A stretch of DNA of 46,463 nucleotides from Nitrospiraceae bacterium (GTDB lineage Bacteria > Nitrospirota > Thermodesulfovibrionia > UBA6902): contig QZIL01000094.1 of NCBI GenBank assembly GCA_003599025.1, positions 1 to 46,463 on the forward strand, in the 5' to 3' direction. Position numbers and translations under genes: made by a program. The notes below the pieces were generated by a model, which was given only the letters and a program-made list of their open reading frames with translations, was not told where the DNA came from and did no database searches. This document shows, piece by piece, positions 1 to 46,463 of this stretch; the first letter of the stretch is position 1; the number at the start of each line of letters is the position of its first letter.

Positions 1-1043
1 AAAATGCTGGTCAATTTAAACAGGGGAAGACCGGTATGATGCGCCAGTTGTGCAATACCCGTTACACAGGTACCCACCGGGAAGGTAAATGCCCAGTAGG
101 TCAGGGCGAATCTCATATGTCTGCGACGGGCCCGAAGGGTCAGGAGCGTTGCGTAACAGGTCCAGAGGAGCACAAACCCGAAAACCGGTACGCTGTAGAG
201 CACTGCAAACAATTCAAATCCAAGGGCAATTTGTGAAGGGACCGCGTCCTTTGCAACGGTACCAAGTATACCTGCAGCAGTCATCGACTGCCCCAGGGGG
301 CCCAAAACAATCCAGAGAGTCGGCACCCGGGAGGTACCGGATGTACCATGATGTGCTAAACGGCTCCAGATCATCGATATAATAATAAGTGCAGCCATAA
401 GACTTAAGCCGAACATGGAAAAACAAAGATAAAGCATAGTTTCCCTCAGCACCCCCGCCGGGGTGTAGGGAACAAGCATGGCACCGATTGCCGCCGACAC
501 CATAGGCGGAACAACTGGCATAAGCCATCCACCAAAGGCAGAGTCCTTGCGCACCTTAAATTTGGTAAACAGACGATAGGGAATAATAATAGCAGTACCA
601 AGACCGGTCACAGTGCCTGCGAACCAGAGGGCCCAGGAAATGGTATGGGCAAGCTCCCTGCCTATCAAATTATCCCCCAGCAAAAGGGCCCCCCCTGCAA
701 CGGTAAGCATGGCCATCGGGGGCGCCCCGTAAAATTGTGCCATCATGGGATCACTGAAATGTTTTTTCCAGACACTCTGTCTTTGCAGCAGGAGAATGCA
801 TGTAGCAAGAACAAGACCGATAAGCATAAAAAAGGCGAGGCACCAGACCATAACGGCAAAACCGTGAAGTTTGTCTGAAAATAAAGGTAAGGAGGCGGCG
901 GCATTGGCAATGATTCCTGTGCCCATTACCGAGGCAAACCAGTTGGGACCTAATTCAAAGTCATTGACTGCTCCCGTTACCGAGTAAAAAAAACGTTTCC
1001 ACCAGAAACCTTTGACGCTGGTATTTTTCAGATCGTTGTCCAT
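1..1043 (-). CDS. TDT-family (TehA/C4-dicarboxylate/sulfite-type) transporter, partial
   Basis: An open frame of about 347 codons begins with the ATG at 1041-1043 and runs off the left edge, so the C-terminus is missing. The protein is strongly hydrophobic with repeated membrane segments. The N-terminal stretch FELGPNWFASVMGTGI is the hallmark of the tellurite-resistance/dicarboxylate transporter (TDT) family, which includes TehA, Mae1 and Ssu1. Known members move malate, sulfite or other anions across the inner membrane; the substrate here cannot be told from sequence. A weak AGGAC sequence precedes the start. It lies 266 bp downstream of fdhA on the same strand, and the gap shows no clear promoter or terminator. 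Family assignment is fairly sure; substrate is unknown. Confidence 0.8.
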   Translation of the reverse strand, partial: MDNDLKNTSVKGFWWKRFFYSVTGAVNDFELGPNWFASVMGTGIIANAAASLPLFSDKLHGFAVMVWCLAFFMLIGLVLATCILLLQRQSVWKKHFSDPMMAQFYGAPPMAMLTVAGGALLLGDNLIGRELAHTISWALWFAGTVTGLGTAIIIPYRLFTKFKVRKDSAFGGWLMPVVPPMVSAAIGAMLVPYTPAGVLRETMLYLCFSMFGLSLMAALIIISMIWSRLAHHGTSGTSRVPTLWIVLGPLGQSMTAAGILGTVAKDAVPSQIALGFELFAVLYSVPVFGFVLLWTCYATLLTLRARRRHMRFALTYWAFTFPVGTCVTGIAQLAHHTGLPLFKLTSI

Positions 1044-1309
1044 ATCTTTCGTCCTGTCTGTGAGTAATAAATGTATGTTCGGCTTATCTGTACCTCGTGA
1101 GGCAAAATGCATAACTGATTAACCAGCGACACACACTATTATCGCCGGTTATTGTTTCATTGGTGCAATCCAGACAGATGATGGAGCTAAACGGACTGTC
1201 TTTGTCCCGGATAAGATGGTAATTTTGCCGGATTAATTATGCCTGCCAATCGTCTTCAGCGCAGCTTGAATATTTACGTCCTGCCCAGTGCCTCTAACCG
1301 TTGTACTTC

Positions 1310-4000
1310 CTATTTCTCTATCTTCACCGCACAGAACTTGTACTCCGGTGTGCCGGTGATAGGGTCACGGTGTTCTGATGTAAGGATGTTTGTAAGGGCC
1401 TTGTCATAATGAAAAGTCAGAAAGACAATTCCCTTCTGCGACCGTTCGGTCACCTTGGCCCTTACCTTGATCTTGCCTCTTCTGGAAGATACCTTTACCC
1501 AGTCTCCGCTATCAATACCAAGTCTATTGGCGTCTTCAGGACTGATTTCAATCAGCTCCTCATTGATGAGTTCCATGATTCCGGGCGACCTTCTTGACTG
1601 GGAGCCGTTGTTGTAATGCTCCCTTATCCTTCCCGTAGTCAGGGCAAAAGGGTACTTTTCGTCAGTCTTTTCAGCAGGCCCGGTATGATCCAGGGCCATG
1701 AACTTTGCAAGCCCTCCCGGTCTTGCAAACAGGTCTGTATAAAGCGTTGTTGTCCCGGGATGGTCTTTTGTGGGACAAGGCCACTGGATCCCCTGCTTTT
1801 CGATACGTTCATAACTTATACCGCCGTAGTTCGGTACAAGGCTTGCGATCTCATCCATTATCTCTGAAGGGTGGTTGTAATTCATCGGGTACCCCATCAG
1901 TGTCGACATTTTACATATGACCTGCCATTCAGCCATGCCGGCAAGGGGGTCTATGGCCTTTCTTATTCTCTGCACCCTGCGCTCTCCATTTGTAAAGGTG
2001 CCGTCTTTTTCAGCAAAGCTTGCGCCCGGTAATATTACATCCGCAAAACGGGTGGTCTCTGTATGAAAGATGTCCAGGGCAACGAGGAATTCCACGTTCT
2101 CAAGAGCGCTGTGCACATGGTTAAGGTCAGGGTCTGTCTGGGCAGTGTCCTGCCCCATTATGAACAGGCCTTTGAACTTTTTGTCTTTGCACCTGTCAAG
2201 CATTTCGAGCGATTTATAACCGACTTTGGGAGACAATGAAACACCCCATGACTTTTCAAATTTTTCACGCAGCTCAGGATTGGTGATTGACTGATATCCG
2301 GGCAGGACATGCGGCATCGGCCCGAGGTCGGAAGCGCCCTGGACATTGTTCTGCCCCCTAAGCGCCATTATCCCTGTTGAAGGCCTTCCTATATGGCCGC
2401 ATACAAGCGCAAGGTTGGCAACAGCCATGGCGTTTTCTGTGCCTGTGCTGTGCTCCACAACTCCGAGGCCGTATACGATCATCGCCTTTTCTGCATGTGA
2501 ATATAACCGGGCAGCTTCCACGATCTTTTCCTTTGAGACGCCGGTGATCTTTTCAACCCTGTCGAGGTCATATTCAGCGACCTTTTCCCTGACCTCTTCT
2601 ATGCCCTCGGTCCTGCTGGCGATAAATTCTTTATTCTCCCAGCCATTCTGGAGAATGACATTAACGATACCGTTAAGGAGTGCTATGTTCGTGCCGGGCT
2701 GGAGGTTGAGCCACACATCTGCGCGTTTTGCCATCCATATTTTTCTCGGGTCCCCGACTATGAGTTTTGCCCCGTTTCTCAGTGCCTTCTTGAGGTAAAG
2801 TGATACTATGGGATGGGCCTCGGTCGGGTTCGATCCAAACAGAAACAGCGTGTCGATGTCCGGCATCTGCGCCAGTGAATTGGTTGCAGCGCCTGCCCCT
2901 AAGCTGGTGGCCAGACCGGCCACAGTAGGAGCGTGTCAGACACGTGCGCAGTTGTCGACGTTGTTGCTGCCGATTGCGCACCTCACCCATTTCTGAAGTA
3001 GATAGTTTTCTTCATTGCTGCAGCGGGCGGATGAAAATGCCCCCACAGATTCTGCTCCATGATCAGCGATAAGCTGTTTGAATTTATTTGCAACGAGATT
3101 AAGCGCTTCGTCCCAGGTGGCTTCATGAAATTTACCGTCCTTCTTTATCAAAGGTGTTTTGATCCTGTCCTGGCTGTGGATAAAGTCATATCCGTACCTG
3201 CCCTTAATGCAGAGGTTGCCCTTGTTAACAATGGCATCATAATCAGATGTGACTTTGACAACCTTCTCGTCCCTTACATTCAGATATAGATTGCATCCGG
3301 TACCGCAATAGGCGCATGTTGTCTTCACCTTTTTCATTTCATAGCAGCGGCCTTTGCCCCTGCCCTTCCTGTCAGTTAGTGCGCCTGTAGGACAGGTGGA
3401 GACACACTGGCCGCAAAATTCACAGTTGTCGAGCGTGCGCGGCCTGCCGAATGCAGTGTCCGGCACTGAGTTGAATCCCCTGCCCGTGATATCGATTGTG
3501 CCTGCCATCACGACTTCATTACATATCCTTACGCACCTTCCGCAAAGAATACACTTGTTCGGCTCAAAGGTAATGAAAGGGTTGTCCTCACGTATTGGAA
3601 GGTCCCACTTCTCTCCGGCAAACCTCGTCCCGTCGACTTCATATTTGTATGCAAGGTCCTGGAGTGTGCATTCTCCGGTCTTTTCACACCTCATGCAGTC
3701 ATTCGGATGGTTGGAAAGCAGAAGGGATATCATGTTTTTTCTTATGCGGTGAATGGCCTCGTTTTCAGTTATAACGATCATATTATTCGCAACAGGTGTT
3801 GTGCATGCTGTAAGCGGCCTGTTTACACCTTTGACCTGCACTACGCAAAGACGGCAACCGCCGTAAGGCTCAAGGCGGTCATCGTGACACAGTGTCGGGA
3901 TTTTCACACCGACCTGTTTTGCAGCATCGAGGATAGTCTGTCCTGCACTGCAGTGAGTTACCAGACCGTTTATGGTTATTCTTATCTTCTTATCTGACAA
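1310..4000 (-). CDS. fdhA: Formate dehydrogenase catalytic subunit, selenocysteine-containing (UGA at 2936-2938)
   Basis: Mo/W-bisMGD formate dehydrogenase large subunit, about 896 residues, interconverting formate and CO2. The frame is interrupted by one TGA at codon 355, in the context CARV-U-HAPTVAGL, which matches the Sec site of E. coli FdhF (ARV-U-HGPSVAGL). I therefore read it as one selenoprotein gene. Domains in order: NuoG-like [2Fe-2S] (Cys38, 49, 52, 66); His98/Cys102/105/111 [4Fe-4S]; two ferredoxin clusters (Cys150/153/156/160 and Cys193/196/199/203); the catalytic-domain [4Fe-4S] (Cys229/232/236/264); then the molybdopterin domains. The start is TTG, supported by AGGAGG five bases upstream. 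It is the last gene of an operon with NuoE- and NuoF-like subunits, implying NAD (possibly also ferredoxin) as electron partner. The family is certain; physiological direction is not known. Confidence 0.95.
2896..2938 (-). promoter_or_regulatory. Bacterial SECIS element in fdhA
   Basis: Immediately 3' of the UGA the mRNA can fold into a hairpin: lower stem CUCCUA/UAGGGG, upper stem GUGGCC/GGCCAC, apical loop GGUCU. The loop starts 18 nt after the UGA, the same loop sequence and the same distance as in E. coli fdhF, where SelB binds GGUCU. This supports UGA decoding as selenocysteine and argues against a nonsense mutation. Confidence 0.9.
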
Positions 4001-4036
4001 ATCGTCCTCCTGGTAATGATGGGAAACCGTCCATAA

Positions 4037-4498
4037 TCATTCCCAAATATAATTGGCAAGGTTCATAAACTTGTGGTTCATGTCCCTCAGGATCTCACAG
4101 ATAACTATGGTCATCTCACGGACTATCTTATATGCTGTGCGGGGGCTTTCCTGAAGGAGCCTTTCCATGTCCGCCCTCTTGAGAATAAGCACTTTGGTGT
4201 CCTGCAGTGCCTCAACAGAGGCTGAATGAGAACGCCCGTCCAGAAGAGAAAGTTCTCCGTAAAAATTGTTCTCCTTCAGCACGGCGAACGTCTGCTTGGC
4301 CCCTTCCTTGGTCCTCTTAATGACCCTGACCTTACCGTAATCGATAATATGCATTCCCTGTTCCGGACTGCCCTCTTCCCAGATTATAGTGTCTTTTTTA
4401 TAAAACTCTTCTGAAAGAACAGAAGCTATAGTAGTCAGTTCCTCTTCTGAAAGGTCCTTAAACAGTGTTATTTCTTTAAGTCTCTGTCTGCTTACCAT
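4037..4498 (-). CDS. Cyclic-nucleotide-binding-domain protein without DNA-binding domain
   Basis: A 153-residue protein made almost entirely of one Crp/Fnr-type cNMP-binding beta-roll with its C-terminal helix. There is no helix-turn-helix, so it is not a Crp-type DNA-binding regulator. The phosphate-binding cassette reads YGELSLLDGRSHSASVEA. The Arg that contacts the cyclic phosphate in CRP-type cassettes (as in GELALLDG-x-P-R-S-A) is replaced by His here, so cAMP binding is doubtful. The start has a strong AAGGGGGG ribosome-binding site. It sits inside the formate dehydrogenase operon between the NuoF-like gene and fdhA, which suggests a role in sensing for, or interacting with, that enzyme (inference only). 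Confidence 0.85.
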   Translation of the reverse strand: MVSRQRLKEITLFKDLSEEELTTIASVLSEEFYKKDTIIWEEGSPEQGMHIIDYGKVRVIKRTKEGAKQTFAVLKENNFYGELSLLDGRSHSASVEALQDTKVLILKRADMERLLQESPRTAYKIVREMTIVICEILRDMNHKFMNLANYIWE

Positions 4499-4528
4499 AA
4501 TTAAAAGCCCCCCTTATTATTCCATATT

Positions 4529-6454
4529 TTATATTATAGATTTAAATGGACAGGCATCATAACATGCTCCGCATTTCACGCACTTTGACTTGTCTATAAA
4601 CGCCTTCTGCCTGGTCTGCCATACAACTGCCCCTGTGGGGCATACCCTCGCGCACTTGCCGCACATCTTGCAGGACGCTACATCTACAAGGTACTGGCGC
4701 AATGCCTTGCAGACACCTGCCGGACAGCGTCCCTCTTTAATATGTGCCTCGTATTCATCCCTGAAAAAGTTAATGGTCGAAATAAGAGGATTCGGCGCTG
4801 ACCTTCCGAGACCGCAGAGGGAAGCCAGTTTAATGTCCGTCCCGATTTCAAGAAGCAGGTCTATATCTCCTTCCCTGCCCTGTCCCTCTGTAATCCTTGT
4901 TAATATTTCATGTACCCTTTTTGTACCCACCCTGCACGGTATGCATTTGCCGCATGTTTCATTAACAGTAAATGCCATAAAAAATCTGGCCACATCAACC
5001 ATGCAGGTTGTATCATCCATAACAACCATGCTGCCCGATCCCATCATGGAGCCTATCCTTGTCAGGGACTCAAAATCCACAGGCATGTCAATGTGCGTGG
5101 CCGGAATACAGCCGCCTAATGGCCCCCCGGTCTGGACCGCCTTAAGCTTACGGTTCTTTTCAATACCGCCACCGATGTCATAAATGATCTCCTTCAGGGA
5201 GATACCGAGCGGCACTTCGATCAGACCTATGTTTTTGACTTTGCCTGACAGGGCAAAGACCTTGGTGCCCCGGCTGTTTTCATTCCCGTATGAAGCATAC
5301 CATTCAGAGCCTCTGCTTATAATTGCCGCTATGTTGGAAAGAGTTTCAACATTGTTCAGGACCGTCGGCTTGTTCCACAGGCCTTTATTGACCGAGTTGG
5401 GGGGCGTTGGCCTCGGCATTCCCCTCTTTCCCTCAATTGAACGCATCAGCGCCGTGCTCTCACCGCAAACAAAGGCGCCTGCCCCGTGCTTGATCTCTAT
5501 ATCGAAATCCACATTGCTGCCGAAAATGTTTTTCCCGAGAAAATTATTCGCCCTCGCCTGCTCAATCGCTTTCTTCAGCCGTTCTACTGCTACTGTATAT
5601 TCCGCCCTGGTAAATACATATCCTGTCTCTGCACTTATCGCAAGTGCCCCGATAATCAGTCCCTCAATTACGGAGTGGGGATTGCCCTCTATTATCGCCC
5701 TGTCCATAAAGGCACCCGGGCCCCCTTCATCAGCATTGCAGATTATATATTTGGGAGACCCCTTTGACATCTTGCAGAACTCCCATTTGAGGCCTGTCAG
5801 AAAGCCTCCTCCCCCTCTTCCGCGCAGCCCTGAGGCCTTTACTTCCTCTATAATCTCCGAGGGCTTCCATGTTAATGCCTTCTTCGCTGCCTTGTATCCA
5901 CCCACATTGATATAAGCATTTATGTCCTCAGGGTCTATCTGCCCGCAGTGTCTCAGAAGTATCTTCGTCTGCCCGAAGTGAAAATTATGATAGTCCTCCC
6001 CTGCGAGCCATTCCTCGACAGGCTCCCCGCCCATGATGTGCTCCTGTACAACCCGCGGCACCCTGTCTGCTTTCATATACTGATAAGTCGACGGTTCCCC
6101 ATCAAGTATAACGTCCACTATTACGTCCCTTGCGCAGAAACCGCGGCAGCCGGTCTTGGTTACGCACTTCTTCTCTATTGCTGCACTTATCCCGCGGGCG
6201 CTTAGTTCCCGATAAAATGCATCAATAACCCCCTGACTGCCTGCAGCCAGCCCGCCTGTGCCGACACAGACCCTTATAGTGAGTGCCTTTTCAGGTGCCT
6301 TGTCGACTGATGTCTTTTTTGATTTGACCGCCTTTTCAGGAACACTCTTGCCGGCTTTGGCTGTCTGTGCCTTGACACCCTGTCCGGCCTTTTTCCCGGT
6401 AACCGGAGATGATTTAGCTCCCTGTCCTTTTTTTGTCTTCTTTTTATCAGCCAT
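4529..6454 (-). CDS. NuoF/HydB-like NAD(P)H- and FMN-binding subunit of formate dehydrogenase
   Basis: Diaphorase subunit of 641 residues that passes electrons between FdhA and NAD(H). Order: a Lys/Ala-rich low-complexity N-terminus (1-57); a thioredoxin-like [2Fe-2S] domain (Cys63, 97, 103, 107); the NuoF core with FMN/NADH motif GLRGRGGGGF (209-218) and NADEGGPGAFMDRA; the NuoF [4Fe-4S] motif CGKCIPCR; and a C-terminal 2[4Fe-4S] ferredoxin domain (CKMCGKCARVCP, CVKCGACYDACP). This layout is that of HydB/HndC-type subunits of electron-bifurcating hydrogenases and formate dehydrogenases. I chose the ATG at 6452-6454, preceded by AAAGG; a GTG 21 nt upstream is possible but lacks a good site. 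Bifurcation is possible from the architecture but unproven. Confidence 0.92.
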   Translation of the reverse strand: MADKKKTKKGQGAKSSPVTGKKAGQGVKAQTAKAGKSVPEKAVKSKKTSVDKAPEKALTIRVCVGTGGLAAGSQGVIDAFYRELSARGISAAIEKKCVTKTGCRGFCARDVIVDVILDGEPSTYQYMKADRVPRVVQEHIMGGEPVEEWLAGEDYHNFHFGQTKILLRHCGQIDPEDINAYINVGGYKAAKKALTWKPSEIIEEVKASGLRGRGGGGFLTGLKWEFCKMSKGSPKYIICNADEGGPGAFMDRAIIEGNPHSVIEGLIIGALAISAETGYVFTRAEYTVAVERLKKAIEQARANNFLGKNIFGSNVDFDIEIKHGAGAFVCGESTALMRSIEGKRGMPRPTPPNSVNKGLWNKPTVLNNVETLSNIAAIISRGSEWYASYGNENSRGTKVFALSGKVKNIGLIEVPLGISLKEIIYDIGGGIEKNRKLKAVQTGGPLGGCIPATHIDMPVDFESLTRIGSMMGSGSMVVMDDTTCMVDVARFFMAFTVNETCGKCIPCRVGTKRVHEILTRITEGQGREGDIDLLLEIGTDIKLASLCGLGRSAPNPLISTINFFRDEYEAHIKEGRCPAGVCKALRQYLVDVASCKMCGKCARVCPTGAVVWQTRQKAFIDKSKCVKCGACYDACPFKSII

Positions 6455-6483
6455 TATTGCTACCTTTATCAGCACCAGATTTA

Positions 6484-6963
6484 TTACTGAAGATCATCAC
6501 AATTACCGGACTGAAAGTCGCTGAGTACCTTCATCGCACTTTCCGGAGACATATTGCCATAGACTTTTTTATTTACGATGACTACCGGGGCTATACTGCA
6601 TGCGCCTACGCATCCCGAACTCTCCAGAGAAAAATTGCCGTCGGGCGTGGTGACCTCTCCATCAGCAATCGCAAGATCAGCCCTGATGCTGTTTAAAATA
6701 GGTTCCGCACCTTTTACATGGCAGGCAGTCCCTATACATGCGGTAATAATATATTTACCCCGGGGCTTGAGGTAAAACTGAGGGTAAAAGGTCGCTACAC
6801 CGTAAAAATTGCTGTCCGGAATATTGAGCCTTTCAGCAAACCACGAAACAACATCCTCAGGAATATAACCGAACTCATCCTGTACATCCTGAAGTATCGA
6901 TATGACACTCCCTTTATCATTGTAATACCTTTCAAGTATGCCCTGACACTTTCTGTCTATCAT
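6484..6963 (-). CDS. NuoE/HydC-like [2Fe-2S] thioredoxin-fold subunit
   Basis: About 159 residues, the 24-kDa-type subunit that partners the NuoF-like protein. The four cluster ligands are visible as CIGTAC (C-x4-C) and CVGAC (C-x3-C). The N-terminal helical region ends in FGYIPEDVV, and FYGVATFYPQF is typical of NuoE. The ATG at 6961-6963 has AAGGGA about seven bases upstream; an ATG seven codons earlier lacks this and is less likely. It is the first gene of the fdh operon, 69 nt downstream of a consensus-like promoter. The next gene begins within about 30 nt, so the subunits are surely co-transcribed. Confidence 0.92.
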   Translation of the reverse strand: MIDRKCQGILERYYNDKGSVISILQDVQDEFGYIPEDVVSWFAERLNIPDSNFYGVATFYPQFYLKPRGKYIITACIGTACHVKGAEPILNSIRADLAIADGEVTTPDGNFSLESSGCVGACSIAPVVIVNKKVYGNMSPESAMKVLSDFQSGNCDDLQ

Positions 6964-7031
6964 ATTGCTTTCCCTTGTCTGCATTATCAGCGAACAACGC
7001 CTGGAATAATGATAAAAGTATTAGAGTGATT

Positions 7032-7061
7032 ATTATACTCAGGCTTTTATTGCCATGTCAA
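7032..7061 (-). promoter_or_regulatory. Sigma-70-type promoter of the formate dehydrogenase operon
   Basis: On the minus strand TTGACA (7056-7061) and TATAAT (7032-7037) are separated by 18 bp. Both hexamers match the consensus perfectly. It lies about 70 bp before the NuoE-like start, giving a leader of roughly 60 nt. Confidence 0.75.
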
Positions 7062-7112
7062 AAAAGAATAGGACCATAAGTAAATCTAATTCGTCCAGTT
7101 TCATAATGTCTT

Positions 7113-8042
7113 CTAAAAGTGCTTCAGGAACTGACCGGTCTTTGCCGAACGGACCGTGTTTTCAAGGAGCATGGATATGGTCACAGTACCGACACCTCCT
7201 GGTACCGGTGTTATAAAAGATGCCTTTTTTTCAACTGCTTCAAAGTCCACATCACCCACAATTGATCCGTCTTTAAGGACATTAATGCCAATGTCCACAA
7301 CAACAGCCCCGTCCTTTACCATATCTGCAGTCACCAGCCCCCTGATCCCGGTGGCAGTGCAGATTATGTCCGCCTGCCTCGTGAAATAACCCAGGTCCGA
7401 AGTGGCCTTGTGACATACGGTCACTGTGGCTTCTTTTGCAAGTAGCATCAGTGACATCGGTTTTCCAACAGCAAGACTCTTTCCAATAACAACAGCATGC
7501 TTACCTTTCACATCAATTCCGTAATATTCAAGCAGCCTGATAACACCAAAAGGGGTGCATGGCAGAAACCCGGCAGATAATGACATGGGATTAATTGAAT
7601 AAAGTGCTTCATAGTCCCTTTCCTGCAGAATCTGAAAAGTGGATTCATCAGCGGCAAGACGCCCCACTGACAGGGAACCGAGACCATCTATGTCCTTTTC
7701 AGGGACGATCTCATTTACGACCCTGCGGGGATTTATCCTGTCCGGAAGAGGAAGAAGCACCAGCAGACCGTTGATCCTTTCGTCCCTGTTTATTGAATGG
7801 ATGAGATTAAGTATTTCATTAAGAGACGATGTCTCAGGCAGGTCAAACTGAAAGGCCCTGATCCCGGTCTTCTTGCAGGACGATAGCGTGGCTTTGAGAT
7901 ATTGCATGGAAGCAGGGTTTTCACCTGCATGCAGCAGACCAAGACCGACATCTATTCCTGACTCGTTCAGCAAACCTACTTCCTTCTCAACTTTCCCTCT
8001 GATGTCCATTGACAGTTTATTACCATCCATTATCTGTGCCAT
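7113..8042 (-). CDS. folD: FolD-like methylene-THF dehydrogenase/methenyl-THF cyclohydrolase
   Basis: A 309-residue FolD homologue; the family interconverts methylene-, methenyl- and formyl-tetrahydrofolate in the cytosol. Supporting motifs: EKDIDGLG, PCTPFGVIRLLEYYGI, VVIGKSLAVGKP (nucleotide-binding loop) and PVPGGVGTVT near the C-terminus. Oddities: in the first signature (SMQYLKATLSSCKKTGI) the position normally held by the catalytic Lys of Y-x3-K is Thr, with a Lys two residues earlier; the usual DGFHP and PGGVGPMT motifs are also changed. It may be a dehydrogenase with weak cyclohydrolase activity, or a divergent paralogue. A good AGGAG site precedes the ATG. It lies directly upstream of the fdh operon on the same strand, consistent with formate/folate one-carbon metabolism. 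Confidence 0.88.
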   Translation of the reverse strand: MAQIMDGNKLSMDIRGKVEKEVGLLNESGIDVGLGLLHAGENPASMQYLKATLSSCKKTGIRAFQFDLPETSSLNEILNLIHSINRDERINGLLVLLPLPDRINPRRVVNEIVPEKDIDGLGSLSVGRLAADESTFQILQERDYEALYSINPMSLSAGFLPCTPFGVIRLLEYYGIDVKGKHAVVIGKSLAVGKPMSLMLLAKEATVTVCHKATSDLGYFTRQADIICTATGIRGLVTADMVKDGAVVVDIGINVLKDGSIVGDVDFEAVEKKASFITPVPGGVGTVTISMLLENTVRSAKTGQFLKHF

Positions 8043-8154
8043 GACCTGCTCCTTTCCTGTAATGTATAATATTTTATCATCTTTACCGGGCCGGCGTTCT
8101 CATTACATTTATTAGCGGACGGACTCCGGACAAATAAGATAACAGGGAGGTCAT

Positions 8155-8589
8155 ATGAAATACCAGACAGGCAGACAGGGAAGAATATTCGCTGCAAGGT
8201 TCGATGACGGTGATGACGTACTCGGGAATCTTGCAGACATGGCAAAGAAAGAAAACATACGGGCAGGTGTTTTTTATCTTGTAGGAGGGATGCGTGAAGG
8301 AAGGATCGTGGTCGGACCGGAAACAGAAGATATGCCTCCCAGGCCCGTGTGGAAGGAACTGGGAGAAAGCCATGAAGTACTCGGCATAGGTACAATATTC
8401 TGGCACCAGGATGAGCCGAAGATACATTTTCACGGGGCCTTCGGTAAAAAGGACATGGTGAAGATAGGCTGTCTACGGGAAAAATCAGAGACCTTTCTGG
8501 TTCTTGAGGCCATTATCCTCGAAATGGAAGGAATCGAGGCAACCAGAGAACTTGACCCTGTATCCGGGATGGTGTTACTGATACTATAA
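8155..8589 (+). CDS. PPC/DUF296-domain protein
   Basis: A 144-residue single-domain protein of the plant-and-prokaryote-conserved (PPC, DUF296) family. The conserved core is visible: a glycine-rich strand VFYLVGGMREG, and EPKIHFHGAFG, the HxH motif that in some members holds a metal or shapes a trimer. Prokaryotic members are often annotated as DNA-binding, but their true role is poorly known, so I give none. GGGAGG lies five bases before the ATG. It is convergent with the next gene with no bases between the two stop codons. Confidence 0.85.
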   Translation: MKYQTGRQGRIFAARFDDGDDVLGNLADMAKKENIRAGVFYLVGGMREGRIVVGPETEDMPPRPVWKELGESHEVLGIGTIFWHQDEPKIHFHGAFGKKDMVKIGCLREKSETFLVLEAIILEMEGIEATRELDPVSGMVLLIL

Positions 8590-9093
8590 TTAACCTTTCA
8601 CCTTTATCCCCAGCTTTTTAATCTTGCTCCGCAGAGTATTTCTGTTAATGCCAAGAAGGCTTGCCGCCCTGATCTGGTTTCCCCTTGTCTCATTCAGTAC
8701 CATCATGATAAGTGATTTTTCGACCTCCGGGATGACCATGTCATACAGATTAAATACTTCAAAGCGTTTGATGTTCTTCATGAAACCCTTGAGTTTTGAT
8801 TCAACGAACTTGCCGATTGACCTTGCCTGCCTGTGCTTAAGGTCAAAATCCTCAACTTCCAGTACCGGCCCTTCGGATAAAATGCAGGCCTTTTTTACTG
8901 CGGTCTCAAGTTCCTTTTCATCTCCGGGCCAGTCATAATTCGCAAGATACTCTTCCGTCTCCCTTGAGAGTGCCTTGATTTCAGTCCCTATCTGCTCTGA
9001 GGCCAGTTTAATATGCTGCGCTGCAAGCGCAAGTATGTCCTCTTTGCGTTCTCTGAGAGGAGGGGTCCCCTTTTCCTTGCTTTTGTCAGTCAT
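8590..9093 (-). CDS. Stand-alone C-terminal part of an NtrC-type regulator (AAA+ lid plus Fis-type HTH)
   Basis: 167 residues. It begins at the PPLRERKEDI motif that normally lies late in the sigma-54-activator AAA+ domain, continues with the helical lid (YDWPGDEKELETAV), and ends with a Fis-type helix-turn-helix (NQIRAASLLGINRNTLRSKIKKLGI). Walker A, GAFTGA, Walker B and the arginine finger are all absent, and the 78 bp upstream cannot hold them. The frame is intact and a GAGG ribosome-binding site precedes the ATG, so it looks like an expressed small DNA-binding protein rather than debris. It cannot drive sigma-54 open-complex formation by itself. A Fis-like role is possible (inference). 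It follows panC on the same strand. Confidence 0.85.
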   Translation of the reverse strand: MTDKSKEKGTPPLRERKEDILALAAQHIKLASEQIGTEIKALSRETEEYLANYDWPGDEKELETAVKKACILSEGPVLEVEDFDLKHRQARSIGKFVESKLKGFMKNIKRFEVFNLYDMVIPEVEKSLIMMVLNETRGNQIRAASLLGINRNTLRSKIKKLGIKVKG

Positions 9094-9116
9094 GTTCCAG
9101 CCTCTTTACAATATAG

Positions 9117-9165
9117 TGCTGCACCGGGATGCCGGAGCCGGTCATGCGGGACCGGTCATGCAGCA
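9117..9165. repeat. Inverted repeat with inner direct repeats between panC and the Fis-like gene
   Basis: TGCTGCA (9117-9123) pairs with TGCAGCA (9159-9165). The loop contains CCGGTCATGC twice (9138-9147 and 9152-9161, the second overlapping the right arm). No T-tract follows on the minus strand, so it is not a classic terminator. Confidence 0.4.
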
Positions 9166-9171
9166 TTACGA

Positions 9172-10023
9172 TCAACCTTTTTCTATGATTATATTATCAA
9201 TCAGCCTTGTCTTCCCTATTCTGACGGCAATGCATATGACCGCGGCAAATATTACCCTCTGAACAGGGGCAAGGTTATAGGCATCAACTATATCAACATA
9301 TTCCGTTTTCGCTAGAGGTTCGGTCTTGATAAATGCTTCCATTTCTTTTTTCACCAGCCCCGATTCGTCCATCCCTCTGGACAGAACAAGTTCCTCTCCC
9401 AGCTTAAGTGCCTTGTATAAAATAAGCGCTGCTTTTCTTTCCTGCTCATTTAGATACATGTTTCTTGAACTCAGTGCCAGCCCGTCAGTCTCTCTCACTG
9501 TAGGTGACACAACTATTTTTGTGTCGGCATTCAGTTCCCTTACAAGTTTTTTTATGATCACTGTCTGCTGAAAATCCTTCTGTCCCATATATACCCTGTG
9601 AGGCATGACCACATTTATAAGCTTGGCGACTACCGTTGCTACAGCATTGAAGTGCCCCGGCCTTGATGCCCCGCACAGGACCTTTCCGACGGCGCCCATA
9701 TCGACTGATACTGAAAAGCCCTCAGGATACATCTCTCCGGTCTCGGGCATAAATACAACATCGGTATTTATAGCAGATAGTTTTGACAGATCGCCTTCAA
9801 TGTCCCTCGGGTATTTTTCAAAATCTTCATTCGGCCCGAACTGCGTCGGGTTTATAAAGATACTGACAACAGTCCTGTCATTTTCTTCCTTTGAACGCCT
9901 TACAAGACTGAGATGACCTTCATGGAGCGCACCCATGGTAGGGACAAACCCTATGGTCTTGCACTCTCCCCTGAACCACCTGCCGACGTCCTGCATGTCA
10001 TTTACAGTTTTGATCAGTTGCAT
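9172..10023 (-). CDS. panC: Pantothenate synthetase
   Basis: A 283-residue enzyme that condenses pantoate and beta-alanine with ATP to form pantothenate, in coenzyme A synthesis. The ATP-binding signature PTMGALHEGH is at 28-37, followed by FINPTQFGPNEDFEKYPRD, RPGHFNAVATVV and YMGQKDFQQ, all in the expected order; the length is normal. No Shine-Dalgarno sequence precedes the ATG. Instead TATAAT ends ten bases upstream, suggesting a leaderless or very short leader. panB and panD are not in the window. It is followed by the Fis-like gene. Confidence 0.97.
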   Translation of the reverse strand: MQLIKTVNDMQDVGRWFRGECKTIGFVPTMGALHEGHLSLVRRSKEENDRTVVSIFINPTQFGPNEDFEKYPRDIEGDLSKLSAINTDVVFMPETGEMYPEGFSVSVDMGAVGKVLCGASRPGHFNAVATVVAKLINVVMPHRVYMGQKDFQQTVIIKKLVRELNADTKIVVSPTVRETDGLALSSRNMYLNEQERKAALILYKALKLGEELVLSRGMDESGLVKKEMEAFIKTEPLAKTEYVDIVDAYNLAPVQRVIFAAVICIAVRIGKTRLIDNIIIEKG

Positions 10024-10033
10024 GTGAATATGA

Positions 10034-10039
10034 ATTATA
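10034..10039 (-). promoter_or_regulatory. -10 box close to the panC start
   Basis: TATAAT on the minus strand, ten bases before the panC ATG, with TTTTAA 16 bp further upstream as a weak -35. Transcription would start within a few bases of the ATG. Confidence 0.5.
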
Positions 10040-10103
10040 AAAACGGACCTGATAATTAAAAAGCCGGGAACAAATTTTTACTATTATAATAAAACCTGTT
10101 TGT

Positions 10104-11162
10104 TTAAACCTGCATTTTTTTTATTTCTCTCATCAATACACTGAAAAGCTCCTGCTCTTTTAGTGTCCTGATTACCTTGCCGTGCTTAAAAAGTATCCCC
10201 ATTCCTTTGCCTCCGGCTATTCCTATATCAGCTTCCCTGGCCTCTCCGGGGCCGTTGACAACGCAGCCCATTACTGCGACCCTGAGCGGTTTTTTCATCC
10301 GGGACAGACCTGCTTCCACCTTCCCGGCAATCCCTCTGATATCTATCTGACAGCGTCCACATGTAGGACAGGAAATAAGCTCCGGCCCCCGCTGTCTCAG
10401 GTGCAGGCATTTAAGTATTTCATATGCGACCTTGACTTCCTCTACAGGGTCAGCAGTCAATGAGACCCTCATCGTGTCGCCGAGGCCTTCTGATAAAAGT
10501 ATGCCAAGCCCGACCGAGCTCTTTACTGTCCCTGAAAAAGCCGGACCTGCCTCTGATATGCCGATGTGCAGGGGGTATCTGAATTTTTTCGCAAACAGCC
10601 GGTAGGCCTCGACTGTTTTCATTACATCCGAGGCCTTGAGAGAAACCTTAATGGCGCTGAACTTCAGGTCTTCGAGTATCTTTATGTGCCTTCCGGCGCT
10701 CTCGACAAGGGCATCAGCATCCGGATGACCGTACTTTTGCAACAGGTCTTTTTCCAGTGAACCTGCATTCACGCCGATCCTTATGGGAACATTCCTGTCC
10801 ATGGCAGCACTCACCACTTCTTTTACCTTTAATTTACTCCCGATATTTCCGGGATTAATCCTAAGCCCGTCCACACCACAGGAGATCGCCTCCAGCGCCA
10901 GCCTGTGGTCAAAATGGATGTCAGCAATAAGTGGTATCTTTGTCTTCTTTTTTATGGCCTTTATGGCCCGGGCCGCTTCAATATTAAGTACCGCCACCCT
11001 GACTATCTCGCAGCCGGCCTTCTCGAGTCTCCTGATCTGGGACACAGTCGAGACAACATCACGCGTGTCTGTTTTGGTCATGGACTGTACAGAGACCGGC
11101 GCCCCGCCGCCTATCCTGACAACCCCGAGGGTTATCTGCCTAGTTGGTTTCTTTTTTGCCAT
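10104..11162 (-). CDS. ispG: 4-hydroxy-3-methylbut-2-enyl diphosphate synthase (IspG/GcpE)
   Basis: A 352-residue Fe-S enzyme of the MEP isoprenoid pathway, converting MEcPP to HMBPP. The TIM-barrel part contains VSVQSMTKTDTRD, LIADIHFDHRLA and GLRINPGNIG. The C-terminal reductase part has the cluster ligands CPTCGRC and the conserved VMGCVVNGPGEA. I chose the ATG at 11160-11162 (MAKKKP), which overlaps the end of mltG by 23 nt; a start 13 codons further upstream would lie deeper inside mltG. The next pathway enzyme, IspH, is at 29036-29875. Confidence 0.96.
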   Translation of the reverse strand: MAKKKPTRQITLGVVRIGGGAPVSVQSMTKTDTRDVVSTVSQIRRLEKAGCEIVRVAVLNIEAARAIKAIKKKTKIPLIADIHFDHRLALEAISCGVDGLRINPGNIGSKLKVKEVVSAAMDRNVPIRIGVNAGSLEKDLLQKYGHPDADALVESAGRHIKILEDLKFSAIKVSLKASDVMKTVEAYRLFAKKFRYPLHIGISEAGPAFSGTVKSSVGLGILLSEGLGDTMRVSLTADPVEEVKVAYEILKCLHLRQRGPELISCPTCGRCQIDIRGIAGKVEAGLSRMKKPLRVAVMGCVVNGPGEAREADIGIAGGKGMGILFKHGKVIRTLKEQELFSVLMREIKKMQV

Positions 11163-12174
11163 TTTCTTCTTTATTTTTGCCGTTGCGCTGATACAGGGCA
11201 ACGGCCTTTACATGCTCCATGCCAGAATTGGAAAAATGATGTCTGCCGTTATTCATGGATACGAAAAAAAGATATCCGGTCTTTTCAGGATAAAGAGCGG
11301 CCTCTATCGACTTAATGCCCGGCGAGGCAATCGGCCCCGGAGGCAGACCATTTATAACATACGTATTATATGGTGTGGCCCTTAATAGATCACTGTACAT
11401 GATGCGCCCCCATCTGTATCTGACTCCATAAAGGACCGTGGGATCGGCCTGCAGCTTCATATTTTTCTTCAGGCGATTATGATAAACTCCAGATATCAGG
11501 GGCCTCTCGGAATCGAATACCGCTTCTTTCTCAATTATTGAAGCAAGGGTAAGGACTTCGTTTACGGTCATGCCAAGTTCATAGGTCCGTTTCACCAGCT
11601 TTTCATTGTATTTTTCTCTCATCCTCTGGACCATGATGGAAAAGATATTTTTGGGGTCAGTTCCCTTTGAGAAGTTATATGAATCAGGGAATAAATAACC
11701 TTCAAGGCTGGGCGCTGAGATGCTGAGTGATGCGAGAAAAGCCCTGTCCTTTGTGATATGCCATGAATTATCATCAATAAGCCTGACCTCCTTGAGCTTT
11801 AGTCTTATATCGTCAAGAGTGGAACCCTCAGGGATGGTGACTGTGAACTCTATTATCATTCCTTTTTTCAGGCGATAAAATATCTCGAGGGGCGTCATTG
11901 AAGTATTGAGGTTATAGTACCCTGCTTTCATGTTCCTGTCAGTCTGTGTCAATCTGCCCATCAGAAGGAAGACAGGCTTGTTCCTGATAAAGCCCTCATC
12001 CGCCAGTATATCAATCCCCCGTGAATAACTGGAACCCTGAGGGATCTCGACCTCTTTCCATTTACTCTCACCGGACACAGGCATTATAAGATAAATGACA
12101 ACATACACAGCCGCGAAAAAGACAAGGCTTACAAGTATGGCAATGACTTCTTTAAATCTCCGGAACCGGTTCAT
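11140..12174 (-). CDS. mltG: Endolytic murein transglycosylase MltG
   Basis: A 344-residue inner-membrane lytic transglycosylase of the YceG family, which cuts nascent glycan strands and sets their length. One N-terminal transmembrane segment (about 10-32) anchors a periplasmic domain. A LysM-like part (about 40-105) precedes the catalytic YceG domain, with LASIIEKEAV holding the catalytic Glu and later QADPTVLYG, PYNTYVINGLPPGPIASPG and FFVSMNNGRHHFS. The tail is Lys/Asn/Glu-rich and overlaps the ispG start. No clear Shine-Dalgarno sequence precedes the ATG. Confidence 0.95.
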   Translation of the reverse strand: MNRFRRFKEVIAILVSLVFFAAVYVVIYLIMPVSGESKWKEVEIPQGSSYSRGIDILADEGFIRNKPVFLLMGRLTQTDRNMKAGYYNLNTSMTPLEIFYRLKKGMIIEFTVTIPEGSTLDDIRLKLKEVRLIDDNSWHITKDRAFLASLSISAPSLEGYLFPDSYNFSKGTDPKNIFSIMVQRMREKYNEKLVKRTYELGMTVNEVLTLASIIEKEAVFDSERPLISGVYHNRLKKNMKLQADPTVLYGVRYRWGRIMYSDLLRATPYNTYVINGLPPGPIASPGIKSIEAALYPEKTGYLFFVSMNNGRHHFSNSGMEHVKAVALYQRNGKNKEENGKKETN

Positions 12175-12366
12175 AATAGTATGTAAGAGTAATTATGCCT
12201 GAAAACTTCTGCGGCCAATATGTCTGCAAGGTTTATTTGTTCCTCCGGGGACAAATCTGAACTGACTCGTGCTGCTTGCATATGGTTAGCATGCCAAAAT
12301 ACACGGATAAAATCAAACCGTTACAAGCATGGGAATATTTATTTGACATCATCTCATGAGGATCAG

Positions 12367-12394
12367 ACAGGGGCACAACCATCGGTGCCCCTGT
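12367..12394. terminator. Strong hairpin downstream of the GYD gene
   Basis: A perfect 10-bp stem, ACAGGGGCAC / GTGCCCCTGT, with an 8-nt loop, 15 bp past the stop of the minus-strand GYD gene. No run of T follows on either strand, so it may act as an RNA-end stabiliser or weak terminator. The rest of the 12175-12408 gap shows nothing recognisable. Confidence 0.5.
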
Positions 12395-12408
12395 TGACAT
12401 TGAGACAG

Positions 12409-12693
12409 CTATTTCAGTGTCTTGATAAATTCATCAACTGTAATTGCAGGCAGGGTCATAAGCTGGACCGTCCCCCTTGATCCAAGCTCAACAGACATCT
12501 TCATCACCGCTTCATTGCTCGGTGCATCCAGTAAAGTTACAAAATCATAGGACCCGAGCACTGCATATTGCCCGAGGACCTTGATACCCATTGACTCAAT
12601 TTCCTTGTTCACCTCCTTGATCCTGCCGGGCTTCTGCTTCAGTGTCTTACGCCCCTCATCTGTAAGAGTGCTCAAAGCAATATAAACAGCCAT
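12409..12693 (-). CDS. GYD-domain protein
   Basis: A 94-residue single-domain protein of the GYD family (dimeric alpha-beta-barrel fold). The namesake motif appears as LGSYDFVTLLDAPS, followed by GTVQLMTLPA. Such proteins are common in bacteria and have no settled function. The start is the ATG at 12691-12693, fixed by AAAGGAGG five bases upstream; an earlier start would include the ribosome-binding site itself. Confidence 0.88.
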   Translation of the reverse strand: MAVYIALSTLTDEGRKTLKQKPGRIKEVNKEIESMGIKVLGQYAVLGSYDFVTLLDAPSNEAVMKMSVELGSRGTVQLMTLPAITVDEFIKTLK

Positions 12694-12799
12694 ACGTCCT
12701 CCTTTCTTTATATGAACCATTTATTATCTTTATATTATGGATTTCACGAACTGTCAAGCACTGCCCCAAAAAAACAATAATAAGCGCACAGGCACAACC

Positions 12800-13060
12800 T
12801 CACAAACCCGGCGGACTTTCAAGCAGCTGCCACTCCGCATACCCGTCTTTTCTCTCATCGATTTTTGCACCGGCCAATACCATCCTGGACTGCGTGGGAT
12901 GCGTCTTTATCGAAATATAGGCCCGGACAAGGCTTGCAATTGTCGCTTCATAAAAGGTCATCTCTGTGCCGTCCTGAAGTACTATGGTTGTCCTTATGTG
13001 CCTGTGGCCTGCCGGGATCTCAGAGATTAATTCCTTTATATCTTCGTTTCTGATGTTCAT
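12800..13060 (-). CDS. Small conserved-looking protein of unknown function
   Basis: An 86-residue acidic/mixed protein with no signal peptide or membrane segment. AGGAG lies five bases before the ATG, which supports it as a real gene. The middle (RTTIVLQDGTEMTFYEATIASLV by position 23-45) looks like beta strands followed by a helix. I do not recognise the family. It may be co-transcribed with the GYD gene 107 bp downstream. Confidence 0.7.
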   Translation of the reverse strand: MNIRNEDIKELISEIPAGHRHIRTTIVLQDGTEMTFYEATIASLVRAYISIKTHPTQSRMVLAGAKIDERKDGYAEWQLLESPPGL

Positions 13061-13090
13061 GATGTCTCCTGATATTTATCTAAAACGAGC

Positions 13091-13254
13091 GAGGTTGAAT
13101 ACCAAATAGACACAATACCGACACCCTATAAATAAGGATTCATGCAGTTATCAAAGCTGTTCAGAATTGTGAACTGAAAAGATTTGTCCGGCAAAATAAA
13201 ATCTGCAATTTCAATAACTCGTCGATTTATTGTGTTTATGAGGTGTTCAACCTC
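13091..13254. mobile_element. Possible MITE with about 27-nt imperfect terminal inverted repeats
   Basis: The left end (13091-13117) and the reverse complement of the right end (13228-13254) share GAGGTTGAA-x-ACC-xx-ATA-x-ACACAATA, about 23 of 27 positions. The 164-bp interior has no gene. No clear target-site duplication is seen and no second copy occurs in the window, so the call is tentative. It separates the small unknown gene from the putative selenoprotein gene. Confidence 0.4.
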
Positions 13255-13330
13255 CCTTATAAATTATGTTTGGATTTCAATATACAATCCACTTGCAAAG
13301 GGCTTAACGTCAGTCTCCCTGCCCTGCAGT

Positions 13331-14086
13331 TTACTGAACCGTCACCTTCACCTTGTCCACACCCGTATTTCCTGTCTGGGGGTCATATGCATAGATTATA
13401 ATTTCGTAACGTCCTTTTTTCTTCACTAGAGCCTCTGCCTGAAATGCGCTTGGCCCAGTATAATTCATTGCAATAGTATCTATAATCTTGCCTTCGTGTT
13501 TTACAAGTGCCTTGATTTCATACTTGTCTGCGTCCCATAACCCGCCCGGGGTCAATGGGCAGCCTCATATCATTACTATCTGGGCGGATACTGGAATTAC
13601 GGCCCTGCCGTCACTTAATTTAACTGTCTCAAGAGACTTTGCATCAACAGAGAAACCAGGCACTTCTATAATGACACCTTCACCGACAATGTCCCTGCCG
13701 GGAATGAGCCACATCTGGGTCGAACTCATTATCATGTTTGTTTTATCGCTGTATGGCGCTGAGACATCTATGGTGATTAACCTGGGTTCACTGATGTCCA
13801 GAGATGTTTCGAATTTGGCAGCATCAGCACTGATCTCTCCAAACCTGGTCTTCGGCTGGTTCATTATAATCTCAGTGTCACCCGTGCCTCCGGCTGTCAG
13901 ACCTTCAGCAAGCACCTTGCCGGTCTCGCTGTCTTTGATAATTACGAGGGCACCGCCCATTTTCGATCCTACAAACTTCGCGTCCTTGGACTTGGCCCTG
14001 ATAACGAGCTTCGTCTGTACTGCTTCGGAAATACCAAAAGACAGGACGCCTGCCAGAAGCATTCCGAAAAAGATTAATCTTCTCAT
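13331..14086 (-). CDS. Putative exported selenoprotein with Sec-Gly-Cys-Pro motif (UGA at 13565-13567)
   Basis: I read one gene of 251 residues with an in-frame TGA at codon 174 (context VSAQIVMI-U-GCPLTPGGLWDA). The same frame continues for 77 codons to a TAA without a shift, and both halves look like one beta-rich protein. The N-terminus (MRRLIFFGMLLAGVLSFG) is a signal peptide, so the protein is exported. Residues about 25-165 are beta-rich, Ig-like in pattern; the part after Sec (DADKYEIKALVKHEGK onward) looks like a further Ig-like domain. The ATG at 14084-14086 has AAGGAGGAG just upstream. A SECIS-like hairpin follows the UGA. The U-G-C-P motif suggests a redox or metal-binding site (inference). 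I know no named family. The alternative is a broken gene with a nonsense mutation. Confidence 0.75.
13528..13567 (-). promoter_or_regulatory. SECIS-like hairpin after the UGA of the exported protein
   Basis: Starting two bases after the UGA the mRNA folds as CUG/CAG, then CCCAU/AUGGG, a bulged U on the 5' arm, then GACCC/GGGUU, with apical loop CGGGC 16 nt after the UGA. A bulged U on the 5' arm and G in the first two loop positions are features of bacterial SECIS elements. The loop differs from the GGUCU of fdhA, so SelB recognition needs to be shown. Confidence 0.65.
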
Positions 14087-14104
14087 CTTCTCCTCCTTAT
14101 AATT

Positions 14105-14153
14105 AGTGTCAGTGAATAGTGTCAGTGCCAGCAAGACAGTGATGACTGACACT
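14105..14153. repeat. AGTGTCAGT direct and inverted repeats upstream of the selenoprotein gene
   Basis: AGTGTCAGTG occurs at 14105-14114 and 14118-14127, and its inverse ACTGACACT at 14145-14153. The outer pair can form a 9-bp stem just upstream of the ribosome-binding site. It could be an operator or a repeat relic. Confidence 0.45.
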
Positions 14154-14202
14154 GATTACTGTAAGAGTTTAGCAGCATTCAAATCAGGATTCAATTAATT
14201 TC

Positions 14203-14230
14203 TTGAAGAATAACAGGAGATTAATATATT
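14203..14230 (+). promoter_or_regulatory. Possible promoter of the nucleoside transporter gene
   Basis: TTGAAG (14203-14208) and TATATT (14225-14230) are 16 bp apart, followed by a leader of about 100 nt. Confidence 0.4.
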
Positions 14231-14265
14231 ATTTAAAAATCTTATTATCTCTAATTCAGCAATCC

Positions 14266-14304
14266 GCTGTCAGCAAATTATTATATCAAGTTCCTGCTGA
14301 CAGC
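14266..14304 (+). promoter_or_regulatory. Stem-loop in the leader of the nucleoside transporter gene
   Basis: A perfect 10-bp inverted repeat, GCTGTCAGCA / TGCTGACAGC, with a 19-nt AT-rich loop lies 34 nt before the start codon. It does not match a riboswitch I recognise. The surrounding AGCTGA-like words resemble the other short repeats in this window, so it may be a repeat relic. Confidence 0.4.
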
Positions 14305-14337
14305 TGAGCACTGAAAGCTGTCCTAAAGGGGTACTGC

Positions 14338-15642
14338 ATGTATAACGCTGTAAGCTTTGCAGGGATATTCATATTAATGGCTGTTGCATGGCTCTTCTCC
14401 GCAAACAGAAAAGTCATCAACTGGCGCGTCATTATCTGGGGGACAGTCATTCAGCTAGTGTTCGCACTTTTTATTTTTGTAGTTCCTGCCGGTGCCAAGG
14501 TATTTCTGTTTATCAATGACTCACTCGTCAGGGTGATAGATGTAGCGGGTGCAGGCTCCAAATTCATCTTCGGCAGGCTCGCCCTTGCTCCGGGGGTAAC
14601 AGATGAATGGGGGCAGGAGTCTCTCGGCTTTATCTTTGCCTTCCAGGTGCTGCCGCAGATTATATTCTTTGCTGCCCTAATGGCAGTACTGTATTACATG
14701 GGAGTTATGACTTGGCTCATCAGGATATTTGCAAAGATATTTACAAAGCTCTTGCGGATAAGCGGTGCAGAGTCATTATGTGCATCAAGCAATATCTTTG
14801 TGGGCATCGAGTCAGCTACTACTATCCGTCCTTATCTGGAAAAGATGACCCATTCAGAGCTCTGTACAATCCTGACTGCAGGCATGGCCACAATAGCCTC
14901 AACAGTACTGGCTATTTATATATTAATACTGCAGAAGCAGTTCCCGACTATAGCAGGGCATCTTGTTTCAGCCTCTTTTCTTTCAGCCCCTGCAGCCATC
15001 ATAATGTCAAAGCTCCTGTATCCCGAGACAGGCAAACCCGAAACCATGGGAATTGAAGTCACACCTTATTACGAAAAGGAGTCTTCATTAATAGAGGCGA
15101 TTATAAACGGTGCTACCGCCGGACTGAAGCTGGCAGTGGGAGTAGTGGCCCTGCTCATTGCCTTCCTTGGACTCGTTGCCCTGGCAGACTTCATTTTTAC
15201 CGGGGCAGGGATGAAGCTGAACGGTCTGACCGGTATAAGTATAGACTGGTCGCTGAAGGGACTTCTTGGCTATTTATTTTACCCTTTGACACTCATTATC
15301 GGCGTACCTCCTGCCGATGCATTTGAGATATCAAAGATAATTGGAGAACGGGCGATTGTCACAGAGACTAAATCATATATGGACCTTGCAGCACTTATAG
15401 ACGCGGGAGGACTGAAAGACCCCCGCTCCGCTTTCCTTGCCACGTACGCCCTTTGCGGTTTTGCACATGTTGCTTCGCTTGCGATATTCGTGGGCGGGAC
15501 AGCTGCTCTTGTGCCCAAACGAACAGCAGACCTTTCCGCAGTAGGCCCCAGGGCATTACTCGCCGCAACACTCGCATGTCTTATGACAGCAGCAGTTGCA
15601 GGGGCTTTTTACCGCGGGGGGTCTATACTTCTGGGGCAGTAG
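14338..15642 (+). CDS. Concentrative nucleoside transporter (CNT/NupC family)
   Basis: A 434-residue inner-membrane protein with about ten hydrophobic segments. CNT hallmarks include FAFQVLPQIIFFAALMAVLYY, the SGAESLCASSNIFVGIESA region (split as ISGAESLCASSNIF and VGIESATTIRPY), and the C-terminal CGFAHVASLAIFVGG. The family imports nucleosides with H+ or Na+; the exact substrate cannot be read. AAAGGGG precedes the ATG by seven bases. Its stop is two bases before the next gene, so the two are probably co-transcribed. Confidence 0.93.
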   Translation: MYNAVSFAGIFILMAVAWLFSANRKVINWRVIIWGTVIQLVFALFIFVVPAGAKVFLFINDSLVRVIDVAGAGSKFIFGRLALAPGVTDEWGQESLGFIFAFQVLPQIIFFAALMAVLYYMGVMTWLIRIFAKIFTKLLRISGAESLCASSNIFVGIESATTIRPYLEKMTHSELCTILTAGMATIASTVLAIYILILQKQFPTIAGHLVSASFLSAPAAIIMSKLLYPETGKPETMGIEVTPYYEKESSLIEAIINGATAGLKLAVGVVALLIAFLGLVALADFIFTGAGMKLNGLTGISIDWSLKGLLGYLFYPLTLIIGVPPADAFEISKIIGERAIVTETKSYMDLAALIDAGGLKDPRSAFLATYALCGFAHVASLAIFVGGTAALVPKRTADLSAVGPRALLAATLACLMTAAVAGAFYRGGSILLGQ

Positions 15643-15643
15643 A

Positions 15644-16822
15644 ATGTCTGAGCCTGCCAGATACGATGTCATCATAGCCGGCGCAGGCCCCGCCGGTTCC
15701 ACTGCCGGATACCTTTTGAGCAGGGCCGGCCTCAAGGTATTAATAATCGACAAGAGCACCTTCCCCAGAAAAAAGTTATGCGCCGGTCTCATAACATACA
15801 AGACTGTCAGATTACTCGAACGGGTCTTCGGTGAAACAGTAGATTCCCTGAAAGAAAAGGGCCTTATCAATTACGAATCAAACGGCTATGAACTCTATTG
15901 CAGGGACAGGCTAATCACAGGCAGGACTATCGATGTCCCGTTCAGGTTTATTGACCGGGAGAGCTATGATCACTTCCTTCTGAACAAGGCCCGTGAAGCA
16001 GGGGCTTCAGTCATCGAAGGAGACGGGGTCGGTTTAAGGTCCCTCAATATATTAAAAAGCGCGGTCCGGACTAACTCAGGGAAAGAGTATTCCGCAGACA
16101 TAATCATCGGTGCGGACGGGGTCAACAGCCGCATCAGGAGGAGCTTTCTCGTTGATCTGTTCGGCAGGGAGGACTGGAGCGGAAACCTCGCATCAGCCCA
16201 TGAGATTTTCATCAGACGGGAGTCCACAGGGAAACAGCTTGAACATCCCGCTCTCTTCTTTGACTATGTCGACTGGGGATACGCATGGGTGTTTCCGAAC
16301 AGGGAAAGGCTGAAGATAGGGATGTGCGCACTGAAGAAAAAAAACAAAGATGATATCCTCTCTTCATTCCGGACGTTCCTTTCAGAAATGAAGTTTAATG
16401 AAATGGGGGAGGAAAAAATTCACAGCTATGTGCTGCCGTACGGCAGCTTCCTGCCCACACCGGTCTTCAGGAACGTGTTTCTCGTAGGAGACGCCGCAGG
16501 CTTTGCAGACCCGCTGCTTGGCGAGGGCATTTATTATGCGCAGAGGAGCGCAGAGTTGGCTTCACTGGCGATACTTGACGTAATGCATGACCGGAGAGGT
16601 CAGTCAAAACCTCTTGAAGCACTGGCAACCGCTTATATCAATTTGCTCCGGCAACATATATTTACAGAATTTGAATATGCCGGAAAAATAAGGAAAGTAA
16701 TCTTTACCTACCTAAACATGTCCCGTTATTTCCCTTTGAAAATATTAATGGGCCTCCTGGGGGACATGCCTGTTGAAACAGTGCACGGGATCAGGTCATA
16801 TAAGTGGATGAAGAAACTGTAA
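15644..16822 (+). CDS. Geranylgeranyl-reductase-family FAD-dependent oxidoreductase
   Basis: A 392-residue flavoprotein. The N-terminal Rossmann motif DVIIAGAGPAGSTAGYLLSRAG binds FAD (GxGxxG), followed by a second dinucleotide motif IIGADGVNSRIRR and the FAD-binding VFLVGDAAGFADPLLGEGIYYA. These are the features of the geranylgeranyl reductase/FixC-like group. Members reduce isoprenoid chains of quinones, lipids or chlorophyll precursors; here a polyprenyl or quinone substrate is a guess. Start ATG at 15644, two bases after the transporter stop, with GGGG in that gene's last codons; an in-frame start 48 nt earlier lies inside the transporter gene and is less likely. Confidence 0.9.
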   Translation: MSEPARYDVIIAGAGPAGSTAGYLLSRAGLKVLIIDKSTFPRKKLCAGLITYKTVRLLERVFGETVDSLKEKGLINYESNGYELYCRDRLITGRTIDVPFRFIDRESYDHFLLNKAREAGASVIEGDGVGLRSLNILKSAVRTNSGKEYSADIIIGADGVNSRIRRSFLVDLFGREDWSGNLASAHEIFIRRESTGKQLEHPALFFDYVDWGYAWVFPNRERLKIGMCALKKKNKDDILSSFRTFLSEMKFNEMGEEKIHSYVLPYGSFLPTPVFRNVFLVGDAAGFADPLLGEGIYYAQRSAELASLAILDVMHDRRGQSKPLEALATAYINLLRQHIFTEFEYAGKIRKVIFTYLNMSRYFPLKILMGLLGDMPVETVHGIRSYKWMKKL

Positions 16823-16882
16823 CAGCATAAATAAGGAGGGATGCGGATTTCCACACCCCTCCGTACAGTCCCTATATTTGTT

Positions 16883-18532
16883 CTACTTTCCCTTCATCTT
16901 CTGCCTTCTCACCTCGTCCTTGATCCTTCTGATATGCCCGCGGCCAAGACCTTTCACTTCGCATCCCAGTTCAAAATACCTGCGGATCTTGGCATCATCG
17001 AGAATGCCGAAGCAGTCGATGATCGCGCACGAATCACCCACCATCTTTACCACCTTGTCGGGATCGAGATCGAGATACTGTTCGTGGCGCACGGCAAATA
17101 TGACGGCATCCGCGCCTTTGAACGCGGCCTTCAGGTCCTTCTCCATATGGAGGTTTTTCAGTTTGTCCTGGTTCCTGAAAAACCTGCCGAGGCTGTGGCC
17201 CGGGGAGGGATATGTGTCCTGCGACTCGAACTCCCACCAGTGCGACAGGTAGGGATCATGCACCTTTAATTCAGCGCCCATTTCGGTCAGTTTTCTTACT
17301 ATGACCTCTGAACCGCTGTATCTTGTGTCGCCAACGTCCTCCCTGTATGACGCTCCGAGCAGGAGGATTTCTGCTGCTGCAATAGGCCTGCTCATATTCC
17401 TCAGCGCGTCCCTTGTCAGCTGCCCGACATGGAGTGCGCGGGTGTCATTGATATTGATGGCAAGAGGGGTGATCTTGAAGATATCGTCCTCAAACCCGTG
17501 AATGTGTTTGTATGCCCACACCCCGAGCCCCCCGTCCTTGGGCAGGCAGTAGCCGCCAATGCCGGGCCCCGGGAATATGATATTGCTGTGGGTCGGCCGC
17601 ACCTTAATGGCCTTGATTACCTTCATAAGGTCTACACCGTTGCGTTCCGCAAAGATACTCCATTCATCCAGAAACGCAAGGATAGTAGCACGGTAGCTGT
17701 TCTCTATTATTTTCGCTGTCTCTGATTCAATAGGCTTGTCAAGCACGGTAAGCGGGTAATCACTGGTATTCAGCACTTCATTGAGGAACTTCACGACCCT
17801 GTCACGGGCCTTTTTATTGATACCGCTGCAGACGCGCCAGAAATCACGGATACTCTTGACGTAGTCCTTTCCGGGCATGACACGCTCATAGCTGTGTGCA
17901 AGCAGCGGGTCTGATTTGATACCGCGCTTCTGAAATACCTTTTTCATGATCGGGTACGCTATCTGCTCTGTAGTCCCTGGGGCGACAGTGGTCTCTATCA
18001 GCACCAGGGCCTCCGGGGAGACATATTCAGCCATTATGGCGAGGGAAGACTCAAGTGCCGCCATGTCTGCAAAACCGTTGCGTACATTGCCGAGGTCGTC
18101 TTTCAGGTAATCACACTGTACGTCAACCACAACGACATCAGCAAGAGATAGGACGTCATAGCTGAATGTGGCAGTCAGGTTTTTCTTTTCTGTGACGCAG
18201 CGTTCGATCATGGGAGCAAGCTCTTTGTCTTCAGAAACCACAGGAGAGACTCCCCTGTTAAGGACCGGTATCTTCCAGTAACTCCTTACACTCGGCCTTT
18301 GCATCCCTACAACAAACTTGCCGGGCCTGCCTTTTTTATCTACCGTATCCGCAACAACCGCAGCCATGGCAACCCCCACAAACCCCACACCCATGACAAC
18401 CACGATCTCCCGGTCCATTTTCTTCTGTCTGGCTATCTCTTTTTTCAGTCTCTCAAATTCTTTTTTGTAATCCTGCTCTGAAGGTAACGCAAACTTCTCG
18501 CCGTCAGGACTTACCGAATATTGAATGCTCAT
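16883..18532 (-). CDS. Nucleotide-sugar (UDP-sugar) dehydrogenase, long form
   Basis: A 549-residue member of the UDP-glucose/GDP-mannose dehydrogenase family, which oxidises a nucleotide sugar to the uronic acid with NAD+. The Rossmann motif VVMGVGFVGVAMA is at about 46-58. VLIETTVAPGTTE, ETAKIIENSYRA and GPGIGGYCLPKDGG (the catalytic Cys) follow, and LLGASYREDVGDTRYS marks the C-terminal domain. It is about 100 residues longer than usual, with a charged N-terminal extension (1-42) ahead of the Rossmann fold and extra segments. GAGGAG precedes the ATG. The sugar is unknown; the closest functional type is UDP-HexNAc dehydrogenase (WecC/TviB-like), by inference. Confidence 0.9.
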   Translation of the reverse strand: MSIQYSVSPDGEKFALPSEQDYKKEFERLKKEIARQKKMDREIVVVMGVGFVGVAMAAVVADTVDKKGRPGKFVVGMQRPSVRSYWKIPVLNRGVSPVVSEDKELAPMIERCVTEKKNLTATFSYDVLSLADVVVVDVQCDYLKDDLGNVRNGFADMAALESSLAIMAEYVSPEALVLIETTVAPGTTEQIAYPIMKKVFQKRGIKSDPLLAHSYERVMPGKDYVKSIRDFWRVCSGINKKARDRVVKFLNEVLNTSDYPLTVLDKPIESETAKIIENSYRATILAFLDEWSIFAERNGVDLMKVIKAIKVRPTHSNIIFPGPGIGGYCLPKDGGLGVWAYKHIHGFEDDIFKITPLAININDTRALHVGQLTRDALRNMSRPIAAAEILLLGASYREDVGDTRYSGSEVIVRKLTEMGAELKVHDPYLSHWWEFESQDTYPSPGHSLGRFFRNQDKLKNLHMEKDLKAAFKGADAVIFAVRHEQYLDLDPDKVVKMVGDSCAIIDCFGILDDAKIRRYFELGCEVKGLGRGHIRRIKDEVRRQKMKGK

Positions 18533-18622
18533 AAAAATCTCCTCTTTAAATCATTTACAAGATTAATAAGTAGTATGAATAACGGTTGAGCGCCTTATTT
18601 TCTTAAGACCGGCAATACAAAT

Positions 18623-18832
18623 TTATCCTGCCCCCGTGGTTTTATAGCCGGCCTTGCGGACGGCAGCTGCAATCACATCTGCATTTGTCTTTGCACTGTC
18701 ATAAACCACCCTGGCCGACCCGATGACGACATTTGAAGAAGTCACGCCATCGATAGAGTCTACCCCCTTCTTTACGCTCATAACGCAATGCTGGCAGCTC
18801 ATGCCCTCAATTTTAATTGTAATTTCTGCCAT
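18623..18832 (-). CDS. Heavy-metal-associated (HMA) domain protein, CopZ-like
   Basis: A 69-residue single HMA domain. The metal site GMSCQHC has Cys13 and Cys16, and the C-terminal VRKAGYKT is typical. Such proteins carry Cu(I) or similar soft metals in the cytosol to a P-type ATPase or a regulator; neither is in the window. A strong AGGAGG lies six bases before the ATG. Confidence 0.93.
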   Translation of the reverse strand: MAEITIKIEGMSCQHCVMSVKKGVDSIDGVTSSNVVIGSARVVYDSAKTNADVIAAAVRKAGYKTTGAG

Positions 18833-19016
18833 AACCAGCCTCCTGAAATATTGGTATAGCTAATATATCATGCCTATCCCATATATCTCCAGATATGGAT
18901 CATCCAGAGGGTGACTGTTACCTTATTAGAACCAATTTCAAAATAGGGTCTGACGATAAGTCTGTCATTACTGCTATCCTCGAATAAGTAAGGGCACGCT
19001 CCGCGCGTCAGCCGCC

Positions 19017-19083
19017 GTCATTCCCGCTTGTCGGGAATCTTACGGAAGAAGAACAAGAAAGATTCAGGACATGCCGGAATGAC
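19017..19083. repeat. Dispersed palindromic repeat, copy 1
   Basis: Bounded by GTCATTCCCGC and GCCGGAATGAC. It fills part of the 325-bp gap before argD, which otherwise contains no gene and, at its right end, the argD promoter. Confidence 0.75.
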
Positions 19084-19121
19084 ACAAAATGGGCTAACGG
19101 CATGGTTTCAACAAATACCTT

Positions 19122-19149
19122 TTGTAACCTGCACTGTTTATGTTATATT
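19122..19149 (+). promoter_or_regulatory. Promoter of argD, predicted leaderless
   Basis: TTGTAA (19122-19127) and TATATT (19144-19149) with a 16-bp spacer. The -10 box ends eight bases before the chosen ATG at 19158, and no Shine-Dalgarno sequence exists, so the transcript probably begins at or next to the start codon. Confidence 0.6.
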
Positions 19150-19157
19150 TCTTAGCA

Positions 19158-20357
19158 ATGGACAAGAAACTTATCGATGAATCAAAGAAATATTTAATGA
19201 ACACATACAACCGCTTCCCTGTCGTTCTCAGGAAAGGCAGGGGAATGAAGGTATGGAGTTCAGACGGCAAGGAGTATCTCGATTTTGTCGGAGGCATAGC
19301 TGTTAACTGCCTCGGACACTGTCATCCCAGGATCGTCATTGCACTGCAAAAACAGGCACAGCGACTGCTGCATGTTTCAAATCTGTACCACATAGAGCAG
19401 CAGATCAGGCTCGCCAGACTGCTTGTCGAACACTCTTTTGCTGACAAGGCCTTTTTCTGTAATTCAGGTGCAGAAGCGGTTGAAGGGGCCATTAAGCTTG
19501 CACGTAAATATGCAAAGGACCACTTCCCTCACAGTAAGTATGAGATCATATCCGCTCACGGCTCTTTCCATGGCAGGACCTTCGGTGCACTCAGCGCAAC
19601 CGGCCAGGAAAAGTTCAAGGAGGGCTTTGAACCTATGGTCCCGGGGTTCAGGCATGTACCATTCAATGATATTGATGCCCTCAGGAAGAGTGTTACAGAC
19701 CATACATGTGCTGTTCTGCTCGAACCGATTCAGGGCGAGGGAGGCATAAGGATGCCGTCCGTAGATTATTTAAAACAGGTCCGGGAGATATGCGACGAAT
19801 TCAAGCTGCTTCTAATCCTTGATGAGATCCAGACCGGTATGGGTAGAACGGGAAAGCTCTTTGCATACGAACATTTCGATGTTAAACCCGATATAATCAC
19901 CCTTGCAAAAGGTCTGGGAGGGGGTGTCGCAATAGGTGCAGTACTTGCAACAGATTCGGTTGCCTCTTCCTTTCAGCCCGGCACCCATGCCTCAACCTTC
20001 GGGGGTAATCCTCTGGCCTGTGCCGCTGCCGAGGCAACCTTTGAGGCCCTGATAGAGGACGGATTTATTCTCGAAAGCTGCAAAATCATGGGAAAGTATT
20101 TTATGAATAAACTCGAAAAACTCAAGAGAGACTTTCCTTCAACAATTATTGATGTCAGGGGAATGGGCTTATTGATCGGGCTGGAACTAACTCAGGCCGG
20201 TGCCCCGGTAGTCGAGACATGCGCCAAGCGGGGAATACTCATAAACTGCACAAGCGGCAATGTACTCCGCTTCACTCCTCCGCTTATAGTAGTTGAAAAG
20301 GAAATCGACCATCTTGTTGATGTACTTGAAGATATTTTTGAAAGGCAGCCTCAGTAA
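19158..20357 (+). CDS. argD: Acetylornithine aminotransferase
   Basis: A 399-residue class III PLP-dependent aminotransferase of arginine synthesis, converting N-acetylglutamate semialdehyde to N-acetylornithine. Visible motifs: VGGIAVNCLGHCHP, FCNSGAEAVEGAIKLAR, SFHGRTFGALSATGQ, EPIQGEGG, LILDEIQTGMGRTG and LAKGLGGG with the PLP-binding Lys, then FGGNPLACAAA. I chose the ATG at 19158 because a -10 box ends eight bases upstream; an ATG six codons earlier overlaps that box. argF follows 99 bp downstream. Succinyl-diaminopimelate activity is also common in this family. Confidence 0.96.
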   Translation: MDKKLIDESKKYLMNTYNRFPVVLRKGRGMKVWSSDGKEYLDFVGGIAVNCLGHCHPRIVIALQKQAQRLLHVSNLYHIEQQIRLARLLVEHSFADKAFFCNSGAEAVEGAIKLARKYAKDHFPHSKYEIISAHGSFHGRTFGALSATGQEKFKEGFEPMVPGFRHVPFNDIDALRKSVTDHTCAVLLEPIQGEGGIRMPSVDYLKQVREICDEFKLLLILDEIQTGMGRTGKLFAYEHFDVKPDIITLAKGLGGGVAIGAVLATDSVASSFQPGTHASTFGGNPLACAAAEATFEALIEDGFILESCKIMGKYFMNKLEKLKRDFPSTIIDVRGMGLLIGLELTQAGAPVVETCAKRGILINCTSGNVLRFTPPLIVVEKEIDHLVDVLEDIFERQPQ

Positions 20358-20456
20358 TAGTATTTTATGATTTACCATGAGAAAGCAGATATTTTTCCAG
20401 AAATCGACATGAATTATTTAACGACTTCTGCTTTTTTACCTGAGAGGACATGAGCC

Positions 20457-21359
20457 ATGAAAAAAGATTTTCTCACATTGCTGGACTTATCATCAGATGA
20501 AATAAACACGCTTCTTGAGAGGGCCTCAGACTTAAAATCAGGCAGGGACAACTCAGCCTGTCCTCTGATTGGAAAGAGCATCGGGCTACTGTTTGACAAG
20601 ACATCAACTCGGACACGCATCTCTTTCCAGACCGGGATTTATCAACTCGGGGCGCAGGCCATTTACATCAATACAAAGGACATGCAACTCGGCAGAGGAG
20701 AAACGATTGAAGATACCGCCAGGGTGCTCGCAAGATATCTTCATGGAATAGTAATAAGGACTTATGCACACAGCACTATTGAAAAACTCGCTGAAAATGC
20801 GGACATACCTGTAGTAAACGGTCTCACGGACCTGCATCATCCGTGTCAGGCCCTTGCAGACATGCTGACTGTAAAGGAGAAAAAAGGCCGGTTAAAAGGA
20901 ATACGAATGGCGTACATCGGTGATGGCAACAATGTTGCCAATTCATTAATAGAAGCCGCTCAATTGACCGGGATGGAGCTGGTTGTCGCATGCCCGCACG
21001 GGTATGAACCGGACAGAAAAATCCTGGAGAAGGCCCTGTCCGAAGGCGCTAAGGTGAAAGTCATAACGAGCCCGGTTGAAGCTGCAAGGGAAGCTGACGT
21101 TCTTTATACAGACACATGGATAAGCATGGGGCAGGAGAGAGAGGTTGAAAGAAGGAAAAAGACATTTAAAGACTACCAGATAAATGCCCATCTGCTTTCT
21201 CTGTCAAAACCGGACGCTATTGTCATGCACTGCCTGCCGGCACACAGAGGGGAAGAGATCACCGACGAAGTCATAGATTCACCACAGAGTGTTGTAATTG
21301 ACCAGGCTGAAAACAGGCTCCATACCCAGAAGGCATTGCTTGAGATGCTGATTAAATAA
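20457..21359 (+). CDS. argF: Ornithine carbamoyltransferase
   Basis: A 300-residue cytosolic enzyme forming citrulline from ornithine and carbamoyl phosphate. The carbamoyl-phosphate site STRTR (about 50-54), then LGRGETIEDTARV, HHPCQALADMLT and the ornithine-loop motif HCLPAHRGEEI are all present and the length is normal. GAGAGG lies upstream of the ATG. It is probably expressed with argD, although the 99-bp gap contains a possible weak stem (AAAGCAGA ... TCTGCTTT) followed by T residues. Confidence 0.97.
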   Translation: MKKDFLTLLDLSSDEINTLLERASDLKSGRDNSACPLIGKSIGLLFDKTSTRTRISFQTGIYQLGAQAIYINTKDMQLGRGETIEDTARVLARYLHGIVIRTYAHSTIEKLAENADIPVVNGLTDLHHPCQALADMLTVKEKKGRLKGIRMAYIGDGNNVANSLIEAAQLTGMELVVACPHGYEPDRKILEKALSEGAKVKVITSPVEAAREADVLYTDTWISMGQEREVERRKKTFKDYQINAHLLSLSKPDAIVMHCLPAHRGEEITDEVIDSPQSVVIDQAENRLHTQKALLEMLIK

Positions 21360-21513
21360 TTCTTTAAATGAAGCAAACGTTTATTGCTGATCCATTGCCC
21401 TCCTGTTAATAAAAAATAAAACCACGAGTTAATAGTATATGAATGATTGGTATTTCCATATTTGATAAAAAACCGAAATTTAATTTTTTGCCTGCCAAAA
21501 TCATAATCGTCCC

Positions 21514-21542
21514 TTGAAAAAACTATGATTTTACTGCTAAAT
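21514..21542 (+). promoter_or_regulatory. Possible promoter of pheA
   Basis: TTGAAA (21514-21519) and CTAAAT (21537-21542), 17 bp apart, about 50 bp before the pheA start in an AT-rich gap. No leader peptide or T-box-like structure was recognised. Confidence 0.3.
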
Positions 21543-21592
21543 TAACCTTCAATATTCTTAAGTACCAATTATTGGATTACAGGCGGTGAACA

Positions 21593-22660
21593 ATGTCCGA
21601 ACTGGACAAGCTTCGTGAGAAAATTGATGATATCGATCTGAAGATCGTCGATTTGTTAAACAGGAGAACAGAGATTGTCCTGGAAATCGGAAAGACCAAG
21701 CTGGACAAGCACCTGAAGATCCATTCTCCTGAAAGAGAGCGGGCCGTACTAAAGAGAATCAGGGAGAACAACCCAGGGCCATTCCCTAACGAACCCCTGA
21801 AGCTGATCTTTGAAGAAATCATTTCCGCTTCGCTAGCACTTCAGCAGCCTTTAAAGGTCGCTTACTTGGGTCCTGCAGCAACATTCACCAATCTTGCCGC
21901 GAGAAGACAGTTCGGGTCTTCAACCGAGTACCTGCCTGAAAGCACTATAAAGGAAGTATTCGAGGCAGTCAGCAGGGGCAAAGCTGTTTACGGAGTGGTC
22001 CCTATTGAAAACTCAACAGAGGGGGTTGTCAATTACACTCTGGACATGTTCATTGATTCAGATCTTAGTGTCGCGTTTGAGATCATGATGCCCGTAATAC
22101 ATAATCTGTTATCAAAGACCGGAGACATATCGGAAATCAGGAAGATCTATTCCCATGCGCAGGCCAAGGCCCAGTGCAGGGGCTGGCTCCACCAGAACTT
22201 ACCCGGGGTCCCCATCATCGAAGAGCTCAGCACTGCCGCAGCTGCCAAACGGGTTGCAAAAGACACCTCTGCCGCAGCAGTGGCAAGCGAGCTGGCTGCG
22301 TCTGAATACCATCTGCAATTTGTTGAAAGAGGCATTGAAGACAATAAGAACAACTATACCCGCTTTCTTGTCATCGCAAAAGACTCACCCGGGAAAACAG
22401 GCAGGGACAAGACATCGGTTATGTTTTCAGTAAAAGACCAGCCCGGGGCGCTTTATTCAATATTGCGCTCCTTTGCAAAGTACAAGATCAACCTGACAAA
22501 GATCGAGTCAAGGCCGTCAAGGAGAAAGGCCTGGGAATATATATTCTTTGTGGACATGGAAGGCCACATGGAGGACAAAGGGGTCAGTAAGGCAGTCAAC
22601 GCAGTAAAAAAAGACTGCCTGTTCCTTAAGGTGCTGGGGTCCTATCCGTCGGCTGAGTAG
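21593..22660 (+). CDS. pheA: Bifunctional chorismate mutase / prephenate dehydratase
   Basis: A 355-residue enzyme leading from chorismate to phenylpyruvate. An AroQ-type chorismate mutase (about 1-90; LDKLREKIDDIDLKIVDLLNRR) is fused to prephenate dehydratase (about 90-270; YLGPAATFTNLAA, VPIENSTEGVVNYTLD, NYTRFLVI) and an ACT regulatory domain (about 278-355; PGALYSILRSFAKYKINLTKIESRP). The ACT domain implies feedback control by phenylalanine, as known for the family. GGCGGTGA precedes the ATG. It opens an aromatic amino acid block on the plus strand. Confidence 0.97.
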   Translation: MSELDKLREKIDDIDLKIVDLLNRRTEIVLEIGKTKLDKHLKIHSPERERAVLKRIRENNPGPFPNEPLKLIFEEIISASLALQQPLKVAYLGPAATFTNLAARRQFGSSTEYLPESTIKEVFEAVSRGKAVYGVVPIENSTEGVVNYTLDMFIDSDLSVAFEIMMPVIHNLLSKTGDISEIRKIYSHAQAKAQCRGWLHQNLPGVPIIEELSTAAAAKRVAKDTSAAAVASELAASEYHLQFVERGIEDNKNNYTRFLVIAKDSPGKTGRDKTSVMFSVKDQPGALYSILRSFAKYKINLTKIESRPSRRKAWEYIFFVDMEGHMEDKGVSKAVNAVKKDCLFLKVLGSYPSAE

Positions 22661-22749
22661 GTATTCAGGATTTAAGAATTAAAATTTATGATTAAGGACT
22701 GCTTCCCGAATCTTTACTCTTGTATCGTAAATCGTAGTTATTTAATCTT

Positions 22750-23832
22750 ATGTCGATAAAGTCTCCGGAACACATACGCACTATCAATCCATACGTCCCC
22801 GGTAAGCCTATAGAAGAACTTGAACGGGAGCTAGGCATCACAGGGTCAACGAAACTCGCATCAAATGAAAACCCGCTCGGCCCCTCCCCTCTTGCAGTAA
22901 AGGCCCTGCGCAAAGGCATATCCGGACTCAACAGATATCCTGACGGCAGCTGTTTCTATTTACGCAGTGCTCTGTCTGAGAAATTAAACGTCGGCAGCAG
23001 CGACATTATATTCGGCAATGGTTCAAATGAGATTATCGAACTTGCAGTGAGAACTTTTCTCAGCCCGGGTGATGAGGCGATTATGGCCCATCCCTCATTT
23101 ATTGTTTATTCCATGATCGTTCAGGCGTTAAATGGAAAGAGCATAATGGTCCCCCTTAAAGACTGGCGGCATGACCTTGAGGCAATGGCATCAAAGATAA
23201 CAGACAGGACAAAAATAATCTTTATAGCAAACCCCAATAATCCGACCGGTACCATAAATACCTGTGAGGAAATGGACGCCTTCATGGAAAAAGTGCCTGA
23301 CAGCGTCCTTGTTGTCGTTGATGAAGCATATTATGAATATGTCAGGTCTGGTGATTATGCGGACAGCATGAAGCATTTCAGGCAGGGGAAAAACATTCTC
23401 ATACTCAGGACATTCTCAAAAATTTACGGTCTGGCAGGACTGAGGGTCGGTTACGGGATAGCTGGAGCGGAGATTATAAATGATATGAACAGGGTGCGCC
23501 AGCCTTTTAATGTAAACTCACTGGCGCAGATGGCTGCAGCCGGGGCACTGAACGATCAGGCACATATTAAGAAATCAAGAAAGACCAATGAACGGGGAAT
23601 GAAATACCTTTACAAAGGGCTAATGGCACTGAATGTCCATTTCGTACCGTCAGAGGCCAATTTCATATTCGTCCCCCTTAAAGATGATACTGCCCTTCAA
23701 TTATATAATGATCTCCTTAAAGAGGGGGTCATTGTCCGGCCTATGGGTCCCCGTGCAATCCGTATTACCGTAGGGCTTCCCGGAGAGAACAAAAAGCTCA
23801 TGGAAGCGCTGAAGAAAATCTCCCCTTTATAA
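22750..23832 (+). CDS. hisC: Histidinol-phosphate / aromatic aminotransferase
   Basis: A 360-residue class I/II PLP aminotransferase of the HisC type. Motifs: KLASNENPLGPSP, GNGSNEIIELAVRTF, IFIANPNNPTGT, VVDEAYYEY, and RTFSKIYGLAGLRVGYG with the PLP Lys. Lying between pheA and aroF, it may also transaminate phenylpyruvate and hydroxyphenylpyruvate; HisC enzymes with this dual role are known. No Shine-Dalgarno sequence is seen and a TTTAAT box sits just before the ATG. The stop codon lies in the loop of a perfect inverted repeat. Confidence 0.94.
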   Translation: MSIKSPEHIRTINPYVPGKPIEELERELGITGSTKLASNENPLGPSPLAVKALRKGISGLNRYPDGSCFYLRSALSEKLNVGSSDIIFGNGSNEIIELAVRTFLSPGDEAIMAHPSFIVYSMIVQALNGKSIMVPLKDWRHDLEAMASKITDRTKIIFIANPNNPTGTINTCEEMDAFMEKVPDSVLVVVDEAYYEYVRSGDYADSMKHFRQGKNILILRTFSKIYGLAGLRVGYGIAGAEIINDMNRVRQPFNVNSLAQMAAAGALNDQAHIKKSRKTNERGMKYLYKGLMALNVHFVPSEANFIFVPLKDDTALQLYNDLLKEGVIVRPMGPRAIRITVGLPGENKKLMEALKKISPL

Positions 23833-23841
23833 GGGGAGATT
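23817..23841. terminator. Perfect inverted repeat across the hisC stop codon
   Basis: An 11-bp stem, AATCTCCCCTT / AAGGGGAGATT, with a 3-nt loop spans the stop codon. No T-run follows. A second small palindrome (CTCCTT-GCA-AAGGAG) follows near 23897-23911. It may be a weak terminator or a dispersed palindrome. Confidence 0.5.
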
Positions 23842-24031
23842 AAGATGGGTAGTGGTAAATATAAGTCCAATTACCTCCCCTTCCCCTCCTTGCAAAGGAG
23901 TGGATAACCCATTCCCTGGCCCTAATTTGGAAGTTACCAGGCATTGTTATGAATTTTCTTGGTCAATCCATTATAATTAATGCCTGCTTGAATCTTAATG
24001 GATTCCAAATTAATTTTTTACAGGAGCAGTT

Positions 24032-25057
24032 ATGGATATTATCGTATTGAAACCCGGGGCCTCAGCCAGTGACCTCCGGCAGATTATAAAAAAACTCGAG
24101 CACAGGGGGTTCAGGGCCAATATCTCAAAAGGGACCGAGAGGACCGTTGTCGGTGTAATCGGTGATACAACTAAAATCACAGAGGATGAAAGCAATGCCT
24201 TTGCCTCCATGTCCGGTGTAGAAAAGATACACAGGATCACACAACCCTTTAAACTCGCAAGCAGGGACTTCAGGTCAAACGATACTTCTATCAGGATCGG
24301 TAAACATACGATAGGCGGCAGAAAGATACAGGTCATGGCAGGTCCATGCGCAGTTGAAGACCTCCCTACCCTGCTGCATATAGCCAAGGAGGTCAAAAAA
24401 GCAGGGGCAGCATTTGTAAGGGGCGGGGCCTTCAAGCCCAGGACATCACCATACAGCTTTCAGGGCCTTGGAGAGGAAGGACTGAAGATACTCGCAGAGG
24501 TGCGCAGACAAACGGGAATGCCCGTTGTAACTGAACTGATGGACCCGAGGGACATAGACGTAATTCTCAAATATGCTGATGTTATCCAGATCGGTGCCAG
24601 AAATATGCAGAATTTCAGGCTGCTACAGGAGGTCGGCTCCCATGACAAGCCTGTACTTTTAAAAAGAGGTTTGTCAGCGACCATCAAGGAGCTGCTCATG
24701 GCAGCTGAATACATAATGTCCCAGGGAAACAATAAAGTCATTCTCTGTGAACGGGGCATAAGGACTTTTGAAACCGCAACAAGAAACACCCTGGATTTAA
24801 ATGCTATACCTGTGTTAAAAAAACTGACGCATCTCCCGGTCCTTGTCGACCCCAGCCACGGAGTCGGGAGGTGGGACCTTGTCGCACCTATGGCCAGGGC
24901 CGCGGTGGCAGCAGGTGCAGACGCCCTTATGATAGAGGTCCATTCAAAGCCGGAAGAAGCGGAGTCGGATGGAGAGCAGTCTTTAAAGCCGGGGAAATTC
25001 AGCGCGCTCATGAAGGAACTCAGGGCGGTTGCAAAAGCTGTGGGAAGGACGATATAA
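24032..25057 (+). CDS. aroF: 3-deoxy-7-phosphoheptulonate (DAHP) synthase, type I-beta
   Basis: A 341-residue enzyme for the first shikimate-pathway step, joining PEP and erythrose 4-phosphate. The N-terminal ferredoxin-like regulatory domain (about 1-70) is of the Thermotoga type. The catalytic barrel contains [57 protein letters not shown] and [18 protein letters not shown] lies five bases before the ATG. The gene sits between hisC and tyrA. Confidence 0.97.
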
Positions 25058-25062
25058 AAATA

Positions 25063-25100
25063 AGAGTTAAGAGTTAAGAGTTAAGAGTTAGGAGTCAGGT
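25063..25100 (+). repeat. Heptamer tandem repeat (AAGAGTT) before tyrA
   Basis: The 7-bp unit is repeated about four times, then degrades into AGGAGTCAGG. A related degenerate run, with TACTGACTACTG words, continues to about 25160. Confidence 0.7.
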
Positions 25101-25170
25101 TCTATAGAGGACGTAAGACATGGAATCGCTTCCCTTACTACTTTCTACTGACTACTGTCTTTAATCAATT

Positions 25171-26025
25171 ATGGACTTTAATAAAATAACAATAATAGGG
25201 ATCGGATTAATCGGCAGCTCTCTTGCCCTTGCATTAAAAAAACAGGGGTTCAGCGGGAAGATGACCGGGGTGGGCAGAAATCAGGAAAACCTGATAAAGG
25301 CAAAAGAGATGGGGATTATTGATGATTATTCAACATCGCATGCTGAAGGAGTTATTGATGCAGACCTGATCGTATTGGCATCGACGGTTGGACAGTTTGA
25401 AGAGATTGTCAAAAATATCAGGGACCATATCAAAAAAGGCGCGATACTTACAGATGTCGGAAGCGTCAAGGCCGGGGTAATAAAAAAAATCAGGCCGTTG
25501 ATGCCTGAGGGCGTCAGTTTTGTTGGAGGTCATCCGATTGCCGGCAAGGAATGTTCAGGGATACACGCTGCCACAGCTGATCTGTTCAACGGGGCCAAGT
25601 GTATTATCACCCCTGAAGAAGATACAGATAATGAGGCCCTTGACAAGGTCATTGGTGTATGGAAAAAGACCGGGGCTGTCACAGCCATAATGAGTCCGGA
25701 AGAGCATGACCTGGTCTTTGCCGCAGTCAGCCACTTGCCTCATGTGGTTGCATACGCATTGGTAAATGCCATATTAGACGTGGACGACAACATACTAAGG
25801 CATGGAGGAAGGGGTCTTAAAGACATGACAAGGATAGCGTTAAGTCCCACTGAGCTTTGGAGAGACATATGTTCTTATAACAGAGATGACATCTTAATTA
25901 CCCTCCGCAAATTCTCATCATCTATTACACATATCATAAACCTCTTTGAGGAAGCAGAGTGGGACACCCTTGAAAAAGAGTTTACCAGGGCCAAGGAGGC
26001 GAGACAGGGCATTGAACCGGCTTAG
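25171..26025 (+). CDS. tyrA: Prephenate dehydrogenase
   Basis: A 284-residue NAD(P)-dependent enzyme converting prephenate to hydroxyphenylpyruvate for tyrosine. Rossmann motif IIGIGLIGSSLALALKK (about 8-24), then LTDVGSVKAGV, FVGGHPIAGKECSG, AAVSHLPHVVAYAL and the C-terminal helical domain. There is no ACT domain, so tyrosine feedback is not evident. No Shine-Dalgarno sequence precedes the ATG; TTTAAT ends five bases before it. It overlaps the aroA start by 14 nt. Confidence 0.96.
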   Translation: MDFNKITIIGIGLIGSSLALALKKQGFSGKMTGVGRNQENLIKAKEMGIIDDYSTSHAEGVIDADLIVLASTVGQFEEIVKNIRDHIKKGAILTDVGSVKAGVIKKIRPLMPEGVSFVGGHPIAGKECSGIHAATADLFNGAKCIITPEEDTDNEALDKVIGVWKKTGAVTAIMSPEEHDLVFAAVSHLPHVVAYALVNAILDVDDNILRHGGRGLKDMTRIALSPTELWRDICSYNRDDILITLRKFSSSITHIINLFEEAEWDTLEKEFTRAKEARQGIEPA

Positions 26026-27319
26026 CATAAAATACAAAGGCCCGCTGCTCGGGGAGATTACCGCTCCCCCTGACAAATCCATATCCCACCGGGCGATTAT
26101 GTTTTCATCCCTTGCAGAAGGGCAGAGCATTGTCCGTAATTTCCTGCAGGCGGAAGACCCGCTCAGGACACTTGAGGCCTTCCGGAAGATGGGGATCAAG
26201 ATAGAATACAGAACACCGAATTCAGAGCCCAGACATACCTACAACGAAATCATAATCCACGGCAAAGGCCTCTATGGACTCAATGCGCCAAAAGATACTA
26301 TTGACTGCGGCAACTCAGGCACTACAATGAGGCTGCTAAGCGGCATTCTCTCAGCACAGGCTTTTTCCACTTCCCTTACCGGTGATGCATCGCTCAGCAG
26401 CAGGCCAATGAAGAGGGTCATTAACCCGCTAACTGAAATGGGTGCTGTTATAGAATCCGCAAATGGTTTCCCTCCGCTCAGGATCAGGGGTGGTAAATTA
26501 ACGCCTATCAGCTATAAATCCCCTGTAGCAAGTGCTCAGGTCAAATCAGCCATAATACTCGCCGGACTTTACTGCGACGGTACTACCACTGTAATTGAGC
26601 CCGGCAAATCCAGAGACCATACAGAACGGATGCTTAAGGCAAGCGGGGTAGATATCAGCGTAAAAGACCTCGATGTAAGTGTCAGGGGTGTTGCAGCATT
26701 AAAACCAATGGAGATAACTGTCCCCGGAGACCTTTCGTCTGCAGCTTTTTTTATCGTCGCAGGGCTTATTGTCCCGGGGTCTGAAATAGTCATAAGAAAT
26801 ACAGGAATAAATCCTACGAGGTCCGGACTTATTGATGTCCTCAATCTCATGGGAGCGGACATAAAGCCCGAAAATGAGCGGCTTGTGTCAGGTGAACCCG
26901 TAGCCGATCTGCATGTAAAACATTCCCGCCTGAAAGGCATGAATATAGGGGGAGACCTCATTCTCAGGGCCATTGACGAATTCCCGATTCTGTGTGTTGC
27001 AGCGGCAAAGGCCGAGGGAACAACAAAGATAACCGGGGCAGGGGAATTAAGGGTAAAGGAATCAGACCGGATAGCGTCAATGGCTGCTGAACTGCGGAAA
27101 ATGGGTGTGAAGATTGAAGAGCTCGAAGACGGTCTTATTATTGAAGGACAGGAAGACCTGAGCCCCGCTGCGGCAGTCAGCTATGGAGACCACAGGATCG
27201 CAATGTCGATGCTTATTGCGGGGCTTACCGCAAAAGGTGAAACAACAGTCGATAATACTGACTGTGTCAATACCTCATTCCCCGGATTTATGGAAATTCT
27301 GGAGAGTCTGAACCAATGA
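26012..27319 (+). CDS. aroA: 3-phosphoshikimate 1-carboxyvinyltransferase (EPSP synthase)
   Basis: A 435-residue enzyme forming EPSP from shikimate 3-phosphate and PEP. Motifs: APPDKSISHRAIMF at the N-terminus, DCGNSGTTMRLLSGIL, SRPMKRV, VKESDRIASMAAELRKMG and YGDHRIAMSMLIAG. I prefer the TTG at 26012, with AAGGAGG twelve bases upstream, because it gives the normal family start; a longer frame from 25946 would extend deep into tyrA. It overlaps cmk at ATGA. Confidence 0.95.
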   Translation: MNRLSIKYKGPLLGEITAPPDKSISHRAIMFSSLAEGQSIVRNFLQAEDPLRTLEAFRKMGIKIEYRTPNSEPRHTYNEIIIHGKGLYGLNAPKDTIDCGNSGTTMRLLSGILSAQAFSTSLTGDASLSSRPMKRVINPLTEMGAVIESANGFPPLRIRGGKLTPISYKSPVASAQVKSAIILAGLYCDGTTTVIEPGKSRDHTERMLKASGVDISVKDLDVSVRGVAALKPMEITVPGDLSSAAFFIVAGLIVPGSEIVIRNTGINPTRSGLIDVLNLMGADIKPENERLVSGEPVADLHVKHSRLKGMNIGGDLILRAIDEFPILCVAAAKAEGTTKITGAGELRVKESDRIASMAAELRKMGVKIEELEDGLIIEGQEDLSPAAAVSYGDHRIAMSMLIAGLTAKGETTVDNTDCVNTSFPGFMEILESLNQ

Positions 27320-28047
27320 AAAACGTAATAACCATAGACGGTCCTTCAGGCTCCGGCAAGGGGACCATTTCTAAACTGCTGGCCCGTAAACTCGGGTACA
27401 GCTATCTCGATACCGGGGCGCTGTACAGGGCGGTTGCCTGGAAAGCAAGAGAAGAGAAGATCCGCACTGATGACGAAGAAGCCCTTGAAAGGCTGCTGGA
27501 TGATATCAGGATATCATTTGAAGGTGAAAGGATTTTTGTAGACGGCTCAGATGTTTCGGCAGAAATAAGGACAGCAGAAATAGGCGAACTCAGTTCGCAG
27601 GTTTCAGCTAAACCAGTTGTGAGGACAGGTCTCTTTTCCATTCAGAGGGAAATGGGCCTTACGGGAAATGTTGTGATCGAGGGCCGGGACACGGGCACTG
27701 CTATATTCCCTGAAGCCGAGCACAAATTCTATCTTGATGCAGGAATAGAAGAGAGGGCCAGGAGACGATATGAGGAATTAAAAAACAGAACACAGAACAC
27801 AGAACACAGAACACAGAATAATGATAAAGAATTAAAAAACAGAGCACAGAACACAGAGCACAGAACACAGACAGACAGCAAACAACTCACCATAGAAACG
27901 GTAATGGAAGACTTGGTAAAACGTGACACAAGGGATGCCTCAAGAGAAAGCTCGCCATTGATGAAAACTGATGACATGATATATATTGATTCGACCAGCC
28001 TGAGTATAGACGAGGTTGTAGCAACGATAATGGAGCATTTGAAGTAA
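27316..28047 (+). CDS. cmk: Cytidylate kinase with a repeat-encoded insertion
   Basis: A 243-residue CMP/dCMP kinase. The Walker A motif DGPSGSGKGT is at about 6-15; LDTGALYRAVAW and VVIEGRDTGTAIFPEA follow, and the lid ends in RDTRDASRESSPL. Residues 154-189 are an insertion made of two 18-residue units (ELKNRTQNTEHRTQNNDK and a close copy) encoded by a tandem DNA repeat. It falls just after the RRYEE helix, where ordinary Cmk proteins continue directly to the lid. The frame is kept, so the enzyme may tolerate it as a surface loop. Confidence 0.95.
   Translation: MKNVITIDGPSGSGKGTISKLLARKLGYSYLDTGALYRAVAWKAREEKIRTDDEEALERLLDDIRISFEGERIFVDGSDVSAEIRTAEIGELSSQVSAKPVVRTGLFSIQREMGLTGNVVIEGRDTGTAIFPEAEHKFYLDAGIEERARRRYEELKNRTQNTEHRTQNNDKELKNRAQNTEHRTQTDSKQLTIETVMEDLVKRDTRDASRESSPLMKTDDMIYIDSTSLSIDEVVATIMEHLK
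27775..27882 (+). repeat. Two 54-bp tandem repeats of ACAGAAC heptamers inside cmk
   Basis: Unit 1 is 27775-27828 and unit 2 is 27829-27882. Each starts GAATTAAAAAACAGA and then repeats a 7-bp ACAGAAC word about four times. 54 is divisible by three, so the reading frame is preserved although the heptamer is not. Confidence 0.9.
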
Positions 28048-28117
28048 TGTAACAGAAAAAGGACATAGGACATGATTGTCTCACATATAATACTCATGTC
28101 TTACCATTACCAATAGC

Positions 28118-28301
28118 GTCATTCCGGGCTTGACCCGGTCGGATCGACTCGTCAATTAGACTCGATTCGAGAATCCAGAGGGATGGACCTGGATTCCCGT
28201 ATTCCAGGCTGTGTCATAATTGTCATTCCGGCCTGAGTGCCGGAATCTATGCATTTTGAAAGTGCCTGGAATAGCGGGATTCCTGCATTCGCAGGAATGA
28301 C
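28118..28301. repeat. Two adjacent dispersed palindromic repeats, copies 2a and 2b
   Basis: Copy 2a starts GTCATTCCGGGCTTGACCCGG at 28118 (first 20 bases shown by the core GTCATTCCGGGC) and runs to about 28221; copy 2b runs from 28222 (GTCATTCCGGCC) to 28301 (AGGAATGAC). Copy 2a carries a 33-nt insert (28139-28171) between CCGG and AATCCAG. They fill the 360-bp gap between cmk and plsC, which has no gene. Confidence 0.8.
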
Positions 28302-28407
28302 ACAAAGCGTATTTTTCGGAATTGTGACACTGCCTGTTCGCAAAAATGACAGCAGGAGTTTTCACAAGACATGACCAAAAGAAAAGGCAAGTCAGTTTAT
28401 CAGTAAC

Positions 28408-29046
28408 ATGAGTAAAACGACCGACATTATTTATGAGCTCGTTGCTATCACGATACGCACGATATTGCGGATCAACGGCGGCTTTGAGGTCATAGGGAAA
28501 GAAAACATCCCTTCCGAGGGCGGAGTCCTTGTTGCTGCAAACCACATCAGCTACCTCGACCCGCCGCTGGTTGGTTCCTTGCTTCCAAGACGGGCCACCT
28601 TTATGGCAAGACACGGGCTTTTTGACATCCCTGTGCTCGGTTGGATAATAAAGGGCGCGGCATTCCCTGTTGACAGGGAAAGGACCCGTCCTTCCACAAT
28701 AAAGGAAACCGTCAGGAGGCTCAAAAGCGGGGAGCTTATTGTCATATTCCCTGAAGGGAGGCGAAATGAATCAGGCGAGCTCATGGAGGCCAAGCGGGGT
28801 GTAGGGATGATAGGCAGCCTCAGCAGGGCCCCGGTCGTTCCCGTTCTGATTGTCGGAAGTGACAAGGCACTGCCTGTCAACGCTAAATGGCTGAAAAGGG
28901 CGAAAGTCACTGTAGTAATCGGCAAACCCATCTATTATAATTCCATCACTGACGGAGCAAATTACAGCGGCCATGAATTACATGAAGAGATAAGCATCAG
29001 GGTCATGACCGCCATAAGAGAAATGCAGAAAAAATATGAAAATTAA
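28408..29046 (+). CDS. plsC: 1-acyl-sn-glycerol-3-phosphate acyltransferase (PlsC-like)
   Basis: A 212-residue membrane-associated acyltransferase that makes phosphatidate in phospholipid synthesis. The catalytic NHISYLDPP (H-x4-D), the FMARHGLFDIPVLGW region, the glycerol-phosphate motif VIFPEGRRNESGE and the later VVPVLIVG are present. The N-terminus has a short hydrophobic helix. No Shine-Dalgarno sequence is evident. It overlaps ispH by 11 nt. Substrate assignment within the family is by position and motif only. Confidence 0.93.
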   Translation: MSKTTDIIYELVAITIRTILRINGGFEVIGKENIPSEGGVLVAANHISYLDPPLVGSLLPRRATFMARHGLFDIPVLGWIIKGAAFPVDRERTRPSTIKETVRRLKSGELIVIFPEGRRNESGELMEAKRGVGMIGSLSRAPVVPVLIVGSDKALPVNAKWLKRAKVTVVIGKPIYYNSITDGANYSGHELHEEISIRVMTAIREMQKKYEN

Positions 29047-29875
29047 TATTGCAAAGAAGGCAGGCTTTTGTTTCGGTGTAAAACGCGCCATTGATATAAC
29101 CTTCAATCTTGCCAAAGAAGACAATAAGGGCCTGTACACATACGGCCCTCTTATTCACAACCCCCAGGTAGTAGAGGAACTTAATTCAAAAGGGGTCAGG
29201 ACAGTAGATGATCTCACATCCCCTGATATAAGGACCATTATCATAAGGACACACGGGGTTTCTCCTGAAGTGTATGCTGAAACTTCCAAAATGGGGTATA
29301 ATGTTATTGACGCAACCTGTCCCTTTGTTAAAAAAGCCCAAAATTTCGCTCAGGTACTTAATGATGAGGGTTATCAGGTGCTTATCATTGGAGACAAAGA
29401 GCATCCTGAAGTCCAGGGGCTTATCGGTTTTGCAGGGGGCAATGCAGTTGTTGCCGATGAAGAGGACCAGCTGCCTCCCTTGAAAAACAAGGTAGGGATA
29501 ATAGTACAGACAACACAGCCGTTTGATAAATTTAAAAAAATAGTCCTTCAGGTAATAAGCACGGCAAGGGAAGTAAAAATATACAATACGATATGCGATT
29601 TTACGGCGCAGAGAGTAAAGGAAACACGGGAGCTGGCAAAGAAAGTAGAACTGATGGTTATCGTCGGAGGGAAAAACAGTTCAAACACAAACCAGCTTGT
29701 CAAACTATCCAGGGATGTTTGTGCTAAAGTATATCATGTTGAAACCGCTGAAGAAATAAAGGAAGAGTGGTTTCAGGGAGTTGAAAACGTCGGTATTACC
29801 GGCGGGGCCTCGACTCCGCAGTGGATAATAGATGATGCCGTAAATAAAATAAGAGAAATTTCTGTCAGGAGGTAA
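29036..29875 (+). CDS. ispH: 4-hydroxy-3-methylbut-2-enyl diphosphate reductase
   Basis: A 279-residue [4Fe-4S] enzyme, the last MEP-pathway step, giving IPP and DMAPP. Cluster ligands are visible in AKKAGFCFGVKRA (Cys12), DATCPFVKKA (near 98) and NTICDFTAQR (near 193). IRTHGVSP, IVGGKNSSNTNQL and GITGGASTPQWI are also conserved. The ATG lies inside the end of plsC. It stands next to rpsA, the gene pair seen in many Nitrospirota, Desulfobacterota and Firmicutes genomes. Confidence 0.97.
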   Translation: MKINIAKKAGFCFGVKRAIDITFNLAKEDNKGLYTYGPLIHNPQVVEELNSKGVRTVDDLTSPDIRTIIIRTHGVSPEVYAETSKMGYNVIDATCPFVKKAQNFAQVLNDEGYQVLIIGDKEHPEVQGLIGFAGGNAVVADEEDQLPPLKNKVGIIVQTTQPFDKFKKIVLQVISTAREVKIYNTICDFTAQRVKETRELAKKVELMVIVGGKNSSNTNQLVKLSRDVCAKVYHVETAEEIKEEWFQGVENVGITGGASTPQWIIDDAVNKIREISVRR

Positions 29876-29881
29876 TATAAT
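29876..29881 (+). promoter_or_regulatory. -10 box close to the rpsA start
   Basis: TATAAT ends eight bases before the rpsA ATG. The only Shine-Dalgarno-like sequence (AGGAGG, inside the ispH end) is about 17 bases away, too far to work well. A leaderless transcript is possible. Confidence 0.4.
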
Positions 29882-29889
29882 ATACAACC

Positions 29890-31467
29890 ATGGAACTTCA
29901 AATGAATGATTTTGAAAAATTTTATGCTGACTCATTCAGGGGATTGAGGGCAGGTGCGATAACTAAGGGAAGAGTTATTCAGGTAAAGTCAGACGGCGTC
30001 ATCGTTGATGTCGGCTCTAAAAGCGAGGGCTTCGTGCCTCTCAGTGAACTTGTTGAAAATGAACTGAAGAGCCTGCACCCCGGTGACGAGATAGAGGTCT
30101 TTATCGAAAGGCTCAGTGATTCGGACGGCTTTGTAAAACTCTCGAGGCAAAAGGCCCAGGGAGTAAGATCATGGGACGTTATAGAAGAGGCCTTTCAGAA
30201 GGGCCAGCCCATAGACGGTAAAATTACAGGCAAAGTCAAAGGAGGCATGACCGTAAATATCGGCGGGGTCAACGCCTTCCTTCCGGGATCACAGATAGAC
30301 CTTAAGGCCCCCAAAAATACAGATCAGCTCATCGGGCACAAGTTTTCATTCAAGATACTTAACTTCAACCATAAGGGATCAAATGTTATCGTCTCAAGAC
30401 GTGCCCTTCTTGAAGAGGAGAGGAACAAACTCAGGGGAGAAACGCTGACAAATCTAAAAGAAGGCTCTCTTGTAAAAGGCAAGATCAAAAACCTTACTGA
30501 CTACGGGGCCTTTATTGACCTCGGGGGCATAGACGGACTGCTTCATATCTCTGATATGTCATGGGGACGGATAAGTCATCCGGGGGAACTGTTCAGCGTG
30601 GGGGATACAATAGAAGTAATAGTCCTTACATTCAATCCTGACAATGAAAAGGTGACTCTCGGCTACAAACAGAGAAAGCCGGACCCGTGGGCCTCAGCTG
30701 AAGAGAAATATCCTCAAGGGCAGAAAGTTTTCGGGAAGGTAATAACCATCACCGATTACGGCGTATTTGTGGAACTCGAAGAGGGAGTGGAAGGCCTCAT
30801 CCATGTGAGCGAAATCGACTGGCTGGAAAGGTCCATAAAACCCTCCAAGTACTTCTCAATCGGCGACAGGGTCGAGGCAGTAATCCTGAAAGTCAGCAAA
30901 GAGGACAAACGGATATCTTTAAGCATAAGACAGCTCAAGCCAAATCCGTGGGAGATCATAAAGGATAAATATACCGCCGGACAGAAAATCACAGGTACAG
31001 TTAAAAGCTTCGCGGATTTCGGGGCATTTATAGCACTTGATGAAGGAGTGGACGCCCTGCTCCATGTCTCGGACATGTCATGGGTGAAACGGGTAAAACA
31101 TCCTTCCGACATTCTCAAAAAAGGACAGGAATTAGAGGTAATCATTCTGAATATCGAACCTGAAAAAGAGAGGATATCCGTCGGGCTGAAGCAGCTTACA
31201 TCTGATCCATGGCTTGACACAATCCCTGCCACATACAGCCTCGGTGATTCTGTAGCAGGCAAGGTGGTGAGCATTACCGATTTCGGACTCTTTGTTGAAC
31301 TTGAAGACGGCGTGGAGGGACTGCTGCATATTTCTGAAATTGAGAGAAAGCACGACGAAAAACTGGAAGACCTCTTCAAGCCGGGAGATGAATTAAGGAC
31401 CAGGATTATAAATGTCAATCCTGCTGAAAGAAAGATTGATCTCAGCCTTAAGACAATGATCGGGTAG
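29890..31467 (+). CDS. rpsA: 30S ribosomal protein S1
   Basis: A 525-residue protein with six S1 RNA-binding repeats, at about 19-85, 102-170, 187-255, 272-342, 359-429 and 446-515. The repeats carry the typical pattern G-x-V-x3-x-D-Y/F-G-x-F-V/I ... GLLHISD (for example NLTDYGAFIDLGGIDGLLHI in repeat 3). S1 unfolds mRNA on the 30S subunit, and a full-length six-repeat form is typical of Gram-negative lineages. The start could be the ATG at 29890 or five codons later. sppA follows 18 bp downstream. Confidence 0.97.
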   Translation: MELQMNDFEKFYADSFRGLRAGAITKGRVIQVKSDGVIVDVGSKSEGFVPLSELVENELKSLHPGDEIEVFIERLSDSDGFVKLSRQKAQGVRSWDVIEEAFQKGQPIDGKITGKVKGGMTVNIGGVNAFLPGSQIDLKAPKNTDQLIGHKFSFKILNFNHKGSNVIVSRRALLEEERNKLRGETLTNLKEGSLVKGKIKNLTDYGAFIDLGGIDGLLHISDMSWGRISHPGELFSVGDTIEVIVLTFNPDNEKVTLGYKQRKPDPWASAEEKYPQGQKVFGKVITITDYGVFVELEEGVEGLIHVSEIDWLERSIKPSKYFSIGDRVEAVILKVSKEDKRISLSIRQLKPNPWEIIKDKYTAGQKITGTVKSFADFGAFIALDEGVDALLHVSDMSWVKRVKHPSDILKKGQELEVIILNIEPEKERISVGLKQLTSDPWLDTIPATYSLGDSVAGKVVSITDFGLFVELEDGVEGLLHISEIERKHDEKLEDLFKPGDELRTRIINVNPAERKIDLSLKTMIG

Positions 31468-31471
31468 AATT

Positions 31472-31483
31472 GAGGTGCACCTC
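31472..31483 (+). promoter_or_regulatory. Ribosome-binding site of sppA inside a perfect palindrome
   Basis: GAGGTGCACCTC is a perfect 12-bp palindrome. GAGGTG is the likely Shine-Dalgarno sequence, eight bases before the TTG start at 31486, and could pair with the following CACCTC. Confidence 0.5.
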
Positions 31484-31485
31484 CA

Positions 31486-32334
31486 TTGAAAAAAATACTT
31501 GTATTTTTCCTGGTTATATTTGCAGTAATCGCCCTACTAAGCCTTATGCTGACCTTTTCACATAAAGTCCCTCTGGGAGAAAAGGTCGCCCTTATCAGGG
31601 TCACAGGCGTAATAATCGACTCCGAAGATGTCATTGATGAAATAAAGGAATACGCCAAAGACCCCTCCATTAAAGCGATTGTTCTCAGGGTCGACAGTCC
31701 CGGCGGCGCTGTGGCCCCTTCTCAGGAAATTCACGAAGAAATACTCAAGGTAAAGCAGAACAAAAAAGTCGTTGTCTCAATGGGTACCGTTGCTGCTTCA
31801 GGAGGTTATTATATAGCTGCCCCTGCTGACAAGATCGTGGCTAATGCCGGAACACTGACCGGGTCAATCGGGGTAATTATGGAACTGCCCAATATCGAAG
31901 GGCTCATGAAAAAGATAGGCGTTGAAACGCAGATAGTAAAAAGCGGGAGGCACAAGGACATGGCCTCTGTCTTCAGGTCATTAACGCCTGAAGAGAAACA
32001 GATCCTCCAGTCAGTGCTGGACGACGTGCACAACCAGTTTATCAACGCGGTTTCAGAAGGTCGCGGGATAAAATTGGAAGACATTAAAAACATAGCCGAC
32101 GGCCGTATCTTTACCGGCAGGATGGCAAAGGACATAGGGCTTGTAGATGAACTGGGCAACCTTCAGGACGCAATAATGCTCGCCGGCAAACTGACCGGGA
32201 TAAAGGGTGAACCCAAGGTAGTCACAAAAAAAGAAGAGTTAAGTCTCTTCAATCTGCTTAAAGGGCAGCTGCCGGAAAACCTGATCGGCAATGTTTTTTC
32301 CGGTATACAGTTAAAATATTTATTTACTCCCTGA
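31486..32334 (+). CDS. sppA: Signal peptide peptidase SppA, short form
   Basis: A 282-residue membrane-anchored serine protease (S49) that degrades cleaved signal peptides. One N-terminal transmembrane segment (about 4-22), then VDSPGGAV, GTVAASGGYYIA with the nucleophilic Ser, GSIGVIM, and KSGRHKDMAS with the catalytic Lys. The half-size length matches the single-domain bacterial type. It starts with TTG. It is followed by the strong ihf promoter. Confidence 0.95.
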   Translation: MKKILVFFLVIFAVIALLSLMLTFSHKVPLGEKVALIRVTGVIIDSEDVIDEIKEYAKDPSIKAIVLRVDSPGGAVAPSQEIHEEILKVKQNKKVVVSMGTVAASGGYYIAAPADKIVANAGTLTGSIGVIMELPNIEGLMKKIGVETQIVKSGRHKDMASVFRSLTPEEKQILQSVLDDVHNQFINAVSEGRGIKLEDIKNIADGRIFTGRMAKDIGLVDELGNLQDAIMLAGKLTGIKGEPKVVTKKEELSLFNLLKGQLPENLIGNVFSGIQLKYLFTP

Positions 32335-32341
32335 TTTTTTA

Positions 32342-32368
32342 TTGACATTTCGACTTTAATATTATAAT
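32342..32368 (+). promoter_or_regulatory. Promoter of the IHF/HU gene
   Basis: TTGACA (32342-32347) and TATAAT (32363-32368) are perfect hexamers with a short 15-bp spacer. The gene starts 22 bp downstream with AGGAGG in between. Confidence 0.6.
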
Positions 32369-32389
32369 TTTCATTATAGGAGGAAACAT

Positions 32390-32674
32390 ATGACAAAATC
32401 AGTTCTGATCGAAAAAATCTCTGAGAAGCTTGAGGGACTTTCAAAAAAGCAGACGGAAGTAATTATAGAGACAATATTTGAGAGTATTAAGGACGCCCTT
32501 GCAAAGGGGGGAAAGGTCGAGATAAGGGGCTTTGGAAATTTCAGGCTGCGCAGCAGAAATGCAAGGAAGGCCAGAAACCCCAAGACCGGTGCGGGCGTGG
32601 AAGTACCGCCGAAAAAGGTCCCCTATTTCAAGGTCGGAAAAGAGCTGAGAGAGATGGTAAACAGGAACATGTAG
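32390..32674 (+). CDS. HU/IHF-family DNA-binding protein (IHF beta-like)
   Basis: A 94-residue nucleoid protein that binds and bends DNA as a dimer. The arm region RNARKARNPKTGAGVEVPPKKVPYFK contains the conserved Pro that intercalates and the RNP-K/Q-T-G motif (about 59-65), and GFGNFRLR is typical. The position after rpsA-sppA points to IHF-beta (himD/ihfB), but HU cannot be excluded by eye. AGGAGG lies six bases before the ATG, and a rho-independent terminator follows. Confidence 0.95.
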   Translation: MTKSVLIEKISEKLEGLSKKQTEVIIETIFESIKDALAKGGKVEIRGFGNFRLRSRNARKARNPKTGAGVEVPPKKVPYFKVGKELREMVNRNM

Positions 32675-32736
32675 TTTTACATTTAACAATTGATTCCGGG
32701 CAATAAGATTACAACTAATCTCATTGCTCATAATAT

Positions 32737-32766
32737 AAAAAGCCCGGTCCAGTGTCCGGGCTTTTT
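32737..32766 (+). terminator. Rho-independent terminator after the IHF/HU gene
   Basis: Stem AGCCCGG / CCGGGCT with an 8-nt loop, flanked by AAAA and TTTTT, so it can act in both directions. Confidence 0.9.
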
Positions 32767-32877
32767 ATTGCCATCCTGACCCGGATATCCCCCGGCATTT
32801 TGTACTTCTTGAGATTGAAGCATATACATGATAACATCTCTGATATAACCTCACTTAACCGATAAGAGGTAAAGAAG

Positions 32878-33639
32878 ATGTCACACAAACATAAAAACAC
32901 TCCTCATCACAGGAAGAGCTCAGGAAGCCGTGAATGGGCAGGACATCACCAAAACACCCTGCAGGGGGCCACGGCACAAGGCACGGCAAAACCGAAGCTC
33001 GAATTTGTTCTCAAATGCGATTCAGCCGGCAGCGTGGAAGCTGTCACTGCCGGGGTCGGAAAAATAGTACGGCCTGAAGTAGATATAAATATTATTCACA
33101 GCGGTATCGGCTATATCAATGAATCGGATGTCCTTATCGCTGAAAAAGGCAGCAGACTTATAGCAGGATTTCAGGTCGGGGTATTGCCCGGTACAGACAG
33201 GAAACTGAAAGTCCATTCCGTTGAAGTAAGGCTGTATGACGTTATTTATAAATTGACTGAAGATATTAAAAGTATATCGGAAAGCATCCTGCCTGCGGTG
33301 GTACATGATGAAATACTGGGCACCGCCAGGGTCATCGCCCTGTTTAAAAGCTGCCGCAAGGGGATTATTATGGGGTGTGAGGTCTTGACCGGTCAACTGA
33401 CCGTCGGCAGGAATTTCCGCATAATATCTGCTATGGGTCCTGTCTATGCAGGGACCATAGAGTCTGTTCATATAGAAAAAAATACTGTACAGTCCGTATA
33501 TCCCGGACAGAAGGCAGGCATAAAGATGAAAGATTTCAATAAAGTAAAGATCGGGGACATTATAGAAAGTTATCGTCCCCCGTCTCTGAAAAAGACGCGC
33601 ACCTGGTCACCATCAGGACAGATTATCCGTATCACCTGA
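32878..33639 (+). CDS. Stand-alone IF-2 C-terminal (domains C1-C2) protein lacking the GTPase
   Basis: 253 residues. After a His/Lys/Ser-rich N-terminus (1-38) the protein follows the C-terminal half of translation initiation factor IF-2. LEFVLKCDSAGSVEA, NIIHSGIGYINESDVLIAE, VRLYDVIYKLTEDIK and FNKVKIGDIIESY correspond to the third domain and the fMet-tRNA-binding C2 domain of IF-2. The G domain (P-loop, DxxG, NKxD) is absent, and the gene has its own AGAGGTAAAG ribosome-binding site, so it is not a 3' fragment left by a frameshift. It may bind initiator tRNA or compete with IF-2, which is inference. A terminator-like hairpin follows. Confidence 0.88.
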   Translation: MSHKHKNTPHHRKSSGSREWAGHHQNTLQGATAQGTAKPKLEFVLKCDSAGSVEAVTAGVGKIVRPEVDINIIHSGIGYINESDVLIAEKGSRLIAGFQVGVLPGTDRKLKVHSVEVRLYDVIYKLTEDIKSISESILPAVVHDEILGTARVIALFKSCRKGIIMGCEVLTGQLTVGRNFRIISAMGPVYAGTIESVHIEKNTVQSVYPGQKAGIKMKDFNKVKIGDIIESYRPPSLKKTRTWSPSGQIIRIT

Positions 33640-33754
33640 AATAAATTTATCATGGCTTTCTTCTCCACTGAAGGGCATTTAAAGTATAATACCTTACCAC
33701 TTTTCATACCGGTCAATCAGGACTGTGCAGGGTAGTGTTCACCTGCAGGATCTG

Positions 33755-33778
33755 ACCTGATATATTTCAGGTTTTTTT
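33755..33778 (+). terminator. Rho-independent terminator after the IF-2-like gene
   Basis: Stem ACCTGA / TCAGGT, 6-nt loop, followed by seven T residues, about 115 bp after the stop codon. Confidence 0.75.
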
Positions 33779-33794
33779 CGTTCAATAATATTAT

Positions 33795-34046
33795 ATGAAT
33801 AAGCAGGTCAAACAAAGTACATTCAGCAAAATGGAAGACATCGACAGATCTTGCGTTTATGCTGTAATAGCGGCCGGTCTCGTCTTTGCGTTATTAACCT
33901 ATATCATTTATCCTGCAGGCATATGGGATGTTCCTTTCTCCGATCTGACATCAGGTCGTGTCTTAAGACTTACCGGAGCTGTAATCCTTGGCGTTTTGAC
34001 CTTACTTATATTTATTGACGTCATTAATGTATTCAGAAAACGCTGA
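33795..34046 (+). CDS. Small two-helix membrane protein of unknown function
   Basis: An 83-residue frame with two hydrophobic segments (about 20-42 and 60-79) and a basic C-terminus (FRKR). I do not recognise the family. No Shine-Dalgarno sequence is seen; AT-rich TAATATTAT lies right before the ATG. The composition is protein-like and the frame is isolated between two intergenic regions. The following 260 bp (34047-34306) hold nothing I can name. Confidence 0.55.
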   Translation: MNKQVKQSTFSKMEDIDRSCVYAVIAAGLVFALLTYIIYPAGIWDVPFSDLTSGRVLRLTGAVILGVLTLLIFIDVINVFRKR

Positions 34047-34306
34047 TCGGAATCCGTATGTTCTATCTTAACGATGAAGGGATATGGTATTATTTATGTC
34101 GTACCTCATCTAGAGAAAGGACCAATCCGAAGAATGCAGAAATTACTTAACGAGATAATTAATTCGATGAATTATGGGAATAATATGCGAACAGCTTTAA
34201 ATTCAACCCTGGACGCTCAGATCAGTAAGCCATGCATTTAAGGTATCGACAATTATCTGTTTTTGCAACATCTGCATTTTTCTTATTAAACTATTCAGGT
34301 TAATCA

Positions 34307-35854
34307 ATGAAGGGTAAAGTTTACATAGTCGGGGCAGGCCCCGGAGACATAGGACTGCTTACCGTCAAGGGGCTGAAATGCCTGCAGAATGCTGATGTAG
34401 TGGTGTATGATTTTCATCTGAATGCGCAGGTACTGAACTACATAAGCCACGATGCTGAATTCATTTATGCAGGCAAGCGCGGCGGCAAGCACGACATGAC
34501 GCAGGACATGATAAATCAGACCCTCGTTGAAAAGGCGAAGGAGGGCAAGACCATCTGCCGCCTGAAGGGGGGCGATCCATTTGTATTCGGCAGGGGAGGA
34601 GAAGAGGCTGAGGTCCTTGCAAAAGAGGGAATAGAATTTGAAGTAGTCCCGGGAATAAGCTCTTCCATTGCGGCCCCTGCTTATGCTGGGATACCCCTTA
34701 CACACAGATGTTATTCATCCTCGCTTGCGGTCGTTCCCGGGTATGAGGATGTTACCAAAAAAGAGAGCTCAATTGACTGGGCCAAGCTTGCGACCGGTGT
34801 CGGCACGATCGTTTTTCTCATGACAGTAAAAAACATTTCCATGGTATGCCGGAGGCTGATAGAAAACGGCAGAAAGCCAGACACACCTGTTGCAGTGATC
34901 AGGTGGGGCACGAGAGCTGACCAGAACACCATAGTCAGCACACTGAGTAATATTTCGGACGTAGTGAAAGAGAATGAAATAAAACCGCCTGCTGTCATGG
35001 TCGTCGGCGAGGTCGTCAAACTCCGGGAAACCCTGAAGTGGTATGAGAACAGACCTCTGTTCGGACAGCGTGTACTGGTAACCAGGGAACACTCTGTCGG
35101 ATTTGAACCTCTGGCTGACCTCGGGGCTGAGATAATCGAGTTTCGCACAATAGAGATTGTGCCTCCTGATGACTGGACAGAAATGGACCGGGCAATAGAG
35201 AAGATTGACACATACAACTGGCTTATATTTACAAGCGCAAACGGGGTAAAGTTCTTCTTCCAGAGATTAATGGACAAAGATAAAGACATCCGGGAACTGA
35301 AGGGAGTTAAGATCTGCGCTGTCGGCACCAAGACCGCAACAGCAATAAAAAACCACGGAATAAAAGTCGACCTCGTCCCGGAGAAGTTTAATGCCGAGGG
35401 GTTGATCGAGGCGTTCAGACTCCAGAAAAGCGAAGGTACCAACGGCCGTTCCCCGCTTAAGGGAATAAAAATCCTCCTTCCAAGGGCGGAGATGGCAAGA
35501 GAAATTTTTCCGGAAAAAGTCAGGGAACTCGGCGGTGAGATAGATGTTTTTACCGCATATAAAACCGTCAAGCCAGAAATACATGGCAAAAGGCTCAAGC
35601 GCTTTCTGAAAGAGGGAAAAATCTCCATAGCCACATTCACCAGTGCCGCTACATTCAACAACTACATGGAAATAATGGGGGATGACGCCCTGGACCTTTT
35701 AAAAGACGTTATCATAGCCGCTATAGGTCCTGTCACTGCAAAGGCCGTTGAGAAGTCCGGTTTGAAAGTACATATCATGCCCGGGGAGGCAACAGTTGAA
35801 GCCATGGTTAAAGAAATAATAAACTGGGTAAGCAACAAGGACCGTAGTCAGTAG
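34307..35854 (+). CDS. cobA-hemD: Uroporphyrinogen-III C-methyltransferase / uroporphyrinogen-III synthase fusion
   Basis: A 515-residue fusion of two tetrapyrrole enzymes. The first (about 1-250) is the SAM-dependent methyltransferase making precorrin-2: VYIVGAGPGDIGLLTVKG, YAGKRGGKH, RLKGGDPFVFGRGGEEAE and VPGISSSIAAPAYAGIPLTHR. The second (about 255-510) is HemD, which closes uroporphyrinogen III: VLVTRE, IFTSANGVKFFF, CAVGTKTATAI, LPRAEMAREIFPE and FTSAATFNNY. This fusion is common in anaerobes and feeds both siroheme/cobalamin and heme routes. An AGG lies close to the ATG. No other tetrapyrrole gene is in the window. Confidence 0.96.
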   Translation: MKGKVYIVGAGPGDIGLLTVKGLKCLQNADVVVYDFHLNAQVLNYISHDAEFIYAGKRGGKHDMTQDMINQTLVEKAKEGKTICRLKGGDPFVFGRGGEEAEVLAKEGIEFEVVPGISSSIAAPAYAGIPLTHRCYSSSLAVVPGYEDVTKKESSIDWAKLATGVGTIVFLMTVKNISMVCRRLIENGRKPDTPVAVIRWGTRADQNTIVSTLSNISDVVKENEIKPPAVMVVGEVVKLRETLKWYENRPLFGQRVLVTREHSVGFEPLADLGAEIIEFRTIEIVPPDDWTEMDRAIEKIDTYNWLIFTSANGVKFFFQRLMDKDKDIRELKGVKICAVGTKTATAIKNHGIKVDLVPEKFNAEGLIEAFRLQKSEGTNGRSPLKGIKILLPRAEMAREIFPEKVRELGGEIDVFTAYKTVKPEIHGKRLKRFLKEGKISIATFTSAATFNNYMEIMGDDALDLLKDVIIAAIGPVTAKAVEKSGLKVHIMPGEATVEAMVKEIINWVSNKDRSQ

Positions 35855-35897
35855 TCAGGAGTCAGGAGAATTTTCATGCACCATTGAATTTTTATTA

Positions 35898-35906
35898 TGC
35901 TATAAT
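35898..35906 (+). promoter_or_regulatory. Extended -10 promoter of rnr, predicted leaderless
   Basis: TGC-TATAAT (extended -10) ends five bases before the rnr ATG. No Shine-Dalgarno sequence and no good -35 are seen. AGTAGTCAGTAGTCAGGAGTC-type short repeats lie upstream (35845-35866). Confidence 0.6.
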
Positions 35907-35911
35907 CCCCT

Positions 35912-38011
35912 ATGCCTCCCAAATCCACGATAGACAGAGAATACATCTTTCATTTTCTCAAGACAAAGACCTCAAAACCGCTCAGCCTGAGAGAACTGTC
36001 AAAAGCCCTCGATATTCACAAAACCGAGCTGCGGACTCTGAAGAGAATCCTCCGTTCCCTTATTAACTCTGGGGACATCTTCAGGACCAAGACCGGCTAC
36101 TACGGCCTGGCTGAAAAAATGAACCTCATCACAGGCGAATTTGAGGCACACAGGGACGGGTACGGTTTTGTTCTCCCTGAAAAGTCCGGTGAGAGGGACA
36201 TCTTCATCCCTCCAAGAAGGACTATGGGTGCAATGTCCGGAGACCGCGTTGTTACACGGGTGGAAAGTTCGGTAAAGCGGGAAGGCAGCATTATAAAGAT
36301 ACTTGAACGCGGCAAAAAAAATATCATCGGTGAGCTATGCCGCGAAAAGAACATCTTCTATGTCAAACCCAAGGGGAAAAATGTACCTTTTTATATCCCT
36401 GTAGCTCCTTCTAATATGGGCAAAGCCCGGATCGGAGATACTGTATCTGTTGAGATAACCACATATCCGACTGCTTCAACTCCGCCAGAGGGAAAGGTCT
36501 TAAAAGTTCTCCCGGCGGTCACGGAACCTGGCTATGAGACAGAACTTATAATTGAGCAGTATTCACTGCCTCGCCGTTTCCCCGCTCCGGTTATTGCTGA
36601 AGTAAGGGCACTGCCGGAGAGGAAGAAAACTCCGGGACGTGTTGATTGCAGGGACCTGCTAACCGTAACCATTGACGGTGAGACTGCAAAGGACTTTGAT
36701 GATGCTGTGTCAATCAGCAGGACAGATCATGGGTACATCCTGCATGTCCATATTGCAGATGTGAGTCATTATGTGCCGTGGGACTCGGTGCTCGACCTAG
36801 AGGCAAGGCGCAGGGGCACAAGCGTTTATTTCCCCGGGAACGTTATTCCCATGCTCCCGGAAAAGCTGTCCAATGACCTGTGCAGCCTTGTCCCCAGACA
36901 GGACAGGCTTACCTTTACTGTTGAAATGCATATTGACAGAGAGGGCCGGATTTTAGAAAAAGATTTTTATCCGAGCATTATAAACAGTAATGAAAGGATG
37001 ACATACACCTCAGTTAAAAAAATACTTGTTGACAATGACAGTGATGAAAGAGAGCGCTACGGATATCTGATCGGGAGCTTTGAAATGATGGAAGAGCTCT
37101 GTGCTGTCCTGAGGGAAAACAGGATAAAAAGGGGCAGCCTCGACTTTGACCTGCCGGAGCCCGAGATCCTGCTGGACCTGCAGGGACGACCCGAGTCTAT
37201 TGTCAGGGCCGAGCGCAACCTGGCGCACATGATCATCGAAGAATTCATGATAACAGCCAATGAGGCTGTCGCATCCCGGCTCGAAGGTCTGGGCGTGCCT
37301 TCTCTGTACAGGGTGCATGAAAAGCCGGACACTACCAAGATTGAGGAACTCAAACCCATCTTCAGTTCATTCAACCTGAAAATGAAGATGTCCAGCACGA
37401 AACTCTTCCATTCAATCCTTAAGCAGGTCAAGGGAACTCCCGAGGAGTCTCTGCTGAACATCCTGCTGCTGCGCTCCCTTAAACAGGCCAAGTACGCCAT
37501 TGAAAATATCGGCCACTTCGGCCTCGCTTCAGAATCGTATACACATTTCACATCCCCGATCAGGAGATATCCCGATCTTGTTGTGCACAGGATACTTAAA
37601 GATACCCTTGGAAAAAATAAACTCTCAGGTGATATGACCTCTTATCTCGATAAAATCCTGCCTGACATAGCTGTCCAGTCTTCAAGGACTGAGCGTACCG
37701 CAGATGAAGCAGAACGGGAGATCGTGAACGCAATGAGGGCCTGGTATATGAAAGACAAAGTAGGGGAAGAATACAAGGGCCTTGTCATGAATATTACTTC
37801 ATACGGATTAAAGGTCCAGCTTAAAGACATCTTCGTTGACGGCTTTCTCCATGTGTCCTCCATGACAGATGATTATTACAGGTTTGATGAGAGAAACTAC
37901 CGCCTCGTCGGCCGCCGCGGCAGGAAATCCTTTACTGTCGGTCAGGAAGTGACAGTGCGGATTGAACGCGTCAATATTGAAGAGAGAGATATACAGTTAG
38001 GCCTGGCTTAA
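35912..38011 (+). CDS. rnr: Ribonuclease R
   Basis: A 699-residue RNase II/R-family 3'-5' exoribonuclease that degrades structured RNA. Order: N-terminal winged-helix (about 1-65), two cold-shock/OB domains (about 75-230), the RNB catalytic domain with TAKDFDDAVSI (the Asp cluster holding Mg2+) and FTSPIRRYPDLVVHR, and a C-terminal S1 domain (about 615-699). The winged helix and length favour RNase R over RNase II. The ATG chosen is the first after the -10 box. Confidence 0.96.
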   Translation: MPPKSTIDREYIFHFLKTKTSKPLSLRELSKALDIHKTELRTLKRILRSLINSGDIFRTKTGYYGLAEKMNLITGEFEAHRDGYGFVLPEKSGERDIFIPPRRTMGAMSGDRVVTRVESSVKREGSIIKILERGKKNIIGELCREKNIFYVKPKGKNVPFYIPVAPSNMGKARIGDTVSVEITTYPTASTPPEGKVLKVLPAVTEPGYETELIIEQYSLPRRFPAPVIAEVRALPERKKTPGRVDCRDLLTVTIDGETAKDFDDAVSISRTDHGYILHVHIADVSHYVPWDSVLDLEARRRGTSVYFPGNVIPMLPEKLSNDLCSLVPRQDRLTFTVEMHIDREGRILEKDFYPSIINSNERMTYTSVKKILVDNDSDERERYGYLIGSFEMMEELCAVLRENRIKRGSLDFDLPEPEILLDLQGRPESIVRAERNLAHMIIEEFMITANEAVASRLEGLGVPSLYRVHEKPDTTKIEELKPIFSSFNLKMKMSSTKLFHSILKQVKGTPEESLLNILLLRSLKQAKYAIENIGHFGLASESYTHFTSPIRRYPDLVVHRILKDTLGKNKLSGDMTSYLDKILPDIAVQSSRTERTADEAEREIVNAMRAWYMKDKVGEEYKGLVMNITSYGLKVQLKDIFVDGFLHVSSMTDDYYRFDERNYRLVGRRGRKSFTVGQEVTVRIERVNIEERDIQLGLA

Positions 38012-38046
38012 CTTACTAAGACATAACTTAACAAAGCCTCATGGCC

Positions 38047-38139
38047 GTCATTCCGGGCCTGCCTGTCGGCAGACAGGCTTGACCCGGAATCCAGTGTTTT
38101 TTAACAACATTTCTGGATTCCCGCTTTCGCGGGAATGAC
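38047..38139. repeat. Dispersed palindromic repeat, copy 3
   Basis: Begins GTCATTCCGGGC and ends GCGGGAATGAC. A small 19-nt palindrome (CTGCCTGTCGGCAGACAGG) is inserted between GGGC and CTTGACCCGG. The rest of the 320-bp gap before the secretion operon contains no gene; AT-rich sequence leads to the operon start. Confidence 0.8.
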
Positions 38140-38331
38140 GAACACTGTGGCATTATTATGGCAGTTCTTGGCAATAATACAATCAGCAACCCCTTTTTTT
38201 ACCGCATATGCCCCCGGCCATTTCCTGTTTACATTTAACAAACAAGTTAGGTTTTCAGATAAAAAAGCCGAAATATTATTATCAAATAACTTGAATAAAT
38301 GACTTACACGTCATAGTTAAGGAGAGACAGT

Positions 38332-39672
38332 TTGAGTAAGGCCGTAGCGGTCAGCTTTGAAGGAGACCAGATAAAGGTGATCCACGCTTCCTTAAAAGGA
38401 CACACCCTCTCGGTCGACAGGACCGATGTGTTATCGGAAGGCGACTTTGACGATTACCTCCTGGCCGACAAGAGCACTGAATATATTGTAACCTGCCAGT
38501 TCAGGGGCGCCTTCCATGATGTGCTGACGACCCCGGTAGTAAAAAGCCGTTATCTGGGTAAACTCATTGAATCGCAAATAAGAAAAGCTACCGGTGAAAA
38601 AGACTTTTCCTTTATATATACCATTATCGGTGAGGTTACAGTAGAAAAGAAAAAGGCGCTTGAGGTCTTTTATTATGCTGTGCGCAATGATGACGTCAGA
38701 GGGATAGCTGAGAGATTCTATGAGAGAGGCAAGACTGTCAGGGCCATATATCCGGCTGTATTCTCGGCCATATCACTGTTTGCCCGGGGAGAAGATGAAA
38801 AGGGCATAATGGGTGTTTTTAGCACGGGGAATGAGCGGACGGCTTTTCTGACAAAAAACGGGGCACTTAATTTTGTCCGGACATACGACGCATATGAAAA
38901 AGGTCTTACTGATTATGATATACAGAACATTAATATGACCCTGACCTATTGTTCCCAGAGCCTCAGGATTAGCCCCTCATCAATACTTGTTATGGGCGAC
39001 CTGTCAGGCCCTTGTGAAATAAACACATTACCTTCCGTACCTCTGGCAGGTCTTAACAGGGCCGGGAATATTGAATGCAGCATGGAAACCTATGACGGTT
39101 TTTTCCTCACTCTTTCTGCCTTTTTCGCGTCCCGGTCATCAAATATCCTGAGCCGGGAATTCCGGAACATTAATCTGCTCAAAAATTACTTTGCATATGC
39201 CTCCATGATATTTATTATAGTGGCAGTCCTGTGTATGGGTTTTACATTCAACGAAGCAAAGGACTCTGCTGCAATAAAGCGTTCCGTGGAATCATCAGTA
39301 GGAGACATGAAGGACATTGAGAATATATATTCAGAATACACCGCGATAGAAGAAGAGATAATCAAGTACAGACCCTCAATTGAATTTCTTAACAGACCGG
39401 CCCCTGATATTTATAAATTGCTGATAGCGCTTGGCAGTGTAAATACCGGAGACCTGAAGTTTAATGCAATTGAGGCGAGGGCCGTTGAAGACAATGCCAT
39501 GGCTGTCACTATAAGCGGTACGAGTCTTGCCGGGACCTATTCCTCCCTGCAATCATCCCTGAAAAACATGATCGACACCCTGAACAAAACAGAAAACCTG
39601 GAAGTCATAAACAGGTCTGTAGACCTGACTAAAAACACCTTCGCAATTGACATGAGCTACAAAACAGAATGA
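38332..39672 (+). CDS. PilM/PilN-type fusion (GspL/MshI-like) assembly-platform protein
   Basis: A 446-residue protein. The N-terminal part (about 1-270) looks like the actin-like cytoplasmic domain of PilM/GspL, although degenerate. A single transmembrane helix follows (about 286-306), then a coiled-coil stretch and a periplasmic ferredoxin-like domain as in PilN (about 310-446). This combination matches MshI/GspL. It starts with TTG, with AAGGAG seven bases upstream. It opens an operon with PilO-, PilP-, secretin-, ATPase- and platform-type genes, so it should link the cytoplasmic ATPase to the inner-membrane complex. No pilin gene is visible in the window. Confidence 0.8.
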   Translation: MSKAVAVSFEGDQIKVIHASLKGHTLSVDRTDVLSEGDFDDYLLADKSTEYIVTCQFRGAFHDVLTTPVVKSRYLGKLIESQIRKATGEKDFSFIYTIIGEVTVEKKKALEVFYYAVRNDDVRGIAERFYERGKTVRAIYPAVFSAISLFARGEDEKGIMGVFSTGNERTAFLTKNGALNFVRTYDAYEKGLTDYDIQNINMTLTYCSQSLRISPSSILVMGDLSGPCEINTLPSVPLAGLNRAGNIECSMETYDGFFLTLSAFFASRSSNILSREFRNINLLKNYFAYASMIFIIVAVLCMGFTFNEAKDSAAIKRSVESSVGDMKDIENIYSEYTAIEEEIIKYRPSIEFLNRPAPDIYKLLIALGSVNTGDLKFNAIEARAVEDNAMAVTISGTSLAGTYSSLQSSLKNMIDTLNKTENLEVINRSVDLTKNTFAIDMSYKTE

Positions 39673-40202
39673 ATTACTTCAATTACATAAAAAAGGCCAT
39701 ACCCGCGTATCTTGCAAGCGGAGTCATTCTGGCACTTTCACTTGCCTCGATGATAATAATGCACAGATACAATAACGAACTTAATGCTGCACTCGATGCC
39801 ATAAAGGACATCAGCATTAAAAAATATATGGTCAAGAAAGAGATTGAGAGGACAGAGGCCATGATAGCCCATATCAGGGATGACCTTGATGCCGACATGA
39901 CCCGCCCCAATCCCGAAAGGCTGATGTTCCGCGCCCTTGATGATATTAAATCAAACCTGCCAGGAGCACTTATTACTGTTTCCCGGTTTGAAGAAAAAGA
40001 AGACACAAACAATCTCCCTGTTGAGATTGAGGCAGGCATTAAGAACTATAAAATGATCCTTGACTACGTGGCATATATCGAATCCTTCCGCGTCCCTGAT
40101 ATACAAATCACTAATCTTACTGTATCCGAAGGCCAGTCAGGAGGAATAGTCCTTAAGATAACAGGAGTGCTCGCAATGCCTTCTGCAGATACACAAATGT
40201 AA
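39669..40202 (+). CDS. PilO/GspM/MshJ-like inner-membrane protein
   Basis: A 177-residue protein with one transmembrane helix (about 13-32), a helical coiled-coil stretch (about 35-75) and a C-terminal ferredoxin-like domain, the layout of PilO/GspM proteins. Sequence conservation is low, as usual for this family, so the call rests on architecture and position. ATGA overlaps the end of the preceding gene. Confidence 0.75.
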   Translation: MNYFNYIKKAIPAYLASGVILALSLASMIIMHRYNNELNAALDAIKDISIKKYMVKKEIERTEAMIAHIRDDLDADMTRPNPERLMFRALDDIKSNLPGALITVSRFEEKEDTNNLPVEIEAGIKNYKMILDYVAYIESFRVPDIQITNLTVSEGQSGGIVLKITGVLAMPSADTQM

Positions 40203-40217
40203 AGGCAAAATAATACT

Positions 40218-40667
40218 ATGGACAATAAAACAAAGATAATGCTCTTCTTCCCCGTCATTCTGGCAATAATTCTTGCCATCGCAGCCAATTATATCGATAT
40301 CCCTTTTAATAATGGCATCCCGGCATCTGCAGGCACTATAGCTGCCTTCACTCCCTCTGACCTGACAATAAAAGAAAAACAAACAGTTCATTCAACTCCG
40401 GATTTCAGAGCGCCGCTGGATTTTAACCGGTCAGTTGCAGCAGAGGCTTCCCTGCCGGTAAATAATCCGGCCCCTGAACAGAAACCTAAGGAAGAGCCGG
40501 ATAAAAGCCTGTCGCTGATAATAATGAGCGGAGCAGACAGGACCGCAATCATTAACGGTGTCCCGGTTAAGGAAGGAGACCGAATAGCCGATATGAGAAT
40601 AGTAAGGATAGAGACCGACAGGGTCTTATTAAAAACCAAAACCTTAAAATGGATATATCTTGAATAA
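40218..40667 (+). CDS. PilP/GspC/MshK-like periplasmic linker protein
   Basis: 149 residues: an N-terminal transmembrane helix (about 7-25), a Pro/Glu-rich linker (about 55-95), and a small beta domain (about 97-149; IMSGADRTAIINGVPVKEGD) like the HR domain of GspC/PilP, which contacts the secretin. Architecture and operon position support it; direct sequence similarity is weak. Confidence 0.7.
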   Translation: MDNKTKIMLFFPVILAIILAIAANYIDIPFNNGIPASAGTIAAFTPSDLTIKEKQTVHSTPDFRAPLDFNRSVAAEASLPVNNPAPEQKPKEEPDKSLSLIIMSGADRTAIINGVPVKEGDRIADMRIVRIETDRVLLKTKTLKWIYLE

Positions 40668-40671
40668 ACAC

Positions 40672-42201
40672 ATGAAAAACTTGTTTCTCATTTTTATGGC
40701 AGTTTCTTTAATGTCCTGTGCATCAACACAGGCCGGGAAGATTTCAAAAAGTCCACCCGGACCATCTCCTGCAATAAATGAATCACCGCTGGAATCCCGG
40801 ACACAGTTCGCTTCAACCCAGGAACTACACGCCCCCGAAATCCCGGAGTTCGTCCCTGTCAGGGAAGGCCTCTCACCGCTCCAGACTAAAACCGTTTCCA
40901 TAGCAGCGAGGAACACCCCGTTAAGAGAAGTGCTATATATAATCGCAGAAACAGCAAACCTCAATCTCATAATGGGCCGTGACGTTAATCCCGACCTTCC
41001 GGTCACCATGACAGTCAAAGACATTTCTGTTGACAAGGCGCTCGATATTATTTTCAGTTCTGTTGATTATTTTTATTCAATCAGGGACAACATCCTGTTA
41101 GTAAATGCCCTGGAAACGGAAATTTTCGAATTCGGCAAACCCAATATAGTCCAGGACTATAAAATAGATATCGGCGGTGACATTCTCAGCGGTACGGCTT
41201 CCGGCGGGTCTGGTTCAACCTCGGTAAGCGGTGATGTTTCTATGAAATCGACCTCTGATGAATCCTCATTTAAATTCTGGGACGCTATGGAGAAGTCACT
41301 TACTACACTCCTTGCCGCAGGGAGCGGGACTCAGGCCGGCACCAATTTTGTTATTAACAGAATGGCAGGCACCATCATGGTCACTGCAGCAAAAAAGGAT
41401 TTAAAGCGGGTCGGTGACTATATTTCAAACCTGAAAAAGGTCCTGAACAGACAGGTCCTTGTTGAGGCCCGGATAGTCGAGGTCCAGTTGTCAGAAGGCC
41501 TTAAATATGGAATAGACTGGGAAGTCATAGGTCAAATGCTTGCTGACGGGACTACAAGCATCAGTGCAAAAAGTTTTACGAATATATTCACCTCAGGCAG
41601 TTCAAGCTTTGAGATAAACCTTTTCCATAACAGCAACTTTTCACTCCTTTTAAAGGCCCTTCAGGAGCAGGGCAATGTAAAGACACTGTCCAATCCGAGA
41701 GTAAATATCATGAATGGACAGACATCACTTTTAAGCGTGGGCAGAAATACAACTTTTATCTCAAGGGTCGAGACTACAACAACGGCCTCTGAGGGATCTG
41801 CCCCTGTGACTACCTTTACAGTCGACACAAACAGCATCCTCTCCGGTGTCATGTTCGGCCTGGTCCCTTATATAAACAGCGAAAATGAGATAACCCTGTC
41901 TATCACCCCTATCGTCACAAATCTTGTGAGCCTCGACTCCAAGACGATCGGGACAGGCGACAATTCGGTCGAAATCAAGCTCCCGACTGTTGATTTAAGG
42001 GAAATGAGTACAACTGTCAAGATCCTGGATGGGCAGATTGTCGTCATAGGTGGGCTTATTGACAAGCAGGAAATACTCAGAGAGGGCCAGGTCCCACTTC
42101 TGGGCGATATACCCTTGCTTGGGGCATTGTTCAAAAAATATGAAAAAACCTATGACAACACTGAGCTGGTGATAATGCTTATCCCGAAGATAGTCAGTTA
42201 G
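40672..42201 (+). CDS. Secretin (GspD/PilQ/MshL-like lipoprotein)
   Basis: A 509-residue outer-membrane channel subunit. A lipoprotein signal peptide (LIFMAVSLMSC, lipid on Cys) is followed by an STN-type domain (about 75-150), a Gly/Ser-rich linker (about 170-210), and the secretin domain with VEARIVEVQLSEG, LSNPRVNIMNGQ and VPLLGDIPLLGALFK near the C-terminus. I chose the ATG at 40672 rather than a TTG four codons earlier. The lipobox and domain order fit MshL-type secretins, which form a ring through which pili or exoproteins pass. Confidence 0.93.
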   Translation: MKNLFLIFMAVSLMSCASTQAGKISKSPPGPSPAINESPLESRTQFASTQELHAPEIPEFVPVREGLSPLQTKTVSIAARNTPLREVLYIIAETANLNLIMGRDVNPDLPVTMTVKDISVDKALDIIFSSVDYFYSIRDNILLVNALETEIFEFGKPNIVQDYKIDIGGDILSGTASGGSGSTSVSGDVSMKSTSDESSFKFWDAMEKSLTTLLAAGSGTQAGTNFVINRMAGTIMVTAAKKDLKRVGDYISNLKKVLNRQVLVEARIVEVQLSEGLKYGIDWEVIGQMLADGTTSISAKSFTNIFTSGSSSFEINLFHNSNFSLLLKALQEQGNVKTLSNPRVNIMNGQTSLLSVGRNTTFISRVETTTTASEGSAPVTTFTVDTNSILSGVMFGLVPYINSENEITLSITPIVTNLVSLDSKTIGTGDNSVEIKLPTVDLREMSTTVKILDGQIVVIGGLIDKQEILREGQVPLLGDIPLLGALFKKYEKTYDNTELVIMLIPKIVS

Positions 42202-42268
42202 TCAGAATCATGCAGTGCTTTATTATAATTTTAAATCCTGAATCCCGGCCGTTCCGGTCCAGAGACAT

Positions 42269-43933
42269 ATGAAATTAGGCGAAGTATTAAAAGAAAGAGG
42301 CCTGCTAACAGAAGACAGGTTAATGGTTGCACTTGCATATCAGAAAGTAACTGATACGCTCCTCGGCGAAACCCTCGTCAAACTCGGCTTTGTGTCCTCC
42401 AGGGAAATAGCCGAGACCCTCGCAATACAGGCAGGGATACCGTTCATCAACATATCTGAATATACGGTGTCTGAAGAGGCCATTCGTCTCATCCCCAAAG
42501 ATATCGCTGACAAAATGGGGTTCATTCCCCTCAACCTCACAGATGATAATTACATGGAAATCGGGGTCACAAACCCCTCCAACATACATGCACTGGACAG
42601 CGTATCAAAGTTGACAGGGCGGAAACCCAGGGTATTTATGATCGACAACGTCGGGTTTCAGGAGACCCTTGAGAGGGCCTATTACTTTCTTGACAACCCG
42701 ATACATCAGCTGATAACCGAAGCCATCAAGGAAATCAAATCTTCTACTGAACTGCCTGCAACAACTATCGCGGATCTGTCCCAGAATTTAATAATGGAAG
42801 GCATCCGGAGAAAGTCCACCGACATTCACATAAACCCTTCATCTGATACTGTTGATGTATTCTACCGGGTGGACGGCGTTCTCCAGCACGGCTTCTGCAT
42901 CAACAAAAGCGCGCATAACGGCATTGTATCCAGGATAAAGGTAATGTCGACCCTCGATATTTCAGAAAAGAGACTGCCGCAGGACGGATCATTCTCTCTG
43001 CCCTTCTTCAATACAAAGTATGAAATGCGTGTATCGACTGTGCCCACTATTTATGGCGAAAACATCGTCATAAGGGTCCTCGCAGGTACAGGTCAGCTGC
43101 TCAGGCTTGAGAGCCTCGGATTTGACCGCGACAATACCGCACGTCTGCAGACCCTTTTTCAGAAACCTTATGGAATCATCCTTGTCTCCGGACCCACCGG
43201 CAGTGGAAAGACAACTACTCTCTATGCTGCCCTGAGAGAGATAAACCCGATAGAAAGGAATGTCCTGACTGTCGAAGACCCTGTCGAGTACAAGCTGAAC
43301 TTTGTAAAGCAGACCTCGGTCAATCTGAAGGCAGGCTATGACTTTGCCCTTGCAGGCAGAAATTTCATGAGACAGGACCCTGACGTTATGCTCCTTGGAG
43401 AAATCAGGGATGAGGAGACAGCAAGGATCGCAATAAGGGCGTCCATATCCGGGCATCTGGTATTATCCACCATACATTCCAATGATGCTGTTACCTCCAT
43501 CCCGAGACTTCTGGATTTTAATATTGACAGGTTCATGCTTTCATCATCACTGCTGGCAGTAGTTGCCCAGAGGCTTGTAAGAAAACTCTGCAACCACTGC
43601 AAGGAGAAATATACTGTGTCTGAAAAAGAACTTGCCTTAATCAGTCTGAATGGAAACGGGAAATCACATGAGCACGGCATTAAACTTGAAACAGCCTACA
43701 GGGCCAGGGGCTGCAAGATGTGCGGCAATACAGGTTATGTGGGAAGGACCGTTGTCGGGGAAATAATGGTCGTCAATGACTTGATGAGAGAGCTGATATC
43801 TGACGGCGCCTCCCTGACCAGACTCAAAGAGGAGGCTGTAAAAAATGGCATGGTCACACTAAAGGAGTCCGGCATCGAAAAGATAAGTCAGGACCTCACC
43901 AGCATAGAAGAAATAGTGAGGCTGGTAGGCTGA
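42269..43933 (+). CDS. GspE/PilB/MshE-type assembly ATPase
   Basis: A 554-residue secretion ATPase. The N-terminal MshEN domain (about 1-140; LGEVLKERGLLTEDRLMVAL) is one that binds cyclic-di-GMP in some homologues. The ATPase core has Walker A (SGPTGSGKTTT), the Asp box (TVEDPVEY), Walker B (DVMLLGEIRDEETA), the His box (HLVLSTIHSND) and a C-terminal tetracysteine zinc site (CNHCKEKY ... CKMCGNTGY). It would power pilus or pseudopilus assembly at the inner membrane. Its stop overlaps the start of the next gene (TGATG). Confidence 0.95.
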   Translation: MKLGEVLKERGLLTEDRLMVALAYQKVTDTLLGETLVKLGFVSSREIAETLAIQAGIPFINISEYTVSEEAIRLIPKDIADKMGFIPLNLTDDNYMEIGVTNPSNIHALDSVSKLTGRKPRVFMIDNVGFQETLERAYYFLDNPIHQLITEAIKEIKSSTELPATTIADLSQNLIMEGIRRKSTDIHINPSSDTVDVFYRVDGVLQHGFCINKSAHNGIVSRIKVMSTLDISEKRLPQDGSFSLPFFNTKYEMRVSTVPTIYGENIVIRVLAGTGQLLRLESLGFDRDNTARLQTLFQKPYGIILVSGPTGSGKTTTLYAALREINPIERNVLTVEDPVEYKLNFVKQTSVNLKAGYDFALAGRNFMRQDPDVMLLGEIRDEETARIAIRASISGHLVLSTIHSNDAVTSIPRLLDFNIDRFMLSSSLLAVVAQRLVRKLCNHCKEKYTVSEKELALISLNGNGKSHEHGIKLETAYRARGCKMCGNTGYVGRTVVGEIMVVNDLMRELISDGASLTRLKEEAVKNGMVTLKESGIEKISQDLTSIEEIVRLVG

Positions 43934-45150
43934 TGCCTTATTTTAACTACAGGGCAATAAATGAGCAGGGTGTGCTGGTCCGGGGACTGATAGAGCACAT
44001 CGATATCGACCATGCTTATGATAATATTTCCGATTCCGGCCTTCATATAGTAAAAATATACAAGTCCGACAGGGTGACCGGGCTATACCTGAAAAAAGTC
44101 AGTTCCTGGAGCATAAAGCCAAAGGACATAATTGAGTTCGCCAAGAACCTTTCTGTAATGCAGAGGGCCGGGCTTCCGCTGATCCAGTCTATAACTGATA
44201 TGGCGGAATCTTCGGAAAACAGGCATTTCAGGGACAAACTTCTCAGCATTAAAAGATCTATTGAGTTAGGTTCCGGGTTCTCTGAAGCCCTTGCCCGCCA
44301 CAAGGACGTGTTCCCAGAGATATTTATCAACCTGATGTCCGTAGGCGAAGAAACAGGAAGGCTCAGTGAAAGCCTGACCGATGTTGCTTTGCACCTGGAG
44401 AGAATGGAGGACCTGAAAAGCGCGATCGTGCGGGCGCTCATGTATCCGGCATTTGCCCTTATCGGCACCATGGGTGCGCTCATGTTCTGGCTCATATATG
44501 TCCTGCCCAAGATGAGTGAGCTCTTCAAGTCAATGGGTGTCTCTCTGCCGCCACTAACACAGGCACTGATTGCGGCCAGCGATATCGCGAGCTCCCGATG
44601 GTATATTTTCTTCCTTGCACCGGTCATGGTTTACGCCATCCTGAAGCTGCTTTCAAGATACGATGCGACCAGATATTATCTCGATGCAGCAAAACTTAGA
44701 CTGCCTGTCATCAACCTCGTTACAACCAACAAACTGCTCGCACTGTTTGCCGAGCAGTTAAGGATATTGATCGCCGCAGGAGTCACTATAGACAGGGCGC
44801 TCGACATGATCATCAATGTAATTAACAATTCGGTCTACAGGAAAGCGGTCGCAGAGGTCAAAAACGACATTGTGCTCGGCAGCAATATAAGCGATGCAAT
44901 AAGAAAACACCCCGCACTGTTTCCCAATCTTGTTATAAGGATGATATCCATCGGAGAATCCACCGGCAATCTTACTGAACAGCTTAATTACCTGTCCGAA
45001 TACTTCCTTAAAAAACTGGACGATATCTCACAAAAGATGGGCAAGATGATAGAGCCGATTATTATTATTGTAATCGGAGGCATGTTTGTAGTGATCATCA
45101 TGGGACTGCTCGCCCCCATATATGATATTGTCTCGGGAATAGGATCATAG
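43933..45150 (+). CDS. GspF/PilC/MshG-type inner-membrane platform protein
   Basis: 405 residues with two repeated T2SSF domains (about 70-190 and 270-395) and three main transmembrane regions. Each domain has the typical pattern (LSVMQRAGLPLIQSI ... MSVGEETGRLSESL and LRILIAAGVTIDRAL ... ISIGESTGNLTEQL). GspF/PilC proteins form the rotor-like platform acted on by GspE/PilB. Confidence 0.95.
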   Translation: MPYFNYRAINEQGVLVRGLIEHIDIDHAYDNISDSGLHIVKIYKSDRVTGLYLKKVSSWSIKPKDIIEFAKNLSVMQRAGLPLIQSITDMAESSENRHFRDKLLSIKRSIELGSGFSEALARHKDVFPEIFINLMSVGEETGRLSESLTDVALHLERMEDLKSAIVRALMYPAFALIGTMGALMFWLIYVLPKMSELFKSMGVSLPPLTQALIAASDIASSRWYIFFLAPVMVYAILKLLSRYDATRYYLDAAKLRLPVINLVTTNKLLALFAEQLRILIAAGVTIDRALDMIINVINNSVYRKAVAEVKNDIVLGSNISDAIRKHPALFPNLVIRMISIGESTGNLTEQLNYLSEYFLKKLDDISQKMGKMIEPIIIIVIGGMFVVIIMGLLAPIYDIVSGIGS

Positions 45151-45152
45151 CC

Positions 45153-46127
45153 ATGGATTTTCTGCGCTTCTATGGTCTCAGGAAGGACCCTTTTCAGCTG
45201 ACCCCGGACCCTGCCTTTTTCTATCCTTCCGCATGCCATTATGAAGGTCTCCTCCTGATGGACTACTCCATTGAGCAGAAGGAAGGATTTCTGCTTGTGA
45301 CAGGACAGCCGGGTACCGGCAAGACCACACTGCTCAACGTATTCCTAGAACACTGGAGAGACAGGGCTGAGACAGCTATCATCCTTACCCCCCGCCTCTC
45401 TCCTGAAGAGTTCCTGACTGCAGTCGCAGAAGACCTTGACATCAATATCGGGAAGAAGAGCAAACATAATATCATCAAGGCGCTGCGGGATTTCATGGTC
45501 GCAAAATCGTCTGAGGGCAAACGGGTCATCATTATTGTTGATGAAGCACAAAACCTCCCTGACGAGACGCTCGAGGAGTTGCGCCTGCTTTCCAACCTTG
45601 AGACGGAAAATGAAAAGCTCCTCCAGATCATTCTCTCAGGCCAGCCTGAGCTTGAAGCAAGACTCCGGACAGATAACCTGAGACAGTTGAACCAGAGGAT
45701 ATCGAGTCGTGTGTATCTCAGAGAGTTCAACAGGGAGGAGACTCTCGATTATATTAATCACAGACTCGTCATGGCAGGCAGGAAAAATTTACGGGCAGTC
45801 CAGAGGAGGGCCAGGACAGGCTATAAGATCACAAAGAGCATTTCCGCGCTTATTAATAACAACACGAAAAAATGGCGGGTCCACAAAAAAACCGGTAAGG
45901 CCGCCCATGAACTCACAAAAGGCATCCCGAGACTTGTAAATATGCTGATATCACGTGCACTGATGGCAGCGTACCTTGAAAAGAGCTATTATCTGCTCCC
46001 CAGACACATCGAGCATGCCTTAAAAAGCCTGAACCACAGCGACATGAAGCCGCGAAAATGGGGTTTCTTACGTCCAGCCTTTATCAGGACTGCTCTGGTT
46101 GTCGGGATGCTTTATATCTTTCTTTAG
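45153..46127 (+). CDS. ExeA/MshM-like AAA+ ATPase
   Basis: A 324-residue AAA+ protein. It begins with the family motif FYGLRKDPFQLTPDPAFFYPS, then Walker A (VTGQPGTGKTTLL), Walker B (VIIIVDEAQNL), sensor I region (LLQIILSGQPEL) and KGIPRLVNML. In ExeA/GspA such proteins help place the secretin by binding peptidoglycan; here the C-terminus ends in a transmembrane helix (about 305-322) with no peptidoglycan-binding domain, as in MshM. An extra stretch of about 25-30 basic residues (about 211-245) lies before GIPRLVN. The operon order PilM/N, O, P, secretin, E, F, ExeA resembles MSHA. Confidence 0.9.
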   Translation: MDFLRFYGLRKDPFQLTPDPAFFYPSACHYEGLLLMDYSIEQKEGFLLVTGQPGTGKTTLLNVFLEHWRDRAETAIILTPRLSPEEFLTAVAEDLDINIGKKSKHNIIKALRDFMVAKSSEGKRVIIIVDEAQNLPDETLEELRLLSNLETENEKLLQIILSGQPELEARLRTDNLRQLNQRISSRVYLREFNREETLDYINHRLVMAGRKNLRAVQRRARTGYKITKSISALINNNTKKWRVHKKTGKAAHELTKGIPRLVNMLISRALMAAYLEKSYYLLPRHIEHALKSLNHSDMKPRKWGFLRPAFIRTALVVGMLYIFL

Positions 46128-46161
46128 AACCTATCTCAAAACAGGATATGACATCTGGACC

Positions 46162-46243
46162 GTCATTCCCGCAAGCGAAGCGCGTCGGGAATCTACCTGA
46201 AAACAAATAAAGATTCACCCGAACATGTCGGGGCCGGAATGAC
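46162..46243. repeat. Dispersed palindromic repeat, copy 4
   Basis: Begins GTCATTCCCGC and ends CCGGAATGAC. Together with copy 5 it fills the 336 bp after the last gene, in which I see no coding region. Confidence 0.75.
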
Positions 46244-46347
46244 ATTCAAGATGTTGTATCATTTCTTATGATTTCAAGATAGTTATAGTTCAGTGAATTG
46301 AAAGAAAGCAGTTGCTAAAAACTTCATACCGGATGCCACACTGTTTA

Positions 46348-46450
46348 TCATTCCCGCGAAGGCGGGAATCCAGAAATATCGGTAAAATACTGGATTCTCG
46401 AATCGAGTCTACTCGACGAGTCGATCCGACCGGGTCAAGCCCGGAATGAC
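46348..46450. repeat. Dispersed palindromic repeat, copy 5 (inverted relative to copy 2a)
   Basis: Reads TCATTCCCGCGAAGGCGGGA at its left end and GCCCGGAATGAC at its right. It carries the same 33-nt insert as copy 2a (46397-46429, reverse complement), at the same site between AATCCAG and CCGG. Confidence 0.85.
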
Positions 46451-46463
46451 GACAGTGAGGCTT

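Follow-up and report, generated by a model that had tools for sequence, protein, structure and literature searches.

The locus and its in-frame TGA

On the minus strand of the window, i.e. the whole 46,463-nucleotide stretch of DNA analysed here, a frame of 251 codons runs from an ATG at 14086-14084 to a TAA that ends at 13331. The frame is open apart from a single TGA at codon 174, which is directly followed by GGC TGC CCA (Gly-Cys-Pro), such that reading the TGA as selenocysteine (Sec) yields a Sec-Gly-Cys-Pro sequence. Based on this arrangement the initial annotation had proposed an exported selenoprotein of an unrecognised family, preceded by a strong ribosome-binding site and accompanied in the window by a second gene of this type, fdhA. 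The elements that it had described in the DNA were all recovered. The features of the window are:

13331..14086, minus strand: selenoprotein gene of 251 codons plus TAA with Sec at codon 174, supported by full-length homologues
13334..13666, minus strand: C-terminal Ig-like beta-sandwich domain (residues 141-251) predicted by AlphaFold2, bearing the Sec-Gly-Cys loop
13530..13563, minus strand: SECIS-type hairpin directly after the TGA, from folding, the bSECIS constraints and synonymous constraint
13559..13567, minus strand: Sec-Gly-Cys motif (residues 174-176), both thiol positions of which are kept or lost jointly
13565..13567, minus strand: in-frame TGA (codon 174) read as selenocysteine, from a column with TGA in Sec-type and TGT or TGC in Cys-type homologues
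14021..14086, minus strand: signal-peptide-like N-terminus (residues 1-22), MRRLIFFGMLLAGVLSFGISEA, from the sequence and the hydrophobic N-terminus of relatives
14092..14098, minus strand: ribosome-binding site AAGGAGG, from the sequence
1310 to ~4000-4498 (start codon not fixed), minus strand: fdhA, the second selenoprotein gene, from its TGA, domains and hairpin

The signal-peptide-like N-terminus contains no lipobox Cys, and the window protein is therefore probably a soluble periplasmic protein. Pro177, which follows the Sec-Gly-Cys motif, is variable among Sec forms, and the C-terminus (...VDKVKVTVQ) is devoid of Cys.

For fdhA the earlier assignment as a UGA-Sec gene was confirmed. Its product is of the formate dehydrogenase type with NuoG-like N-terminal Fe-S domains, and the TGA at 2938-2936 lies within molybdopterin oxidoreductase domains in the context ...ARVUHAPTVAGL. 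The hairpin of this gene has the loop GGUCU and passes our scripted bSECIS test (see below). A gene for a cyclic-nucleotide-binding regulator directly upstream of fdhA terminates with a TGA in the fdhA frame.

Decoding of UGA as Sec requires a dedicated machinery, for which the initial annotation had suggested a search of the genome. All four genes, selA, selB, selC (tRNA-Sec) and selD, were found in the source genome. The genes selA and selB lie side by side, and the tRNA-Sec gene is located 121 bases beyond selB. At this locus (L002, G000:C24:6028-8101) selC thus follows selB at a distance of about 120 bases without overlap, in contrast to some Nitrospirae in which selB and selC reportedly overlap. 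The selD gene (L036, G000:C17) itself contains a TGA early in its frame. Behind this TGA lies an inverted repeat rich in GC, GGUCC-GGC-GGACC; by eye the top of this hairpin carries a similar GG, and it did not pass the bSECIS scan.

Homologues and the residue at the TGA column

A scan in which each species was represented by one genome provided 12 relatives with 45-81% identity, nearly all of them full-length, such that homologues spanning both halves of the frame do exist. Nine of them contain one in-frame TGA at a common column (8 labelled as Nitrospirota-type, 1 as Deferribacteres), while the relatives from Fulvivirga and two Microbulbifer have TGT or TGC at this position. Surveys of the relatives, the phylum and the class together provided 20 TGA copies from 18 Nitrospirota genomes, each with exactly one stop. 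In addition to these, five genomes from the window's class were found to carry Cys copies. Relatives were furthermore present on six sphingomonad plasmids, of which the four different ones that we aligned are Cys forms. Two further copies, which belong to other families of the phylum, carry the sequences MCGC and MCDC. In every copy that retains the motif the residue at the column is either Sec (TGA) or Cys, with 14 Cys sequences in total. The TGA is thus reproduced in other genomes and paired with Cys in homologues, as expected for a selenoprotein. Viral and phage collections contained no relatives. Two genomes, G014 (L007/L011) and G029 (L010/L012), each carry two TGA copies on separate contigs, which may be paralogues or the result of mixed bins.

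On a tree calculated with the motif residue masked, at least three changes between Sec and Cys are needed. Since the resolution of its deep branches is poor and several of them are long, we make no claim about the direction of these changes. For the three closest pairs dN/dS was about 0.11-0.18 on both sides of the TGA. Purifying selection is therefore equal before and after the codon, in agreement with the coding character initially described as alike on both sides.

Among the 18 TGA-bearing genomes, 17 contain at least one of selA, a full-length selB and a tRNA-Sec above the gathering score. The exception is G006 (91% complete), in which none of these three was found, and several other TGA-bearing genomes each miss one marker. 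These gaps probably reflect draft incompleteness. With regard to homologues without TGA, selA was missing from the Fulvivirga genome, from both Microbulbifer genomes and from the two Nitrospira-family genomes tested, and the Fulvivirga and Microbulbifer genomes contained no selB above cut-off.

The hairpin downstream of the TGA and the decoding of the codon

Bacterial Sec insertion depends on a hairpin in the mRNA next to the UGA, which according to the published bSECIS constraints has a loop of 3-9 nt with a G within its first two positions, an upper stem of 4-16 bp, a spacing of 16-37 nt and a minimum free energy (MFE) of at most -7.5 kcal/mol (PMC13188914). We implemented these constraints in a script of our own. 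A hairpin with a bulged U and a G in its apical loop had been proposed for the window gene, with 13528-13567 as the region to be tested. It is present: pairing starts at 13563, one base past the TGA, a bulged U is located near 13554 and the apical loop is the 5-nt sequence CGGGC at 13548-13544. Its bSECIS parameters (loop CGGGC, spacing 16, 10 bp, -12.7 kcal/mol) fall within the published ranges. For a 42-base stretch at the TGA we obtained an MFE of -16.8 kcal/mol. This energy is ordinary (z = -1.45), since 16 of 200 shuffled sequences folded equally well. No SECIS match was obtained from Rfam, neither for the window nor for the hairpin.

The hairpin folds in 19/19 Sec sequences examined. The scripted test was passed by 15 of 19 Sec copies, compared to 29 of 657 TGAs sampled from the window and 2 of 12 Cys forms. 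Within the 13 codons after the TGA the synonymous codon identity among 17 non-redundant Sec-type sequences was 0.70 versus 0.40 elsewhere, an excess that was matched in none of 100,000 permutations. In Cys-type sequences the corresponding excess was not significant (0.41 versus 0.34, p 0.20). The Sec-type codons for T-P-G-G-L are nearly frozen (ACC in 16/16, CCG in 17/17, GGG in 16/17 and TTA in 15/16 sequences), and the frozen stretch coincides with the hairpin. The hairpin is thus conserved in Sec forms beyond chance. Support for the stem from covariation counting was weak, due to the stem being nearly invariant. The FdhA and SelD genes of the source genome, which encode enzymes unrelated to the window protein, share with it the UGA followed by a hairpin with an apical GG 16-18 nt after the codon. 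One Cys form (L060, G364) has retained most of the SECIS sequence after its TGT codon, AACCCCGGGCGGGAUAUGG, which suggests a relic of a Sec ancestor and hence a recent change from Sec to Cys.

Under the standard code the TGA splits the frame. It could be a genuine stop or reflect an error in sequencing, and the gene would then be decayed or encode just a short protein. This is very improbable given that the same TGA, and no other stop, is common to 18 separately assembled genomes, that selection downstream of it is equal to that upstream, that relatives without TGA have Cys at the position and that synonymous codons are frozen behind it. A pseudogene or sequencing error is ruled out by the conservation of both the TGA and the downstream frame. 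The open frame as such would also agree with TGA being read as another amino acid, by a changed code or by ordinary read-through. We consider this extremely improbable: relatives have Cys rather than Trp, Gly or any other residue at the column, the full Sec machinery is present, TGA stands at the Sec sites of fdhA and selD, and a TGA terminates the gene just upstream of fdhA. A change of the genetic code was rejected on these grounds, i.e. the Cys in relatives, the Sec machinery and the use of TGA as a terminator. From the comparison of sequences, recoding of UGA-174 to selenocysteine is the reading to which we assign a probability of roughly 97%. The proposal of an exported selenoprotein is thus supported by the TGA column, the Cys homologues, the machinery and the conserved hairpin.

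Fold, Sec-Gly-Cys pair and gene neighbourhood

The window protein matched no Pfam family above cut-off. In NCBIfam release 20 it had no match at E ≤ 10, with scattered weak hits only for members of the family, and PDB sequence searches with two profiles returned nothing. AlphaFold2 predicted a mostly beta structure with two domains (pLDDT 86.7 for the full model), and domain 2 modelled alone reached a pLDDT of 96.2 and a pTM of 0.87. Foldseek searches with domain 2 returned only generic Ig-like domains with TM values of about 0.5-0.65, including CARDB, SoxYZ and CrdA, and the two-domain model provided only Ig-like matches of low TM, e.g. RbmA and macroglobulins. From these models we infer that the mature protein would consist of two Ig-like beta-sandwich domains. 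The best matches of domain 2, to the CARDB domain of PF1109 and other Ig-like domains, had a TM of about 0.53 and 10-18% identity, such that the fold alone is common to them. Besides the Sec-Gly-Cys pair the best-conserved stretches are RAKSKDAKFxG in domain 1 as well as PGGLWD and TGNTG in domain 2.

We compared the family with known selenoproteins. In the table of 119 selenoprotein families of a 2026 review, from which the window family is absent, UGC motifs occur only in the DUF1573 and TlpA types (PMC13188914). These types (DUF1573, PF07610; PMC13188914, Table 1) resemble the window family in the Sec-Gly-Cys spacing, the bacterial origin and the prediction by Sec/Cys pairing. They differ from it in sequence family and predicted fold: among 34 members of the window family we found no match to PF07610 at E ≤ 0.1 and no match to thioredoxin-fold Pfam models, and an Ig-like sandwich is predicted instead. 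A prior description in Nitrospirota was not found in the open-access literature. The family thus appears new relative to the checked lists and model libraries, with candidates from a deep-learning scan that the review mentions without listing (PMC13188914) lying outside this comparison. While the mechanism is that of an ordinary bacterial selenoprotein, the family and its fold appear to be new among selenoproteins. The family adds a selenoprotein without thioredoxin-like fold and points to periplasmic use of selenocysteine in Nitrospirota. This conserved protein of uncultured Nitrospirota has been missing from annotations because gene callers split the gene at the TGA.

The strongest evidence on the pair comes from its joint inheritance. 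Both thiol or selenol positions occur together in the 19 Sec and 14 Cys sequences that reach the motif, and both are missing in 16/16 loci read from the Nitrospira family (f29), where the sequence is L-S-G-[S/T/A/N]. Due to this complete co-retention and co-loss residues 174 and 176 probably act as a unit. The pattern would fit a selenenylsulfide/disulfide or a metal site with two ligands, and fits a carrier with one thiol less well. We consider the Sec assignment combined with a paired Sec/Cys chemistry to be very likely. The thiol-less homologues (L044-L057, L084, L085) are themselves conserved in the sampled genomes, with the pair replaced by Ser-Gly-Ser/Thr/Ala/Asn.

Gene neighbourhoods provide hints on function. 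Within the window's own group the gene is solitary and divergent from an adjoining nucleoside transporter gene, and neighbours vary between lineages, such that any functional reading has to draw on distant Cys forms. On three sphingomonad plasmid islands, which are close relatives and not independent observations, a gene for a BigR-like ArsR protein is followed by one for a Tll0287-like protein and by the family gene. Genes for an SQR-III-like flavoprotein, a rhodanese, an RND exporter, TlpA and cytochrome bd lie nearby, together with peroxiredoxin and TrxC on two of the three islands. In Sphingomonas LK11 the family gene is preceded by a DsbB-like gene, the end of which lies 2 bp away. The names DsbB, BigR and SQR-III refer to scores under the curated cut-offs (for DsbB just below that of Pfam). 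A gene for an ExtKL-like multihaem cytochrome lies directly upstream in G363 and G364, abutting or overlapping the start, and a sulfate permease gene takes this place in G265. Overall the neighbours suggest periplasmic selenol/thiol redox chemistry, perhaps involving reactive sulfur.

The sequence evidence shows UGA-174 to be recoded to Sec, for which the genome encodes the standard SelA, SelB, tRNA-Sec and SelD and the SECIS hairpin lies directly downstream. Our preferred mechanism would build on this as follows. Domain 2 would display the Sec-Gly-Cys pair on the conserved loop UGC-x-[LIT]-x-P-G-G-[LIM]-W-D, and the pair would cycle between selenol/thiol and selenenylsulfide, thereby donating or accepting periplasmic electrons. 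It might act as a selenol-disulfide oxidoreductase or reduce per-/polysulfides or peroxide, with a DsbB/DsbD-like, a TlpA-like protein or a cytochrome as candidate partner for recharging. Regarding the redox motif suggested initially, the U-G-C arrangement thus held, while its redox function is putative: we favour a redox role of the family somewhat, and regard a link to reactive sulfur as tentative and less likely than not. For the more encompassing picture the odds are about even. It would comprise a novel class of selenol redox (or reactive-sulfur) proteins of the periplasm that use an Ig-like beta-sandwich in place of the thioredoxin fold. In this class Sec-Gly-Cys and Cys-Gly-Cys would have been interchanged several times, and the centre would have been lost completely in the Nitrospira group, with the scaffold taking on another role there.

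Rather than shuttling electrons, the Sec-Gly-Cys of such a selenoprotein could carry sulfur as persulfide or selenosulfide in the manner of the swinging arm of SoxY. The SQR-III-like flavoprotein, rhodanese and BigR-like regulator near the plasmid Cys forms, the TauE-type exporter genes in LK11, the sulfate permease upstream in G265 and the SoxYZ chains among the Foldseek matches of domain 2 would agree with this. SoxY and SoxZ of thiosulfate oxidation share with the window protein the periplasmic Ig-like fold, the weak similarity of domain 2 and possibly the sulfur context. However, there is no sequence match to them, and the TM of about 0.5 was obtained amid many unrelated Ig-like domains. 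The Cys of SoxY sits in a C-terminal GGCGG arm, whereas the motif of the family is internal and no such arm exists. Moreover, a carrier would need just one thiol, while here both positions are kept or lost jointly. Overall, we consider a sulfur carrier unlikely.

Pairs of the C-x-C type are common metal ligands, and Sec and Cys of such a selenoprotein could coordinate a soft metal, e.g. copper or mercury. Genes near the plasmid forms include those for an RND exporter and a heavy-metal ATPase, and among the weak fold matches is CrdA, a copper protein. However, except for Met172 no conserved His or Met cluster lies beside the pair, the RND pump scored 254 versus 701 bits, far under the CusA/CzcA cut-off, and no copper genes adjoin the chromosomal copies read. 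This makes a metal site quite unlikely. The Sec, Cys and thiol-less homologues provide a clean set for asking what selenium contributes, and since named strains of Microbulbifer, Fulvivirga and sphingomonads that carry Cys forms have been deposited, the function is testable in them.
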